Assembly (NCBI RefSeq): GCF_000701345.1
Contig: NZ_JNIJ01000010.1
Span: forward strand, 62,001 to 126,000
Origin: Bradyrhizobium sp. URHD0069
GTDB taxonomy: Bacteria > Pseudomonadota > Alphaproteobacteria > Rhizobiales > Xanthobacteraceae
DNA length: 64,000 bases
Reading direction: 5' to 3'
A program made the translations under genes and the position numbers. The notes beneath the pieces were generated by a model, which saw only the letters and a program-made list of their open reading frames with translations, was not told the DNA's origin and searched no databases. Below, piece by piece: positions 1-64,000 of this stretch. Position 1 is the first letter of the stretch. Each line of letters starts with the position of its first letter.

Positions 1-43
1 CATCCCACACATCAGGAAACCGCGCCGAAGGGGTTTAGCAACG

Positions 44-90
44 CATTGGTAATGGAGAGGTCGACAGTTCAATCCTGTCTGGCAGCACCA
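44..90 (+). mobile_element. attachment-site-like 3' fragment of tRNA-Thr(GGT)
   Basis: Bases 44-90 read as the last two thirds of a tRNA-Thr: anticodon loop TTGGTAA (anticodon GGT), 3' anticodon strand TGGAG, a five-base variable loop, a T arm GACAG-TTCAATC-CTGTC, an acceptor strand TGGCAGC, discriminator A and CCA at 88-90. The 5' half (acceptor GCTGCCA, D arm, CTCC of the anticodon stem) is absent: bases 1-43 do not resemble it and cannot pair with the 3' strand. A tRNA cut just 5' of the anticodon loop is the standard direct repeat left at the far end of an element integrated by a tyrosine recombinase. By orientation the element and the intact tRNA would lie to the left, and bases after 90 would be the original chromosome. 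Confidence 0.7.
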
Positions 91-646
91 TTTTTCCTAA
101 ACGAGATCGGTACTTAGCGACGCGATCGCTGTTCTTTCCCCCCGCGCCTCGGACGCGAACGGGGCGAGAACTGTCGCGCATATCGGGGAAAATACGGGGA
201 GTCTGTTCTCCGCACGTTCTTCGATTGTGTGCTGTGGCAATCACCGGTCGTCGTTCGACTGGCTTACCCCATGCAGATGGTCCGTTCGATCCACCCATCA
301 CGGCGTATGACGGCAACCTGCGCTGAGCGGATAGGGACTTCGTGCGCAACAAACGCCTTGTCTGACGCCAGTAGCGCTCGCCGCCGGCGAGCGCGAACAG
401 ACAATAATGCGATGGGGAATGCCGCCGCCGACGGCGTTCAACCGGACGGACGCCAATGTTTTCGCTGTTATCGAAGTCATGAATATGGGCGATCACGAAA
501 TTATCGGGCGATCCCGAAAGGCTGAACCAAAACGGGCCTTATCTTGTACCTGCGGAAGTCTGAAGTTCAGTTTGCAGGCGCCGCGAATATTAGCCTTTTG
601 CATCTTCGGCACTGAAAGCAGGACACAGGACAGAAGCGAGGCAACC
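91..646. other. gene-free stretch between tRNA fragment and dehydrogenase operon
   Basis: No convincing gene is present. Open frames here are short, lack ribosome binding sites and encode Arg/Cys-rich peptides without domains. The frame that runs from 407 into the dehydrogenase small subunit is only an upstream extension; the Tat signal begins at 647. The stretch probably holds the promoter of the dehydrogenase operon, but I could not pick a clear -35/-10 pair. Confidence 0.5.
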
Positions 647-1399
647 ATGCACAAGACGTCGCGGCCCGGGCTCTCGCGTCGTTCCATTCTGCTTTCGACC
701 GCAACACTCTTTATCGCTGGCGCCACAGGAGCGCGCGCCCGCACCATCGCGGGCAGCCTGCCCTGGGAGCCGAACGCGGGAAATCCACTAACACCGGTCA
801 AACTCGGGCCCTGGGAATTCTTCACCGGCGATGAAGGACGCGCGATGGAAGCTCTTGCCGACCGGATCATCCCGCCGGATCCCCAGACGCCCGGCGGCAA
901 GGACGCCGGTTGCGCGGTTTTCGTCGATCGCCAGCTTGCGGGACCGTACGGCAGGCAGGACGGCCTCTACATTCGTCCGCCTTTCAAGGCGGGAGCAAAA
1001 AATCAAGGCCATCAGATGGAAGCGGGACCCGGCCAGCAATATCGCCAGGGGCTTGCTGCGCTCGATCGCGCCTGCAAGTCGAAATATGCCGGGAAGCCAT
1101 TCGCGGAATTGTCCGACAGCGAAAAGGACATCGTCCTCAACGGCATCGAAAGCGGCGATTTCCAGCTCGAGGGCACCGACGGAAAATCATTCTTCGAACA
1201 GGCCATCAGGGATGTGCAGATGGGTTTCTTCGCCGACCCGATCTATGGCGGCAATCGCGACATGGTCGCATGGAAGATGATCGGCTTCCCGGGGGCGCGC
1301 TACAATTATCTCGACTGGGTAAACCGTCATAACGAACGCTTTCCGCTCCCGCCCGTAGGCATGACAGGCCGGGCGGAATGGACTCCCCAAACACGTTGA
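647..1399 (+). CDS. gluconate 2-dehydrogenase subunit 3 family protein (Tat-exported small subunit)
   Basis: A 250-residue protein that starts with a twin-arginine signal (SRRSILLS near residues 9-16, then a hydrophobic stretch ending in ARA), as expected for the gamma subunit of FAD-dependent sugar and gluconate dehydrogenases, which carries the flavoprotein to the periplasm by hitch-hiking. The C-terminal half has the family's DPIYGGNRDMVAWKMIGFPG segment. The ATG at 647 is chosen because the Tat motif follows at the usual distance; the frame is open further upstream, but that part has no signal character. It is the first gene of a three-gene operon with the GMC flavoprotein (9-base gap) and a triheme cytochrome c. 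The exact sugar or acid substrate cannot be read from the sequence. Confidence 0.88.
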   Translation: MHKTSRPGLSRRSILLSTATLFIAGATGARARTIAGSLPWEPNAGNPLTPVKLGPWEFFTGDEGRAMEALADRIIPPDPQTPGGKDAGCAVFVDRQLAGPYGRQDGLYIRPPFKAGAKNQGHQMEAGPGQQYRQGLAALDRACKSKYAGKPFAELSDSEKDIVLNGIESGDFQLEGTDGKSFFEQAIRDVQMGFFADPIYGGNRDMVAWKMIGFPGARYNYLDWVNRHNERFPLPPVGMTGRAEWTPQTR

Positions 1400-1408
1400 G
1401 GACCGGTC

Positions 1409-3187
1409 ATGGCGCGCAGGCTTCCGAAGAAAGACGTCGTCATCATCGGCCTCGGCTGGACCGGTTCGATCATGGCTCAGGAACTGACCGACGAAGGCCT
1501 CGATGTTATCGCGATCGAACGCGGCCCCTGGCGCGATACGCCGACCGATTTTCCGCCAAGCTACATGCAGGACGAGCTTCGCTATCGCGTGCGGCATGAG
1601 CTGTTCCTGCGCCCAGACCAGTTGACGTTCACATTCCGCAACAAGATGGACCAGACGGCGTTGCCTATCCGGAGCTGGGGTGCGTTCATGCCCCCGAACG
1701 GCGTTGGCGGCGGCGGTGTGCACTGGAACGCCGAGATGTGGCGCTTCCTGCCATCCGACTTCGTTTTGAAGAGTCATCTGACCGAGCGTTACGGCAAATC
1801 GTTCATGCCGGAGGACATGACGATCCAGGATTGGGGCATCACGTTTGACGACATCGAACCGTTTTACGACAGGTTCGAACATCTTTGTGGGACGTCGGGC
1901 ACTGCGGGCAATCTGAAAGGACAGATTCAGGAAGGCGGAAATCCGTTCGAAGGCCCCCGTTCGCGGCCCTATCCGACCCCCGCGCAGCCGCAACCCTTTA
2001 GCCAAACTTTGTTCGCCAAGGCTGCCCGCGAACTCGGCTACAAGCCATTTCCGCAGCCGTCCGGCAATCTGTCGACGGCCTACACCAATCCGCTCGGCCT
2101 GCGCATGGGTCCCTGCACCTACTGCGGATTTTGCGAATGGTTCGGCTGCGGCAACTATTCGAAGGCCAGCCCGCAAACGACGATCCTTCCGGTCCTCGTC
2201 CGCAAATCGAATTTCACGGCGCAGGACAATTCGGAGGTGGTCAGGATCAACGTCGACCGTTCCGGCAAGCACGCCACAGGCGTTACGTTCGTGGACAGCA
2301 GCGGAGAGGAATGGGAGCAGCAAGCGGATCTCGTGATCCTGTCGGCCTATACGATGTTCAACGTCCAGCTTCTGCTTCACTCGAAGATCGGCCAACCGTA
2401 CGACCCGATCGCCAACAGCGGCGTGATCGGCCGCAATTACACGCATCAGACGACATCGACCGTGAACGGGTTCTTCAACAACAAGAAATTCAATTTCAAC
2501 CCCTTCATCGCCTCGGGCTCGATCGGCATGTGCATCGACGAGTTCAATGGCGACAACTTCGATCATGGCCCGCACGGGTTCGTCGGCGGAGCGTATATGG
2601 GCCAGGTGCAGACCGGCGCCCGTCCGATTGAGAGCACGCTCACGCCACCCGGCACGCCGAAATGGGGTGCTTCATGGAAGAGCGCGGTGCGTGACAATTA
2701 CCTGAGCACCGTGAAGCCCGGCACAGGTGTGCACGGGAGCTTCTATGCGTACCGCGACAACTATCTTGATCTGGATCCCGAATACAAAGACCGGCTCGGC
2801 CGGCCGCTGATGCGCATCACGATGGATCTCCATGAGAACGAAGTGAAACAGAACAGGTTCATGACCGACAAGTTTGCGGAAATCATCAAGGCCATGGGCG
2901 CGGACCAACTCGCGAAGCACTATCGCACTGCGCCCTACGACAACACGGAGTATCAGACCACCCATCTCAACGGTGGCGCCATCATGGGTACCGATCCGAA
3001 GACCAGCGCGATCAACCGCTATTTGCAGAACTGGGACGTGTCTAACCTGTTTGTCCTCGGCGCAAGCGCATTTCCGCAGAACGCCGGATACAATCCGACA
3101 CTTACGGTTGGCGCACTGGCCTACTGGGCGGCGGATGCAATCCGCAATCGCTATCTCAAGAACCCGGGACCGCTCGTCGATGCGTAA
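1409..3187 (+). CDS. GMC-family flavoprotein subunit of gluconate/sugar dehydrogenase
   Basis: A 592-residue catalytic subunit that oxidises a sugar or sugar acid in the periplasm. An N-terminal FAD-binding motif (VVIIGLGWTG, residues about 9-18) starts the GMC fold. The C-terminus has the likely catalytic His (THLNGG, His519) and Asn (YNPTLT, Asn562). A cysteine cluster at 236, 239, 242 and 247 (CTYCGFC...C) matches the region that holds a 3Fe-4S cluster in FAD glucose and fructose dehydrogenase complexes and would wire FAD to the cytochrome subunit. It has no signal peptide of its own, consistent with Tat co-export with the preceding gene product. It overlaps the cytochrome gene by 8 bases. 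Gluconate 2-dehydrogenase is the best name; 2-ketogluconate, glucose or sorbitol dehydrogenases share this architecture. Confidence 0.88.
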   Translation: MARRLPKKDVVIIGLGWTGSIMAQELTDEGLDVIAIERGPWRDTPTDFPPSYMQDELRYRVRHELFLRPDQLTFTFRNKMDQTALPIRSWGAFMPPNGVGGGGVHWNAEMWRFLPSDFVLKSHLTERYGKSFMPEDMTIQDWGITFDDIEPFYDRFEHLCGTSGTAGNLKGQIQEGGNPFEGPRSRPYPTPAQPQPFSQTLFAKAARELGYKPFPQPSGNLSTAYTNPLGLRMGPCTYCGFCEWFGCGNYSKASPQTTILPVLVRKSNFTAQDNSEVVRINVDRSGKHATGVTFVDSSGEEWEQQADLVILSAYTMFNVQLLLHSKIGQPYDPIANSGVIGRNYTHQTTSTVNGFFNNKKFNFNPFIASGSIGMCIDEFNGDNFDHGPHGFVGGAYMGQVQTGARPIESTLTPPGTPKWGASWKSAVRDNYLSTVKPGTGVHGSFYAYRDNYLDLDPEYKDRLGRPLMRITMDLHENEVKQNRFMTDKFAEIIKAMGADQLAKHYRTAPYDNTEYQTTHLNGGAIMGTDPKTSAINRYLQNWDVSNLFVLGASAFPQNAGYNPTLTVGALAYWAADAIRNRYLKNPGPLVDA

Positions 3188-4436
3188 GACAACAAACGTG
3201 CGGTTGCTCGGTGCGCTCGTTGCCTTTGTGGCGGTCGGAGCGAGCTGCTCTGCCCAAGCGGGAGATTCCGACCCTCAGGCATTCACGCAAATCGAAAGAG
3301 GTCGATACCTTGCGGTGACGTCTGATTGCGTGAGCTGCCACACCGTTCCGGATAGCAACCAGCCGTTCGCCGGGGGACGCGCGATCGAGACGCCGTTCGG
3401 AAACATCTTCGCACCGAACATCACTCCCGATCCGGAGACCGGTATTGGCGCATGGAGTGATGACGAGTTCGACGCAGCCGTTCGCAAAGGGATCGGCCGA
3501 ACTGGATCGCCGCTTTATCCGGCAATGCCGTATAACGCCTTTACCAAGATGTCCCGTACCGACGTGCAGGCAATCCGGGCCTATCTGAATACGGTCACGC
3601 CGGTGCACAATCCGCGGGCCGCAACCGCGTTGCCGTTTCCCTTCAACATCCGCGCAGCAATGCGGGTGTGGAATGCGCTGTACTTCAAGGAGGGGGAGTA
3701 CACGCCCGATCCGCAAAAATCATCCGAATGGAACCGAGGCGCATTCCTGGTCGACGGACCTGCACACTGCGGCGCTTGCCATACTCCAAAATCGCTTTTG
3801 GGCGGCGACAAGCTGAACCAATATTTGCAGGGTTCCTATCTGCAAGGCTGGTCCGCTCCCGACATCACCAACAGCACGAGGTTGGGTCTCGGCCGCTGGG
3901 CCGTCGATGACATAGCCGCCTTTCTGAAAACTGGGCACAACCGGGTTAGCGCCGCGACCGGACCGATGGCGGAGGCCGTTAAGCTTTCGACGTCACAGAT
4001 GACGGATGCAGACGTCAGAGCGATCGCCACTTATTTGAAGTCGCTGCCGGGTGTTGAGGACGACGTCAAACCGCTGCCGCAGGATAACCCGGCAATGGCC
4101 GCCGGCGCCGCAATCTACCGCGATCAATGTTCGGCATGCCACGCGCTGGACGGTCGTGGTGTTGCAAAGCTTTTCCCGTCGATTGCGGATTCCTCGATGG
4201 TGCGGTCGGCCGATCCCACCACCGCGATCCGCATCGTGCTTCGCGGCGCACGCAGCGTCGCGACCGCCAGCGAACCCACCGCGCCGGGAATGCCGTCCTA
4301 CGGACGGCAACTCGGCGACGGCCAGGTGGCTGCGGTACTGACTTATATGCGCAACATGTGGGGCGGCGCAGCGCCCGCGGTGGCGGCAAAAGATGTGACG
4401 CGGGTAAGGTCAGAGACCGCGTCTCGCCCGGACTAG
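3180..4436 (+). CDS. triheme cytochrome c subunit of gluconate/sugar dehydrogenase
   Basis: A 418-residue exported cytochrome. A Sec signal peptide (about residues 1-27, ending SAQAG) precedes three class I cytochrome c domains with CXXCH sites CVSCH (Cys50), CGACH (Cys197) and CSACH (Cys317). Three hemes in one chain are typical of the beta subunit of membrane-bound gluconate, alcohol and sorbitol dehydrogenases, which passes electrons to ubiquinone. The ATG at 3180 lies inside the end of the flavoprotein gene, so translation is probably coupled. The three-gene set makes a complete periplasmic dehydrogenase able to feed the quinol oxidase encoded about 3 kb downstream, though that link is inference. 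Confidence 0.88.
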   Translation: MRKTTNVRLLGALVAFVAVGASCSAQAGDSDPQAFTQIERGRYLAVTSDCVSCHTVPDSNQPFAGGRAIETPFGNIFAPNITPDPETGIGAWSDDEFDAAVRKGIGRTGSPLYPAMPYNAFTKMSRTDVQAIRAYLNTVTPVHNPRAATALPFPFNIRAAMRVWNALYFKEGEYTPDPQKSSEWNRGAFLVDGPAHCGACHTPKSLLGGDKLNQYLQGSYLQGWSAPDITNSTRLGLGRWAVDDIAAFLKTGHNRVSAATGPMAEAVKLSTSQMTDADVRAIATYLKSLPGVEDDVKPLPQDNPAMAAGAAIYRDQCSACHALDGRGVAKLFPSIADSSMVRSADPTTAIRIVLRGARSVATASEPTAPGMPSYGRQLGDGQVAAVLTYMRNMWGGAAPAVAAKDVTRVRSETASRPD

Positions 4437-4440
4437 CGCG

Positions 4441-4536
4441 TATTCAAGCGAAGTGGAGCCCGGTCGCGTCAAGAAAACGCGTCAAATCAGGAATCCAAAG
4501 CCCCGTTTCGATTCCATCGAAACGGAAAAGCTCTAG
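4441..4536. repeat. Bradyrhizobium-type intergenic palindromic repeat
   Basis: Downstream of the dehydrogenase operon lies a repeat unit containing AAGTGGAGCCCGGTCGCGTC, an AAAACGCGTCAAAT block, and a perfect palindrome CCGTTTCGAT-tcc-ATCGAAACGG at 4503-4525 followed by GGAAAAGCTCTAG. The palindrome recurs nearly identically at 51909-51945. Elements of this kind are dispersed between genes in Bradyrhizobium. The rest of the 351-base gap before the next gene (4437-4787) shows no gene; it presumably carries the porin promoter. Confidence 0.7.
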
Positions 4537-4787
4537 CGCATGAACCCATAAATCCAGAGGCGTGGGCGAACGTTCGCCTGGGGCGCATTCCGGACTCAAG
4601 CACGCCTGAGCCGAACCCCGACATCAGAAAGAAAAACATTGTTTGTTTGGTTCGCGCTTAACGATGACGGTAGCGCGACCGATCTTGAGCACCTTACGGT
4701 TGCTTCCATCGCGCGCCGTACTTCCGATAGCGCTGTCGCGCGACCGAACCCGAGTGGACTCCCGGGGCAAAGCAGTAAGGAATTGCA

Positions 4788-5553
4788 ATGAAAAAGAAAA
4801 AGATTGTACTCGCAGGTGTCGCGCTGGCCGCCTTGCTCGGTGGCTCCGCGATGGCGGCGGATCTCTCGACAGCGCCGATGTACAAGGCTCCGCCGGCGGT
4901 GGCAGTTTGGAGCTGGACCGGATTCTATATCGGCATCAACGGCGGCTACGGCTTCGGCAACAACGACTTCACCCAATCGCTTACTCAGCCAGGCATCGTC
5001 GCAAGCTCATTCGACAAACATACGGTCGCCCCCGAAGGGCGGATTGTTCGGCGGTCAGGCCGGCTACAACTGGCAGGTCGGAAATGTTGTCCTTGGCGTG
5101 GAGGGTGACGCCCAATGGGCCGACCAGCATGATACGTCGTGCGGCTTTCTCTGCCAGAATCAAGGGGCTTTAACAGCGGGTATTACCGTGAGCCAAAAGC
5201 TCGAATGGTTCGCGACCGCGCGTGGCCGCCTCGGCTGGGCCAATGATGGCTATCTGCTCTACGTGACGGGTGGCGGCGCTTGGGGCGGGATTGACGAAAA
5301 CCAAACGCTCTTCCTCCCTGCAGGGACACTCGGGGGTTCTTCCAGTACGACCAAGAGCGGCTGGACGGTCGGTGGCGGCATCGAGGCGCGACTGTGGGGC
5401 AATTGGACCGGAAAGTTCGAATACCTGCACATGGACCTCGGCAACATGACCAGCGTCTTTGTTCCGGATCCGGTCGCGGGGATTACGATCGTCACGACCA
5501 GCCATATCCAGAACGATCTGATCCGCGCGGGCCTCAACTACAAATTTAACTAA
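4788..5553 (+). pseudogene. Omp31/OmpA-like beta-barrel porin, frameshifted
   Basis: The gene begins well: a RBS (TAAGGAA) before ATG 4788, a Sec signal peptide (MKKKKIVLAGVALAALLGG... AMAA) and the family's WTGFYIGINGGYGFG strand near residue 45. After HTVAP (about residue 82) the reading frame is lost; barrel sequence continues in the +1 frame from GGLFGGQAGYNWQVG to the C-terminal LNYKFN at 5553. Deleting one C from the C5 run at 5029-5033 restores a continuous frame (TVAPKGGLFGGQ), giving a porin of about 255 residues. A real inactivating insertion, phase-variable slippage, or a sequencing error in the homopolymer would all look like this. An intact relative is encoded at 11292-12005. Confidence 0.8.
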
Positions 5554-5618
5554 AGCCCGATCTAGGTTGGGCGGCGCGGTCGTCGCGAGGTATCGATCTT
5601 TATCGTCTCAGCAACTTC

Positions 5619-5646
5619 AAAGCCCCGGCATGATCCGGGGCTTTTT
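5619..5646 (+). terminator. rho-independent terminator after porin gene
   Basis: Stem AAGCCCCGG / CCGGGGCTT with a six-base loop, followed by a T run, 66 bases after the porin stop codon. Confidence 0.8.
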
Positions 5647-6465
5647 CGTGCCGGAACGTTTCCAAGACCACCAGCTTGATTCGCGGTTCTCTGCGTGACG
5701 AGTTCGCTATGGCCTTCCAGGGTAAGAAACCGGCGGCGATCAGTGTAATTTGTTGAGCCGGATCAATCTGATTTGGGTAGTCCAGCCCCATTTGCAAAAA
5801 TATTCCGCTTCCCGTTTGACCCAAATCACTTTTAGAACCCTCGCCGTCTCACCCCATGAGAGGGGCGTATCGCGATCGTCACGGACGCGGGGTGGGATGC
5901 GGTGGACGCGGCAGCGTCGGGCGCGCATTTCGCAATCGCAGGGCGGGTTGAACCTCGTGAGCGATTTGCGGCGCGCAGACGAACGACGCTAACGCGTACG
6001 GCAAAACCGTGTGGTCCTGGCACCCGGTGCTGGTGTCAAGTCGGCGGAGGTTTTGCGAGCCCAACCGGGTTCGGCAAAACCCCAATCCGCCGATGACGGT
6101 GACAAGACGAATTCGTCGCCGGGGAGAGCACGATATAAGCCGTTAAAACCATTGCGTGCGGGAATGCCGGGTGTTCCGGTGACCTGCGGTGACTACCGTG
6201 TGCTTACTACCATTGCACACGGGCTGCGGGTGCACCGTGCACCCGGCATTCCCCACGCCCTCTGTTGGGCGAAAAATTCCAGCACGACTCGGGCGCATCG
6301 CGCCGCGGGATCGCGAAGCCGTGTTTGGTGAATACGAACGCGCCACACTTTCAGTCGTCGTCGCCCGCGAAGGCGGGCGATCCAGTATTCCAGAGACGCT
6401 GACGATGGAATCGAGAGGCCGCGGCGTACTGGATACCCCGCATGCGCGGGGTATGACGACTCTTG

Positions 6466-6555
6466 CCGTCATTGCGAGGAGCGAAGCGACGAAGCAATCC
6501 AGCTTTTCTATGCTGGCGGCAATTATGGATTGCTTCGCTTCGCTCGCAATGACGG
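6466..6555. repeat. long inverted repeat, REP-like family (CCGTCATTGCGAG type)
   Basis: The left arm starts CCGTCATTGCGAGGAGCG and runs to GAAGCAATCC; the right arm is GGATTGCTTCGC followed by TTCGCTCGCAATGACGG. The loop is about 25 bases. The same family is present, in interrupted form, at 51952-52072. Confidence 0.75.
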
Positions 6556-6615
6556 TCTCAACGCGCCACACGCCCAGCCGTCATCGCCGGCGAAAGAGCG
6601 TGTGAAGGATACCGA

Positions 6616-6725
6616 CCTCATCCTGAGGAGCTTGCGAAGCAAGCGTCTCGAAGGATGGACGCAAACGCAGGGACTCGCGGCCATCCTTCGAGACGCGCGC
6701 GCAGGGCGCGCTCCTCAGGATGAGG
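6616..6725. repeat. long inverted repeat, second family (CCTCATCCTGAGGAGC type)
   Basis: The left arm CCTCATCCTGAGGAGC continues through GTCTCGAAGGATGG; the right arm is CCATCCTTCGAGAC followed by GCTCCTCAGGATGAGG. The arms are complementary over most of their length around a centre near 6670. No coding sequence is associated with it. Confidence 0.75.
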
Positions 6726-6858
6726 GATATGATCACAACCTCGAAAGCGGCGCACCGAAATCCCTTTCTAAAATTCATTTTAATGGTGCGGGCGGATTGG
6801 CGACCCTAGATGGGCTTCACGCATCCGACGTTCTAGCAAACCAAAGTGGAGTTTCGCC

Positions 6859-7110
6859 TTGTCGAACACCTCGGCAAAAATCGCTTTCGCATCGTTACTG
6901 ATCTTGGCCACCCCTGCCGCTTCATGGGCGCGAGCCGCGGGCGGAGCGGGAATGGGAAATGTGCCCATCAGCGGCATTACGCGGGGCCCGGCAAACGCCG
7001 GCGGGATGAACAACGTGACGGTCGATCCGAGCGGGATTGGAAACGCTTCCAGGATGGCTGCGCCGCCGCCGCCGCGCATAACTGTCCCGACGATTCCGCA
7101 GTTTAAGTGA
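6859..7110 (+). CDS. small exported protein with conserved PPPRI-VP-IPQFK tail (copy A)
   Basis: An 83-residue protein of unknown function. The N-terminus is a Sec signal peptide (MSNTSAKIAFASLLILATPAASWARA), leaving a Gly/Ala/Pro-rich mature peptide of about 57 residues that ends VDPSGIGNASRMA, PPPPRITVP, IPQFK. It starts with TTG at 6859 after AGTGGAG; the paralogue on the opposite strand (16044-16322) has ATG at the aligned position, which supports this start. The two copies also share about 100 bases of leader (from GCACCGAAAT onward). No cysteines and no known domain are visible. Its place upstream of the quinol oxidase genes may be incidental. Confidence 0.65.
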   Translation: MSNTSAKIAFASLLILATPAASWARAAGGAGMGNVPISGITRGPANAGGMNNVTVDPSGIGNASRMAAPPPPRITVPTIPQFK

Positions 7111-7203
7111 TGTGAAGATAACTCACGACTTCGATACGCCCGCGCGGCGGCGCCGCTATCGCCGCTTTCACTTCATGGTTCGTCTTAATGTCAGGGGTCG
7201 GCG

Positions 7204-8034
7204 ATGAATATCCTTGATCCACAGGGCCCGATCGGAATCGCCGAAAAAACCATCCTGATCGACTCAGTTGCGATCATGCTTGCGATCGTGGTGCCAACCA
7301 TCGTCGCGATCTTTGCCTTCGCCTATTGGTTTCGGGCATCCAACGCAAAGGCAGCCCACTTGCCGGACTGGGAGTATTCGGGCCGTATCGAGCTTGTCGT
7401 CTGGTCGATCCCTACACTCACCGTCATCCTGCTCGGCGGCGTCGCATGGATCGGCGCCCACGAACTCGACCCCGCGAAGGCGATCGACGGACCTTCGCCG
7501 CCGCTGACGATTCAGGCGGTGTCTCTCGACTGGAAATGGCTGTTCATCTACCCCGACCAGAAAATCGCGACCATCAATACGCTGACCGTTCCCGCCGGCG
7601 TGCCGCTGCAGTTCCAACTCACCTCGGCAAGCGTGATGAACGCGTTCTTCATCCCGCAACTCGGAAGCCTGATCTACACCATGAACGGCATGACCACCCG
7701 GCTCAATCTTCGGGCGGACAAGCCCGGGACGCTTCAAGGCCTTTCGGGGCATTTCAGCGGCGACGGATTTTCCGACATGCACTTTGACGTCCATGTCGTG
7801 CCATCAGAGGAATTTTCGAAATGGGCGCAGGACGGCTCACAAGTGGAGAAGTCGCTTGACGAGCATAGCTATGAACAGATCGCCAAGCCTTCGATGAAGA
7901 ACGAGCCGGCAATCTACCGGCTGGCCGATCCGGATCTCTTTCGATCGATCGCGACGCAGAAGATACCGTCTTCCCCAGGAGCGCCGTCGGGCGTGATAGG
8001 AGCCGCACTGCCGGGGGTCGCCGATGTTCGGTAA
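7204..8034 (+). CDS. cyoA: cytochrome bo3-type ubiquinol oxidase subunit II
   Basis: Subunit II of the quinol oxidase: a 276-residue inner-membrane protein with two N-terminal membrane helices (about residues 22-45 and 63-85) and a periplasmic cupredoxin domain that has no CuA cysteines, as expected for a quinol rather than a cytochrome c oxidase. The segment [10 protein letters not shown] followed by the [16 protein letters not shown] strand is characteristic of CyoA. A good RBS (AGGGG) precedes ATG 7204. Most CyoA proteins start with a lipoprotein signal and cysteine; here an in-frame TAA at 7186 stops any such extension, so the protein begins directly at [10 protein letters not shown]. It overlaps cyoB by 11 bases. 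Equivalent genes in Bradyrhizobium have been called coxWXYZ. Confidence 0.92.
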
Positions 8035-10024
8035 GCTCACCTGGGCAGCGATCCCGATCGATCAGCCGATCCCCATGATCGCTTCCGGCGTCGTCGCGCT
8101 CGCCATTCTCGCTATCCTCGCCTGGGTCGTCATCAAGGGGCACCTGCCGTATCTGTGGCACGAGTGGATCACCAGCGTCGACCATAAGCGCATCGGCGTG
8201 ATGTACACGCTGCTCGCCATGGTGATGTTGCTGCGGGGCTTTGCGGACGCCATCATGATGCGGGCGCAGCAGTCGGTTGCGTTCCATAGCCAAGGTTTCC
8301 TTCCACCGGAGCATTACGACCAGATCTTCTCGGCGCACGGCACGATCATGATCTTCTTTGTCGCCATGCCGTTCGTGATCGGGCTGATGAACTTGGTCGT
8401 CCCGTTGCAACTGGGCGTGCGCGACGTTGCCTTTCCGACCTTGAACTCGGTCGGCTTCTGGCTGACCGCCACCGGGGCGCTGCTCGTCAACATATCGCTG
8501 GTGGTCGGCGAATTCGCGCGCACCGGCTGGCTGCCGTATCCGCCGCTGTCGGAGCTCGCTTATTCGCCCGGCGTCGGGGTCGACTATTATCTTTGGTCGC
8601 TCCAGATAGCCGGCGTCGGCACGCTGGTCTCGGGCATCAATCTGGTCACCACCGTGCTGAAGGTGCGCACCAGGGGCATGACTTATCTCCGCATGCCGAT
8701 GTTCTGCTGGACCGCGCTGGCGACAAATCTGTTGATCGTGGCGGCATTTCCGATCCTGACCGCGACGTTGGCGATGCTGCTGCTCGACCGCTATCTGGGC
8801 TTTCACTTTTTTACCAACGACGGCGGCGGCAACATGATGATGTTCATGAACCTGATCTGGGCCTGGGGTCATCCGGAAGTCTACATTCTCGTGCTTCCGG
8901 CGTTCGGCATCTTCTCGGAAGTGGTCTCGACGTTCTCCGGCAAGCCGCTGTTCGGCTACCGTTCGATGGTGCTCGCCACCATGGCGATTTGCGTTATCTC
9001 GTTCATGGTATGGCTGCATCATTTCTTCACCATGGGAGCCGGCCCCGACGTCAACGCGATATTTGGCATCGCAAGCATGATCATCGCGGTGCCGACCGGC
9101 GTGAAGATCTACAACTGGCTGTTCACGATGTATGGCGGCAGGGTACGGTTTGAGACGCCGCTCCTGTGGTCCATCGGCTTCATGGTGACGTTCATCATCG
9201 GGGGCTTGACCGGCGTTCTGCTCGCCGTGCCGCCAGCTGACTTCGTCCTGCACAACAGCCTGTTCCTGGTTGCGCACTTCCACAACGTCATCATCGGCGG
9301 CGTTCTGTTCGGCGCGTTCGCGGGCTACACTTACTGGTTTCCCAAGGCGTTCGGCTTCAAGCTTCACGAAGGTCTTGGGCAAGCGGCATTCTGGTGCTGG
9401 CAGGTCGGCTTCTACGTCGCCTTCATGCCGCTTTATGCAGTTGGCCTGCTCGGCATGACCCGGCGGATGCAGCACTATGACGTGCCGGAATGGCACCCCT
9501 GGCTGATCGTTGCCGGGTTCGGCGCAGCCCTGATCCTGTGCGGCATCGTGTTTCAAATCCTGCAGCTTGTCGTCAGCATCCGCCAGCGTGCGCGCCTGGC
9601 CGACAAAACCGGCGACCCATGGGATGGCCGCTCGCTCGAATGGGCCACCTCTTCGCCGCCGCCGGTCTTTAATTTCGCTGTGCTGCCCGACGTCTCCGGC
9701 GAGGATGCCTTTTGGAGGATCAAAAAGCGTGCGGCGGAGGGGACAGTATCCGACGAAAAGCCGGAGTACCGAGACATTGAGATGCCGCGCAACTCGCCGA
9801 CCGGATTCGTTTGCGCCTTCTTCGCCACCATGATGGGCTTTGCATTGATCTGGCACATCTGGTGGATGGTTGCCGCAGGAGCGATCGGCGCCTTCGCCAC
9901 TTTCATCGTGTTCGCGTGGCGTGACCACGATGAGTATGTGATTCCGGCAGACGAAGTCGCACGCATCGACCGCAGCAGCAATGCGCAGCGTCAGGCGATC
10001 CTTAGCGCACAGGCTGCCCGATGA
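8024..10024 (+). CDS. cyoB: cytochrome bo3-type ubiquinol oxidase subunit I
   Basis: The 666-residue catalytic subunit that reduces oxygen at a heme-CuB centre and pumps protons. Visible ligands: HPEVY with His283 and the cross-linked Tyr287, and the CuB pair His332-His333 (WLHHFF). Residues known in E. coli to bind ubiquinol are all present at matching positions (Arg71, Asp75, and the His and Gln of HYDQ at 97 and 100), so quinol is the electron donor. The length equals that of E. coli CyoB (663). The gene overlaps cyoA and shares an ATGA with cyoC, so the operon is translationally coupled. Confidence 0.96.
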
Positions 10025-10662
10025 GCACAGTTGCCTTTGCAGAAACTCACGACGATCCCAACACGTTGCGGGCTTCCAGTCGCAGCTGGAGCGGCCCCGC
10101 GTCGAAGCGCATCGTTACCGGTTACGGTTTTTGGATCTTCATTCTCAGCGATATGGTCATGTTCTCGGCCTTCTTCGCGAGCTACGCCGTCCTGGTCGGG
10201 CAGACGGCGGGTGGGCCGAGCGGCCGCGACCTGTTCGATTTGCGCAGTGTCGCGATGGAAACTGGATTCCTGCTGGCGTCGAGCTTTACTTGCGGCCTCG
10301 CCACCATCTCCGCCGACGCCCGGCAGACGACCTGGTTCCAACTTGCCATGGCCGTCACCTGCGTGTTCGGCCTCGCCTTTCTCATTCTTGAGGGCAGGGA
10401 ATTCGCCGCCCTCGTTACACAGGGCGCCGGACCGACCCGGAGCGCCTTTCTGTCAGCGTTCTTCACGCTGGTCGGCTGTCACGGCCTGCACGTCTCGGCC
10501 GGCATCCTGTGGCTGCTGACGATGATGGCGCAGGTTTTCACCAAAGGATTCAGGCCGGACATTCAGCGCCGCATCCTGTGCTTCGCGCTGTTCTGGCACG
10601 CGCTCGACATCATCTGGATCGCCGTATTCACCATCGTGTATCTGTTGGGAAGCGCAGCATGA
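10021..10662 (+). CDS. cyoC: cytochrome bo3-type ubiquinol oxidase subunit III
   Basis: A 213-residue heme-copper oxidase subunit III with five predicted membrane helices; the motifs [20 protein letters not shown] near residue 35 and the [14 protein letters not shown] helix are typical of CyoC. It stabilises the oxidase core in the inner membrane. The start ATG overlaps the cyoB stop (ATGA) and its own stop overlaps cyoD in the same way. Confidence 0.94.
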
Positions 10663-11054
10663 GCAACGCACACCATGAGCTCGACGACTGCATCGATCTC
10701 GCGCCGGGCGATGAGCACGTAGAGGGTGGCATCGGGCAGCGGGTCATCGGCTATCTCACCGGACTGGGGCTCGCCATCCTGCTGACGGCGACCTCTTTCT
10801 TTGTCGCGGGCACCGACCTCGTATGGCAGCCGAGCATTCCGGTGGCACTGATCGTTTTGGCCATTGCCCAAATGGGTGTGCATCTCGTGTTCTTCCTGCA
10901 CATTACAACGGGGCCTGACAACACCAACAACGTGCTGGCGCTGGCCTTCGGTGTCCTGATCGTATTTCTCGTGATAGGCGGATCGCTGTGGATCATGGCA
11001 AACCTCAACCACAACATGATGCCGATGGACGAAATCATGCAGATGCAGCGCTAG
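10659..11054 (+). CDS. cyoD: cytochrome bo3-type ubiquinol oxidase subunit IV
   Basis: A 131-residue protein with a short acidic cytoplasmic tail (HHELDDCIDLAPGDEH) and three membrane helices; QMGVHLVFFLHITTG is the conserved CyoD segment. It is needed for assembly of the CuB site in the E. coli enzyme. The start at 10659 is set by the ATGA overlap with cyoC. No heme O synthase gene (cyoE) follows; farnesylation would have to come from ctaB at 41689-42627. Downstream is a short palindrome (ACGCAGCGTGCTGCGT) without a T run. Confidence 0.93.
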   Translation: MSNAHHELDDCIDLAPGDEHVEGGIGQRVIGYLTGLGLAILLTATSFFVAGTDLVWQPSIPVALIVLAIAQMGVHLVFFLHITTGPDNTNNVLALAFGVLIVFLVIGGSLWIMANLNHNMMPMDEIMQMQR

Positions 11055-11291
11055 CCACGGCGACACAATCCCCGCCCGCCACGCAGCGTGCTGCGTCATC
11101 GAAAAATTAAGGCATCTTTAAGGTGTGGTTAGGGGTTCGTTAGTCACGGAAATTTGTTGTAGCCCAAATGGTTGGGTTCTCGGCAGGTGTGACCGATGGG
11201 TGACAGCATTTTAGGCAAAAGGTGTCTATCTCCGCCCCCATGGATGGAGCCGGTACGCGGCCCTCCGAAGATCTTGCGGAGAAAAAAACTA

Positions 11292-12005
11292 ATGAAGAAG
11301 TTTCTACTCGCTACTGTGGCCCTCGTCGCTCTCGGCGCGACTGTGCCAGCACTTGCAGCCGATCTCGCGGCTCGCCCCTACACCAAGGCTCCGGCTTATG
11401 CCCCGGCGCCGATCTACAATTGGACCGGCTTCTACATCGGCGGTCACATCGGCGGCGCTTTCGCGGGCGAAAATAGCTTGACCGGTGACGATGGCCGCTT
11501 TTTCGGCGGTGTGCAGGGCGGCGCCGACTATCAGTTCGCCCCCAGCTGGGTGATTGGTGTCGAAGCCCAGTACAGCTGGCTTGGCAGCAACAACAATGGC
11601 GTGCTGTTCCCGGGCGGGACTCTCGTGAACTCCAATAGCGACCAGCTTGGATCGGTCACCGGTCGGCTCGGCTACACCTGGGGCCCGGCGCTGCTTTACG
11701 CCAAGGGCGGTTATGCCTGGAAGGATGGTAACAACCTCAGCGCAAGGGTCGGCGGCGTGCCGGTGGCTTTCACGACCGACGGCAACAATCGCGACGGCTA
11801 TACCGTCGGTGCCGGCCTCGAATACATGTTCGCGCCGAACTGGTCTGGTAAGGTCGAATACCAGTACTACAACTTCGGCAGCACCTCGTTCACCAGCGGC
11901 CCGGCCGACATCGTCGGCGTCCGCTTCCGCGACGACGAGCATACTGTCAAGGCTGGCCTGAATTATCGCTTCAACTGGGGCGGTCCGGTGGGCCCGAAGT
12001 ACTGA
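11292..12005 (+). CDS. Omp31/OmpA-like outer-membrane beta-barrel protein
   Basis: A 237-residue porin-like protein. A signal peptide (MKKFLLATVALVALGATVPALA) is followed by an Ala/Pro-rich linker, then an eight-strand-type barrel opening with IYNWTGFYIGGHIGG and closing with TVKAGLNYRFNWG. This family is abundant in the outer membrane of Bradyrhizobiaceae and Brucella (Omp25/Omp31 type). The ATG at 11292 is chosen because the signal peptide begins there; a GCGGAG RBS lies 9-14 bases upstream. It has its own terminator. It is the intact relative of the frameshifted gene at 4788-5553. Confidence 0.9.
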   Translation: MKKFLLATVALVALGATVPALAADLAARPYTKAPAYAPAPIYNWTGFYIGGHIGGAFAGENSLTGDDGRFFGGVQGGADYQFAPSWVIGVEAQYSWLGSNNNGVLFPGGTLVNSNSDQLGSVTGRLGYTWGPALLYAKGGYAWKDGNNLSARVGGVPVAFTTDGNNRDGYTVGAGLEYMFAPNWSGKVEYQYYNFGSTSFTSGPADIVGVRFRDDEHTVKAGLNYRFNWGGPVGPKY

Positions 12006-12025
12006 TCGAGTCAGAAGAACTACGG

Positions 12026-12053
12026 AAAGGCCGGCCTTGCGCCGGCCTTTTTG
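12026..12053 (+). terminator. rho-independent terminator after porin gene
   Basis: Stem AAGGCCGGC / GCCGGCCTT around a four- to five-base loop, followed by a T-rich run, 20 bases after the stop codon. Confidence 0.85.
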
Positions 12054-12158
12054 TTTTGATGCGCAAAAATTGCGCAAATCCTTCGAATGCTCCCGATTTT
12101 GTTAACTCCATATCGCGATACTGCCACCCGCAGTTCAACTCTGGTGGACGGGGACAGT

Positions 12159-14306
12159 ATGGCGGCGCGATTCACGACCGGTAACCTTGGTTGGCTCTTG
12201 AGGTTCTTGCGTCCGCAATGGGGCGTCCGGGGCAGCCTCTTCGCCGCCTTCGCCGTGATCGCAGGCATGGCGCTCGTCATTAGCAACGGTGCCGGCATCG
12301 TGCTGGGGCATCTCGGCAGGTCGATGGTCGACCTGAGCGGGCGGGACATTCCCCGTCTCGCGGCCAGCCTGCAACTTTCAGCGCAGAGCGCAAGCCTTGC
12401 CAGTCAGGGCCCGGCACTGCTGGCGTCCGCAAGCCAGGATGCGCTGAACGAGCGCTCCAAGAAAATGAAAGAAACGCAAGCCGTCACGTTCGATACGCTT
12501 GGCCAGATCATCGAGCTCGGCGCCGACAAGGCGATCGCCGCAGCCCTCACTCAAACCGTAAAGAACATCGACGATACGATCAACAGCTTAGGCGGGGCGG
12601 CCCGCGAACGGTTGGAAGCCTCTGCCCAGCATGAGAAGCTATACGTCGCGCTGCGCAACGCGCAGGCGAGCTTCGTTGCCGCCGCCAGCCCGGCGATGCT
12701 GGACGCCCAAGCCCAGCTCAATGCCATCCTCGGCTCTGCCAATCTTTCTCCTGACGACGCAACCGAGGCCGCGCGGACGGTCGAACAAATCGGCAATGTC
12801 GTTGCCAGCAGCAATCTGTCGGCATCCGACATGACGGCTGCGCTCTCGGCAAATAGCGGCGACACGCTCGAGGCCATCGAAAAAGAATTCAAGGCGAGCC
12901 AGGCGCGTGTCAAATCCAATATCGATCTGCTGCCGAAAAACTCCGCTACTGCGGCGCTTCGAGACGCCGCGCTGAAATTGCTGGAGTTGGGCGAGGGCAA
13001 AACCGGCGTTTTCAAACTTCGCCAGAAGGAACTGGACGCTAACGATTACGGCCAGACCATTCTGGAGGAAACTCGCAAGCTCAATGTCGGCCTCGACATC
13101 AGCGTGCAGGAACTCGTCCACGGCGTGCAGAGCCAGACCGACGCCGCGACCTGGCAGGCGCGCAAGGAGATTTCGCTGGCCACCACGGTCATGCTTGCGC
13201 TTGGCGGCCTCACTTTGATCGGATCGGTGATGTTCGTCTGGCTCTATGTCGGCCGCAACATCCTGCGCCGGATCGGCAACTTGCAGCGCTCGATGCAGCT
13301 TCTATCCGACGGCGACCTCGAAACGGAAATCCATCGATCGAGCCAGCACGACGAGATTGCGGCGATGGCGAATTCGCTGCAGGTTTTCCGCGAGAGCATG
13401 ATCGTGGCCCGCGCGCTCAGCGCCGATCAAGACAAGGATCGCATCGCCAAGGCCGAACGCGCTTCCCGCATGGAGGCGCGGATCATCGATTTCGAAGCCA
13501 CCGTCCGCACCGCGCTCGACACACTGCAGAAGTCGGCCAATTCCATGCAGGACACGGCGCAAAGCATGTCGGCGACCGCCGATCAATCCAGTGCGCTGGT
13601 GACCGCGGTCGCGTCCGCCGCCGAGGAAACCTCCGTCAACGTGCAGACCGTGTCCTCGGGCACCGAGGAGCTTTCTTCATCGATCGCCGAAATCGGCCGC
13701 CAGGTGATTACTTCGGCAGAAATCGCCCGCAAGGCCGTCGAAGAAGCCGGCGTCACCGACGCCACCATGCAAGGGCTTGCCGAAAACGCCAGCCGCATCA
13801 GCGTCGTAGTTGACCTGATTCAAGTCATCGCCTCGCAGACCAACCTGCTCGCGCTCAACGCCACCATCGAGGCCGCGCGGGCCGGCGAAGCCGGCAGGGG
13901 CTTTGCCGTGGTTGCTTCCGAGGTAAAGAGCCTCGCCAACCAGACCGCCAAGGCCACCGACGAAATCCGCTCGCAAATCGCCAGCATGCAGCAGGTGACC
14001 ACGTCGGCGGTCGGCGCGATCCGCAACATCGGCCAGACCATCAGCGAGATCAACGAAGTCACCGCTGCGATTGCGGCAGCGGTCGAACAGCAGGGCGCGG
14101 CGACGCGCGAGATCGCCCGCAACATCCAGCACGCCGCCGGCGGCACCAGCCAGGTTTCCAGCAACATCGTCGGCGTCAGCACCGCCTCGACCGAAGCCGG
14201 ATCGGCGGCAGGCGAGGTGCTGAGCGCGTCCGGCGCGCTTCGGCACGAAGCCGACGTGCTGCGCTCCGAAATCGACGCCTTCCTCACCAACATACGAGCC
14301 GCCTAA
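12159..14306 (+). CDS. methyl-accepting chemotaxis protein
   Basis: A 715-residue transmembrane chemoreceptor. TM1 lies at about residues 25-50, a long helical periplasmic sensor domain (about 51-335) is bounded by TM2 (about 336-360), then comes a HAMP linker and a cytoplasmic signalling domain with the kinase-binding hairpin tip ([20 protein letters not shown]). The ligand is not predictable. ATG 12159 is preferred over an in-frame ATG at 12087 because a GGGGA element sits six bases before it and the extra 24 residues look unstructured. No che genes are adjacent, so this is an orphan receptor. No C-terminal CheR pentapeptide is present (ends FLTNIRAA). Confidence 0.92.
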
Positions 14307-14321
14307 AGCTTGTCGCCATGC

Positions 14322-14343
14322 GGCGCAGGCTTAAGCCTGCGCC
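14322..14343 (+). terminator. perfect 22-bp palindrome after chemoreceptor gene
   Basis: GGCGCAGGCTTAAGCCTGCGCC begins 16 bases past the stop codon. It could fold as a strong hairpin and end transcription, but no T run follows, so a repeat-type role is equally possible. Confidence 0.4.
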
Positions 14344-14461
14344 GGGAATGCATGGATTGCCTCGCGTTTGCCGGGGGCGCAGGGCCGGCATTCCCCGCGT
14401 TTTGTCGAAATCGCCACCGTTTTTCGGCTGGCGCCGCGCCGATTGTGCGGCTAAGCCGATA

Positions 14462-14509
14462 GAGCGCGATCAGCAGAAGTGGGATCCGGTTTTGCGTTCG
14501 ATCGTGCTC
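14462..14509. repeat. imperfect inverted repeat of the GATCCGGTTTTGCG type
   Basis: GAGCGCGAT at the left and ATCGTGCTC at the right bracket AAGTGGGATCCGGTTTTGCG. The central AAGTGGGNNCCGG motif is shared with the element at 4441-4536 and, inverted, with 29230-29306, suggesting one family. Confidence 0.6.
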
Positions 14510-14592
14510 CGGGTTTCTATCGGGCGCATGATCTCTTCGCCAAACCGCTGAAACTGTGGCGAATCATGCGCCGCAACATTGCGACGCTAACG

Positions 14593-15654
14593 ATGCATTC
14601 AAAAACAGACACGATTCAATCCTCGGCCGAGGCGCTGCGCTATCCCTGGGAAGACCATCCCGGCCAGGATCAGGTCGTCGAGGTGATGCCGGGAGTATTG
14701 TGGGTCCGGCTCAAACTGCCGTTCCGCCTCAATCACGTGAACATCTATCTGCTCGCCGATGGCGACGGCTGGGCGATGGTAGATTCCGGATTTGGCAACG
14801 AGGAGTCGATCGCAGCCTGGACTGCCCTGTTCGAAGGGCCGCTGGCGCATGTGAAGATCACCCGGTTGATCGTGACCCATTCGCATCCCGATCACGTCGG
14901 TCTTGCGGGTTGGATCGTCGAGCGCTTCAACTGCTCGCTCCATATGTCGCAGGTGGAATATCTGCAGTCGGTCTACCATCAGAACCGCGGCACCGAAGAG
15001 CGCAGAAACGCGCAGCGCCTGTTCTTCCGCCGTCACGGCATGGACGAGGACCTGACCGACAAATTGCTCGGTCGCGGCCAGGACTACCTGAAGCGGGTCT
15101 CGATTCTGCCGCCGTCCTACCGCCGCATCTCGCATGGCGACGAAATTTCCATCGGCACGCGGCGCTTCAAGGTCATTACCGGCGGCGGCCATGCGCTGGA
15201 TCAAGTGATGCTGTATTGCGCCGCCGACAAGCTGTTCCTGTCAGCCGACCAGGTGCTGAGCAAGATTTCGCCCAACGTCAGCGTCTGGGCCGTCGAACCC
15301 GACCAGAACTCGCTGGGCGAGTATCTCGCCTCGCTGGCGAGCCTGACCACCACCCTGCCCTATGACGTCATCGTGCTGCCCGGCCACGGGCTGCCGTTTT
15401 ACGGACTGAAGACACGTATCAAGCAATTGGCCGATCATCACGAGGATCGGTGCCGGCTGATTGCCGAGGCCTGCCGGGACACGCCGCAAACCTCGAAGGA
15501 ACTGGTGCCGGTGGTATTCCACAAGCACGCACTCGACGTGCATCAGATGGGATTTGCCGCCGGCGAGCTGATCGCCCATGTCAATTACATGCTGGTCGAA
15601 GGACGTCTGACCGCCGAGGAGGCCGACGGCGTGCTGCGCTTCAGGACAACCTGA
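14593..15654 (+). CDS. metallo-beta-lactamase-fold hydrolase
   Basis: A 353-residue MBL-fold protein with the zinc motif THSHPDHVG (about residues 95-103), a later His (GGGHALDQ), an Asp (SADQVLS) and a final LPGHG, so the binuclear site looks complete. A C-terminal helical extension (about residues 285-353) resembles that of glyoxalase-II-like and lactonase-like hydrolases. Proteins of this subfamily are often labelled Zn-dependent hydrolases, including glyoxylases, but the substrate is unknown. The frame is open further upstream, across the repeat at 14462-14509; ATG 14593 avoids the repeat-derived residues, and ATG 14566 is an alternative. Confidence 0.82.
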   Translation: MHSKTDTIQSSAEALRYPWEDHPGQDQVVEVMPGVLWVRLKLPFRLNHVNIYLLADGDGWAMVDSGFGNEESIAAWTALFEGPLAHVKITRLIVTHSHPDHVGLAGWIVERFNCSLHMSQVEYLQSVYHQNRGTEERRNAQRLFFRRHGMDEDLTDKLLGRGQDYLKRVSILPPSYRRISHGDEISIGTRRFKVITGGGHALDQVMLYCAADKLFLSADQVLSKISPNVSVWAVEPDQNSLGEYLASLASLTTTLPYDVIVLPGHGLPFYGLKTRIKQLADHHEDRCRLIAEACRDTPQTSKELVPVVFHKHALDVHQMGFAAGELIAHVNYMLVEGRLTAEEADGVLRFRTT

Positions 15655-15715
15655 TTCCTTGGCGCGACATCGGCTTCGGTCGCCGCAGATACGGAGCGCC
15701 GAAAATCGCTCGCAG

Positions 15716-15814
15716 CTAAAAGCCGATAAGAGCCAGAGCAACCCAGCTGACGGCAAAGGCCAATGGTACGCCGGCCGCGATCGAAACAATGAGCCTGATC
15801 ATTTGACCGCGCAT
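15716..15814 (-). CDS. predicted single-span membrane micropeptide
   Basis: A 32-residue open frame: MRGQMIRLIVSIAAG, then a hydrophobic stretch to VALALIGF. Residues about 6-30 would span the membrane with a positive N-terminus, giving an N-in topology. An AGGA element lies about nine bases upstream. It sits in an otherwise empty gap, downstream of and convergent with the MBL gene. No function is known; real expression is unproven, but the composition is clearly that of a small membrane peptide rather than of random GC-rich sequence. Confidence 0.45.
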   Translation of the reverse strand: MRGQMIRLIVSIAAGVPLAFAVSWVALALIGF

Positions 15815-16043
15815 GGCTATCTGTCCTGATTCGCGTCGCTAACGGAGGTGGGCAACCGGATTGGGAATTCCGAGGGCACGCGAACAGCTGTCGAAGCGGA
15901 TCAGGACCATTGGCGCCTGCGCTCTGCCCGATGTCTTTGAGCTTTGGTGGCCGTCGATATCCACGTCGCCTCCGCGTGCCGTGGCTACGAAACTCGCTGA
16001 GTAAGCTTGATGCCCGCGCTGCAGTCGCGAGTCCTCGCTGCAA

Positions 16044-16322
16044 TCACTTGAACTGCGGAATCGCCGGGACGCTTATGCGCGGCGGCGGTATCGGAGCTAC
16101 CCTGGAAGCGTTTCCGATCCCACTTGGGTCGACCGACATACCGCTCAACGCGCCAAGTTCAGCAGCGCTTGTTCGGCCCCCTCCGACATGTCCCGTCGCG
16201 GCAGGGGCTCCGCCTCGCGCAAACCCCGTCGCGGCCGGGCCTCCGCCTCGCGCAAACGAAGCGGCAGGTGTGGCCAAGACCATGAACAATGCGATAGCGA
16301 CTTTTACGGAGGTGTTCGACAT
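16044..16322 (-). CDS. small exported protein with conserved PPPRI-VP-IPQFK tail (copy B)
   Basis: A 92-residue paralogue of the protein at 6859-7110, on the opposite strand. The signal peptide (MSNTSVKVAIALFMVLATPAASFARG) and the C-terminal block (VDPSGIGNASRVA, PPPRISVP, IPQFK) are shared; the middle differs, with a Gly-rich segment in which ATGFARGGAPAATGH-like units repeat. The start is ATG with the same GTGGAGTTTC leader as copy A. The function is unknown. Copies A and B form an inverted pair bracketing the 9-kb cyo/porin/chemoreceptor block. Confidence 0.65.
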   Translation of the reverse strand: MSNTSVKVAIALFMVLATPAASFARGGGPAATGFARGGAPAATGHVGGGRTSAAELGALSGMSVDPSGIGNASRVAPIPPPRISVPAIPQFK

Positions 16323-16805
16323 GAGGAAACTCCACTCACACTTTTACTAGAACGCCGAATGCGTAAAACTGATGTAGGTCCGCAATCCGCCGGCACCATT
16401 AGCTAAACTGAATTTTAGATTTCGGTGCGGCCAAGAACGCCGGACGGGAAGGCGATAGCGAGACAAATCGCGCTTACGACTATTTCCCGACCTGGATTTC
16501 GCCGATTGCAATCGCGGCTTCCGGGAAACGTTGCTGGCTTCGCGGATCGGGATGGTGCCTCGCCTGCAGCGAGCGCGAGGTTCGCCCTAACCGGGAACCG
16601 GGCGTTTTTGAAATTCGTGTTCCAAATACCGACGACACGAATTGCAATTAGCGTATTGATCGAGTTCGAGTTTTAGCCGCGCAGAATCCCACCCGACCCC
16701 CCGATCATTTGACTACCTCAAAGGCCGATTCGGCTCGACATCAATCCTGGAAACGCTCTAAAAAGGTCGCGCCGCACCGGCCCAGCTTTCGTTCCAGGTT
16801 GTACG
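16323..16805. other. intergenic region between copy B and hemA
   Basis: A 483-base divergent region. The left part (to about 16430) is the conserved leader of copy B, homologous to the leader of copy A at about 6750-6858. The right part precedes hemA and contains the inverted repeat TTTGA-CTACC-TCAAA at 16708-16722, about 85 bases before the hemA start. No gene is supportable; the short open frame at 16425-16676 has no RBS or recognisable features. Confidence 0.55.
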
Positions 16806-18035
16806 ATGGATTACAGCAAGTTCTTCAGCACCGCCCTCAACCGCCTGCATGATGAGCGGCGCTATCGGGTATTCGCCGATCTCGAGCGGATCGCCGGCCG
16901 GTTCCCGCACGCGGTGTGGCACTCTCCGAAGGGGCCGCGCAATGTCGTGATCTGGTGCTCCAACGACTATCTCGGAATGGGGCAGCATCCCAAAGTAGTC
17001 GGCGCCATGGTGGAGACCGCCACCAGAGTGGGCACCGGCGCCGGCGGCACCCGTAACATCGCGGGCACCCATCATCCCCTGGTGCAGCTCGAGCGCGAAC
17101 TGGCCGATCTGCACGGCAAGGAAGCGGCGCTGCTGTTCACGTCCGGGTACGTCTCGAACCAGACCGGTATTGCGACCATTGGGAAGCTTATTCCGAATTG
17201 CCTGATCCTGTCGGATGCGCTGAACCACAATTCGATGATCGAAGGCATCCGTCAGTCCGGCTGCGAGCGCCAGGTGTTCCGCCACAGCGACATGGCGCAT
17301 CTGGAAGAATTGCTGCGCGCCGCCGGCCCCGACCGCCCGAAACTGATCGCCTGCGAGAGCCTTTATTCGATGGACGGCGATATCGCACCCTTGGCGAAGA
17401 TCTGCGATCTCGCCGAGCGGTACGGTGCGATGACCTATGTCGACGAGGTTCATGCGGTCGGTATGTACGGTCCGCGCGGCGGCGGCGTCGCCGAGCGCGA
17501 CGGCGTCATGCACCGCATCGATATCCTCGAAGGCACCCTCGCCAAGGCGTTCGGTTGCCTCGGCGGCTATATCGCCGCGAATTCCCATATTATCGACGCG
17601 GTGCGCTCCTATGCGCCCGGCTTTATCTTCACGACCGCGCTGCCGCCCGCGATCTGCTCTGCCGCGACCGCCGCGATCCGGCACCTCAAAACCTCGAGCT
17701 GGGAGCGGGAGCGCCATCAGGACCGCGCCGCCCGCGTCAAGGCGATACTGACCGCCGCAGGGCTGCCGGTGATGTCGAGCGACACACATATCGTGCCGCT
17801 GTTCGTCGGCGACCCCGAACATTGCAAGCGGGCCTGCGATATCCTTCTGGAAGAGCACAACATCTACATCCAACCGATCAACTATCCGACGGTAGCCAAA
17901 GGTACCGAGCGGCTGCGGATCACGCCGTCGCCCTATCACGACGACAGTTTGATCGATCAGCTTGCCGAGGCGCTGTTGCAGGTCTGGGAGCGGCTCGGTC
18001 TGCCGCTTCACGAGAAATCCCTGGCGGCCGAATAG
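16806..18035 (+). CDS. hemA: 5-aminolevulinate synthase
   Basis: A 409-residue PLP enzyme that condenses glycine with succinyl-CoA to 5-aminolevulinate, the first step of heme synthesis by the C4 (Shemin) route used by alphaproteobacteria. Conserved features: the glycine-rich [15 protein letters not shown] loop (about residues 78-92), the cofactor Asp in [10 protein letters not shown], and the Schiff-base lysine Lys247 in LAKAFG. The length matches Rhizobium and Rhodobacter ALAS (about 405). It stands alone. An inverted repeat TTTGACTACCTCAAA lies upstream at 16708-16722; its half-sites resemble FNR/FixK sites (TTGAT...ATCAA), but the spacing is one base short. It feeds both heme-copper oxidases encoded in the window. 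Confidence 0.97.
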
Positions 18036-18190
18036 GGCCAGCCCAGCGTCCCGCGGCGGAATCCCTCGGCCCGGACCGTCAGTTGCGATACTTCGCCGGC
18101 CTAATCCCGCTATACTCCCTCTCCGCGACAGCTGTCGTTGACGGCGGCGCCGGTCAAGGCGCCACCGAAATTGTAAGGGAGTAAGCAGCG

Positions 18191-21100
18191 ATGCTGCACG
18201 ACTGGGGCGTGATCGCAGCCGCCTTCGGCTACATCGGGTTCCTGTTTCTGGTTGCGAGCTATGGCGACCGCCTCTCGCCGACGCAGCGCGGCCGCGCCAG
18301 CGGGCTGATCTATCCGCTGTCTCTGGCGATCTATTGCACGTCCTGGACGTTCTTCGGTTCGGTCGGATTCGCTACCCGCACCAGCATTGATTTTCTCGCG
18401 ATCTACATCGGCCCCATCCTGCTGGTCGGGCTCTGCACTCCGCTGCTCCGTCGCGTGATCCAGCTGGCGAAATCGCAGAACATCACCTCGATCGCCGATT
18501 TCATCGCCGCGCGCTACGGCAAAAGCCAGGCGGTCGCCGGAACGGTTGCGGTGATCGCGATCATCGGCTCGGTCCCCTACATCGCGCTGCAACTCAAGGC
18601 CGTGGCGTCGTCGCTCGGAACCATCCTCAGCGAAGACCAGGCATTCTCCTCAATTCCACTCATCGGCGATATGGCGCTGATCGTCACGCTGGCGATGGCG
18701 GCATTCGCCGTGCTGTTCGGAACCCGGCAGACCGACGCGACGGAACATCAGCATGGCCTGATGCTGGCGGTCGCAACCGAATCGATCGTGAAACTGGTGG
18801 CCTTTATTGCCGCCGGCGTGTTCGTCACGTTCTGGATGTTCGGCCCGACCGAGCTGATCGAGCGCGCGATGAAGACGCCGGAAGCGGTGCGGGCCATCAG
18901 CTACACGCCCTCGCTCGGCAATTTCCTCACCATGACGCTGTTGTCGTTTTGCGCGATCATGCTGCTGCCGCGCCAGTTTCACGTCAGCGTGGTCGAGAAT
19001 TCCAGCGATGCCGAAGTGGGCCGGGCGCGCTGGCTGTTTCCGCTGTATCTGGTCGCGATAAACCTGTTCGTGATTCCGATCGCGATCGCCGGCCTCGTGA
19101 CCTTCCCGTTCGGCGCGGTCGAAAGCGACATGTATGTGCTGGCGCTGCCCATGGAGGGAAATTCAGCGCTGCTCAGCGTCGGCGTCTTCATCGGAGGCTT
19201 GTCGGCGGCGACCGCCATGGTGATCGTGGAATGCGTCGCGCTTTCGATCATGGTCTCGAACGATATCATCCTGCCGCTGGTGCTGCAGCGCAGTCGAGAA
19301 TCGCGCACCGGCCAGAAGGACTTTGGCGACTTCCTGCTCAGGGTTCGCCGTTTCGCGATTTTCGCCATCATGGTGATGGCCTATTTCTACTATCGCGCAT
19401 TGGGCAACGCCCAATTGGCGGCGATCGGCCTGTTGTCTTTCGCGGCCATCGCGCAGCTTGCACCGGCGTTTTTCGGCGGTCTGTTCTGGCGGCGCGCGAC
19501 CGCGCAAGGCGCCATCGGGGGTATGCTGGTCGGTGTCGCCGTCTGGGTCTACACGCTATTTCTTCCGAGCTTCCTCGACGGCAATACCGTGGGCATGCTC
19601 TTGCTGCAGAACGGCCCGTTCGGCATCGAGGCGTTGCGTCCACAAGCCCTGTTCGGCGCCGATCTACCGCCGCTGCTGCATGGCGTTCTCTGGTCGCTTT
19701 CGCTTAACCTCTTGACCTACGTCACGCTGTCGCTTGCGCGCGCGCCGTCCTCGATCGAACGGTTGCAGGCGGACCTGTTTGTGCCCCATGCGCTCGCGCC
19801 GATGACGCCGACGTTCCGGCGCTGGCGCACGACGGTGACGGTGCAGGACATTCAGAGCACGGTCGCGCAGTATCTGGGCCCCGATCGCGCCCGTCATTCG
19901 TTCGATGCCTTCGCGGCTACCCACCACATCCGCCTCGAACCTTCGGCGCCGGCCGATTTCGAGCTGTTGCAGCATGCGGAGCACCTGATCGCCTCATCGA
20001 TCGGGGCGGCGTCCTCGCGGCTCGTGATGTCGCTGTTGCTGCGCAAGCGCACCGTCTCCGCCAAGGCCGCGCTCAAACTGCTCGACGACGCCCACGCCGC
20101 ACTGCATTTCAACCGTGAGGTATTGCAGACCGCGCTGAATCATGTGCGGCAAGGCATCGCCGTGTTCGACGAGGATTTGCAGCTGATCTGTTCAAACCGG
20201 CAGTTCGGCGAGATTCTCGGCCTGCCGCTGCACGTCGTCCAGCTCGGGATTCCGCTGCGGGAAATCCTTGAATACATGGGAGACATTAGCCCCCCGGGCT
20301 TCGGCGACAGCGAGGCGTTGATGGAAAGGCGCCTGGCCGCCTATACCACCGAAGGCGAGCCCTATCTGGAACGTCTTCCGGATCGTCACATGGTGATCGA
20401 GGTGCGCACCAACCGGATGCCCGGCGGCGGTCTGGTCATCACCTTTACCGACGTCACGCCTTCGTTTGAGGCTGCCGAAGCGCTGGAACGCTCCAATGCC
20501 ACGCTGGAAAAACGCGTACGCGACCGTACCGAGGAGCTTACCCGCCTGAACTCGGAACTCGCGCTTGCCAAGAGCACTGCCGAGGACGCCAACGTCTCGA
20601 AGACGCGTTTTCTGGCGGCCGCGAGCCACGACATCCTGCAGCCGTTGAATGCGGCACGGCTCTATGTGACGAGCCTGGTTGAGCGGCAAAACGGCGGCGA
20701 GGATTCCCGGCTGGTCGAAAACATCGACGATTCCCTCGAGGCGATCGAAGAAATCCTCGGCGCTCTCTTGGATATTTCGCGGCTCGATGCAGGCGCCATG
20801 ACGCCCTCGATCTCAAACTTCAAAATGGGCGACCTGATGCGTTCGCTGGAAATCGAATTTGCGCCGATCGCACGCGCCAAGGGGCTGAAGCTGACATTCG
20901 TGCCCTGTTCGCTGCCGGTGGAATCCGATCGCCTGATGCTGCGGCGATTGCTGCAGAACCTGATCTCCAACGCCATCAAATACACGCCGCGCGGGCGTGT
21001 GCTGGTCGGTTGCCGGCGCCACGGCCAATCGCTGCAGATCGGCGTCTACGACACCGGCGTTGGCATCCCCGTTCGCAAGCGCGGCGAGATTTTCAAGGAG

Positions 21101-21700
21101 TTCCATCGCCTGGAGCAGGGCGCGCGGATTGCGCGGGGCCTTGGCCTCGGGCTATCGATCGTCGAGCGCCTTGCGCGCGTTCTCAACCACGGCATCGCAC
21201 TCGACTCCAATGTCAGCGGCGGTTCGTTTTTCTCGGTAACTGTCCCCATCGCGAAAGCGATCGATCACACCGCGGCGGTCACCAGCGCGACGCCGCTTTC
21301 CAAGACGCCGATGAGCGGCTCACTCATCGTTTGCATCGAAAACGATCCGGCGATCCTGGACGGCATGAAAACGCTGCTTACCGCTTGGGATGCCGAGGTC
21401 ATCGCGGTGGCCGATCCCGACTCGGCGATCGAGGCGATCGAGGCCGCGGCTGGGCCGGTCACAGGTCTTCTGGTCGATTACCATCTCGACCGCGGCAACG
21501 GCGTCGCCGCGATCAGAGACATCCGCCGCCAGTTCGGCGAAAGCATCCCGGCGATCCTGATCACGGCGGATCGCAGCCCGCATGTACGGGCTGCGGCGCG
21601 TGAGGAGAACATCGCGGTGCTGAACAAGCCGGTCAAACCAGCATCGTTGCGGGCGCTGCTGGGGCAATGGCGCACCCAGCAAATGGTAGCGGCGGAGTAA
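18191..21700 (+). CDS. hybrid sensor histidine kinase with N-terminal sodium:solute symporter-like domain
   Basis: A 1169-residue membrane sensor. Residues about 1-520 form an SSS-family transporter-like module with around 13 helices; then a linker, a PAS-type domain (about 640-770, LNHVRQGIAVFDEDLQL), a coiled coil, a HisKA domain with the phospho-acceptor His813 (AAASHDILQPL), an HATPase domain (NLISNAIKYTPRG, GLGLGLSIVERLA) and a C-terminal receiver with Asp1096 (LLVDYHL). The layout resembles CbrA, CrbS and NahK/ErcS'-type kinases, in which the symporter part senses or imports a carbon source. A strong RBS (AAGGGAG) precedes ATG 18191. Convergent with the LuxR regulator 12 bases away, its likely partner. 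Confidence 0.93.
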   Translation: MLHDWGVIAAAFGYIGFLFLVASYGDRLSPTQRGRASGLIYPLSLAIYCTSWTFFGSVGFATRTSIDFLAIYIGPILLVGLCTPLLRRVIQLAKSQNITSIADFIAARYGKSQAVAGTVAVIAIIGSVPYIALQLKAVASSLGTILSEDQAFSSIPLIGDMALIVTLAMAAFAVLFGTRQTDATEHQHGLMLAVATESIVKLVAFIAAGVFVTFWMFGPTELIERAMKTPEAVRAISYTPSLGNFLTMTLLSFCAIMLLPRQFHVSVVENSSDAEVGRARWLFPLYLVAINLFVIPIAIAGLVTFPFGAVESDMYVLALPMEGNSALLSVGVFIGGLSAATAMVIVECVALSIMVSNDIILPLVLQRSRESRTGQKDFGDFLLRVRRFAIFAIMVMAYFYYRALGNAQLAAIGLLSFAAIAQLAPAFFGGLFWRRATAQGAIGGMLVGVAVWVYTLFLPSFLDGNTVGMLLLQNGPFGIEALRPQALFGADLPPLLHGVLWSLSLNLLTYVTLSLARAPSSIERLQADLFVPHALAPMTPTFRRWRTTVTVQDIQSTVAQYLGPDRARHSFDAFAATHHIRLEPSAPADFELLQHAEHLIASSIGAASSRLVMSLLLRKRTVSAKAALKLLDDAHAALHFNREVLQTALNHVRQGIAVFDEDLQLICSNRQFGEILGLPLHVVQLGIPLREILEYMGDISPPGFGDSEALMERRLAAYTTEGEPYLERLPDRHMVIEVRTNRMPGGGLVITFTDVTPSFEAAEALERSNATLEKRVRDRTEELTRLNSELALAKSTAEDANVSKTRFLAAASHDILQPLNAARLYVTSLVERQNGGEDSRLVENIDDSLEAIEEILGALLDISRLDAGAMTPSISNFKMGDLMRSLEIEFAPIARAKGLKLTFVPCSLPVESDRLMLRRLLQNLISNAIKYTPRGRVLVGCRRHGQSLQIGVYDTGVGIPVRKRGEIFKEFHRLEQGARIARGLGLGLSIVERLARVLNHGIALDSNVSGGSFFSVTVPIAKAIDHTAAVTSATPLSKTPMSGSLIVCIENDPAILDGMKTLLTAWDAEVIAVADPDSAIEAIEAAAGPVTGLLVDYHLDRGNGVAAIRDIRRQFGESIPAILITADRSPHVRAAAREENIAVLNKPVKPASLRALLGQWRTQQMVAAE

Positions 21701-21712
21701 TCAGAGCCTGAT

Positions 21713-22390
21713 CTATTGCGGCGATGGTATGCCTTGCCGCCACTGGCCGCCGGCGATCTTCGCCGCGGCGATCACCGCCTGGGTGCGGCTCTCGACGCCG
21801 AGCTTTTGCAGGATCGCCGATACATGCGCCTTGATCGTCGCTTCCGAGACGCCAAGCTCGTAGGCGATCTGCTTGTTGAGCAGCCCTTCCGACAGCATCA
21901 TGAGCACCCTCACCTGCTGCGGGGTCAGCGTCACCAGCCGGTCGCGGAGCCGCGTCATGTCCGGATCGGCCGCCGATGACAGATCGGTATCCGGCGGTAT
22001 CCAGACGTCGCCATCCATCACCTTCACGATCGCGTCGCGCAACGTCTCGACCCCGAACCGCTTGGGAATGAATCCGGAAGCGCCGAAATCCAGCGATCGG
22101 CGGATCGTGCCGGCATCGTCGCTGGCGGACACGATCACGACAGGGATCGCCGGATACTGCGCGCGGAGATAAATCAGGCCGGAGAAACCGCTGATCCCCG
22201 GCATGGTCAGATCGAGCAGGATCAGATCGACATCGGGATCCTGCTCCAGCAGCGCGGTCAGGTCGTCGAACGATCCCGCTTCGTCGATCTTCGCCGAAGT
22301 CACGACGCTCGCAACCGCCTGTCGCAACGCATCGCGGAACAGCGGGTGGTCATCGGCAATAACAAGATGGGTACTGGCGGCGGCAGTCAT
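21713..22390 (-). CDS. NarL/LuxR-family response regulator
   Basis: A 225-residue regulator: receiver domain (acidic pocket ADDH at 12-15, phospho-acceptor Asp60 in LILLDLTMPG, a Ser in VIVSAS and a Lys in IPKRFG) and a C-terminal LuxR-type helix-turn-helix (LTPQQVRVLMML... NKQIAYELGVSEATIKAHV). It probably takes phosphate from the adjacent symporter-type sensor kinase, as CrbR does from CrbS, and controls acetate or other organic-acid genes; the target is inference. The start at 22390 has GGAAC upstream; a longer frame from 22429 adds 13 Arg-rich residues and is less likely. Confidence 0.9.
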   Translation of the reverse strand: MTAAASTHLVIADDHPLFRDALRQAVASVVTSAKIDEAGSFDDLTALLEQDPDVDLILLDLTMPGISGFSGLIYLRAQYPAIPVVIVSASDDAGTIRRSLDFGASGFIPKRFGVETLRDAIVKVMDGDVWIPPDTDLSSAADPDMTRLRDRLVTLTPQQVRVLMMLSEGLLNKQIAYELGVSEATIKAHVSAILQKLGVESRTQAVIAAAKIAGGQWRQGIPSPQ

Positions 22391-22632
22391 TTGTTCCGGG
22401 CGGCGACGAGAGGTCGAGAAAGCATGCAACTATTTGCTGAGTCAGACAGCAATTTAATTGTTCACTGACAGGAAGCGCCTTGCAAGGCAACATTCCCGCA
22501 TTCCGCCAAGGCAGTTAATCCAGCTAAGAACGGCTCCGGAAATGGTGCGGCGCAAAATCGGAGCGGGTGCCATTCGTCCTGTCCATCGCACCCCCATCAG
22601 GCATCGGTGCCCGTACGCGATCGATCCAAAAG

Positions 22633-23262
22633 TTATGCTGGGGCGCCCGCGATCAGGGACCGTTCCAGCGCTTCCCCGTCCATCCGTGCAAGCAATTCGT
22701 CGTGGATGTTGCAAAGGCTGACACGGAGATAATTGCGCGTTGTTGCGAAATCCCGGCCGCGCAATTTCTCGTGGATCGGCATCATGCCAAAATAGGTTTC
22801 CGCCAGAGGATCGGGAATGTCCATTACACGCTTGGGCGCGTGCCCTCCGACCAGATCAAGCCGATGCGCAAGGTCGCGCCGCGCTTCAAGCCAGGCTTCT
22901 TCTCCGATCGACGGAGGAATCGGATAGCGGTCGAAAACCGAAAGAACGACCATGATCAGCTGGTCGAGAATTTCCCGGCGCTGAATCCCGGCTTGAGAAG
23001 CCACGACCCCATCGATCATTTCGCCGACCATCGACAGTCCCAGCGGAAAGGCCTGCCAGCGAGCGTGCTCAACGGATTGCGCAAATCCTTCCTCGGCAAA
23101 CAGAACCTTAGCATAGTGACCTGCCCGCGCGCGCGAGTATTCGTAAATTCCCTTTTGTACGATGAAGGCCGATTGCGCGTCGATGAAGTCCGCAAGCGCC
23201 TCCCGATCGCGAATCGGCGGACGGGGGCGAAACAATTTTTCCAACAGCTTCATCGCATCCAT
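22633..23262 (-). CDS. conserved hypothetical protein between regulator and symporter genes
   Basis: A soluble-looking, mostly helical protein of 209 residues (start 23262; ATG 23253 is an alternative, giving MKLLEKLF). It has no signal peptide and no membrane helix. Segments such as DREALADFIDAQSAFIVQK and YEYSRARAGHYAKVLF look like a conserved helical core; no catalytic motif is obvious. Homologues are sometimes labelled esterase, which I cannot confirm from the sequence: there is no GXSXG. It is divergent from the DUF4212/symporter operon, with about 285 bases between, and lies next to the regulator gene, so it may belong to the same organic-acid response. Confidence 0.7.
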   Translation of the reverse strand: MDAMKLLEKLFRPRPPIRDREALADFIDAQSAFIVQKGIYEYSRARAGHYAKVLFAEEGFAQSVEHARWQAFPLGLSMVGEMIDGVVASQAGIQRREILDQLIMVVLSVFDRYPIPPSIGEEAWLEARRDLAHRLDLVGGHAPKRVMDIPDPLAETYFGMMPIHEKLRGRDFATTRNYLRVSLCNIHDELLARMDGEALERSLIAGAPA

Positions 23263-23547
23263 TATCCTGCCAGACGGGCTCAGCTTACCTCGTCCGCCTA
23301 TTTCAGCATCTGCAAAGTTCAACGTTTCCAATGCAGCATCGCTGTTAGCAGTTGCAACATTTTCTACCCACCGAAAGTATAATAAAGCGGTGAGCAATCG
23401 TAATGTTAGCCTTCGTTGTCTCCAAACTGGCGCAAGACCGGTTGGAGCTGCGGCAGGGGGGGCGCCGCGCTGAGGGTTTGCATTCCCCTCGATCATTCAA
23501 TCCCGCTGCATTTTTGCAGCCGGCGCTTTGAGGGAGGATTGCAACCC

Positions 23548-23826
23548 ATGGTAGATTCTACAAGTATGAAAGAGAAAGAAGAAGCCCACTGGGCAAAGAC
23601 CTCGCGTCTGATGTTCACGCATCTCGCGGTCTGGTTCTTCTTCGGCTTTATCATCCACATGTTCGTGGTGCCCCTCAACAAGATCACAATTCCGATCCTC
23701 GGTTTTCCGCTCGGCTTCTATATGGCCGCGCAGGGATCGCTCATCGTGTTCGTGGTCATGCTGTTCATGTTCGCAAAACAGCAGGACAAGATTGACCGCG
23801 AATTCGGCTTTGCCGAGGAAGATTGA
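23548..23826 (+). CDS. DUF4212 small subunit of sodium:solute symporter
   Basis: A 92-residue membrane protein with a charged N-terminus (MKEKEEAHWAKTSRLMF), two helices (about 28-48 and 58-82) and an acidic end. DUF4212 proteins are encoded immediately before a VC_2705-type SSS symporter and are thought to act with it, much as YjcH does with ActP. An excellent RBS (GAGGGAGGA) precedes ATG 23548, and the same GAGGGAGGA precedes the next gene 13 bases further on, so the two form an operon. Confidence 0.88.
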   Translation: MVDSTSMKEKEEAHWAKTSRLMFTHLAVWFFFGFIIHMFVVPLNKITIPILGFPLGFYMAAQGSLIVFVVMLFMFAKQQDKIDREFGFAEED

Positions 23827-23839
23827 GGGAGGATCGACC

Positions 23840-25816
23840 ATGGCTACAAAATCTGCAGGCGGCTCCGACTTTCTCAACAACCTTGGGCGGGTCTACGGCA
23901 TCTACACCGGTGGCTTTCTCGCCTTCGTCGTCTTGCTCGCGGTGCTCGAACAGGTCGGGGTCCCGAACAAGGTCCTCGGCTACCTGTTCGTGTTCTTCAC
24001 CCTCGCAGTCTACGCCATCATCGGCGTTCTCTCGCGAACGGCGCAGGTCTCCGAATATTACGTCGCTGGCCGCAGCGTCCCGGCGCTCTACAACGGCATG
24101 GCCACTGGCGCCGACTGGATGTCGGCGGCCTCCTTCGTCGGTATGGCCGGCACCCTGTTCCTGCTAGGCTACGATGGCCTCGCATGGGTGCTCGGATGGA
24201 CCGGCGGCTTTGTGCTGGTTTCGATTCTAATCGGACCTTATTTGCGCAAGTTCGGCGCCTACACGGTGCCTGACTTCCTGGCATTCCGGTACGGCGGCAA
24301 TTTCGCCCGCGGGCTCGGCGTGCTCGTGCTGGTTGCCTGCTCCTTCACCTATGTGACAGCGCAAATCTACGGCACCGGCCTTATCGCCTCGCGCTTCCTC
24401 GGAATGCCCTTCGAACTGGCAGTTTTCGCCGGGCTTGTCGGCATTCTGGTTTGCTCGATGCTGGGCGGCATGCGGGCGGTGACCTGGACCCAGGTGGCCC
24501 AGTACATCGTGCTGATCATCGCCTATCTGACGCCAATCGTCATCCTGTCCACCAAGAAGTACGGATTTCCGATTCCGGAGCTCACTTACGGACAGGCGAT
24601 CGCGGACATTACTGCGCGAGAGCAGCAAATGCTGGCGGCCGGTCTGGCATCGGTCGCAGCGCTGAAACCTCATATCCAGCCGTTCCTCAGCTATAGCCCG
24701 CTCAACTTCTTCGCAATCATCCTGTGCATGATGGTCGGCACGGCTTCGTTGCCGCACATCCTGATGCGTTATTTCACCACCCCTTCAGTGCGTGAGGCAC
24801 GGCAGTCTGTGGCGTGGTCGCTGTTGTTCATCTTCCTGCTGTACTTCTCCGCACCGGCCTACGCGGCGTTCTCGAAGCTGGAAGTTTACACCAACATCAT
24901 CGGACGGGACCTGACCGCCATTCGTCCCTGGCTGTTCAACTGGGGTGAACTGGGGCTGATCCAGATCTGCGGCAAGAACGCGGCCAATATCGACGCAATC
25001 GTTGCGGCCTGCAAAGCGATTGCCGGTCACCCGGGGGTCGTCAGACTGCAGGACTTCGTGATCAACACCGACGTGATCGTGCTCTCCACGCCCGAGATCG
25101 CGGGACTTCCGTATGTGATCTCAGGCCTTGTCGCCGCCGGCGGTCTCGCCGCTGCCCTCTCCACCGCGGACGGGTTGCTGCTCGCCATCGCCAATGCACT
25201 GTCGCACGACGTTTACTACAAGATGATCGACCCCGGCGCGCCGACCGCGCGCCGGCTGGTCATCGCCCGCGTACTGCTGCTGATGGTCGCTGTGGTCGCG
25301 GCCGCGACGGCTGCAACCAAACCCGGCGATATCCTGGCCATGGTCGGCTGGGCGTTCTCGCTTGCAATGGCCGGCAACTTCCCGGCGCTCGTGATGGGCG
25401 TCTGGTGGAAGCGCACGACGGCAACGGGTGCCGTCTGCGGCATCATTGCCGGTTTCGGGCTGTGCCTGTTCTATCTCGTGACAACGCGGTACTTCCCAGG
25501 CGCCGGCGTGAAGTATTTCGGCATGACATCGCTGATCAACCCGTTGACGGGGGCACCACTGGTCGACATCGCGAAAGCCATGGCACTGCCCAATGCCATG
25601 GAGAGCTTCCCGACACTGGCCCACCCGATGGCCAACAAGGTCGGCTGGTTCGACCTCAACAACATCGCCTGCGGTTTGCTGGGAACGCCACTCGGCTTCG
25701 CGGTCATCTACGTCGTCAGTCTGCTCGGCAAGGAGCCGTCGAAGGAAATGCAAGCCTACGTCGATGACATCCGAAAGCCGCGAGGCAGGACTGTGCTCGA
25801 GGAGAAGACTACCTAA
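23840..25816 (+). CDS. sodium:solute symporter, VC_2705/ActP-like
   Basis: A 658-residue SSS-family permease with about 13 membrane helices. Typical SSS segments: SEYYVAGRSVPALYNGMATGADWMS (helix 2 region), MLGGMRAVTWTQVAQYI, and the Na-site region YVISGLVAAGGLAAALSTADGLLLA. A periplasmic or loop insertion near residues 375-425 carries two cysteines (ICGKNAANIDAIVAACKAI). With the DUF4212 partner it probably imports acetate, pyruvate or a related monocarboxylate. The symporter-like sensor kinase lies 2 kb upstream, suggesting regulation by its own substrate. A terminator follows. Confidence 0.9.
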   Translation: MATKSAGGSDFLNNLGRVYGIYTGGFLAFVVLLAVLEQVGVPNKVLGYLFVFFTLAVYAIIGVLSRTAQVSEYYVAGRSVPALYNGMATGADWMSAASFVGMAGTLFLLGYDGLAWVLGWTGGFVLVSILIGPYLRKFGAYTVPDFLAFRYGGNFARGLGVLVLVACSFTYVTAQIYGTGLIASRFLGMPFELAVFAGLVGILVCSMLGGMRAVTWTQVAQYIVLIIAYLTPIVILSTKKYGFPIPELTYGQAIADITAREQQMLAAGLASVAALKPHIQPFLSYSPLNFFAIILCMMVGTASLPHILMRYFTTPSVREARQSVAWSLLFIFLLYFSAPAYAAFSKLEVYTNIIGRDLTAIRPWLFNWGELGLIQICGKNAANIDAIVAACKAIAGHPGVVRLQDFVINTDVIVLSTPEIAGLPYVISGLVAAGGLAAALSTADGLLLAIANALSHDVYYKMIDPGAPTARRLVIARVLLLMVAVVAAATAATKPGDILAMVGWAFSLAMAGNFPALVMGVWWKRTTATGAVCGIIAGFGLCLFYLVTTRYFPGAGVKYFGMTSLINPLTGAPLVDIAKAMALPNAMESFPTLAHPMANKVGWFDLNNIACGLLGTPLGFAVIYVVSLLGKEPSKEMQAYVDDIRKPRGRTVLEEKTT

Positions 25817-25842
25817 CGGCTGCTCAAGATTGAATGTCGACA

Positions 25843-25869
25843 GACGGGGCCTTTCAAGGCCCCGTCTTT
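25843..25869 (+). terminator. rho-independent terminator after symporter gene
   Basis: Stem GACGGGGCCTT / AAGGCCCCGTC with a two-base loop, followed by TTTG, 26 bases after the stop codon. Confidence 0.85.
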
Positions 25870-25992
25870 GTTTGTCGCACCATATGCCTTGCCCGGACAT
25901 CCTGCTCTTGCCATTGTTGGCCGAGCGCGGCGGGTTGAAATGATCGGCTATTGTCTCATCCCGATGCTGTCAGGCTGCCAGGAGAAACGTCC

Positions 25993-26313
25993 TTGGATAC
26001 CGCAAGCTCGCTCGCCGCATATTGGTACTTCCATCTCCCTAATTTTATTCTCGCCGCGTTGATGTACACATTGCTTGGCCGCGCACTGCTCGGTCTAATG
26101 GTGGATGCAGACTCTCCAAATTACATATGGCGATTTTTTTGCCGGATCACCGATCCCGTCATCGCGATTGTCACAGTTGTGACGCCGAAGGCGGCCGCTC
26201 CGGTGGTGCTTTGGCTGTTCGGCTTCGTCTGGCTGTTCTGGCTGCGCGTCGCGCTTCACTACACGTTGTTGTTGTTAAATCTCGCCCCCCGGTTCGGCGG
26301 AGCGGCATCATGA
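25993..26313 (+). CDS. small membrane protein (two to three helices)
   Basis: A 106-residue hydrophobic protein with helices around residues 14-34 and 62-88. The segment YIWRFFCRITDPVIAIVTVVTPK resembles the YggT family layout, in which a membrane helix is followed by a short amphipathic FRITDP-like turn; I treat that as a resemblance only. The start is TTG at 25993, set by the AGGAGA element seven bases upstream; a longer frame from 25951 lacks a RBS. It overlaps the next gene by ATGA, so the two are coupled. Confidence 0.68.
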   Translation: MDTASSLAAYWYFHLPNFILAALMYTLLGRALLGLMVDADSPNYIWRFFCRITDPVIAIVTVVTPKAAAPVVLWLFGFVWLFWLRVALHYTLLLLNLAPRFGGAAS

Positions 26314-26633
26314 ACCGAAATTTCTATTTCATCGGAATTGCATTTTTTGGGATGATCAACGGCATCTTCAACCAGTTCGCGTTGATTTTCACGCTGCTGT
26401 ACGTCCAACTGCTCGCCGGCCCGCTGCTGTTTGGCAGCCTATCTCTGACGCTGATGTTCGCATCGCTGATGGTCTCGACCGCTACCATCATTCTCGGCGG
26501 GATTCCGGCGGCAGTCTACGAGCGCATCACCGGCGCCTCGGAATCAAACGACGTATCGCTCTGGATATGGCTTGCTGGAACCGCCATTCTTGCGCTTCCC
26601 GCCGCCGGTAACTTTCTCAAGATCGGACTGTAA
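26310..26633 (+). CDS. small membrane protein (three helices)
   Basis: A 107-residue integral membrane protein of unknown function with hydrophobic segments at about 7-37, 43-68 and 84-105 and a short charged loop (YERITGASESND). The start overlaps the stop of the preceding small membrane gene (ATGA), so the two are probably made together and may interact. No residues suggest catalysis or cofactor binding. Confidence 0.68.
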   Translation: MNRNFYFIGIAFFGMINGIFNQFALIFTLLYVQLLAGPLLFGSLSLTLMFASLMVSTATIILGGIPAAVYERITGASESNDVSLWIWLAGTAILALPAAGNFLKIGL

Positions 26634-26731
26634 CCGTCGATACGCGGTGTTGAGGACGGGCCGCGCTGCCGCTACGCTGTAGCTGGCTTTTGAATCCGAC
26701 CTATTTTCTTCCATTGACGGAGTGGCGGATC

Positions 26732-27100
26732 ATGGAAGAGATGCGCCGTATTGCCTATGAAACAGTGCTTCGCGCATGCGGATTCGCATCGCTGGCCATC
26801 TTCTGCATCATGATCGGACTGTCCTTTCTGCCGCGCTCTGCCTTTCAGGCTGGAGGTTTTCTCAGCATATTGATGACGCTCGTTCTGGTGCTGAAAGCGC
26901 ATGAAGCAAGGACCAAAGATCACCGCCGGACCGAGATGTGGCTCTATCTCCCGAAGGAAAGCCGTCCGCCGCAATCCTCCGCGCAAATGGTGATTTCGGC
27001 GATCATGTGCGAGACCTATTTGCTGTTCGCACGCTGGACCGCGGTGATCTCCATCGTGTTGTGGAGTATTGCGCTTTTTTTCTCTGTTATTGGACTTTAG
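26732..27100 (+). CDS. small membrane protein with central soluble loop
   Basis: A 122-residue protein: helices at about 13-35 and 39-54, a charged loop (EARTKDHRRTEMWLYLPKESRPP) and a C-terminal helix (about 95-121). ATG 26732 has GGAGTGG upstream; the frame is open from a TTG at 26690, without support. It lies 98 bases after the previous pair in the same direction. No function is recognisable; such proteins are often annotated as hypothetical in Bradyrhizobium. Confidence 0.65.
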   Translation: MEEMRRIAYETVLRACGFASLAIFCIMIGLSFLPRSAFQAGGFLSILMTLVLVLKAHEARTKDHRRTEMWLYLPKESRPPQSSAQMVISAIMCETYLLFARWTAVISIVLWSIALFFSVIGL

Positions 27101-27432
27101 TTCGAGACTGCGCCGACCGGCGAGGCTCCGGGTGCGCTCAGGTCTGCTGATTGTTTGTTTGGTGGCTAAATGCAGGGCGGCTCGAAGCGTTGAGAACGGC
27201 CTGCAATGCCAAGGCCCTCTGCGTTCCGAAAATCAGCACTGCCCACTGATTGCGCAGGTGGAATCATGCAAGCGCAGCAGCAGAGTCCGACGTCCTGTGC
27301 GCAGAGGCTCAACGCCAGCCGAAAGTACTATTGGGCCAAGTTTGGCGAACATGTAGGAACCTTCGAATAAATAAGCGTCAATCTGACGCAACACACATAT
27401 TTGTGAGCAAAAAGAAAGGGAGCGATCCAAAA
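27101..27432. other. intergenic region upstream of MHS transporter
   Basis: A 332-base gap. No gene or clear repeat. The frame of the transporter is open back to about 27250, but the extra residues are not membrane-like and have no RBS. The AAGAAAGGGAGCG element at about 27412-27425 is the RBS of the transporter gene. Confidence 0.5.
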
Positions 27433-29097
27433 ATGGCAACAATGGCTGTAACGGAAGTTAGAAGTACGGGGATGACGAAGGACGAACGTTTCGTCATTAC
27501 CGCCTCATCGCTCGGCACCGTTTTCGAATGGTATGACTTCTATCTCTACGGATCGCTCGCCGGCATTATCGGCGCACAATTCTTCTCGGCCTATCCGCCG
27601 GCAACCCGCGACATCTTCGCGCTGCTCGCCTTCGCCGCCGGCTTCCTGGTGCGCCCGTTCGGCGCCATTGTGTTCGGGCGCATCGGCGACATCGTCGGAC
27701 GCAAATACACCTTCCTCGTCACCATTGTGATCATGGGTCTGTCGACCTTCATCGTCGGCCTGCTGCCCAACGCAGCAACGATAGGCTTTGCGGCGCCGGT
27801 CATCCTGATCGTGCTGCGTCTGGCGCAGGGTCTGGCGCTGGGTGGCGAGTATGGCGGAGCCGCCACTTACGTGGCCGAGCATTCGCCGCAGGGCAAGCGC
27901 GGTTACTACACCTCGTTCATTCAGACCACCGCCACCCTGGGGCTGTTCCTGTCGCTGCTGGTGATCCTGTTTACCCGCACGGCGCTCGGCGAAGCCGACT
28001 TCGCCGCCTGGGGATGGCGTATTCCGTTCCTGGTATCGATCTTCCTGCTGGGAATCTCGGTCTGGATCCGGCTGCGCCTCAACGAATCGCCGGTGTTCCA
28101 GAAGATGAAGGACGAGGGCAAGAGCTCAAAAGCCCCGCTGACCGAAGCCTTCGCCAACTGGAGCAACGCAAAGATCGTCATCCTGGCGCTGATCGGCGGC
28201 ACCATGGGTCAGGGCGTGGTCTGGTACACCGGCCAGTTCTACGCGCTGTTCTTCCTGCAATCGATCCTGAAGGTCGACGGCTATACCGCCAATCTTCTCA
28301 TCGCATGGTCGCTATTGTTCGGCACCGGCTTCTTCATCGTGTTCGGCGCGTTGTCGGACAAGATCGGCCGCAAGCCGATCATTCTTGCAGGTTGCCTGAT
28401 CGCGGCGCTGTCGTTCTTCCCGATCTTCAAGATGATCACCACCAACGCCAACCCGACGCTGGAAAAGGCGATCGAAACCGTGAAGGTCGAGGTTGTTGCC
28501 GATCCCGCAGGCTGCGGCGATCTGTTCAACCCGGTCGGCACCCGGGTGTTCACCGCGCCATGCGACACTGCCCGCGCCTTCCTGGCTCAGTCGTCGGTCA
28601 AGTATTCGACCGTCTACGGCCCCGCCGGTTCGGGCGTGAAGGTTGTCGTCAACGGCAAGGACGTGCCTTACACCGCGGCGGCCGCTTCGAATCCGCAGGT
28701 GCTGGCGGCGGTGCAGGGCGCAGGCTATCCAAAGGCCGGCGACGCCCAGATCGTGAAGATGTCGAACCCGTTCGACATCTTCCGCCCGCAGGTCGCGGCG
28801 ATTATCGGACTGCTATTCATCCTGGTGCTCTTCGTCACCATGGTGTACGGGCCGATCGCGGCAATGCTGGTCGAACTGTTCCCGACCAAGATCCGCTACA
28901 CCTCGATGTCGCTGCCCTATCACATCGGCAACGGCTGGTTCGGCGGATTGTTGCCCGCGACCTCGTTCGCGATCGTGGCCTCGACCGGCGATATCTACGC
29001 AGGTCTTTGGTATCCGATCATCTTCGCATCGATCACGGCGGTCGTCGGCTTCTTCTTCCTGCCGGAAACCAAGGACGTCGATATCAAGACCAACTAA
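27433..29097 (+). CDS. MFS transporter, metabolite:H+ symporter (MHS) family
   Basis: A 554-residue transporter of the ProP/KgtP/ShiA type. MHS hallmarks: GTVFEWYDFYLYG in helix 1, RPFGAIVFGRIGDIVGRK in loop 2-3, RLAQGLALGGEYGGA in helix 4, and SDKIGRKPI in loop 8-9. The length exceeds the usual 430-450 residues because of an insertion at about residues 337-452 (between two C-terminal-half helices) that looks soluble and contains Cys residues in AGCGD and APCDT. The substrate is probably a small dicarboxylate or other organic acid. ATG 27433 follows AAGGGAGCG; a terminator follows the gene. Confidence 0.9.
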   Translation: MATMAVTEVRSTGMTKDERFVITASSLGTVFEWYDFYLYGSLAGIIGAQFFSAYPPATRDIFALLAFAAGFLVRPFGAIVFGRIGDIVGRKYTFLVTIVIMGLSTFIVGLLPNAATIGFAAPVILIVLRLAQGLALGGEYGGAATYVAEHSPQGKRGYYTSFIQTTATLGLFLSLLVILFTRTALGEADFAAWGWRIPFLVSIFLLGISVWIRLRLNESPVFQKMKDEGKSSKAPLTEAFANWSNAKIVILALIGGTMGQGVVWYTGQFYALFFLQSILKVDGYTANLLIAWSLLFGTGFFIVFGALSDKIGRKPIILAGCLIAALSFFPIFKMITTNANPTLEKAIETVKVEVVADPAGCGDLFNPVGTRVFTAPCDTARAFLAQSSVKYSTVYGPAGSGVKVVVNGKDVPYTAAAASNPQVLAAVQGAGYPKAGDAQIVKMSNPFDIFRPQVAAIIGLLFILVLFVTMVYGPIAAMLVELFPTKIRYTSMSLPYHIGNGWFGGLLPATSFAIVASTGDIYAGLWYPIIFASITAVVGFFFLPETKDVDIKTN

Positions 29098-29142
29098 ATA
29101 GTCTCGCCGGCGGCAACAACCGTTCGGACAAGGCTCAAACAC

Positions 29143-29176
29143 ACCGGCCGCGGATCGCTCCGCGGCCGGTTTTTTC
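29143..29176 (+). terminator. rho-independent terminator after MHS transporter gene
   Basis: Stem ACCGGCCGCGGA / TCCGCGGCCGGT with a four-base loop and a run of six T. Confidence 0.9.
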
Positions 29177-29229
29177 TTTAGAGCGTGATGACTTTTCTTC
29201 GAACCGCCATCCGCTCTATGTTTTTGTCT

Positions 29230-29306
29230 GAGCATGATCTCCGCGCAAACGCCTAGCGTTTGTCGCGAGGGAAAACCGGTACCCACTTCTCCGGATCATG
29301 TTCTAG
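29230..29306. repeat. intergenic palindromic repeat (GAGCATGATC type)
   Basis: GAGCATGATC at the left and GGATCATGTTC at the right enclose GGAAAACCGGTACCCACTT; a short AAACGCctaGCGTTT hairpin sits between. This is a dispersed Bradyrhizobium-type element; its right end overlaps the last bases of the yjbQ gene on the minus strand. Confidence 0.7.
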
Positions 29307-29776
29307 CCGGTACCGCCGATGAACTGCAGCACGATCTCACGCCGGTGCGGGCGGGCGCGATGCTCGATCAGGTAGACCGCCTGCCACGTTCCCAGTGCGA
29401 GTTCGCCTTTCAGAACCGGGATGTGCAGCGAGGCCGCCGTCAGCATGGTCTTGACATGCGCCGGCATGTCGTCGGGGCCTTCGGTGTCGTGGCTCCATCC
29501 GGCGTCCTCGGGCGCCAACTTGTCGAGCGCCGTCGTCAAATCCTCGAGCACCGACGGATCGGCGTTTTCCTGGATTGTCAACGACGCCGAGGTATGACGA
29601 ATGAACAGCGTCACCGCGCCCTCTCGCGCGCCAGCGTCCTTTACGAATTTCGCGATCTCGGCAGTGAGATCGACAAAGCCGCGTCCGGACGTTTGAACTG
29701 TCAGCAGCGATGTCGAGATCGTATTTGCGTCGACCGTGGATCGCGCCGAGCGCGAGAATGATTTAAGTGAGGTCAT
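29303..29776 (-). CDS. yjbQ: YjbQ/UPF0047 family protein
   Basis: A 157-residue member of the UPF0047 family (usual length about 135-140; the extra is a Ser-rich N-terminus). The signature FIRHTSASLTIQENADPSVLEDL and the C-terminal LGTWQAVYLIEHR are clear. E. coli YjbQ has weak thiamine phosphate synthase activity, hence the common label secondary thiamine-phosphate synthase; the real role is not settled. It is monocistronic. The last codons run into a palindromic repeat. Confidence 0.9.
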   Translation of the reverse strand: MTSLKSFSRSARSTVDANTISTSLLTVQTSGRGFVDLTAEIAKFVKDAGAREGAVTLFIRHTSASLTIQENADPSVLEDLTTALDKLAPEDAGWSHDTEGPDDMPAHVKTMLTAASLHIPVLKGELALGTWQAVYLIEHRARPHRREIVLQFIGGTG

Positions 29777-29931
29777 AAATGATCTCTCGATGTGTCTCCC
29801 GGCGAACGCCGGGACCTATCACCACCGGCGTTGGTCATTGCGAAAGGCACAACTTCCATCGCCCAGAATCGCAAGGCCGCGGAGTATGGTCCCGCGTTCG
29901 CCGCGACGAGACTTGAATTGAGCCGAAAATC

Positions 29932-30459
29932 TCAAATTTTGCCGGTGACGTCCTTCTGCACCCGGTTGGCGATCTCGACCAGCCGCCGCCATGTTTGCTC
30001 GATGAACGACATCATGCGATCCATATCGCGGTCGCTCGGCAAAGGAATTTCGATCTTACGCTCGCTCTCGGCCACCTTCGGCTCGGCTTTCTTTAATGAG
30101 TCGGTTTTCGGCAGCGGTTCGTCGATCTTGCCGGTGACGGTCGGCTCGCGCGCCGCCAACTCCGCTTTGAGCTTTTCGTTTTCCGCCTGGAGCCGACCGA
30201 TTTCCGCGTTGAGGGCCGCGCCTTCGTCGGGCACCGCATAGCAAGCCCAGCCCGTGCCGGTGTTGGTGCAAGTCGAAACCGCGCCGGTACGGGTATCGAG
30301 CCTGAGCACCGCGTCGGCGACCGGCGCCAGCGAATAGCGACCGTTCTCGCTATCCGGCATCGATTGCGCCGCGGCGGCGCCTGGTCCGCCAAGGCAAAAA
30401 AACACTGTAGCCGCCGCGATTGCTGTGGAGAATTTCGAGGGCGACGTCGCTGTCATCAT
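29932..30459 (-). CDS. exported coiled-coil protein
   Basis: A 175-residue protein with a Sec signal peptide (about residues 1-31, ending AAAQS). After a short domain with two Cys (VSTCTNTGTGWACYAVPDEG) comes a heptad-rich helix (LNAEIGRLQAENEKLKAELAA) and a charged C-terminus (SDRDMDRMMSFIEQTWRRLVEI). It is probably periplasmic and anchored by its uncleaved or cleaved signal. The start at 30459 has GGCGGAG upstream; the frame is open much further into the next gene, but that part is antisense noise. No family name is known to me. Confidence 0.75.
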   Translation of the reverse strand: MMTATSPSKFSTAIAAATVFFCLGGPGAAAAQSMPDSENGRYSLAPVADAVLRLDTRTGAVSTCTNTGTGWACYAVPDEGAALNAEIGRLQAENEKLKAELAAREPTVTGKIDEPLPKTDSLKKAEPKVAESERKIEIPLPSDRDMDRMMSFIEQTWRRLVEIANRVQKDVTGKI

Positions 30460-30512
30460 GGAGTTGCTCCGCCTCAAAACCGATAAGGTCTTCCGTATCC
30501 TGGTGCTCGATC

Positions 30513-31136
30513 CTACACTTGGGAACGATAGGGCGCGCGACCTGATTTCAACGCATCCGCGAGCAATTCGATCCGATCCTGCCCCCAGAATACCTCGCCG
30601 TCGAGCACATAGGCCGGCGATCCGAACACGTCGGCCGCCAGCGCATCCTGGCGGTTTTGCTCGTAGGCCGCGCTGATTTCGTCGGATCCCGAGCGCTCGA
30701 CCAGCTGCTTGCCAGGAAGCCCCGCATCGTCGGCGATTTTGACCAGCGTCGCGGGATCGGCCAGGTTCAGCTGATCTTCCCACACCGCCGCATGGGCCTT
30801 CCGCAGAAACGGATCGGGGTCGCGGCGGGCCTCGACCGCCGCGATCACAACGCCGTCGGCGAGCCGCGGGTTGAACGGCGAATTCGCCGGCTGCAGGTGA
30901 AATTTCAGGCCGCGCTTGTCGCGCCAGCGCTGCAGCTCAATCATCCGATAGCGCTCCCGCACCGGATGGCGCTTCACCAGCGGCAGGCCTCCGGTCTCCG
31001 AGAACAGATCGACCAGCACCACCGGCTTGTGATTCACTTCCAGATCGTAGGTGCTTGCGACTTCCCGGAACAATTTGTGCCCGAGATAGGCCCACGGGGA
31101 TTGAAGCGAAAAATAGTAATCGATTTGACGCGGCAT
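30513..31136 (-). CDS. 2-hydroxychromene-2-carboxylate isomerase-like DsbA-fold protein
   Basis: A 207-residue protein of the DsbA-like thioredoxin fold used by glutathione-dependent isomerases and kappa-class GSTs. The N-terminus YYFSLQSPWAYLGH has the active-site Ser in place of the CXXC cysteine; FGSPAYVLDGEVFWGQDRIELL is the C-terminal thioredoxin element with a cis-Pro context. In naphthalene degraders the enzyme isomerises 2-hydroxychromene-2-carboxylate; with no aromatic-degradation genes nearby the substrate here is unknown. Start ATG 31136 gives the usual length. Confidence 0.85.
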   Translation of the reverse strand: MPRQIDYYFSLQSPWAYLGHKLFREVASTYDLEVNHKPVVLVDLFSETGGLPLVKRHPVRERYRMIELQRWRDKRGLKFHLQPANSPFNPRLADGVVIAAVEARRDPDPFLRKAHAAVWEDQLNLADPATLVKIADDAGLPGKQLVERSGSDEISAAYEQNRQDALAADVFGSPAYVLDGEVFWGQDRIELLADALKSGRAPYRSQV

Positions 31137-31803
31137 GACGGTTAGGCCATTTGATGCGCGCCGACATCCCAACAGACCCGTCAAACCGATGCAAGACGAT
31201 CGTCGAGAAGTTTTTAGCTGAGCCCGCGGAATTATTTCACTGGAACCGGACGATCAGAGCACGTCGCCCGAACCCCATCCGCCGGAGCAGGCGGTCGTTC
31301 CGATCGAGCTGGTGATAGAGCACGGCAAGCAAGAAAGCCGTGCGCCAGAAGGTCGATAAATCGCAAAGCTAGGCGCGGCAGCGGCGCCCGATCCTGAAAC
31401 TCACTTCTGCTGAGGCCCGCCAAAATTGCCGTCGCATAGCCGGTCTCCCCATCAAAACGACCGGAAAATAGAAGCCGTCATCGGTGACCGGCGCGACAGT
31501 CCAGCAGGGCATGACCCGTCGTCGCCGCCGCGGGTCTCATCGTCCAAATGGGCATGACGACGCGCAGCGCTATCAGCGCGAGGATCAATGAAATCCTGCC
31601 GATCATGCGCGGAGCTGTTGCAGTGCGGTGATCGTGCGGCGGCCGACTCGCGGCAATTGGAATAAGCTGCGTCAAATCAAAAGCTTAAATGGTTATGACG
31701 CAATCTTGACTTGGTTAGATGCGGTCAGTATGGTCCGCGCGGCTTTTGAGGGTGACGGGGCGTAATTTCCATCAACCGCAGCATCGTTTCGGGTCTCCGC
31801 AGC
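31137..31803. other. gene-poor divergent region before the ATP synthase F0 genes
   Basis: A 667-base region with no supportable gene. A short minus-strand frame around 31478-31605 could encode a 42-residue peptide with one hydrophobic stretch (MIGRISLILALIALRVVMPI), but it has no RBS and a ragged tail. The right end carries a plausible promoter for atpI. Confidence 0.5.
31706..31734 (+). promoter_or_regulatory. candidate sigma-70 promoter of the atpI operon
   Basis: TTGACT at 31706-31711 and TATGGT at 31729-31734 with 17 bases between, about 70 bases before the atpI start. Confidence 0.5.
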
Positions 31804-32181
31804 ATGGCGCAAGGCACGGACAACGGCGGAAGTGGAAGTCACGACAAATCGTCGTCCGACGAAGCTGCGCTTTCCGCAAGGCTCGGAACTCTGGATCACC
31901 GCTTGTCCGAAATTCGGGACAGCCGCAAAACCAGGACTGACCAACCCGGATCTGAAAGTGGAAACGGCGCTGCCAGAGCCTCGGCGATGGCGCGTGGTTT
32001 CCGGCTTTCCTCGGAGTTGGTCGCCGGCGTTGTTGTCGGAGCGGTGATTGGCTGGGGTTTCGACCGCTTGCTGTCGACATCGCCCTTCGGGCTCATCGTG
32101 TTTTTTCTGCTCGGCTTTGCCGCCGGCGTGATCAACGTGATGAGATCGGCGGGGGTGGCTCCGGACAGAACCGGCCGTTAA
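31804..32181 (+). CDS. atpI: ATP synthase accessory protein I
   Basis: A 125-residue protein with a long charged N-terminus and two C-terminal helices (about 72-90 and 97-115: LVAGVVVGAVIGWGFDRLL, GLIVFFLLGFAAGVINV), the AtpI/Gct layout. It assists assembly of the c-ring and possibly Mg transport. It heads the F0 gene set, followed 64 bases later by atpB. The alphaproteobacterial habit of placing F0 and F1 genes in separate operons fits the absence of F1 genes here. Confidence 0.88.
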   Translation: MAQGTDNGGSGSHDKSSSDEAALSARLGTLDHRLSEIRDSRKTRTDQPGSESGNGAARASAMARGFRLSSELVAGVVVGAVIGWGFDRLLSTSPFGLIVFFLLGFAAGVINVMRSAGVAPDRTGR

Positions 32182-32245
32182 GGAACGCCGGACGAATTGA
32201 ATGCAGTGCGCCGGCGTGGCCGGCTGACCAAGAGATGCCGCGCGG

Positions 32246-32995
32246 ATGATCGATCCGATCCACCAGTTCAACATCGAGAAGATCTTCACGATTGGCCACA
32301 TCGGCAATCAAGAGATCGCCTTCACCAATTCATCGGCCTACATGTTCCTCTCGGTGGCGCTGATTTCGCTGCTGATGATCGGCGGCGTTGCCCGACGGCA
32401 GCTGGTGCCCGGACGCTTCCAGTCGATGGCCGAACTGAGCTACGAATTCGTGGCCAACACCATCAGAAGCAGCGCCGGCTCGGAAGGCATGAAGTTCTTC
32501 CCGCTGGTGTTCTCGCTGTTCATGTTCATCATGGTCTCGAACATGATCGGGATCATTCCCTACACGTTTACGGTTTCGAGCCACATCATTGTCACGGCGT
32601 CGCTGGCGCTCTTGGTGTTCTTCACCGTGCTGGTTTACGGCTTTTACAAGAACGGCCTGAAATTCTTCAAGCTGTTCGTGCCCTCGGGCATTCCGATCGT
32701 GATTCTGCCGCTGGTGGTGTTGATCGAGGTGATCTCGTTCCTGTCGCGCCCGATATCGCACAGCGTGCGTCTGTTCGCCAACATGCTGGCCGGCCACATC
32801 ACACTGAAAGTGTTCGCAAGCTTCGTCACCATGTTGGGGGCGATGGGCTTTGTCGGCTGGGTCGGCGCCATATTGCCGCTGGGACTGACGGTTGCGTTGA
32901 CCGCGCTTGAGCTTTTGGTCGCGTTCCTGCAAGCCTACGTCTTCACGATCCTCACCTGCATCTACATCAACGATGCTATCCATCCGGGCCACTGA
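32246..32995 (+). CDS. atpB: ATP synthase F0 subunit a
   Basis: A 249-residue membrane subunit that forms the proton half-channels against the c-ring. The essential arginine lies in [12 protein letters not shown] (about residue 175), followed by TLKVF; the last helices ([22 protein letters not shown]) are canonical. The length matches alphaproteobacterial AtpB. ATG 32246 directly follows GCGCGG; the operon continues with atpE after 56 bases. Confidence 0.95.
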
Positions 32996-33051
32996 CTTGG
33001 CCTCTCAAGAAAACCTGCCTCTCTAGCAAACCTCAAGAAGGAGTTCGTTTC

Positions 33052-33279
33052 ATGGATCCGATTGCCGCGAAGTACATTGGCGCTGGTATTGCCTGCATTG
33101 GCATGGGTGGCGCCGGCGCAGGCGTGGGCATCATCTTCGGCAATTATCTCGCCGCAGCGGTGCGCAATCCGTCCGCCGCGCAGGGCCAGTTCGGCAATCT
33201 GATTTTCGGCTTCGCCGTGACCGAAGCGCTCGGCATCTTCTCGCTGCTGATCGCGCTGCTGCTCTTGTTCGCGCTCTAA
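33052..33279 (+). CDS. atpE: ATP synthase F0 subunit c
   Basis: The 75-residue proteolipid of the rotor ring: a helical hairpin with a glycine-rich first helix ([21 protein letters not shown]), the polar loop RNPSA, and the proton-binding carboxylate Glu58 in [19 protein letters not shown] lies 10 bases before ATG 33052, the strongest in the operon, in line with the need for many copies per complex. Confidence 0.96.
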
Positions 33280-33307
33280 GAGACTTAACGCCGAATGGGA
33301 GAAGCCT

Positions 33308-33862
33308 GTGGCTGAAAGTCATGGCGCCGCCAAGGGCACAACCGCCCACACCGAAGCCGATGCCCATGGACGCGCGTTTCCGCCGTTTCAGAAGGACACC
33401 TTTGCTTCGCAATTGGTGTCGCTGCTGATCGCATTCGTCGCGCTTTATCTGATCGTCTCGCGAATTGCGCTGCCGCGCGTCGGCAGCCTGCTCGACGAGC
33501 GTCAGAACGCGATCGAGGGCGATCTGGCCGACGCACAGAAGCTGAAGGACGAGTCCGACAGTGCGCTGAAGGCCTATGAAAACGACTTGGCTGCGGCGCG
33601 CGCCCGCGCACAGGCGATCAGCAACGAGACCCGCGAGAAGTTGAACGCGGCGTCCGAGGCCGAACGCAAGAGGCTGGAAGAGCAGCTGTCGATCAAACTC
33701 GCCGGGGCCGAGAAAAGCATTGCATCGACGCGCGAGGCGGCGATGCGCAACGTCCGCGGCATTGCCGCGGAAGCGGCCGCCGCGATCGTGCAGCGGCTCA
33801 CCGGCGTGCTGCCCGACGGCAAGTCCGTGGACCGCGCCGTTGACGCGTCCTTGAAGGGATAA
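33308..33862 (+). CDS. atpG: ATP synthase F0 subunit b'
   Basis: A 184-residue peripheral-stalk subunit: a charged N-terminal tail, one membrane helix ([21 protein letters not shown], about residues 37-57) and a long amphipathic helix rich in Ala/Glu/Lys. Photosynthetic bacteria and many alphaproteobacteria have two different b-type subunits (b' and b) encoded in tandem, as here. GTG start at 33308; an ATG alternative is not in frame nearby. The longer N-terminal tail distinguishes b' from b. The symbol atpF' is also used. Confidence 0.9.
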
Positions 33863-33866
33863 GTTG

Positions 33867-34352
33867 ATGTTCGCCGAACCGGAATTCTGGGTCGCCGTCG
33901 CCTTTTTTATCCTTATGGCGGTATTCGCCTATTTCGGCGTCCATCGCACGGTGCTGACGACGCTCGACCATCGCAGCGAGCGCATCAAGGCCGAGCTCGA
34001 CGACGCGCGCCGCCTCAAGGACGAGGCGGCCAAGTTGCTCGAGGAATACAAGGCCCGTCACGCCAGCGCCGAGCGCGAGGCCGAGGATATCATCGCCTCA
34101 GCCAAGGCCGACGCCGAGCGGATCGCGTCCGAAGCCAAGGCCAAGATGGAAGATTTTGTCGTACGGCGTACCAAGACCGCCGAGAGCAAGATCGCGCTGG
34201 CCGAAGCCCAGGCGCTGGCCGACGTCCGTGCGGCAGCCGCCAATGCTGCGGTGAGTGCGGCCTCCAGCATCCTGTCGCATTCGGTGAAGGGCCAGATCGC
34301 CGACGATCTCCTGGCCAAGGGCATTGCGGAAGTTCGCGAAAAGCTGAACTGA
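33867..34352 (+). CDS. atpF: ATP synthase F0 subunit b
   Basis: A 161-residue peripheral-stalk subunit with an N-terminal membrane helix ([19 protein letters not shown]) and a long right-handed coiled-coil-type helix ([22 protein letters not shown] and following). It pairs with b' to hold F1 against subunit a. ATG 33867 lies three bases after an in-frame TTG at 33864 and four bases after the b' stop; ATG is preferred. A strong terminator ends the operon. Confidence 0.94.
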
Positions 34353-34372
34353 CGAATTTCAATCGTAAACCA

Positions 34373-34406
34373 AAGCCGGCGCGAGATGATCGCGCCGGCT
34401 TTTTTG
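34373..34406 (+). terminator. rho-independent terminator of F0 operon
   Basis: Stem AAGCCGGCGCGA / TCGCGCCGGCTT with a five-base loop and a T6 run. Confidence 0.9.
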
Positions 34407-34413
34407 CTTCCGT

Positions 34414-34437
34414 ACCCTCCCCTCTCCAGGGGAGGGT
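34414..34437. repeat. short palindrome ACCCTCCCCT-ctcc-AGGGGAGGGT
   Basis: A perfect ten-base inverted repeat with a four-base loop, between the convergent F0 operon and the lipoprotein gene. Without a T run on either strand it is more likely a dispersed repeat than a terminator. Confidence 0.55.
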
Positions 34438-34452
34438 AAAGGATCGGCATCG

Positions 34453-35118
34453 CTACTTCTTCTTTCTCGCGGCCTTCGGCTCCGGCTTCAGCGCCTGCGG
34501 ATCGAAGCCGATATAGAAGATGTAGGAGTCGCCGGTCGCGCCGGGCGGCACCGGATACACCATATCCTCGGCGACCAAGGTAAACGGTTCACTGCCGTCC
34601 TCCGACATCGATACGGTCGTCTGGTAGGCTTTGGTCGCGATCGTTTTCTCCTGCACGCCGCCCTGCACCACGGCGACGCGAAGCGGAATCTCGACGCTCG
34701 AGGGAGCACCGGCCGGGCCGGCGATGATGCGGCCCTGAATGCCGATCCGCGCGGTGATCTGGTCGCCGGTTTTCGTGCATTCGCGCGCGGTGCGGGTGAT
34801 CGTCGCCTGATAACGCAGGTCGTTGCCGATCGGCTGCTTGCCCGGTGCTGCCACGGCATAGGTGGACGCCCCGGCGCGAATGCTGACCGGGGGGCAGGTC
34901 AGGTCGCTCTCCCCCTCGGCGGCCGGCGGTGGAACGCCCTGGGCAGGTTCCTCCGGCTTTCCGCCGAACAGACTCCTGAAGCGATCGCCTAGCGACTGCG
35001 AGGCCGCCGGCGAGGCAAACATGCTGCAGCCTATGACGAATGAAACCGCAGCCAGTATCGCGATTCCACGACCCCTGCCTGACCGAGCAGTCCTTATGAT
35101 CCCACGTTCGTCACCCAT
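34453..35118 (-). CDS. conserved hypothetical lipoprotein
   Basis: A 221-residue exported protein. The N-terminus is basic (RTARSGRGRG), followed by a hydrophobic stretch ending in a lipobox-like VIGC, then FASPAASQS; either lipoprotein or Sec processing is possible. The mature part has a beta-rich domain with two cysteines (LTCPPVSIRAG, ARECTKTGDQ) and a Lys-rich C-terminus (KAARKKK). The start at 35118 follows GGGAAC; ATG 35133 is an alternative. The domain is unknown to me, but the family seems common in Bradyrhizobiaceae next to the F0 genes. Confidence 0.75.
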   Translation of the reverse strand: MGDERGIIRTARSGRGRGIAILAAVSFVIGCSMFASPAASQSLGDRFRSLFGGKPEEPAQGVPPPAAEGESDLTCPPVSIRAGASTYAVAAPGKQPIGNDLRYQATITRTARECTKTGDQITARIGIQGRIIAGPAGAPSSVEIPLRVAVVQGGVQEKTIATKAYQTTVSMSEDGSEPFTLVAEDMVYPVPPGATGDSYIFYIGFDPQALKPEPKAARKKK

Positions 35119-35225
35119 CGATGTTCCCGGCATCCTGCATCATATGACCATCGTCCCTTTAGCCGCGTTATAGCAGGGCATTGGCGGCGAACCCAAGACG
35201 CATGTCACAATCTCGAAACCGAGGA

Positions 35226-35813
35226 TTAGCCGCGAAAATCCTCATGCAGCAGGCCGAACAGCAGGTGGTCCTGCCAGACGCCATTGATGCAGAGGTAGCG
35301 CCGCGCCAAGCCCTCGCGGCTGAAGCCGCATTTCTCCAGCACCCGAATCGACGGTGCATTCGAGGGGATGCAGGCGGCCTCGACGCGGTGAAGATTAAGT
35401 TCGCCGAACAGCGACGGCAGCAGCACGCGCAACGCCGCTGTCATGTAGCCGCGATCCGCATGCGGTTGCCCGACCCAGTAGCCGATGGTACCGGCCTGCA
35501 CGATGCCACGGCGGACGTTCGCCAGCGTGACGCCGCCGATCATCGCACCATCTGATTCGCGAAATACGATGAACGGATAGGATCTATCGGCGGCGATGTC
35601 TTCGGCATAGCGGCGCAACCGCCGCCGGAAGCCGGCGCGGGTAAGATCGTCGGACGGCCAGATCGGCTCCCAGGGAGTCAAATATTCCCGGCTGGATTCG
35701 CGCAGATGTGCCCATTGCAGAAAATCGGACATCTGCGGGGCGCGCAGCAAAAGCCCCTGGCCGCGCGGAGCAAGCGCGGCCGGTCCGCTGGATGGCAAAC
35801 GAAACAGGGCCAT
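35226..35813 (-). CDS. GNAT family N-acetyltransferase, RimJ-like
   Basis: A 195-residue acetyltransferase of the RimJ/RimL type. The acetyl-CoA loop is represented by YWVGQPHADRGYMTAAL and the C-terminal NLHRVEAACIPSNAPSIRVLEKCGF is diagnostic. RimJ acetylates the N-terminus of ribosomal protein S5 in E. coli; a different protein or small-molecule substrate is possible here. It is downstream of the M16 peptidase gene in the same direction (39-base gap). Confidence 0.88.
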   Translation of the reverse strand: MALFRLPSSGPAALAPRGQGLLLRAPQMSDFLQWAHLRESSREYLTPWEPIWPSDDLTRAGFRRRLRRYAEDIAADRSYPFIVFRESDGAMIGGVTLANVRRGIVQAGTIGYWVGQPHADRGYMTAALRVLLPSLFGELNLHRVEAACIPSNAPSIRVLEKCGFSREGLARRYLCINGVWQDHLLFGLLHEDFRG

Positions 35814-35851
35814 ATGTGGTACTCCCCGATCCCGAGCCTCGCGCCAGGCCT

Positions 35852-37141
35852 CTAATGAAGGCGCGCCTTGACTTTTGACTTAGTCAATCCTTCCGCAAAA
35901 GCCACCGCCGTGTCCAGACCCCTTCCACTGCCAAGGGCGACGACCGCCGGCCGACTGCGCGACAAGAGCTCCCGCGCGGCGTTGCGCGTCGAGTCGACGC
36001 TGACGGCGTCGATCCTCGCGACCAGCTCTTCCACGCTCAGCGGGCGTCCATAGGCCAGCACGTGACGCGCCAGCTGTTCGGCGCGTGAGGTGCAACTTTC
36101 CAGCGCCATCAACAGTCCCGCCTTCATCTGCGCCTTGGCGCGCGCGACCTCGGCTTCGGTCAAGGTCTCGACCGCATCATTGATGACATCGACGATGACT
36201 TCCATCATTTCCGGCGCATCGCCCGGGTCGGTACCGGTGTAGAGCCCGAAAAACCCGGTGTCGGTGTAGGGCGCGTGGAAGGTGTAGATCGAGTAGCAGA
36301 GCCCGCGCTTCTCGCGCACCTCCTGGAATAGCCGTGACGACATGCCGCCGCCGAGCAAATTGGTGAAGACCTGCAAGGAGAACAGCGACAGATCGGTTTG
36401 CGGCACCCCCTCCAGCGCCAGCGTCAGATGCGCCTGCTCGAGTTCGCGATGCACCACGCGGGAGCCGCCTTTGCCGAACATCGCAGCTTGAGGCTTTGGC
36501 GCGGGCGTCGCGTCGAAGCTGGCAAAGCGCTGCGTCACCTCTTCGACGATCCGCCTGTGATCGATCGCGCCGGCCGCCGCCACCACCATGTCCGGGCCGC
36601 GATAATGCGTGGAGAGATAGCCGCGCAGCATGTCGCGGTTAAAGCCCTTCAGGGCCTTTGCCGTCCCCAGCAATGAGCGGCCCATCGGCTGATCCGGGTA
36701 ACACAGCTCGTTGAGATGCTCGAACACCACGTCGTCGGGCGTATCCTGCGCCGCGCCGATCTCCTGCACGATGACGCTCTTTTCGCGCTCCAGTTCGTCC
36801 GGCACGAACGACGGATTGGTGAGAATGTCGGAGAGCACGTCAAGCGCCAGCGGCACGTCGGCCTTCATCACCCGCGCATAATACGCCGTGGTCTCGGTTG
36901 AGGTGCCGGCGTTGAGATCGCCGCCTACTGCCTCGATCTCCTCGACGATTTCGCGCGAGGTGCGCCGCGCGGTTCCCTTGAACGCCATGTGTTCGAGCAA
37001 ATGCGAGATGCCATGCTCGTCCGGCTTTTCGTCGCGACCGCCGACGCCGGCCCACACCCCCAGCGCCGCTGTTTCCAAATGTGGCATGGCGTCGGTGATC
37101 ACGGTGAGGCCGGAGGGAAGCTTGGTGACATCGACGCTCAT
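35852..37141 (-). CDS. M16 family zinc metallopeptidase (mitochondrial processing peptidase-like)
   Basis: A 429-residue peptidase with the inverted zinc motif HLLEH (His47, Glu50, His51) and the distal Glu about 75 residues in (SREIVEEIEAVGGDLNAGT), so it is an active beta-MPP-like subunit. In alphaproteobacteria such single-chain homologues act in the periplasm or cytoplasm on small peptides. Its start overlaps the thrC stop by four bases (ATGA), giving translational coupling; thrC-M16-GNAT is a recurring order in this group. Confidence 0.93.
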   Translation of the reverse strand: MSVDVTKLPSGLTVITDAMPHLETAALGVWAGVGGRDEKPDEHGISHLLEHMAFKGTARRTSREIVEEIEAVGGDLNAGTSTETTAYYARVMKADVPLALDVLSDILTNPSFVPDELEREKSVIVQEIGAAQDTPDDVVFEHLNELCYPDQPMGRSLLGTAKALKGFNRDMLRGYLSTHYRGPDMVVAAAGAIDHRRIVEEVTQRFASFDATPAPKPQAAMFGKGGSRVVHRELEQAHLTLALEGVPQTDLSLFSLQVFTNLLGGGMSSRLFQEVREKRGLCYSIYTFHAPYTDTGFFGLYTGTDPGDAPEMMEVIVDVINDAVETLTEAEVARAKAQMKAGLLMALESCTSRAEQLARHVLAYGRPLSVEELVARIDAVSVDSTRNAARELLSRSRPAVVALGSGRGLDTAVAFAEGLTKSKVKARLH

Positions 37142-38556
37142 CCGGCAACTCCTTGCTTCGCGGCGCGGCTGACCGACCGCACGAACCGCTCGACTTCAAC
37201 CTGATCGTTCTTCATGACCTTGATGTGCTCCGGCTTGGTCATCAGACCCTCGAGCCAGGCCGGCAATTCGGGGCGCAGGCCACAGGCAGCCTCCACCGCA
37301 TCGGGAAATTTCGCGGCATGCGCGGTCGACAGCACGATGTTGGGAATCTTCGAATCCGAGGTGTCGCGATCGGCCACCGCCAGCGCCACCGCGGTATGCG
37401 GATCGACGAGATCGCCTGCCTCGCGCCAGGCGGCGCGGATCGCCGCGCAGGTTTCGGTCTCATCAGCACGTCCGGCGTCGAATTCCTCGCGGATCGCGGC
37501 GAGCGTTGCGTCGGGCAGCACGAAACGGCCGGACTGCTTTAGCGATGCCATCAGCCGGCGAACGGTGGCTGCGTCGCGACGGCTCGCCTCGAACAACAGC
37601 CGCTCGAAATTCGACGACACCTGGATGTCCATCGATGGCGAGGCGGTGGCGTGAACTTCGCGCACTTCGTAGATGCCGGTTTTGAGTGTGCGCGGCAGAA
37701 TATCGTTGACGTTGGCGGCAATCCGCAGCCAGCGGATCGGCAGACCCATCCGCTTGGCGACGAAGCCGGCGAAGATGTCGCCGAAATTCCCGGTCGGCAC
37801 GGTGAAATCCACGGTCCGGGCCGGTGCGCCGAGGGCGACGGCGGACGTAAAATAATACACCACCTGGGCGACGATCCGCGCCCAGTTGATCGAATTGACG
37901 CCCGACAGCGAGACGGCATCGCGAAAGCTGTGATGGTTGAACAGCCCTTTCACGATCGCCTGGCAGTCGTCGAAGGTGCCTTCGATGGCGAGCGCGTGAA
38001 CATTGCCGGCGCCGGCCGTCGTCATCATGCGCCGCTGCACGTCGGAGATGCGACCGTGCGGAAACAGCACGACCAGATCGACATTGTCGAGACCGGCAAA
38101 CGCATCGACCGCGGCCCCGCCGGTATCGCCCGAGGTTGCGACCACGATGGTGGTGCGCTGGGAACGCTGCGCCAGCACATGATCCATCAGCCGCGAGATC
38201 AGCTGCATCGCCACGTCCTTGAACGCCAAGGTCGGGCCGTGAAACAGTTCCAGTACGAATTGATGGGGACCGATCTGGCGGAGCGGAACCACGGCGGGAT
38301 GGCGGAACGTAGCGTAGGCCTCGTTTGCCATGCGGCCGAGATCGACGTCGGAAATCTCATCGCCGACAAACGGGCGGATCACCTCGACCGCGACTTCCCA
38401 ATACGGTCGACCGAAAAATCCGGCGATGGTTTCGCCCGAAAGCTGCGGCCAGGTTTCGGGCACGTAGAGGCCGCCGTCTCGGCCGAGCCCGGTCAGCATC
38501 ACGTCGCAGAAGCCCAGTGTGGGGGCCTCCCCCCGTGTCGAAATGTATCGCGTCAA
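37138..38556 (-). CDS. thrC: threonine synthase
   Basis: A 472-residue PLP enzyme that converts O-phosphohomoserine to threonine. Features: the N-terminal RYISTRGEAP...GLYVPE element, the PLP lysine Lys113 in GPTLAFKDVA, the phosphate loop SGDTGGAA, and PTGNFGDIFAGF. A TTG start at 38556 is chosen, because GGAGGGCGG lies just upstream and LTRYISTRGEAP is the usual N-terminus of the long bacterial form; the frame stays open to 38643 without a RBS. Overlaps the M16 gene. Confidence 0.93.
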   Translation of the reverse strand: MTRYISTRGEAPTLGFCDVMLTGLGRDGGLYVPETWPQLSGETIAGFFGRPYWEVAVEVIRPFVGDEISDVDLGRMANEAYATFRHPAVVPLRQIGPHQFVLELFHGPTLAFKDVAMQLISRLMDHVLAQRSQRTTIVVATSGDTGGAAVDAFAGLDNVDLVVLFPHGRISDVQRRMMTTAGAGNVHALAIEGTFDDCQAIVKGLFNHHSFRDAVSLSGVNSINWARIVAQVVYYFTSAVALGAPARTVDFTVPTGNFGDIFAGFVAKRMGLPIRWLRIAANVNDILPRTLKTGIYEVREVHATASPSMDIQVSSNFERLLFEASRRDAATVRRLMASLKQSGRFVLPDATLAAIREEFDAGRADETETCAAIRAAWREAGDLVDPHTAVALAVADRDTSDSKIPNIVLSTAHAAKFPDAVEAACGLRPELPAWLEGLMTKPEHIKVMKNDQVEVERFVRSVSRAAKQGVAG

Positions 38557-38678
38557 ACCGCCCTCCAAAGGCGCGGGATTCCGCCAAGCCTTTGATATTG
38601 ATAGATAATCGAAGTTGCCGATGGCAAGGTCGCGTGGCACCATAAAGCGTTTTCAGGCGAAGGGGAAACCGGTTGTTG

Positions 38679-39446
38679 TCACGCCCGCCGCTGCCCTCTC
38701 ATCCAGACCCCGAACGCGAACACGACCGCGCCCGCCAGGCCGAACCAGGTGATGGCGTATTGCAGGTGATCGTCCTTGAGATGGACCTGAAGCGGTCCCG
38801 GTTTCGGAATGCCGCTCGCGGGCACCGGCTGCTCCAGGTCGATGTAGAACGCCGCGACCAGCTTGCCGGCCTCTCCCCAGCCGAGCGCCCGCGCCATTGC
38901 AAGATGATCCCGCGTGAACCACAGCCGCTTGGCGGGATTTTCCGACGGCGTCAGGGCCCCGGCCGCCTCGGGAAAACGGATGTAGCCGGTCAACGTCACC
39001 GGCTCATTGGTGATGAGCCGCGCCACGGCGCGATCCTGCTGCGCCCGATCCTGCATCGTGTTCTGCACGAAGCCGGTGTTGATCACGACGGTTTCTCCGC
39101 TCGGCAGGCGCGCCGGCACGAAGGCCCATGTGCCGGGACCGGAAACATCCTCGCGAACGCCGGAACCTGAACTGTAGACCATAGCGTCCGGACCGGGCTG
39201 ATAGGTTGCTGCAAAACTGACGCGCCGGAATTCGTCCCGGGCCGGCGTGAGCCCGCTCCACTGCGAGGGATAGGGCAACGGTCCGGGTGCTGCCGCGAGG
39301 CGCTCGGTCAGGGCCGCGATCAAGGCATGCTTCTCGACCCGGCGCTGCAGCTGCCACAGCCCGAGGCCGACAAACACCGCCACCATCACAAGCGTAAAAA
39401 TGCCAAAGCCGGCGACGCCGCGCCGGCGTGCCATCATCCCGGTCAT
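38679..39446 (-). CDS. SURF1 family cytochrome oxidase biogenesis protein
   Basis: A 255-residue protein with a helix at each end (about 11-30, GIFTLVMVAVFVGLGLWQLQRR, and about 228-248, YAITWFGLAGAVVFAFGVW) and a soluble domain between, the SURF1 layout. It helps insert heme a into subunit I of aa3 oxidase. WQLQRR, VNTGFV-type (INTGFVQ) and HLQYAITWF motifs are conserved. The start at 39446 shares ATGA with the DUF983 gene, placing it in the cta operon. Confidence 0.92.
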   Translation of the reverse strand: MTGMMARRRGVAGFGIFTLVMVAVFVGLGLWQLQRRVEKHALIAALTERLAAAPGPLPYPSQWSGLTPARDEFRRVSFAATYQPGPDAMVYSSGSGVREDVSGPGTWAFVPARLPSGETVVINTGFVQNTMQDRAQQDRAVARLITNEPVTLTGYIRFPEAAGALTPSENPAKRLWFTRDHLAMARALGWGEAGKLVAAFYIDLEQPVPASGIPKPGPLQVHLKDDHLQYAITWFGLAGAVVFAFGVWMRGQRRA

Positions 39447-39832
39447 TTCGGCTCGCGATCGATCGGCCTGGCTTCCGCGGCCTTGTGATGGAATTGCAGT
39501 GCGATCAGAAGCGCCTTCATGGCGCGCAGCGGCAACAGCGTGGTCGCGAGAATCAGCGGCAGCCACAGCACTGCATGCAGCCAGAACGGCGGCTGGTATT
39601 TCACCTCCACGATCAGCGCGCAGCCGACCACGATGGCGCCGGCAAGCATGATGATGAAAATTGCAGGCCCGTCGCCGCTGTCGATGAAGGCATAGTCGAG
39701 CCCGCAGGCCTCACAGGTCGGCCGCAGCGTCAGGAACCCGGCGTAGAGCTTGCCGCTGCCGCAGCGCGGACATTTGCAGGCGATGCCACGTATCGCGCTC
39801 TCGGTCAGCGTGGGCAAAGTCTGGTCCTGCAT
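39443..39832 (-). CDS. DUF983 family protein
   Basis: A 129-residue membrane protein with a zinc-ribbon-like CPRCG...CEACG pair near residues 23-45 and two helices (about 57-78 and 84-105). DUF983 genes typically sit between ctaE and SURF1 in alphaproteobacteria, so a role in oxidase assembly is suspected but not shown. ATG 39832 is chosen so that the protein begins just before the cysteine motif, as in relatives; it follows the ctaE terminator by 26 bases. Confidence 0.88.
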   Translation of the reverse strand: MQDQTLPTLTESAIRGIACKCPRCGSGKLYAGFLTLRPTCEACGLDYAFIDSGDGPAIFIIMLAGAIVVGCALIVEVKYQPPFWLHAVLWLPLILATTLLPLRAMKALLIALQFHHKAAEARPIDREPK

Positions 39833-39858
39833 GCGTTGATCTTCTGCGTTTCGCGAAG

Positions 39859-39888
39859 CAAAAAGGGCGGCCCTGCGGCCGCCCCTTT
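39859..39888 (-). terminator. terminator after ctaE
   Basis: On the minus strand, GGGGCGGCC-gcag-GGCCGCCC followed by TTTTTG, about 20 bases after the ctaE stop. It would partly separate ctaE from DUF983/SURF1. Confidence 0.8.
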
Positions 39889-39907
39889 GTAACACAGTGG
39901 ATGGCAA

Positions 39908-40765
39908 TCAATGTGCGCCGTGGGCCATGGTTTCGGCGCCGTGGCCCCAGACATAGATGCAGATGAACAGGAACAGCCACACCACGTCGACGAAATGCCA
40001 GTACCACGCGGCGAATTCGAAGCCGAGATGCTGCTTCGGGCTGAAATGCCCGGCATAGGCGCGCGCCAGACAGACGATCAGGAAGATGGTGCCGACCAGC
40101 ACATGGAAGCCGTGGAAGCCGGTCGCCATGAAGAAGGTCGCGCCGTAGACATTGCCGGCGAAGCTGAACGCGGCATGGGCGTATTCATAGGCCTGCACAC
40201 AGGTAAAGGCCGCGCCGAGCAGGACCGTCAGGATCAAGCCGTATTTCAGGCCCTTTCGATCATTCTCCAGCAACGCATGGTGCGCCCAGGTCACCGTGGT
40301 GCCCGAGGTCAGCAGTATTAGCGTATTCAACAGCGGCAGATGCCAGGGATCGAAAGTCTCGATGCCCTTGGGCGGCCAGACGCCGCCGAACAGCGCTTCA
40401 CGGGTGGCGTGAACCGGATCGCCGGGAAATAGCGCTGCGTTGAAGAAGGCCCAGAACCAGGCGACGAAAAACATCACTTCGGACGCGATGAACAGGATCA
40501 TGCCGTAGCGATGGCTGATCTGCACTACGCGGGTGTGATCGCCCTTGTACTGCGCCTCGCGGATCACGTCCGCCCACCAGCTCGCCATGGTATAGAGCAC
40601 GCCGATAGTGCCGACGCCGAAAACGATCGGCGCGGCGGCAAACATATGATGCATCCAGCCGATCGCGCCGACCGCCATGATGAAAGCCGAGATGGAGCCG
40701 ACGATCGGCCACGGGCTTGGATCGACGAGGTGGTAGTCGTGATGCTTGACTTGCGCCGTAGCCAT
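39908..40765 (-). CDS. ctaE: cytochrome c oxidase subunit III
   Basis: A 285-residue subunit of the aa3-type oxidase with seven membrane helices. The N-terminal [16 protein letters not shown], the [17 protein letters not shown] helix with the conserved Glu, and [15 protein letters not shown] are typical of COX3. It protects the proton path of subunit I. It lies 90 bases downstream of ctaG in the cta locus and carries its own terminator. Confidence 0.96.
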
Positions 40766-40855
40766 TTCGGTCTCTCTCCGTTAGCGATGCCGGTGCTATC
40801 CGGCACGTATTCGTCTAAAAAAACAAATTCCAGGAATCTTTTAAGATCCCGGCGA

Positions 40856-41509
40856 TCAAAGGTTTCCCTTGCGTTTGTCCGGCTCACTCGCGGCAAGCGG
40901 TTTTGGGGTCGGCTCGCGCACGGGGTAGAAGGTATAGGACAGCGTGATGGTGTTCAGCCCGTCATTGTCGTGTTCGGCGACCAGCGCCGGATCGACGTAA
41001 AACACCACCGGCATTTCGCGTTTCTCGCCGGCCGCCATGGTCTGTTCGGTGAAACAGAAGCAGTTGATCTTCTGGAAATACGCGCCGACTGTCAGCGGCG
41101 CCACATTGTAGGCGGCCTGCCCGGTCGTCGGCCGCGCCGACTGGTTGGTCACGGTGTAGAACACGGTGACGACTTCGCCGATTTTGACCTCGATTTCGGT
41201 CTGCTCCGGCTCGAACTTCCACGGCAACCCGGGCCCAACATTGGCATCGAAGCGCACCGCGATCTTGCGCGCCAGGGGCCCCGATGATGGCGCCGAGGTC
41301 GCGACTTGCGTGGTGCCATTAAAGCCGGTGGCGCGGCAGAACCAGTTGTAGAACGGCACGGCCGCATAGGACGCGCCGATCATCAGCACCACGACAAACC
41401 CGCAGATCGCAGCCACCGCCGCATCGCGACCGAGCCCGCGATGCGAGCTCGCTTTCTGGTTTCTGATCGGCGCTTGCGGCATCGGCGGCTGGTTCTCCAT
41501 ATCGATCAC
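40856..41509 (-). CDS. ctaG: cytochrome c oxidase assembly protein CtaG (Cox11)
   Basis: A 217-residue protein with one N-terminal helix (about residues 33-52) and a periplasmic immunoglobulin-like domain that carries the copper-binding CFCF motif ([10 protein letters not shown]). It delivers copper to CuB of subunit I. The start is set at GTG 41509 because it overlaps the coxF stop (GTGA); ATG 41500 would shorten the protein by three residues only. Confidence 0.94.
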
Positions 41510-41670
41510 ATCGGCCGCACTAGGACCGCAGGCCCCTTGACCATGGTGACCGCGAAGAACAGCACGACGAGGACGCCGAGCGCGAGCGCAATGGCGATCG
41601 AACGCTGCCGGCGGCTTTTCTTCTGCGCCTCGGTGAGGACGATTCCATCTGGCTCATGCTTATCGGCCAT
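41506..41670 (-). CDS. coxF: CoxF-like small membrane protein of the cta operon
   Basis: A 54-residue protein: a charged N-terminus ([20 protein letters not shown]), one membrane helix (about residues 25-43, [19 protein letters not shown]) and a short tail. A gene of this size and shape is found between ctaB and ctaG in alphaproteobacterial cox operons and is called coxF; its function is unclear but linked to oxidase assembly. It starts 18 bases after the ctaB stop and overlaps ctaG by four bases. Confidence 0.8.
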
Positions 41671-41688
41671 TTCCTTGCCACGCGCCCC

Positions 41689-42627
41689 CTACCAGACCGA
41701 CGGCGCGACGGCCTGGACGACAACCTCGATCAACAAGGTCGCGAACAGCGCGAACAGATAAACGATGGAAAACGCAAATAGCTTGCGCGTCGCGCGCAGC
41801 GCTTCGCGCCCCTCGCGGCGGCGGTAGACGTTGACCGCGAGCGTCAGCATGCCGGCGCCGAGAACGAGCGAGGTCACGCCATAAACCGCATCGAAATAGC
41901 CGAGCGGCCACGGCGCGAATGCGACCGCAACCAACACCACCGTATAAAGCAGGATCTGCAGCCGCGTCGCATCGGGACCGGCGACGACCGGCAGCATCGG
42001 CACCCCGGCGCGCGCGTAGTCGTCGCTGCGAAACAGCGCCAGCGCCCAGAAATGCGGCGGGGTCCAGAAGAAGATGATCAAGAACAGCAGCAGCGGCTCG
42101 ACCGACAGCGAGTCGGTCGCCGCCGCCCACGCCACCACCGGCGGCAGCGCGCCGGCGGCGCCGCCGATCACGATGTTCTGCGCAGTCCTGCGTTTCAGCG
42201 CCATCGTATAGATCACGACGTAGAAGAAGATCGTAAACGCCAGCAGCGCGCCCGCGAGCCAGTTGACCAGGACACCGAGCGTCATCACCGAGAAGAACGC
42301 CAGCGTCATGCCGAATGTCAGCGCTTCCGGCCGGGTGATGCGACCGCGCGGGATCGGCCGGTTGGCGGTGCGCGACATCAACGCGTCGATATCGCTTTCG
42401 TACCACATGTTCAGCGCGCCCGACGCGCCGGCGCCGACTGCGATGCAAAGGATCGAGGTGAATGCCAGTACCGGGTGAAAGTGGCCCGGCGCGATCACAA
42501 GGCCGACCAGCGCGGTGAAGATCACCAGCGACATCACCCGCGGCTTCAGCAGCGCGATGTAATCGGCAACATCGGCCTCGGAAATCCGCGGTGACAACTC
42601 GATGGCGTTGTGATCGACAACCGACAA
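41689..42627 (-). CDS. ctaB: protoheme IX farnesyltransferase (heme O synthase)
   Basis: A 312-residue UbiA-superfamily membrane enzyme that adds farnesyl to heme B to make heme O, needed by both the bo3-type and (via heme A) the aa3-type oxidases in the window. The prenyl-diphosphate site is visible as [15 protein letters not shown], with RPIPRG after it; nine helices are predicted. The start appears to be TTG 42627. It is the only farnesyltransferase gene in the window, so it may serve the cyo oxidase as well. Confidence 0.94.
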
Positions 42628-42682
42628 GTGTGGTCTCGCTTCCTAAAAAGCGCGGCGCAGTCAACGCGCCGCGCATTCTTGT

Positions 42683-44383
<1,701 letters not shown>

Positions 44384-45223
44384 TTACTGCGTCGCTGCGC
44401 CCGCCGAGGCGAACGAGTTCGCCGGTGCGGTCGCAAATTTCTTCTTCGCGCCCTCAACCCAGGCCGCGAATTCCTGATCGCTCACCACCCGCACCGCGAT
44501 CGGCATGAAGGCATGATCCTTGCCGCACAGTTCGGAGCACTGGCCATAGAACATGCCGAGCTTGGTGGCCTTGAACCAGGTTTCGTTGAGGCGGCCGGGT
44601 ATCGAGTCGATCTTGATGCCGAACGCCGGCACCGCGAACGAGTGGATCACGTCCGCGCCGGTAGTCTGAATCCGGACCACCTTGTTCACCGGCACCACCA
44701 TCTCGTTATCGACGCCGAGCAGCCGGGGCTTCTTGTCCTGGGCTAGCAGCGAATCGAATTCGAACTTGCCGTTATCCGGATAGGCGTAGCTCCAGTACCA
44801 TTGCTTGCCCGTGACCTTGACGGTCAGATCGGCCTTGGGAACGTCGAGCTGCAGAAACAACAGCCGGAACGACGGCACCGCGATGCCGACCAGGATCAGC
44901 ACCGGAATAAGCGTCCAGGCCACTTCGATCAGGGTGTTGTGGGTGGTCCTGGAGGGGACCGGGTTGGACCTGGCGTTGAACTTCACAACGACCATGACCA
45001 ATAAAACCAGAACGAACAGCGTAATTGCCGTGATGAGCCAGAACAGGAAGTTATGGAACCAGGTGATGTCATCCATTACCGGCGTCGCGGATTCCTGCAG
45101 CGTAAATTCCCACGGCGCGGGCTGCCCCAGTTCGGCAAACGCCGCCCCGCAGGCGACCTGCGCAACGCCTGCCACCGCAAATCCCAGCAACCGCCGGCCC
45201 GTTCGGCCCTTCGACATCTTCAT
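44384..45223 (-). CDS. ctaC: cytochrome c oxidase subunit II
   Basis: A 279-residue subunit with a signal peptide (about 1-30), two membrane helices and a periplasmic cupredoxin domain with a complete CuA site: HSFAVP, then CSELCGKDHAFM (two Cys, Glu, His, Met). It accepts electrons from cytochrome c. The start at 45223 follows AAGGGAG; the open frame extends to 45409, but without signal-peptide character. It heads the cta operon; the 458-base divergent gap to ialB should carry the promoter. Confidence 0.95.
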   Translation of the reverse strand: MKMSKGRTGRRLLGFAVAGVAQVACGAAFAELGQPAPWEFTLQESATPVMDDITWFHNFLFWLITAITLFVLVLLVMVVVKFNARSNPVPSRTTHNTLIEVAWTLIPVLILVGIAVPSFRLLFLQLDVPKADLTVKVTGKQWYWSYAYPDNGKFEFDSLLAQDKKPRLLGVDNEMVVPVNKVVRIQTTGADVIHSFAVPAFGIKIDSIPGRLNETWFKATKLGMFYGQCSELCGKDHAFMPIAVRVVSDQEFAAWVEGAKKKFATAPANSFASAGAATQ

Positions 45224-45681
45224 GCCGCTCGCGCTCCCTTGATAAATTCCCAAAGCATTCTGCCGGATGGCGGAAAATGCTGCACGATCCGCCCTGACAA
45301 ACGGCCTTGCGAGGTACTTTAGGAGTACTTGGGCCAGATCGCTAGAACGCGTCGAATCCAGCCTCTCAAACCATAATTCGCCGGCTCTCGCAATGCAGTA
45401 GTATGCCATGGAGCGATGCGCCGCCGGCTATTCTGCCGATGTCACATTTTCCCGTGAAATCAAGCAAAAGTACCACTTTTGCGCCGCGTCACAGCTTGAC
45501 AGCCGGATTGCCCGATGTAGGCACAGATCGGGCGCTACACAGGAACCTGATTCGCAAAACAGTGGGGTGGCCTGTCCCGGCGCAAGGATGGCTTGAAGAT
45601 CGCCTTCAAGGCGCCGTCATTGCCATATCACTGCATTGTTCGAACCGACTTTGCCAAAGGCATATCAAGGGATCGACCCGG
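45224..45681. other. divergent intergenic region ctaC / ialB
   Basis: A 458-base region with no gene. It must hold the promoters of both directions. I could not identify a convincing operator; frames that extend ctaC or ialB into it have no RBS and are not conserved-looking. Confidence 0.5.
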
Positions 45682-46242
45682 ATGGGGCCTTTCAAACACC
45701 ATGCGAGAAGCGCCGCCAGCCGCGGCAACCCGTTTGCCAGCAGCTTCGGCCGCTGGCTGGCGGGCGGTCTTGCGATTGCGGTCTTGCTCGGCCTGACCGC
45801 TTCTGCCAGCGCCCAAGGCGCGGTCCGGTCGGTCCATGGCGACTGGCAGATCCGCTGCGACACGCCGCCTGGCGCGCAAGGAGAGCAATGCGCCCTGATC
45901 CAGAGCGTGGTGGCGGAAGACCGCTCCAACGCCGGCCTGACCGTCATCGTGCTGAAAACCGCCGACCAGAAGAGCAAGCTGATGCGGGTGGTGGCGCCGC
46001 TCGGCGTACTGCTGCCGTCGGGGCTGGGCTTGAAGCTCGACAATCAGGATGTAGGCCGGGCCGGCTTCGTGCGCTGCCTGCCCAATGGCTGCGTCGCCGA
46101 AGTCGTCATGGACGACAAGCTGTTGGGCCAGCTGCGCACCGCCAAGACCGCGACATTCATCATTTTCGAGACCCCCGAAGAGGGCATCGGCTTCCCCTTG
46201 AGTCTGAACGGGATTGGCGAAGGCTACGACAAGTTGCCGTGA
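45682..46242 (+). CDS. ialB: invasion-associated locus B (IalB) family protein
   Basis: A 186-residue exported protein with a hydrophobic signal (WLAGGLAIAVLLGLTASASAQG, about residues 24-45) and an IalB-type domain with four cysteines (IRCDTPPG, EQCALIQ, FVRCLPNGC). IalB helps Bartonella enter erythrocytes, but homologues are general periplasmic proteins in free-living Hyphomicrobiales, so the name does not imply virulence. ATG 45682 follows AAGGGATCG. Its place beside ctaC is a conserved arrangement in this group. Confidence 0.85.
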   Translation: MGPFKHHARSAASRGNPFASSFGRWLAGGLAIAVLLGLTASASAQGAVRSVHGDWQIRCDTPPGAQGEQCALIQSVVAEDRSNAGLTVIVLKTADQKSKLMRVVAPLGVLLPSGLGLKLDNQDVGRAGFVRCLPNGCVAEVVMDDKLLGQLRTAKTATFIIFETPEEGIGFPLSLNGIGEGYDKLP

Positions 46243-46455
46243 GAGGTGGTCCGTCGTCGATCCCGGACCCCTCCCTATTCGCGGCAATAATGCCTATCTT
46301 CATCACCGTCGTCCCGGCCAAGTGCGAGCCGGGCCCATAACCACAGGTTACCGTGTTGTAAGGCGACCCTTCCGCGAGCGTCTGCTTAAACACCAAGACC
46401 TGTAGCTATGGGTCGCCGCGTTCGCGGGGGCGACCAGAACGACATCGGAGCCTTC

Positions 46456-47883
46456 ATGACCAATCCTGCCACAACCTCCCTGCTCGACCGCGCCAACCTC
46501 GACCGCGATTCCGTGCGCCATCAAGTCGCGCGGGGATTGGAGGGCGCCGACGACGGCGAGTTATTTCTGGAATTCAGTCAGACCGAAGCGCTGATGTTCG
46601 ATAATGGCCGCCTCAAGCAGGCGACCTACGATACCTCGCAGGGTTTTGGCCTGCGCGCCGTGAAGGACGACGCGGTCGGCTACGCGCATTCCTCCGACGT
46701 CTCATTGCCGGCGCTGATCCGCGCGGCGGATGCGGTGCATGCGGTGCGCGGCGGCTATAGCGGGAATTTCGCGGCGGCACCCGCGCACACCAATGTGCGG
46801 CTTTACGGCGACGACAATCCGCTGGATGCGCCGGGCTTCGAATCCAAAGTGAAGCTGCTCGCCGAGATCGACGCTTATGTCCGCGACAGGGATCCGCGGG
46901 TGCGGCAGGTCACCGTTAGCCTGGGTGCGACCTGGCAGGTGGTGGAAATCCTCCGCCCGGATGGCGAAAGCTATCGCGACATCCGCCCCCTGGTGCGCGT
47001 CAATATTTCTGTGGTGGCCGGCCAGGGCGATCGCCAGGAGAGCGGCAGCAAGGGCTATGGCGGCCGCGAAGGCTATGCGCGCTTCATCGAGACCAAAGCG
47101 TGGCGCGAAGCCGCCGACGGCGCGATCCGCGAGGCGCTGGTCAATCTCGAATCCGTGCCGGCACCCGCCGGTGAAATGGACGTGGTGCTCGGCGCCGGCT
47201 GGCCCGGCGTTATGCTGCACGAAGCGGTCGGCCACGGGTTAGAAGGCGATTTCAACCGCAAGCAAACTTCCGCTTTCGCCGGCCTGATGGGACAGCAGGT
47301 CGCGGCCAAAGGCGTCACCGTGGTCGATGACGGCACCATTGCGTCGCGGCGCGGCTCGTTGTCGATCGACGACGAGGGCACCCCGACCCATCGCACTGTG
47401 CTGATCGAGGACGGCATCCTCGTCGGCTATATGCAGGACCGCCAGAACGCGCGGCTGATGAACATGAAGCCGACCGGCAATGGCCGCCGTCAGGGCTATG
47501 CGCATGTGCCGATGCCGCGCATGACCAACACCTACATGCTGGCCGGCCAGCGCGATCCGGCTGAAATAATCGCTTCGGTGAAAAAAGGGGTCTACGCCGC
47601 GAATTTCGGCGGCGGCCAGGTCGACATCACCTCGGGCAAATACGTATTTCAGTGCACCGAGGCCTACAAAATCGAAAACGGCAAGGTCGGCGCGCCGCTG
47701 AAGGGCGCGATGCTGATCGGCAACGGGCCGACCGACCTGCATCGCATCACCATGATCGGCAACGATCTGGCGCTGGATTCCGGCATCGGTACCTGCGGCA
47801 AGAACGGCCAGGGCGTGCCGGTCGGCGTCGGTCAGCCGACCTTGCGGATGGAGCGCATTACGGTCGGAGGAACCGGCGGATGA
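46456..47883 (+). CDS. tldD: metalloprotease TldD
   Basis: A 475-residue member of the TldD/PmbA family. The zinc motif HEAVGHGLEGDF (His, Glu, His) and the C-terminal GNGPTDLHRITMIGNDLALDSGIGTCGK are diagnostic. With PmbA (TldE) it degrades unfolded peptides and matures peptide antibiotics; no such peptide gene is seen nearby. The start at 46456 (GGAGCCTTC upstream) is preferred to 46408. It overlaps lepB by four bases. Confidence 0.95.
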   Translation: MTNPATTSLLDRANLDRDSVRHQVARGLEGADDGELFLEFSQTEALMFDNGRLKQATYDTSQGFGLRAVKDDAVGYAHSSDVSLPALIRAADAVHAVRGGYSGNFAAAPAHTNVRLYGDDNPLDAPGFESKVKLLAEIDAYVRDRDPRVRQVTVSLGATWQVVEILRPDGESYRDIRPLVRVNISVVAGQGDRQESGSKGYGGREGYARFIETKAWREAADGAIREALVNLESVPAPAGEMDVVLGAGWPGVMLHEAVGHGLEGDFNRKQTSAFAGLMGQQVAAKGVTVVDDGTIASRRGSLSIDDEGTPTHRTVLIEDGILVGYMQDRQNARLMNMKPTGNGRRQGYAHVPMPRMTNTYMLAGQRDPAEIIASVKKGVYAANFGGGQVDITSGKYVFQCTEAYKIENGKVGAPLKGAMLIGNGPTDLHRITMIGNDLALDSGIGTCGKNGQGVPVGVGQPTLRMERITVGGTGG

Positions 47884-48650
47884 GCATCGAGAACCAATCT
47901 GTCGCCGCGAAGAGGCAAGGCTGGTGTGCCCAATTGGTTCAGCTCGCAGCCATCGTGCTGATCGTTTTCGTAGCCAAGGGCGCGCTCGCCGAGCCGTTCT
48001 ACGTACCGTCAGGTTCGATGGAGCCGACCCTTCAGATTGGCGATGCGCTGCTGGCGTCGAAATATCCCTACGGTTACAGCACCGCTTCGCTGCCGATGCA
48101 GATCAACCTGCCCGAAACGGGGCGCGTGTTCGGCGAAACGCCGAAGCTCGGCGATGTCGTCGTGTTCCGCTGGCCGGGTGACCGGTCGCAGGCCTGGGTA
48201 AAGCGCGTTGTTGGTCTGCCGGGCGATCGCATCCAGATGCGGCAGGGTCAGCTCTTCATCAACGACCATGCGGCATCGCTGAAGCCCGACGGCATTGGCG
48301 AGGCGGAAGACGATAACGGCGGGAGAGAACCGGTGTATCGCTACATCGAGACCTTGCCCAATGGCGTTTCGCACGAGATTTTCAAGTTCCGCGACAACGG
48401 CCGGCTCGACAACACGCCTGAAGTAACCGTGCCGCCCGGCCACCTGTTCGTGATGGGTGATAACCGCGACAATTCCGCCGACAGCCGCGTTTCCGTGCGA
48501 GATGGCGGCGTCGGGCTGTTGCCGATCGATAACCTGATCGGCCGTGCCGACGCCGTGGTCGGATCGTGGGATCTCGGCATGCGTAACCAGCCGGTATGGA
48601 CCTGGCTGTCGGGTTTCCGCGTCGCGCGGTTCTTCACCGCGGTGCATTGA
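47880..48650 (+). CDS. lepB: signal peptidase I
   Basis: A 256-residue inner-membrane serine protease that removes Sec and Tat signal peptides. One N-terminal helix (about 17-35), catalytic Ser46 in PSGSMEPT, the general base Lys108 in WVKRVVGLPGD, and box E GDNRDNSADSR. Coupled to tldD through ATGA, which is unusual, because lepB commonly lies with rnc and era; the genome may carry a second copy elsewhere. Confidence 0.94.
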   Translation: MSIENQSVAAKRQGWCAQLVQLAAIVLIVFVAKGALAEPFYVPSGSMEPTLQIGDALLASKYPYGYSTASLPMQINLPETGRVFGETPKLGDVVVFRWPGDRSQAWVKRVVGLPGDRIQMRQGQLFINDHAASLKPDGIGEAEDDNGGREPVYRYIETLPNGVSHEIFKFRDNGRLDNTPEVTVPPGHLFVMGDNRDNSADSRVSVRDGGVGLLPIDNLIGRADAVVGSWDLGMRNQPVWTWLSGFRVARFFTAVH

Positions 48651-48697
48651 AGAAGACCTCATGACGCCACTCGTCGGGGTGAGGGATAAGCTTAGCC

Positions 48698-49033
48698 GTG
48701 ACCTTCGACGACGTCAGAAAGATTGCGTTTGCCTGGCCGGAGGTCGAGGACGGCACCTCTTACGGCACAGTCGCGCTCAAGGTGCGCAAGAAACTGCTGG
48801 TGCGACTGAAGGAAGATGGCGACAGCCTGGTGGTGCCGGGCGTTCCGCATGAGGAACGCGACATGCTGGTGGAGAGCCAGCCGAAGGTGTTTTACTTCAC
48901 CAATCACTACAAAGATTATCCGATCGTGCTGATCCGGCTGTCGAAGGCCAAGCGCGCTACCGTCGAGCCGCTGCTGCGCCGGCAATGGCGGTCACTGGCC
49001 TCGAAAGCGGCGGTCGAGTCGATGGAATCGTAG
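48698..49033 (+). CDS. MmcQ/YjbR family DNA-binding-like protein
   Basis: A 111-residue protein of the CyaY-like-fold MmcQ/YjbR family: TFDDVRKIAFAWPEVEDGTSYG at the N-terminus, and LLVRLKEDGDSLVV and FYFTNHYKDYPIVLIRL in the sheet. The biochemical role is unknown. GTG start at 48698, 47 bases after lepB in the same direction, so co-transcription is possible. A palindromic repeat begins at the stop codon. Confidence 0.85.
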   Translation: MTFDDVRKIAFAWPEVEDGTSYGTVALKVRKKLLVRLKEDGDSLVVPGVPHEERDMLVESQPKVFYFTNHYKDYPIVLIRLSKAKRATVEPLLRRQWRSLASKAAVESMES

Positions 49034-49110
49034 GGTGCCCAAAGCGCAAGCGGGCCCACCGTTGAGATGAAGCCTGCCGACTTTGAATGGTGGGCACGCT
49101 TCGCTTTGCC
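49034..49110. repeat. inverted repeat, GGTGGGCA..CTTTGCC family
   Basis: The left arm GGTGCCCAAAGCGCAAGCGG followed by GCCCACC and the right arm GGTGGGCACGCTTCGCTTTG followed by CCGGCCC are imperfectly complementary around a 20-base loop. The uninterrupted right arm contains CGCTTCGCT, the site at which the related element at 54369-54487 carries an insert. Confidence 0.7.
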
Positions 49111-49134
49111 GGCCCTGCGCACTACGACTGAACT

Positions 49135-49689
49135 CTACCTCACCACGCCCGAGACAAATCCGGCCTTGCGTCGCGGCGGCTTGATTTCTTTTTTCAAGAA
49201 GCAGTGCGCCTCTCGTCCGACATATCCCGGCCGCGCGTAGGTCCAGGCCCGGCATTTGTTGTCGGCGGAGCAGGCGGCCTTGCAGGCCTCGACGTCTTCA
49301 CCGTTTTTGAGGTCGAAATTGCGGTAATCGCCGCCGAACCGGTCGATCGACGTTTCGACGGCGCCGTTACGCGGTTCGACCACACCTGCGCCGCGCACGC
49401 CCGAGACGCAGCAATTATGCTGGACGCGCGCAGGCACGTTGCTCTTCAGCCAGCAGACCGCGCCGCCGACGAGATCGGTCGGATAGTTAAAGCTCCACGC
49501 GCGGCAGCGCCGGTCGCGTTCGCACACCAACGCACAGTCCGCGGGATCGCCGGTCGGCACCACCGCACTCTGATAATCGCCTCCCGGACGATCGAAATTG
49601 GCCTGCGCTTGTGCCGGTCGCACGGCCATCACAGCCAACGAAAAGGCAAGCATCACCAAACACGCCCTCAGAAGGCGACCTCTCCACAT
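49135..49689 (-). CDS. exported PAN/Apple-domain protein
   Basis: A 184-residue protein with a signal peptide (MWRGRLLRACLVMLAFSLAV...AQAQA) and two tandem PAN/Apple-like modules of about 70 residues, each with FDRPGGDY or IDRFGGDYRNF, C-x3-C, and CRAWSFNYP or CRAWTYARPG, then VCWLKS or HCFLKKE. PAN domains bind proteins or carbohydrates at the cell surface. The start at 49689 gives a clean signal peptide; 49737 and 49776 would add a long basic n-region. Confidence 0.82.
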   Translation of the reverse strand: MWRGRLLRACLVMLAFSLAVMAVRPAQAQANFDRPGGDYQSAVVPTGDPADCALVCERDRRCRAWSFNYPTDLVGGAVCWLKSNVPARVQHNCCVSGVRGAGVVEPRNGAVETSIDRFGGDYRNFDLKNGEDVEACKAACSADNKCRAWTYARPGYVGREAHCFLKKEIKPPRRKAGFVSGVVR

Positions 49690-49794
49690 ACGCTGTTGCT
49701 TTCGAATGATTGCACGCACTGCAGTTCGCGATGCCATTGGATCGCCATCAACCTGTACCGCTGATGAACGGCGCAAAGCCCTCGGCGGACAGTT

Positions 49795-51165
49795 CTAGAA
49801 CGCGTATTCCTCGTAGGTCGGCTCTACCGAGCCCTGCCAGGGGCCGTGGAACTTCTCCAGCATCTCTTCGGCGGGAGTATGTCCGGTATCGATAATCCGC
49901 TCCAGCGGCTCGAGGTGACGGCTTTCATCGCGCCCGAGGTGATCGACGCGGCCGCGCCGCCTTAGGCCCGAATGCGCCAGCGCCAGGCATTCCTTGGCGA
50001 TTTCGAACAGATAGCGATCCTTGATCCTTGCCTTGAAGCCCAGGCGCGGCACCTCGTCGCGCAAGGCCTGCCGCTCATGCGCTTTCCAGTGTTTGACGAT
50101 ATCCCAGGCGGCGTTCAGGCTGGTGTCGTCGTAGAGCAATCCGACCCAGAACGCCGGCAGCGCCGGCAACCGCCCCCACGGCACGCCGTCGGCGCCGCGC
50201 ATTTCCAGATAGCGCTTCAACCGCACCTCGGGGAAAATTGTCGACAGATGATTGGCCCAATCCGACAGCGTCGGCCGCTCGCCGGGTAATGCGGGATTTT
50301 TGCCATCGAAAAAATCACGGAACGATGTTCCCGCGACGTCGATATAGGCTTCCCCGCGCTTGACGAAATACATCGGCACATCCAGCGCATAATCGACCCA
50401 GCGTTCGAACCCCATGCCGTCCTCGAACGCCCATGGAATCATGCCGGCGCGCGCATTGTCGGTGTCGCGCCAGATCTCGGAGCGGAACGACAGGAAGCCG
50501 TTGGGCTTGCCCTCGGTGAACGGCGAATTGGCGAACAGCGCGGTCGCTACCGGCTGCAGCGCAACCGATACCCTGAGCTTCTTGACCATGTCGGCTTCCG
50601 ACGAGAAGTCGAGATTGGTCTGCACCGTGCAGGTCCGGTACATCATGTCGAGGCCGTATCGGCCGACCTTCGGCATGTAGTTGGTCATGATCTTGTAGCG
50701 GCCCTTGGGCATCATCGGAATCTGCGCCCGCGACCATGACGGCGTCATGCCGAGCCCGAGAAACCCGATGCCGAGGGGAGTTGCGATCTCGCGGACCTGC
50801 GCCAGATGCGCCATCAGTTCGGATTGGGTCTGATGCACGGTCTCGACCGCCGCGCCCGACAGCTCGAATTGCCCGCCGGGCTCCAGCGAAATCGCGCCGC
50901 CGCCGGTAACGTCGTACAACCCGATGATATTGCCGCGTTCCATGATCGGCTCCCAGCCGAGCAGCAGCTTCATGCCTTCCAGCAGCGCGCCGATCCCGCG
51001 GGCGCCTTCGTAAGCGACGGGTTGATGGCCCTGAAGGGTAAACGGCGTTTTTTCGTGTTCGGTGCCGATCCGGAATTCGGAAGTCGGCTTAACGCCCGCT
51101 TCCATCCACGCCACCAACTCGGCGCGCGATTGCAGCGGGGTCATATCGATCTGGTCACGCGCCAT
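49795..51165 (-). CDS. gshA: glutamate-cysteine ligase (plant/alphaproteobacterial GCS2 type)
   Basis: A 456-residue enzyme that makes gamma-glutamylcysteine, the first step of glutathione synthesis. It belongs to the plant-like class: FRIGTEHEKTPF at the N-terminus, GGAISLEPGGQFELSGA for the Mg/ATP site, and MYRTCTVQTNLDFSSE. The C-terminal LALAHSGLRRR is typical. RBS CCGGAAC before ATG 51165. It lies about 100 bases downstream of marR in the same direction. Confidence 0.95.
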   Translation of the reverse strand: MARDQIDMTPLQSRAELVAWMEAGVKPTSEFRIGTEHEKTPFTLQGHQPVAYEGARGIGALLEGMKLLLGWEPIMERGNIIGLYDVTGGGAISLEPGGQFELSGAAVETVHQTQSELMAHLAQVREIATPLGIGFLGLGMTPSWSRAQIPMMPKGRYKIMTNYMPKVGRYGLDMMYRTCTVQTNLDFSSEADMVKKLRVSVALQPVATALFANSPFTEGKPNGFLSFRSEIWRDTDNARAGMIPWAFEDGMGFERWVDYALDVPMYFVKRGEAYIDVAGTSFRDFFDGKNPALPGERPTLSDWANHLSTIFPEVRLKRYLEMRGADGVPWGRLPALPAFWVGLLYDDTSLNAAWDIVKHWKAHERQALRDEVPRLGFKARIKDRYLFEIAKECLALAHSGLRRRGRVDHLGRDESRHLEPLERIIDTGHTPAEEMLEKFHGPWQGSVEPTYEEYAF

Positions 51166-51261
51166 GAAAGTTCCGGATGAAAGGCGCTTCGACCGAACGC
51201 GCGCGGTGTCGGGGGCATCCGCGGACCGATCGGTCCGGGGATGCTGGAGGGGAAAACAATA

Positions 51262-51765
51262 TCATCGTGCGGACGCGCCGTCTCTTGCGGCGGGCGCCTG
51301 CGCCTCACTGCACGAGCAGCCCAGCCGGTCGAGCAGGCCGCAAAGCTTCACGGCATCCGCATCGGACAGTTTCGAGCCAACGTACTTCTCGATCGCGGCG
51401 GAATACGCGCTCCACATCTTCTTCTGCAGCTCGCGCCCGGCCTCGGTAATCTCGACGAACTGACCGCGCTTGTCGACCTTGCACTCGCGCCGCGCCGCCA
51501 GTCCCTCGTCCACCAGCCGGTCGATCAGGCGCGAGGTCGAGTATTGCGGGATCAGCATTTGTTTTTCCAGCTCGACCGGGCGCATTTCGCCCGTTGGCGC
51601 GCGCGACAATTCGAGCAGCGCATCATACCAGGCCAGCGGCGGGAAGCCGGCCTTCTTCAAGTCTTGCTCGACGGCGTCCAGGACACGGCTCTGCACCCGC
51701 ATAAGGCGAATCCAGGCGGCGGTCGCCTCGGTCGATGGTTTGCGTCTCATGGCCTCGTCCATCAT
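51262..51765 (-). CDS. MarR family transcriptional regulator
   Basis: A 167-residue winged-helix regulator. DNA-binding helices lie at about residues 55-90 (MRPVELEKQMLIPQYSTSRLIDRLVDEGL), with the wing RRECKVDKRGQFVEIT. The C-terminus has CSCSEAQAPAA, a CXC that could sense oxidants or metals. Start candidates are ATG 51765, 51762 and 51750. Two ATGCA-type palindromes overlap its likely promoter (51777-51830), pointing to autorepression; regulation of the nearby fatty-acid genes is possible but not shown. Confidence 0.9.
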   Translation of the reverse strand: MMDEAMRRKPSTEATAAWIRLMRVQSRVLDAVEQDLKKAGFPPLAWYDALLELSRAPTGEMRPVELEKQMLIPQYSTSRLIDRLVDEGLAARRECKVDKRGQFVEITEAGRELQKKMWSAYSAAIEKYVGSKLSDADAVKLCGLLDRLGCSCSEAQAPAARDGASAR

Positions 51766-51776
51766 GAACGGGGATC

Positions 51777-51830
51777 AGTGTACCGCACTAAATGCAGCTG
51801 CATCAATCTTGACTATGCATGCAGATGCAT
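51777..51830 (-). promoter_or_regulatory. marR promoter with two ATGCA..TGCAT palindromes (candidate MarR operators)
   Basis: On the minus strand, TTGATG (51801-51806) and TACACT (51777-51782) are separated by 18 bases, giving a sigma-70-like promoter just before the gene. The palindrome ATGCAGCTGCAT (51792-51803) overlaps the -35 box and spacer, and a second site ATGCATGCAGATGCAT lies at 51815-51830. The arrangement fits a MarR dimer blocking its own promoter. Confidence 0.5.
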
Positions 51831-51908
51831 TTAATCACCCCCCAAATACGTCCAAGGGAAGGAAAAGTCCGATGAAACTGGATTATTCTCCCCGGCGCCG
51901 GTTCCCAG

Positions 51909-51945
51909 AGCCCCGTTTCGATTCGATCGAAACGGAAAGGGCTCC
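51909..51945. repeat. palindrome CCGTTTCGAT..ATCGAAACGG, second copy
   Basis: Nearly identical to 4503-4525, again flanked by AGCCC on the left and GGGCTCC on the right. Within the 310-base gap upstream of the marR gene. Confidence 0.65.
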
Positions 51946-51951
51946 AACGTT

Positions 51952-52072
51952 CGTCATTACGAGCCAACGGGTCGCACGAATGCGCGCCCGATGACAGGCT
52001 CCACGAAGCAATCCGGTCTTCGTCGCCAAGAACTGGGTTGCGTCGTCGCGAGCGCTCCTCGCAATGACGGCC
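51952..52072. repeat. REP-like inverted repeat interrupted by a 40-bp insert
   Basis: The arms are TCGTCATTACGAGCC (left) and GCGCTCCTCGCAATGACGG (right), the same family as 6466-6555. In the left arm, bases 51963-52002 do not belong to the palindrome; they match, on the other strand, bases 54436-54475 at 35 of 40 positions. Confidence 0.65.
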
Positions 52073-52075
52073 AAC

Positions 52076-54292
52076 TTACGCCGCGGCCAGCTTCTTCGGC
52101 GGGAAGCGGCCATAGAATGTCTCGCCCTTGGCCGCCATTTCGACCAAGAGTTTCGGCGGGGTGAAGCGTGAGCCGTATTTGGCTTCGAGCCTGTGACATA
52201 GCTCGACGAATTTTTTCGTGCCCATGAAATCGATATAGGACAGCGTGCCGCCGGTGAACGGCGCAAAGCCGAAGCCGAGGATCGAGCCGACGTCGGCCTC
52301 GCGAACGTCGGTGATGACGTGATCCTCCACCGTGCGTGCGGCCTCGACAGCCTGCACCACGAGAAAACGCTGCTTCAACTCCTCGACATCGAGCTTGTCG
52401 GGATCGAGATGCTTCGGCTGCAATCCTGACAGTTCCGACCACAGGCTCTTCTGGCCCTTGCCCTTCTCGGGATAATCGTAAAATCCCTTGCCGTTCTTGC
52501 GGCCGAAGCGGCCCTGCTTCTCGACCATCTCGACCAGCAGCTTCTTCTGGCTCTGATCGATGGCGTTGGCGCCGAGATCGGCTTCGGTCGCCTTCATGAT
52601 CTTGAGCACGAGGTCGAGTGCGACTTCATCCGATAGCGACAGCGGCCCGACCGGCATGCCCGCCATCTTGGCGGTGTTCTCGATCATCGCCGGCGGCACG
52701 CCTTCCATCAGCATTTCCAGGCCTTCGGCGGTGAAGCGCAGCACGCAGCGGTTGGCGAAGAAGCCGCGGGAGTCGTTGACCACGATCGGCGTCTTGCCGA
52801 TCACGCGCACATAATCGAGCGCGGTCGCCAGCGCGACGTCGCCGGTGTTCTTGCCGACGATTATTTCCACCAGCATCATCTTCTCGACCGGCGAAAAGAA
52901 ATGAATGCCGATGAATTTGCTTTGATCCTTGAACTCTTCCGCCAGCGAATTGATGGGGAGCGTCGAGGTGTTGGAGGCAAAGATCGCATCCCCCTTCAAC
53001 AGCGGCTGCGCCTTGGTGTAGGTCTCGGCCTTGACCTTGCGGTCCTCGAACACCGCTTCGATGACGAGGTCGCAATCCTTCAGCACATTGTAATCGGCGG
53101 TGGCGCTGATGCGCGACAGGATGGCGTCGCGATCGCTTTCCTTGGCACGGCCCTTCTTGATCAGATCGTCGATCACGGCCTTGGCGTGGCCCTTGCCCTT
53201 GTCGGCGCTTTCCTGATCGCGGTCGATCAGCACCACCTCGATGCCGGCACGCGCCGAGACATAGCCGACGCTGGCGCCCATGAAGCCGGCGCCGATCACG
53301 GCGAGCTTCTTGACTTTGGTCGGCGGCACGTTTTGCGGACGCCGCGCGCCCTTGTTCAACTCCTGCATCGAGAGGAACAGGCTGCGGATCATCGCGGCTG
53401 CTTCCTTGCTGCGCAGGATTTGTGTGAAGTAGCGGGACTCGACGCGCAACGCGGCGTCGATCGGCAACTGCAGGCCCTCATAGACGCTTTGCATGATGGC
53501 GCGCGCCGCCGGATAATTGTCGTAGGTTTCGCGACGATAGATCGCATTGCCGGCCGGGAACATCATCATGCCGCCCTTGGAATAAACCGGCCCGCCGGGG
53601 AGTTTAAATCCCTTCTCGTCCCAGGGCGCGACAGCCTTGCCGCCGCCCTTGATCCAGTCTTTTGCGGCCTTGATCAGATCGCCTGCGGGAACGACGGCGT
53701 CGACCAGCTTCAGCGCCTTGGCCTTTTCGAGATTGATCGCCTCGCCCTTAAGCAGCAATTGCATCGCATCCTGCGGCGACACGATGCGTGGCACCCGCTG
53801 GGTACCGCCGGCGCCGGGGAACAATCCGACCTTGACTTCGGGCAGTCCGAGGCGGGTCTTGGGATTTTCCGCGGCAACACGATAGTGGCAGGACAGCGTC
53901 AGCTCGAAACCGCCGCCGAGCGCAAGCCCGTTGATCGCCGCGACCCACGGCTTGCCGGAGGTTTCGATATTGCGAAACACCTGCGAGAGCCGGCGGCTCC
54001 GCTCGAACAGCATCTGGTTGGCCGCTTCGTCGCCTTTGGTCTTCTGCAAGTCCGCATATTGACGGCTCATGCCTTCCAGCATCGACAGATCCGCGCCGGC
54101 GCATAACGCTTCCTTGCCCGAGGTGATGACGACGCCCTTCACGGCAGCGTCAGTGGAGGTCTGCTTCACGATCTCTTCGAGTTCGTTGACCGAGGTCTCG
54201 TCCAGCACGTTCATCGAACGGCCGGGCGTGTCCCATGTCACCAGCGCAATGCCGTCGGCGTCGGTCTCGAGTTTGAAGTTTTTGAAGGCCAT
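52076..54292 (-). CDS. fadJ: 3-hydroxyacyl-CoA dehydrogenase / enoyl-CoA hydratase fusion (FadJ/FadB type)
   Basis: A 738-residue bifunctional beta-oxidation enzyme. The N-terminal crotonase domain (about 1-190) has [18 protein letters not shown] as oxyanion loop and the Glu of [16 protein letters not shown]. An NAD-binding Rossmann fold begins at [19 protein letters not shown] (about 326), with the catalytic His in [11 protein letters not shown] and a C-terminal dimer domain. RBS GAGGGAGC. It is the last gene of the acd-fadA-fadJ series on the minus strand; fadB would be an equally fair symbol. Confidence 0.94.
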
Positions 54293-54368
54293 GTTGTCGC
54301 TCCCTCGATGCCGGCTGCCCGTGGGCGCGGCGGTTGTCTCTGCTCCCTCTCCCCTACGGAAGAGATTG

Positions 54369-54487
54369 TAGGGTGGGCAAAGCCGCGCTTCGCGCCGTGC
54401 CCAATACTAATCCGCGCCTGTCTTGATGGGCACGCGGAGTTTATCATCGGGCGCGCATTCGCGCGACCCGTCGGCTTTGCCCGCCCT
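54369..54487. repeat. interrupted inverted repeat between fadA and fadJ
   Basis: The left arm TAGGGTGGGCAAAGCCG...CGTGCCCA and the right arm GATGGGCACG / GGCTTTGCCCGCCCT belong to the family at 49034-49110, but the right arm is split by bases 54436-54475, the same insert as in 51963-52002. Confidence 0.65.
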
Positions 54488-54491
54488 GGGT

Positions 54492-55700
<1,209 letters not shown>

Positions 55701-55788
55701 GATGCCCTCCTGGTATGAGGATCATAATATATTCAGCGATTTGGAAGATGTCGCGGATCGAATCGAGGCCTTGGAAGAATTTCTCCGA

Positions 55789-57582
55789 TCAGAACGCTTC
55801 CGCCGCCAATTCCATGGTGGTCGCGCATCCGGTCTGGATGCGCGCGAGATGAACCGAGGTTTCCGGCAGCATCCGTTCCATGAAGAAGCGCCCGGTCACC
55901 AGTTTCGTCGTCAAATAGGGCGTCGTGCCGTCGGCCGCAATCTTGTCCAGCGCCACTTTCGCCATCCGCGCCCACATATAAGCGAAGGTGACGAGGCCGA
56001 ACAGTTGCATGTAATCGGTGGCGGCGACGCCGGCATTGTCCGGCCGCGCCATCGCATTCTGCATCAGCCAGGTGGTGGCCTGCTGCAAATGGCCGAGCGC
56101 CGCACTCAGCGGCGCGACATAAGGCTTCATGGCGTCGTCAGCGCCGTGGTCCTTGGCGAAGGTGGCCACTTCATTGAAGAACGACATGATCGCCCGGCCA
56201 CCGTCGCGCGGCAATTTACGTCCCACGAGATCGAGCGCCTGAATGCCGTTGGCGCCCTCATAGATCATGGCAATACGCGCGTCGCGCACGAACTGTTCCA
56301 TGCCGTGCTCGGCAATGTAGCCGTGGCCTCCGAACATCTGCTGCGCCAGCACCGCATTGGAAAAGCCGACGTCGGTCAGAACGCCTTTCATGACCGGCGT
56401 CATCAGCCCCATGTGATCGTCCGCCTCCTGGCGATCCTTGGGATCGCTGGAACGGTGGGCGACGTCGCTCTTCAGCGCGGTCCACACCACCATGGCGCGC
56501 GCCGCCTCGTTGAAGGCGCGAATGGTGAGCAGCGTGCGCCGCACGTCCGGATGCACGATGATGGGATCGGCCGGTTTGTCCGGCGCCTTCGCACCCGACA
56601 ACGAGCGGCCCTGCAGACGATCGCGGGCGTAGGCCACGGCGTTTTGATAGGCGACTTCGGATTGCGCCAGCCCCTGCACGGCGACGCCAAGCCGCGCCTC
56701 GTTCATCATCACGAACATGCCCTGCATGCCCTTGTTTTCCTCACCGATCAGCCAGCCGGTGGCGCCGTCGTAGTTCATCACGCAGGTGGAATTGCCGTGG
56801 ATGCCCATTTTGTGTTCGATCGAACCGCAAGTGACGCCATTGCGTGCTCCCAGCGATCCGTCGGCATTGACCAGGATCTTCGGGACCACGAACAGCGACA
56901 CGCCCTTGATGCCGGCCGGGGCGCCCTCGATTCGCGCCAGCACCAGATGGATGATGTTTTCAACGAGATCGTGCTCGCCGGCCGAGATGAAGATCTTGGT
57001 GCCAGTGATCTTGTAGCTGCCGTCGGCCTGCTTGACGGCCTTGGTGCGCAAAAGGCCCAAATCCGTGCCGCATTGCGGCTCGGTGAGGTTCATGGTGCCG
57101 GTCCATTGCCCCGCGACCATCTTGGGCACGAACATCTTCCTCTGTTCGGGTTTGCCGTGCACCATCAGCGCCGCCGTCGCGCCCATGGTCAGGCCGCCAT
57201 ACATCGAAAACGCCATATTCGCTGAGCACTGGAATTCGTTGACGGCCTGGCTCAGCGTGACCGGCAGGCCCTGCCCGCCATACTCCGTCGGCGCCGAAAG
57301 GCCGAGCCAGCCGCCTTCGGCGACCTGCTTGAAGGCTTCCTTGAAGCCCTTAGGCGTCGCCACGCTGCCATCCTCGTGCCGGGTGCAGCCCTCGAGATCC
57401 CCGACGCGATTAAGCGGCTGCAACACTTCTTCGCTGAGTTTGGCAGCCTCGGACAGGATCGCCTCCCGCACATCGGCCGAGGCATCGCTAAAGCCGGGAA
57501 GATTGTCGTAACGGTCGATCTGAAATACGTCATTGAGCAGGAAGCTGACGTCTTCCAGAGGGGCTTTGTAGGTTGGCATCAT
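55789..57582 (-). CDS. acyl-CoA dehydrogenase (long form with C-terminal domain)
   Basis: A 597-residue flavoprotein of the long acyl-CoA dehydrogenase class with an extra C-terminal domain (family that includes DmdC, 3-methylmercaptopropionyl-CoA dehydrogenase, and FadE-like enzymes). FAD-contacting MNLTEPQCGTDLG, the catalytic Glu in MIYEGANGIQALDLVGRKL, and the MFGGHGYIAEHGMEQFVRD helix are clear. The chain length of the substrate is unknown. A strong RBS (GGGAGGAAC) precedes ATG 57582 (57579 is an alternative). First gene of the beta-oxidation set. Confidence 0.92.
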   Translation of the reverse strand: MMPTYKAPLEDVSFLLNDVFQIDRYDNLPGFSDASADVREAILSEAAKLSEEVLQPLNRVGDLEGCTRHEDGSVATPKGFKEAFKQVAEGGWLGLSAPTEYGGQGLPVTLSQAVNEFQCSANMAFSMYGGLTMGATAALMVHGKPEQRKMFVPKMVAGQWTGTMNLTEPQCGTDLGLLRTKAVKQADGSYKITGTKIFISAGEHDLVENIIHLVLARIEGAPAGIKGVSLFVVPKILVNADGSLGARNGVTCGSIEHKMGIHGNSTCVMNYDGATGWLIGEENKGMQGMFVMMNEARLGVAVQGLAQSEVAYQNAVAYARDRLQGRSLSGAKAPDKPADPIIVHPDVRRTLLTIRAFNEAARAMVVWTALKSDVAHRSSDPKDRQEADDHMGLMTPVMKGVLTDVGFSNAVLAQQMFGGHGYIAEHGMEQFVRDARIAMIYEGANGIQALDLVGRKLPRDGGRAIMSFFNEVATFAKDHGADDAMKPYVAPLSAALGHLQQATTWLMQNAMARPDNAGVAATDYMQLFGLVTFAYMWARMAKVALDKIAADGTTPYLTTKLVTGRFFMERMLPETSVHLARIQTGCATTMELAAEAF

Positions 57583-57923
57583 GTTCCTCCCGGCTGGCGG
57601 CTCCCTTTAAGGGAGATTTTGCAGCGCAGCAATCGCGCAATTCCAAAATAGACCTTAAACAGTTCCGAAACCGGCCGGCAGCGGTTGCGACAAGTTGACC
57701 GGCGCGGATGGCGGCCCGCCGCTGACCCCACCCGGTCAATTTCGTCGGTGCGGCAACTTTCAGCGGCAGCCGGCCAATTCCTTAACCCGTTATTTACCGT
57801 AACACGAAAAAGTCGATGCCAGAGGCAGACGACCTGCGCGGAATTCGATTGTCTCTTCAACAGGGGACGCGCGGGGAGGCCGAAGGCGCAGGTAGCGCGC
57901 CGGAGTCTAAACCGGACGAAAGC
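57583..57923. other. divergent gap before the PodJ-like gene
   Basis: A 341-base region between divergent genes, with no independent gene. The frame of the downstream protein is open back to ATG 57816, adding 36 residues of low complexity; ATG 57924 is preferred. The region probably holds promoters for both directions. Confidence 0.5.
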
Positions 57924-60900
57924 ATGAATTCGCGCGTATCGTGGAGTGTTGAGAGCATCGATCCATCCGTCCGCGAGCGGGCTGAGGCCGCCGCGCGCCG
58001 TGCCGGAATGTCCTTGAACGACTGGCTCAATTCCACCATCGGCGATTCCACGCCTCCCAATTTTCGCGTGCCGCCGGATCAACGGCCGATGCCGCCGGGC
58101 CAGCAGACACGGGACGTCGCGGACATTCACCAGCGGCTGGATTCGATCACCCGGCAGATCGAACAGATCTCGCGCCCCGCGCCGCGCAACGATGCGCCGC
58201 GTGGCGAGCCGGGCGTCGCCCGGCAGTTGAACGATGCCATCTCGCGCCTCGATGCGCGCCTGTCGCAGATCTCAAACTCTGCGCCGGCGAAGCAAATTCA
58301 GGTTCAGAACCCGCAACGCCAGGCCGAGATGGTCGAGCGCGCGGCGGCCCACGTCTATCGCCCCTCTCCTCCGCTCAGCCCGGGCTCGCTTGACTTCGCG
58401 ATTGCAGAAATCGCTGCGCGCCAGAACGAACTTGATCATGCTGCGCCACGGCCGATGCCGCCGCGCAGCCCGCCACCGGCGCCGCCCGCGATGGCTCCGG
58501 CAGCGCCGGCGGGTCCGGATTTTTCGACGCTCGAGCGCCATCTGGTCAAGATTACAAGCCAAATCGAAGCATTGCAGCGTCCCGACGGCATCGAGCAATC
58601 GATCGCCGCGTTCCGCAGGGAACTGACGGAAATTCGTCACGCTATTACCGAAGCGATGCCGCGCCGGGCGATCGAATCGATCGAGAGCGAAATTCGCTCG
58701 CTGTCCCGCCGCATTGACGAGACCCGCCAAAACGGCAGCGACGGCCAGGCGCTGGCCGGCATCGAGCGCGCGCTCAGCGACATTCGTGAAGTGTTGCGTT
58801 CGCTGACGCCTGCGGAGCAACTGGCTGGCTACGACGAGGCAATCCGCAATCTTGGCGCCAAGCTGGATCTGATCGTGCGCGCCAACGACGATCCCTCAAC
58901 GGTCCAACAGTTGGAAGGCGCGATCGCCGCACTCCGCACGATCGTCTCCAACGTCGCCTCCAACGACGCGCTGGCGCGGCTCAGCGACGATGTGCACACG
59001 CTGTCGTCCAAGGTCGACCAGCTTACCCGCTCCGAGAGCCATGGCGATTCGTTCGCGATCTTGGAACAGCGCATCGCCGCACTGACCTCGAGCCTGGAAA
59101 GCCGCGAACGGCCGGCGGTCAGCGAGAGCACCGAGCATCTCGAGAGCGCATTGCGCGCGCTGTCCGACCGCATCGACCGCATGCCGGTCGGCAACGACAG
59201 CGCTTCCGCATTCGCCCACCTCGAACAGCGCGTATCCTATTTGCTCGAGCGCCTCGAAGCGTCCGATCACCGCACCGGCAACCTCGGACGGGTCGAGGGC
59301 GCGCTGCAGGACATTCTGCGCCATCTCGAAACCCAGCACGCGATCTTTGCCGCCTCGGTCGAGCGGAGCCGCGCCGCTGCCGAGCCGGCCGACAGCGGCC
59401 TGGTCGATATCGTCAAGCGCGAATTGTCCGACATCCGTTTCAACCAGTCGGAAACCGATCGCAACACCCAGGATTCGCTCGAAGCCGTTCACAACACGCT
59501 CGGACACGTGGTCGATCGGCTGGCGATGATCGAAGGCGATCTGCGCGCAGTCCGCACCGCACCGGTTACCCCGCAGCCGGAAACGCCGTCGCCTCAAGTC
59601 GCTCCGCCGCAGACGCCCGTCCCCCGCGTCGCGATGACGCCGCAACCAAAGCCTGAATTGCCGAATCCTGCGGCGGCACAAGCGCATTTTGCTGCAGCCC
59701 CCCGGGAATTCCAAGCCGCACCGCCATCGATGCCGGCTGCCGCGCCCGTGGCGGCAAGGGCCATCAGTGAAATTCTGGAGCCGCATACGGCGTCGCGCAC
59801 CGCAATCGAACCGGAGCTGCCGCCCGATCACCCCCTCGAACCGGGAACGCGGCCGACCGGGCGGGCGGCTTCGCCATCGGAGCGCATTGCGGCTTCCGAA
59901 AGCGCCATCAGTGAAATTCCGGCCAGCGCGCGTGAGCCGGCCAGCACATCAAGCTTCATCGCCGCAGCGCGCCGCGCCGCCCAGGCCGCGCAAGCCGCAC
60001 CGGCTGGCGACAAAGCCGCGCGCGGTTCACTGAAATCCGCAAGCGACACGGCCAAGCAGCCATCGACGATCACGTCCAAGATTCGCTCGCTGCTGGTTGG
60101 CGCGAGCGTGGTCGTGATCGTGCTCGGCTCGTTCAAGATGGCGATGACGCTGCTCGACAGCGGCAGCGCGCCGCCGCTGCCTGCGATGGAAAATTCGAGC
60201 GAGCCGCAATCTTCGGATCAATCGCCCGCTGATGACAAAGCCAAGCCGGCGATGCCGGCTCCGGTGGCGCCTTCGATGACCTCGCCGACACCGATCGGGC
60301 GGCAATCGCTCAATAGCGCCGCACCGAATGGCGCCGATGGCACCGCTTCCGTCGCTATTCCGCAGACCACGGCTGCGCTGGCCGCCTTGTCTATCTCCGG
60401 CAGCGATATCACCGGCACGATTGCGGCCATGCAGGCCACGTCGGCCAGCCGAAAACTCGGCCTCGTGCAAGTCCCGCACACCGAAAGGCTGCCGGAGGCG
60501 ATCGGCGGCCCAGTACTGCGGGCGGCGGCGCTGAAGGGCGATCCCACGGCGGCCTATGAGATCGGGGTGCGCTTCGCCGAGGGCAAAGGCGTCGCTTCGA
60601 ATTTCGACGAGGCGGCGAAATGGTATGACCGCGCCGCGCAAGCCGGCGTGGTGCCGGCGATCTTCAGGCTTGGGACCCTCTACGAAAAGGGCCTCAGCGT
60701 GAAAAAGGACGTCGATATCGCGCGACGCTACTATCTGCAGGCCGCCGAGCGCGGAAACGCCAAGGCGATGCATAACCTGGCCGTGCTCGATGCCGACGGC
60801 GGCGGCAAGGGCGCCGACTACAAGAACGCGGCGCAATGGTTTCGCAAGGCGGCCGATCGCGGCGTCGCCGACAGCCAGTTCAACCTCGGCATCCTGTACG

Positions 60901-61196
60901 CCCGCGGCATCGGCGTCGAACAGAATCTCGCCGAGTCCTTCAAATGGTTCAGCCTGGCGGCGACGCAGGGCGACGCGGACTCCGCGCGCAAACGTGACGA
61001 CATCGCCAAGCGCCTCGACGCCCAGTCGCTTGCAGCGGCGAAGCTTGCGATCCAGACCTTCACGCCAGAATCCCAGCCCGATGACGCTATCAACGCGGCG
61101 ACCCCAACCGGCGGATGGGACAGCGCACCGATCCAGCCGCCTGTAGCAAAGCCCACAGCGAAGCCGGCCTCGATCAAGCGGGCCGCCGCCCGTTAA
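57924..61196 (+). CDS. coiled-coil / single-TM / Sel1-repeat protein, PodJ-like
   Basis: A 1090-residue protein. It starts with a conserved helical patch (SVRERAEAAARRAGMSLNDWL), continues as a Pro/Ala-rich and coiled-coil cytoplasmic part to about residue 700, has one membrane helix (about 722-742, LLVGASVVVIVLG) and then a low-complexity linker and at least four Sel1-like repeats (about 871-1035, e.g. AAYEIGVRFAEGKGVASNFDEAAKWYDRAA). The layout is that of Caulobacter PodJ, a polar scaffold with periplasmic Sel1 repeats. Start at 57924 (GGACGA upstream); 57816 is an alternative. A polarity or cell-envelope role is inference. Confidence 0.88.
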   Translation: MNSRVSWSVESIDPSVRERAEAAARRAGMSLNDWLNSTIGDSTPPNFRVPPDQRPMPPGQQTRDVADIHQRLDSITRQIEQISRPAPRNDAPRGEPGVARQLNDAISRLDARLSQISNSAPAKQIQVQNPQRQAEMVERAAAHVYRPSPPLSPGSLDFAIAEIAARQNELDHAAPRPMPPRSPPPAPPAMAPAAPAGPDFSTLERHLVKITSQIEALQRPDGIEQSIAAFRRELTEIRHAITEAMPRRAIESIESEIRSLSRRIDETRQNGSDGQALAGIERALSDIREVLRSLTPAEQLAGYDEAIRNLGAKLDLIVRANDDPSTVQQLEGAIAALRTIVSNVASNDALARLSDDVHTLSSKVDQLTRSESHGDSFAILEQRIAALTSSLESRERPAVSESTEHLESALRALSDRIDRMPVGNDSASAFAHLEQRVSYLLERLEASDHRTGNLGRVEGALQDILRHLETQHAIFAASVERSRAAAEPADSGLVDIVKRELSDIRFNQSETDRNTQDSLEAVHNTLGHVVDRLAMIEGDLRAVRTAPVTPQPETPSPQVAPPQTPVPRVAMTPQPKPELPNPAAAQAHFAAAPREFQAAPPSMPAAAPVAARAISEILEPHTASRTAIEPELPPDHPLEPGTRPTGRAASPSERIAASESAISEIPASAREPASTSSFIAAARRAAQAAQAAPAGDKAARGSLKSASDTAKQPSTITSKIRSLLVGASVVVIVLGSFKMAMTLLDSGSAPPLPAMENSSEPQSSDQSPADDKAKPAMPAPVAPSMTSPTPIGRQSLNSAAPNGADGTASVAIPQTTAALAALSISGSDITGTIAAMQATSASRKLGLVQVPHTERLPEAIGGPVLRAAALKGDPTAAYEIGVRFAEGKGVASNFDEAAKWYDRAAQAGVVPAIFRLGTLYEKGLSVKKDVDIARRYYLQAAERGNAKAMHNLAVLDADGGGKGADYKNAAQWFRKAADRGVADSQFNLGILYARGIGVEQNLAESFKWFSLAATQGDADSARKRDDIAKRLDAQSLAAAKLAIQTFTPESQPDDAINAATPTGGWDSAPIQPPVAKPTAKPASIKRAAAR

Positions 61197-61418
61197 TCTG
61201 AATCATTCACCACATTAGAATGACGCGTTGCGCCAAAAAAGCCACTGGCCCGCGGATTCTTTAGTCCCTCCGACGGACGATTTCGGTTATGCAAGGGCGC
61301 GGTATTTGATCCGCGCTCGCGCGTATTCCGCAAAAAGCGGGCTGGAAGACGCTCGATTTAGAAACCATGCCGTGAGCGGTTTCGGCCAGCCTCACGGCTA
61401 ATTCCAAAGCGAACGCGC

Positions 61419-62345
61419 GTGCAGCTTTACCTTCCGATCGCCGACATTCCGGTCAATGTTTTCCTCATCCTGGCGATGGGCGCGGCCGTAGGTTTCGTGT
61501 CCGGCATGTTCGGCATCGGCGGCGGGTTTTTGATGACCCCGCTGTTGATCTTCGTCGGCATCGCGCCCGCAGTGGCGGTCGCTTCGGTCGCGAGCCACAT
61601 TGCGGCTTCGTCGTTTTCCGGCGCGATATCCTACTGGCGCCGCCGCGCCATCGATCCGGCGCTGGCGCTGGTGTTATTGTGCGGCGGCACCATCGGCACC
61701 GCGCTCGGCGTCTGGACCTTCACGCTCTTACGCTCGCTCGGCCAACTCGATCTGATGATCGCGCTGTCCTATGTCGTGCTGCTCTCCACCGTCGGCGCCC
61801 TGATGTTCTGGGAAGGGCTGCGCGCGATACTGCGCGTACGGCGCGGCGTGGCTATTCCGATGCGCCGGTCGGGGAGCCACGGCTGGATCCACGGACTGCC
61901 GTTGAAGATGCGGTTCAAACGCTCCAAGATCTATCTGTCGGTGATTCCGGTCGTGGTCGTTGGCGTGGTCATCGGCTTCATCGGCGCGGTAATGGGCATC
62001 GGCGGCGGCTTCATCCTGATCCCGATTATGATCTATCTGTTGCGGGTGCCGACCTCGACCGTGATCGGCACCTCCATGGTGCTGACGCTGGTGACCATGG
62101 CGTTCGCCACCATGCTTCACGCGGTCACCAATCATCTGGTCGATGCCGTGCTGGCGCTGATCCTGATGGTCGGCGGTGTGACCGGCGCGCAGTTCGGCGC
62201 CCGCGCCGGTCAGAAAATCCGTGGCGAACATCTGCGGCTATTGCTCGGGCTGTTAATTCTTGCGGTCGGAATCCGCTTCGCGATCGAGCTGGTGATCCGT
62301 CCTGACGATCTCTTCACTATTCGGGAACTCGGAGGCGCCGCATGA
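61419..62345 (+). CDS. TauE/SafE family sulfite/sulfonate exporter-like permease
   Basis: A 308-residue membrane protein with about eight helices and the two internal repeats of the TauE/SafE (DUF81) family: GFVSGMFGIGGGFLMTPLLIFVGI and GFIGAVMGIGGGFILIPIMIYLL. Family members export sulfite or sulfoacetate or move other small anions. A GTG start at 61419 is used. Overlaps the next gene by ATGA; the pairing with a TIGR02186-type protein is regular in alphaproteobacteria and suggests one functional unit. Confidence 0.9.
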   Translation: MQLYLPIADIPVNVFLILAMGAAVGFVSGMFGIGGGFLMTPLLIFVGIAPAVAVASVASHIAASSFSGAISYWRRRAIDPALALVLLCGGTIGTALGVWTFTLLRSLGQLDLMIALSYVVLLSTVGALMFWEGLRAILRVRRGVAIPMRRSGSHGWIHGLPLKMRFKRSKIYLSVIPVVVVGVVIGFIGAVMGIGGGFILIPIMIYLLRVPTSTVIGTSMVLTLVTMAFATMLHAVTNHLVDAVLALILMVGGVTGAQFGARAGQKIRGEHLRLLLGLLILAVGIRFAIELVIRPDDLFTIRELGGAA

Positions 62346-63124
62346 ACGCGCGCACCTCATTCGGCGCTGTGCTGGTGCTCAGCACGATTTTCGCTGTCTT
62401 CCCCGCGCGCGCGGAGCGGCTGATCGTGTCGGTCTCGAACCATCGGGTCACCGTCACGCCGAACTATTCCGGCGAAGAACTCGTGCTGTTCGGCTCGGTC
62501 GAAAAGGACGCGTCCACGCCGGCCAGCCGTACCAATTACGATCTCGTGGTGACCGTCTCCGGCCCGCGCGCCGATATGGTGACGCGCCGCAAGGAGCGCA
62601 AATTCGGCATTTGGATCAACACCGATTACCGGCAATTTCTGAAAGTGCCGACGTATCTCGCACTGTTTTCCAACCGGCCGTTTGACGCCATCGCGTCTCC
62701 GGAAGTGCAGCGGCGGCAGCAGCTCGGTCTCAACAATGTGCTGCTCACCCAGCGCGTCGGGCCCGACTATGCCGACGTGGTGCCGAACGATCCGTTCCGC
62801 AGCGCCTTCGTGCGGCTGCGCTCCGAACACGGCCTCTATCGCGAGGCGACCTCCGCGGTGACATTCCTGACCCCGACCTTGTTTCGTACCGGCATTCCGC
62901 TTCCGGCCGAAGTGCCTATCGGCACCTATGATGTCGAGATCAAGCTGTTTTCCAATGGCGCGCTGGTGACGCGGACCGAAAGCGCGTTTGAAATCGTCAA
63001 GGTCGGCTTTGAACAGTTCGTCGCCACCACCGCCCGTCAGAACGGCTTCATCTATGGACTGTTCACGGCATTCATGGCGCTGATGACCGGGTGGATGGCC
63101 TCGATCGTCTTCCGCAAGGACTAG
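62342..63124 (+). CDS. TIGR02186 family membrane-anchored protein
   Basis: A 260-residue protein with a signal peptide (about 1-24, ending ARA), a beta-rich exported domain (ERLIVSVSNHRVTVTPNYSGEELVLFGSVE) and a C-terminal helix (GFIYGLFTAFMALMTGWMASIVF) that would anchor it in the inner membrane. The family (TIGR02186) is of unknown function and is almost always coupled to a TauE/SafE permease, as here, so it probably is a periplasmic partner of that transporter. Confidence 0.88.
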   Translation: MNARTSFGAVLVLSTIFAVFPARAERLIVSVSNHRVTVTPNYSGEELVLFGSVEKDASTPASRTNYDLVVTVSGPRADMVTRRKERKFGIWINTDYRQFLKVPTYLALFSNRPFDAIASPEVQRRQQLGLNNVLLTQRVGPDYADVVPNDPFRSAFVRLRSEHGLYREATSAVTFLTPTLFRTGIPLPAEVPIGTYDVEIKLFSNGALVTRTESAFEIVKVGFEQFVATTARQNGFIYGLFTAFMALMTGWMASIVFRKD

Positions 63125-63150
63125 GTTCGCTGCAGGTGGAGGCGGCGCAG

Positions 63151-63861
63151 TCAATAGCAGCGCGAGGCGGCGATGGTATGCAGCCGGCGGTCGCCGAGCA
63201 CATGCGCCATGAAGCCGGGCGTCCCGAATATTTTCGCAAACGCCGTGTCGCGAATGCTGAGGCCGCCGGTATAGGCACCGAACGCCGGCATCACCGCGCG
63301 TTCGCCGTCGCAGGCAAAGCATCGCCGCTCCATCGAACGTCCGCGCGTCGACACGCGCGCTTTCGGATGCAGATGTCCGGCGATTTCGCCGGCCGCCCCG
63401 GTCGGCTCATGACGAAACGCGATCGGGCCAACAGCTACCTCGCTGGCAACCAGTCCGCCGAGATCCGATGGCAGCGCCGGATCGTGATTGCCCGAAATCC
63501 AGATCCAGTCGCGCCGCGCCTGCAGCGCCGCGATGGCATCGCGATCCACCACCGACAGCCGATCATGGGCGTCGCGGTCATGAAAACTGTCACCGAGCGC
63601 AATCACCATCCGCGGGTCGTGCCGCGCAATCACCACACTAAGTCGGCCCAGCGTCGCGACTGTATCGTAGGGCGGCAACAGCACGCCGCGCGTTGCAAAG
63701 CTGGAGCCTTTTTCCAGATGCAGATCGGAGACGACAAGCAGGCTTTGCTCTTCCCAGAACAGCGCGCCTGAGAGATCGGCGACCAAGGTCACGCCCGCGA
63801 CATTGACGGTCGTGACGCGCGCAGCGGGTTCGTCTTGCATAGATTGCGCGCGTGCCGTCAC
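63151..63861 (-). CDS. pdeM: ligase-associated DNA damage response endonuclease PdeM
   Basis: A 236-residue metallophosphoesterase with a complete binuclear site: SDLHLEKG (Asp, His), LGDSFHD (Asp), SGNHD (Asn, His) and GHLHPK (His). PdeM is the endonuclease member of a bacterial repair set with a DNA ligase D-like enzyme, an exonuclease and a helicase. GTG start at 63861 lies three bases after the stop of the preceding gene on the minus strand; ATG 63843 is an alternative. Convergent with the TIGR02186 gene. Confidence 0.9.
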   Translation of the reverse strand: MTARAQSMQDEPAARVTTVNVAGVTLVADLSGALFWEEQSLLVVSDLHLEKGSSFATRGVLLPPYDTVATLGRLSVVIARHDPRMVIALGDSFHDRDAHDRLSVVDRDAIAALQARRDWIWISGNHDPALPSDLGGLVASEVAVGPIAFRHEPTGAAGEIAGHLHPKARVSTRGRSMERRCFACDGERAVMPAFGAYTGGLSIRDTAFAKIFGTPGFMAHVLGDRRLHTIAASRCY

Positions 63862-63864
63862 CGT

Positions 63865-64000
63865 CTATCCAGTCGCCTCTTTGACGAGCTCGTCGGCGGC
63901 TTCCGCCAGCAATTCGTCGGATGCTTCGCCATAAACTGACTCGCGGCCGATTTCCAGCATCACCGGCACCGCCAGCGGCGAAACCCGGTCGAGTTCCTTG
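63865..64000 (-). CDS. C-terminus of ligase-associated DEAD/DEAH-box helicase (partial)
   Basis: The last 45 codons of a minus-strand gene that runs off the right edge. The encoded tail (LDRVSPLAVPVMLEIGRE, then YGEASDELLAEAADELV) resembles the end of the Lhr-like ligase-associated helicase normally encoded directly upstream of pdeM. Only the tail is visible, so the name rests mostly on context. Confidence 0.65.
   Translation of the reverse strand, partial: KELDRVSPLAVPVMLEIGRESVYGEASDELLAEAADELVKEATG

Follow-up and report, generated by a model that had tools for sequence, protein, structure and literature searches.

The window, a stretch of 64,000 nucleotides that covers C7:62001-126000 (C7 being one of the 129 contigs of a 6.79-Mb draft genome), shows within its first 90 bases what appears to be one half of a tRNA gene. 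The question is how the 3' end of a tRNA gene came to lie there and whether it marks the end of a mobile element. A sequence-only reading had described bases 44-90 as an anticodon-loop-to-CCA segment of tRNA-Thr that lacks its 5' half. It had taken the segment for the end of an island and had predicted an intact tRNA-Thr(GGT) gene with a direct repeat of these bases to the left. Both claims hold. Over all of its 47 bp the segment matches bases 29-75 of a 75-nt tRNA-Thr(GGT) gene exactly, with 0 bases of extension on either side: the repeat runs from the last two stem bases ahead of the anticodon loop to the encoded CCA. An exact match of this length is far beyond chance. ARAGORN found 0 tRNAs in the window, so the 5' half of the fragment is absent. 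It placed the intact tRNA-Thr(GGT) gene at C7:39563-39637, on the same contig and strand as the fragment, 22,453 bp to the left and in the predicted orientation.

With up to 2 mismatches, a 43-base part of the repeat has just two occurrences in the genome, namely in the intact tRNA and in the fragment. When the tRNA was searched together with its upstream DNA, the sole other match listed in the same genome was one of 77% (9 of 35 candidates scored). C7:39563-39637 is the only tRNA-Thr(GGT) gene that we found in the genome, and its repair at the left end of an inserted island would therefore matter. Across window positions 91-12300 there is no exact match of at least 11 bases to the repeat on the + strand that could represent an older second tRNA-Thr fragment. 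The Rfam matches at window positions 1-13000 were all far below the gathering scores and were taken as chance.

The interval between the two copies is filled by phage-type genes and a tyrosine integrase gene, which agrees with the claim that the fragment is the end of an island. We conclude, with a probability of about 0.93, that window positions 44-90 are a 5'-truncated copy of the tRNA-Thr(GGT) gene at the right end of a 22.5-kb island, likely inserted by a tyrosine integrase at the anticodon loop. On this reading the integrase would have recombined in the anticodon loop of the tRNA-Thr(GGT) gene. The incoming island would have brought its own 3' 47 bases, which would have completed an intact tRNA at the left end, and the original tRNA 3' end would have been displaced to the right end as the fragment. 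As in the Islander definition, an intact tRNA is followed downstream by a 3' fragment on the same strand with a tyrosine integrase between them, and the distance of 22,453 bp lies within 2-200 kb. The island lies within one contig and holds no N, and its G+C content is 0.583 compared to 0.625 in the 19.5 kb to the left. Bases 1-43 had been assigned to the inside of the element and they do lie on the island side, between the integrase gene and the fragment. The right end of the island, these bases included, has no match within ∼1.5 kb of tRNA-Thr in 29 relatives, the best-matching of 79. Table 1 gives the coordinates of the features discussed below.

Table 1. Features of the right island end, their companions outside the window and the right flank. 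Plain coordinates are window positions; those preceded by C7 are positions on the contig that carries the window.
Feature	Position	Strand	Remark
Island DNA between integrase gene and fragment, part of the P arm	1..43	.	No match near tRNA-Thr in 29 relatives
TCCCACA, candidate integrase arm-type site	3..9	+	41 bases before the repeat
attR core: 3' fragment of tRNA-Thr(GGT), anticodon stem-loop to CCA	44..90	+	47-bp exact repeat, right-end direct repeat
Partner copy of the fragment	C7:39591-39637		Inside the intact tRNA, outside the window
Companion TCCCACA copies, left end	C7:39673, 39686		Outside the window
Tyrosine integrase	C7:60523-61902	-	459 aa from the likely start
Companion TCCCACA copies, right end	C7:61909, 61922		Outside the window
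Accessory right flank: sugar-dehydrogenase operon (GMC oxidoreductase, cytochrome c), outer-membrane protein, cytochrome oxidase operon	91..11192	.	Names from ORF reading alone
SRAP gene remnant	379..429	+	82% identical to part of the island's SRAP gene
Core synteny block: outer-membrane protein, chemotaxis receptor, MBL-fold gene	11193..15654	+	Names from ORF reading

The position of the integrase gene differs from what had been predicted. The sequence-only reading had placed it next to the intact tRNA at the far left end, whereas the gene was found at the right end, with a likely start codon (C7:61902) that lies 99 bases to the left of window base 1 and 141 bp to the left of the fragment. 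The gene reads away from the fragment and into the island. The ORFs scanned beside the intact tRNA, a PD-T4-5-like/Abi-like protein and others, included 0 integrases. The longest integrase frame starts 27 bases before the likely start and gives a form of 468 aa. We matched this form to Pfam Phage_integrase (PF00589) with an E-value of 7.8e-6 and 26.2 bits, just under the cut-off of 27.1 bits, and the 459-aa form to phrog_1 'integrase' with an E-value of 6.9e-19. The phage collection contained no relatives of the integrase; one viral contig carries a relative at 35-40% and the named-genome collection contains four weak loci. With its likely start ∼141 bp from the fragment and its reading direction back towards the island, the integrase gene would lie on the tRNA-5' side of the crossover in the circular form. 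This geometry is that of the OD shape as defined in the relevant passages of PMC2951348: the integrase is divergent from the fragment and the att region lies upstream of the integrase gene. In self-repressed integrases of this shape the promoter of the gene would overlap the att region and be shut down by the integrase; a search of the DNA before the present gene revealed no sigma-70-type promoter.

A layout with the integrase beside the fragment has a precedent in CP4-6 of E. coli K-12, and the kind is thus already known. CP4-6 also has an intact tRNA-Thr at the left (thrW at 262871), a 3' fragment from the anticodon stem-loop at the right (49 bp, at 297206) and an integrase gene at the fragment end that reads away from it (intF, 295696-297096 on the - strand). 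The fragment starts at tRNA position 28 in CP4-6 and at position 29 here. The two elements differ in their target, which is tRNA-Thr(CGT) in CP4-6, and in their cargo, and their integrases are only marginally alignable (19.6% over 109 residues, E-value 0.006). The passages of PMC2951348 that concern this locus class ptwF-intF as OD shape and report that the expression of an intF fusion was ∼23-fold lower with IntF present; from its position, ptwF would be the 49-bp fragment of CP4-6. The Islander catalogue, according to the passages of PMC4383910 that describe it, lists 3' fragments for 3760 islands and anticodon-centred sites for 2083. The present island resembles the 3'-fragment, anticodon-centred class in its regenerated tRNA, its displaced 3' fragment and the integrase between the two, and the same passages give no sorting by the end that bears the integrase. 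One portion of PMC9897764 describes a 21.4-kb island between a partial and a complete tRNA-Gln gene with 44-bp repeats. The anatomy of the island is therefore ordinary, save that the integrase gene adjoins the fragment instead of the intact tRNA. From a tRNA fragment alone one can predict an island and an intact tRNA, but not the end that bears the integrase.

This placement is not an oddity of one island, as the same was seen in the nearest relative element and in 24 of 42 related integrase loci. The 42 loci are part of a longer match list from which five same-place repeats (L042, L044, L045, L047 and L049) were dropped. In the 24 loci a tRNA 3' fragment was found upstream of the integrase gene (22 Glu, 1 Thr and 1 Arg), and in all 24 the fragment points away from the integrase. 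In 10 out of 10 places tested, the copy at the far end proved to be an intact tRNA-Glu(CTC). For the remaining 18 loci we found no Glu, Thr or Arg fragment at up to 3 mismatches; two of these 18 have a Glu fragment with one deleted base and four have less than 400 bp of upstream DNA. ARAGORN reported a tRNA at 0 of the 26 integrase loci L088-L113. Surveys that pair integrases with annotated tRNA genes, such as the one in the parts of PMC2951348 considered here, would likely miss many such loci because the neighbour is an unannotated fragment. At one locus (L092, in genome G155) a tRNA-Arg 3'-end match with 3 mismatches lies just beyond the integrase gene and a tRNA-Glu fragment lies on its other side; this is the single match in the opposite direction among the related loci.

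In the nearest relative element, which is carried by genome G020, the integrase is 53% identical and adjoins a 3' fragment of tRNA-Arg(CCG). The intact tRNA-Arg lies 46 kb from the fragment, and the 45-bp repeat starts in the anticodon loop. ARAGORN called a 71-nt tRNA-Arg beside this integrase; since the repeat stops at 45 bp, the call consists of the fragment with unrelated 5' sequence. The G020 element shares with the present island the integrase-HTH-primase module in the same order (primase 66%), the HTH proteins, the HGGxSTG-type protein, the acyltransferase and the SRAP protein, as well as the integrase beside the fragment and a left pair of TCCCACA repeats at equal offsets. It differs in its target tRNA-Arg, its size of 46 kb, a spacing of 12 in the right-hand TCCCACA pair, a second SRAP match and extra cargo.

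The TCCCACA repeats occur at both ends of the island, at +36 and +49 past the end of the intact tRNA and at -41, -122 and -135 before the fragment. There are 8 copies in the island on both strands, of which 5 are no more than 135 bp away from the core repeats at its two ends. We settled on the motif only after seeing it; with this in mind, none of 2000 simulated first-order Markov sequences of the same composition had 5 copies near the ends, and the mean total was 1.6. Of the four exact matches that the tandem arrangement TCCCACA-N6-TCCCACA has in 265 genus genomes, the island accounts for two, one per end, and the G020 element for a third, at its left end. The fourth is in G138, where the 1.7 kb viewed contain neither a tRNA nor an island gene. 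The +36/+49 pair is common to tRNA-Thr here and tRNA-Arg in G020. After the tRNA-Thr of G031 the pair is found at +36/+49 with one mismatch and in G083 at about +34/+48, while G176 has one site only. The right-hand pair of G020 has a spacing of 12, not 13, and its two copies likewise abut the integrase start. Beside the integrases at tRNA-Glu fragments we did not find the pair, which is not a general feature of the related elements.

We consider the repeats at both ends likely to be arm-type binding sites of the integrase, a prediction from sequence that draws on the fact that their sequence, spacing and offset were kept while the target tRNA changed from Thr to Arg. Upstream of the likely start codon of the integrase gene, the copies at -122 and -135 are 7 and 20 bases away and together span bases 7-26. 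An integrase bound to these sites might repress its own gene, as in the E. coli precedent, and the position of sites that abut the start codon lends support to such self-repression. With equal offsets in two elements that have different target tRNAs, the repeats offer a simple handle for finding and testing further members of the family.

We then compared the flanks of the island with those of related genomes. The left flank is conserved over at least 500 bp in 28 of 29 relatives (the best-matching of 79). The claim that the DNA from base 91 onward is core chromosome is not supported. For window positions 91-365 there were 0 matches among 2 candidates scored in each of the other 264 genus genomes, positions ∼366-455 match SRAP genes, and the block that follows tRNA-Thr in several relatives corresponds to the window from 11.19 kb onward. 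The outer-membrane protein gene has homologues in G006, G003 and G010 that begin 0.7-1.1 kb after tRNA-Thr and are followed by the chemotaxis receptor gene, the MBL-fold gene and, further on, ALA synthase; in the present genome this core block begins at 11.19 kb of the window. The DNA between base 91 and this block has a G+C content of 0.598 compared to 0.621 to its right. The listed homologues of its sugar-dehydrogenase operon lie elsewhere in the relatives, and only G025 of the nine relatives compared around tRNA-Thr has the cytochrome oxidase operon at this place. Positions 91-11192 thus look accessory, and in the relatives compared tRNA-Thr does not have them as its conserved neighbour. 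At the junction base 91 belongs to the chromosome; its status as old core is unsupported. The SRAP gene remnant hints at a mobile element that entered the right side earlier and has since decayed.

Two further observations concern this flank. The cytochrome oxidase operon at window positions 7204-10662 represents a second accessory layer at the tRNA-Thr hot spot and lies elsewhere in the other listed relatives. Window positions 4438-4536 match DNA immediately behind tRNA-Thr in G010 and at a greater distance downstream of it in G004; the match was rejected as evidence of synteny, there being no shared gene, and looks like a dispersed intergenic repeat.

An exact empty site, with tRNA-Thr directly before base 91, occurs in no relative examined, and none of them carries the sequence from 91 onward after its tRNA. 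What supports the right junction is consequently the repeat, not a clean comparison. The lack of an empty site would also fit a fragment that is an old tRNA pseudogene, produced by partial duplication and unconnected to any mobile element. We consider such an origin extremely improbable: the copy is 100% identical over 47 bp and stops exactly at CCA, the interval contains an integrase and phage-type genes, both copies are flanked by TCCCACA repeats, and a homologous element with the same layout occupies another tRNA in G020.

The gene content of the island was studied in 24 ORFs, of which 20 were scanned with Pfam and 12 with PHROGs. Reading from right to left, the integrase is followed by two small proteins, one of which has an HTH match below the Pfam cut-off, a protein of unknown function and a primase-helicase (PriCT_2 and AAA_25). 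Left of the primase-helicase there are three small proteins, among them one with an HGGxSTG match below the cut-off and one weakly similar to a phage small-terminase-like protein. Further left we encountered a lipoprotein-like protein, an HTH protein, a tail-fibre-like protein with an esterase, an acyltransferase-SGNH protein and the SRAP protein, and, as the neighbour of the intact tRNA, a protein that matches PD-T4-5 in the defence library. No capsid, head, portal, large-terminase or tail-tube genes were recognised with Pfam in 20 of the 24 ORFs and with PHROGs in 12 of the 24. The tail-fibre-like and esterase genes (C7:50464-52011 and 48709-49125) occur without a recognised virion set. A viral contig (L138:16407-20261) carries two fibre genes that are 56-58% identical to the N-terminal part of the island fibre, and also a relative of the island primase with 56% identity. 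The gene at C7:39950-40618, the first sizeable one past the intact tRNA, matches the PD-T4-5 model with an E-value of 9.6e-12 and Abi_2 weakly, and possibly has an anti-phage function.

This content raises the possibility that the island is a phage satellite similar to the phage-inducible PICIs, which would replicate with its own primase and travel in the particles of a helper phage. In the passages of PMC6092414 that describe them, PICIs likewise have an integrase, a small HTH regulator and a primase-replication gene, with no head or tail-tube genes recognised. The module expected of such a satellite is int - alpA/merR - primase-replication, with no phage structural genes beside it. The order of integrase, HTH and primase/AAA_25 in the island speaks for such an element, as do the recognition of only tail-fibre-like genes among the structural genes, the presence of those genes as such and the weak relative of a phage small-terminase-like protein (27% identity). 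However, that match covers residues 54-134 and thus falls for the most part beyond the region of the phage protein with matches to terminase families (8-65), and the small HTH protein remains under the Pfam cut-off. The island also has no clear terS or helper, carries tail-fibre-like genes and is larger than the PICIs of PMC6092414: its 22.5 kb exceed the ∼15 kb that the passages concerned give as typical of Gram-positive ones. A satellite nature seems rather unlikely to us on this evidence. A more specific proposal, which we regard as quite improbable, is that the island belongs to an undescribed satellite family of the genus. In such a family the integrase lineage would shift among tRNA anticodon loops (Thr, Arg) while the TCCCACA arms stay fixed, the integrase gene would be locked beside the fragment for self-shutoff, and the elements would carry their own tail-fibre genes.

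We also studied the tRNA-Thr site across the genus. The tRNA-Thr 43-mer is present in 258 of 265 genomes and occurs twice in 19 of them, including the present one. Among these two-copy genomes we viewed the surroundings in G025, G031, G089, G090, G108, G135 and G184 and one region of G276. The distance between the copies was 5.2 kb in G184, 13.2 kb in G089, 16.9 kb in G108, 18.0 kb in G090, 54.7 kb in G025 and 206 kb in G135. In G184 an integrase-like frame, identified by its motif only, also adjoins the fragment. A left arm like that of the island follows tRNA-Thr in G031, G083 and G176, with no related integrase in the stretches viewed. In G276 the left arm follows a degenerate tRNA-Thr remnant and adjoins a homologue of one island gene. 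The arms in these four genomes look like the remains of older insertions.

Given such remains, the island itself could be a decayed remnant that is unable to move, in which case the att fragment would be genuine but a fossil. The elements with this left arm in G031, G083 and G176 look decayed and lack a related integrase in the stretches viewed, and virion genes were not recognised in the island, which gives this possibility some credence. We nevertheless lean against it, since the repeats are identical, all 24 followed frames are open without stops, those of the integrase and the primase included, and TCCCACA repeats are found at both ends. The island may still be mobile today.

Two of the viewed genomes showed further particularities. 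In G031 (C1:7320707-7322552, locus L074) the tRNA-Thr and a 3' fragment are 1.8 kb apart; the interval keeps the left arm of the island, contains no related integrase and has an open frame of 497 codons with the look of a membrane protein. In G089 (L120, C1:1220001-1237000) the two copies, 13.2 kb apart, are two complete tRNA-Thr(GGT) genes and not a gene and a fragment.
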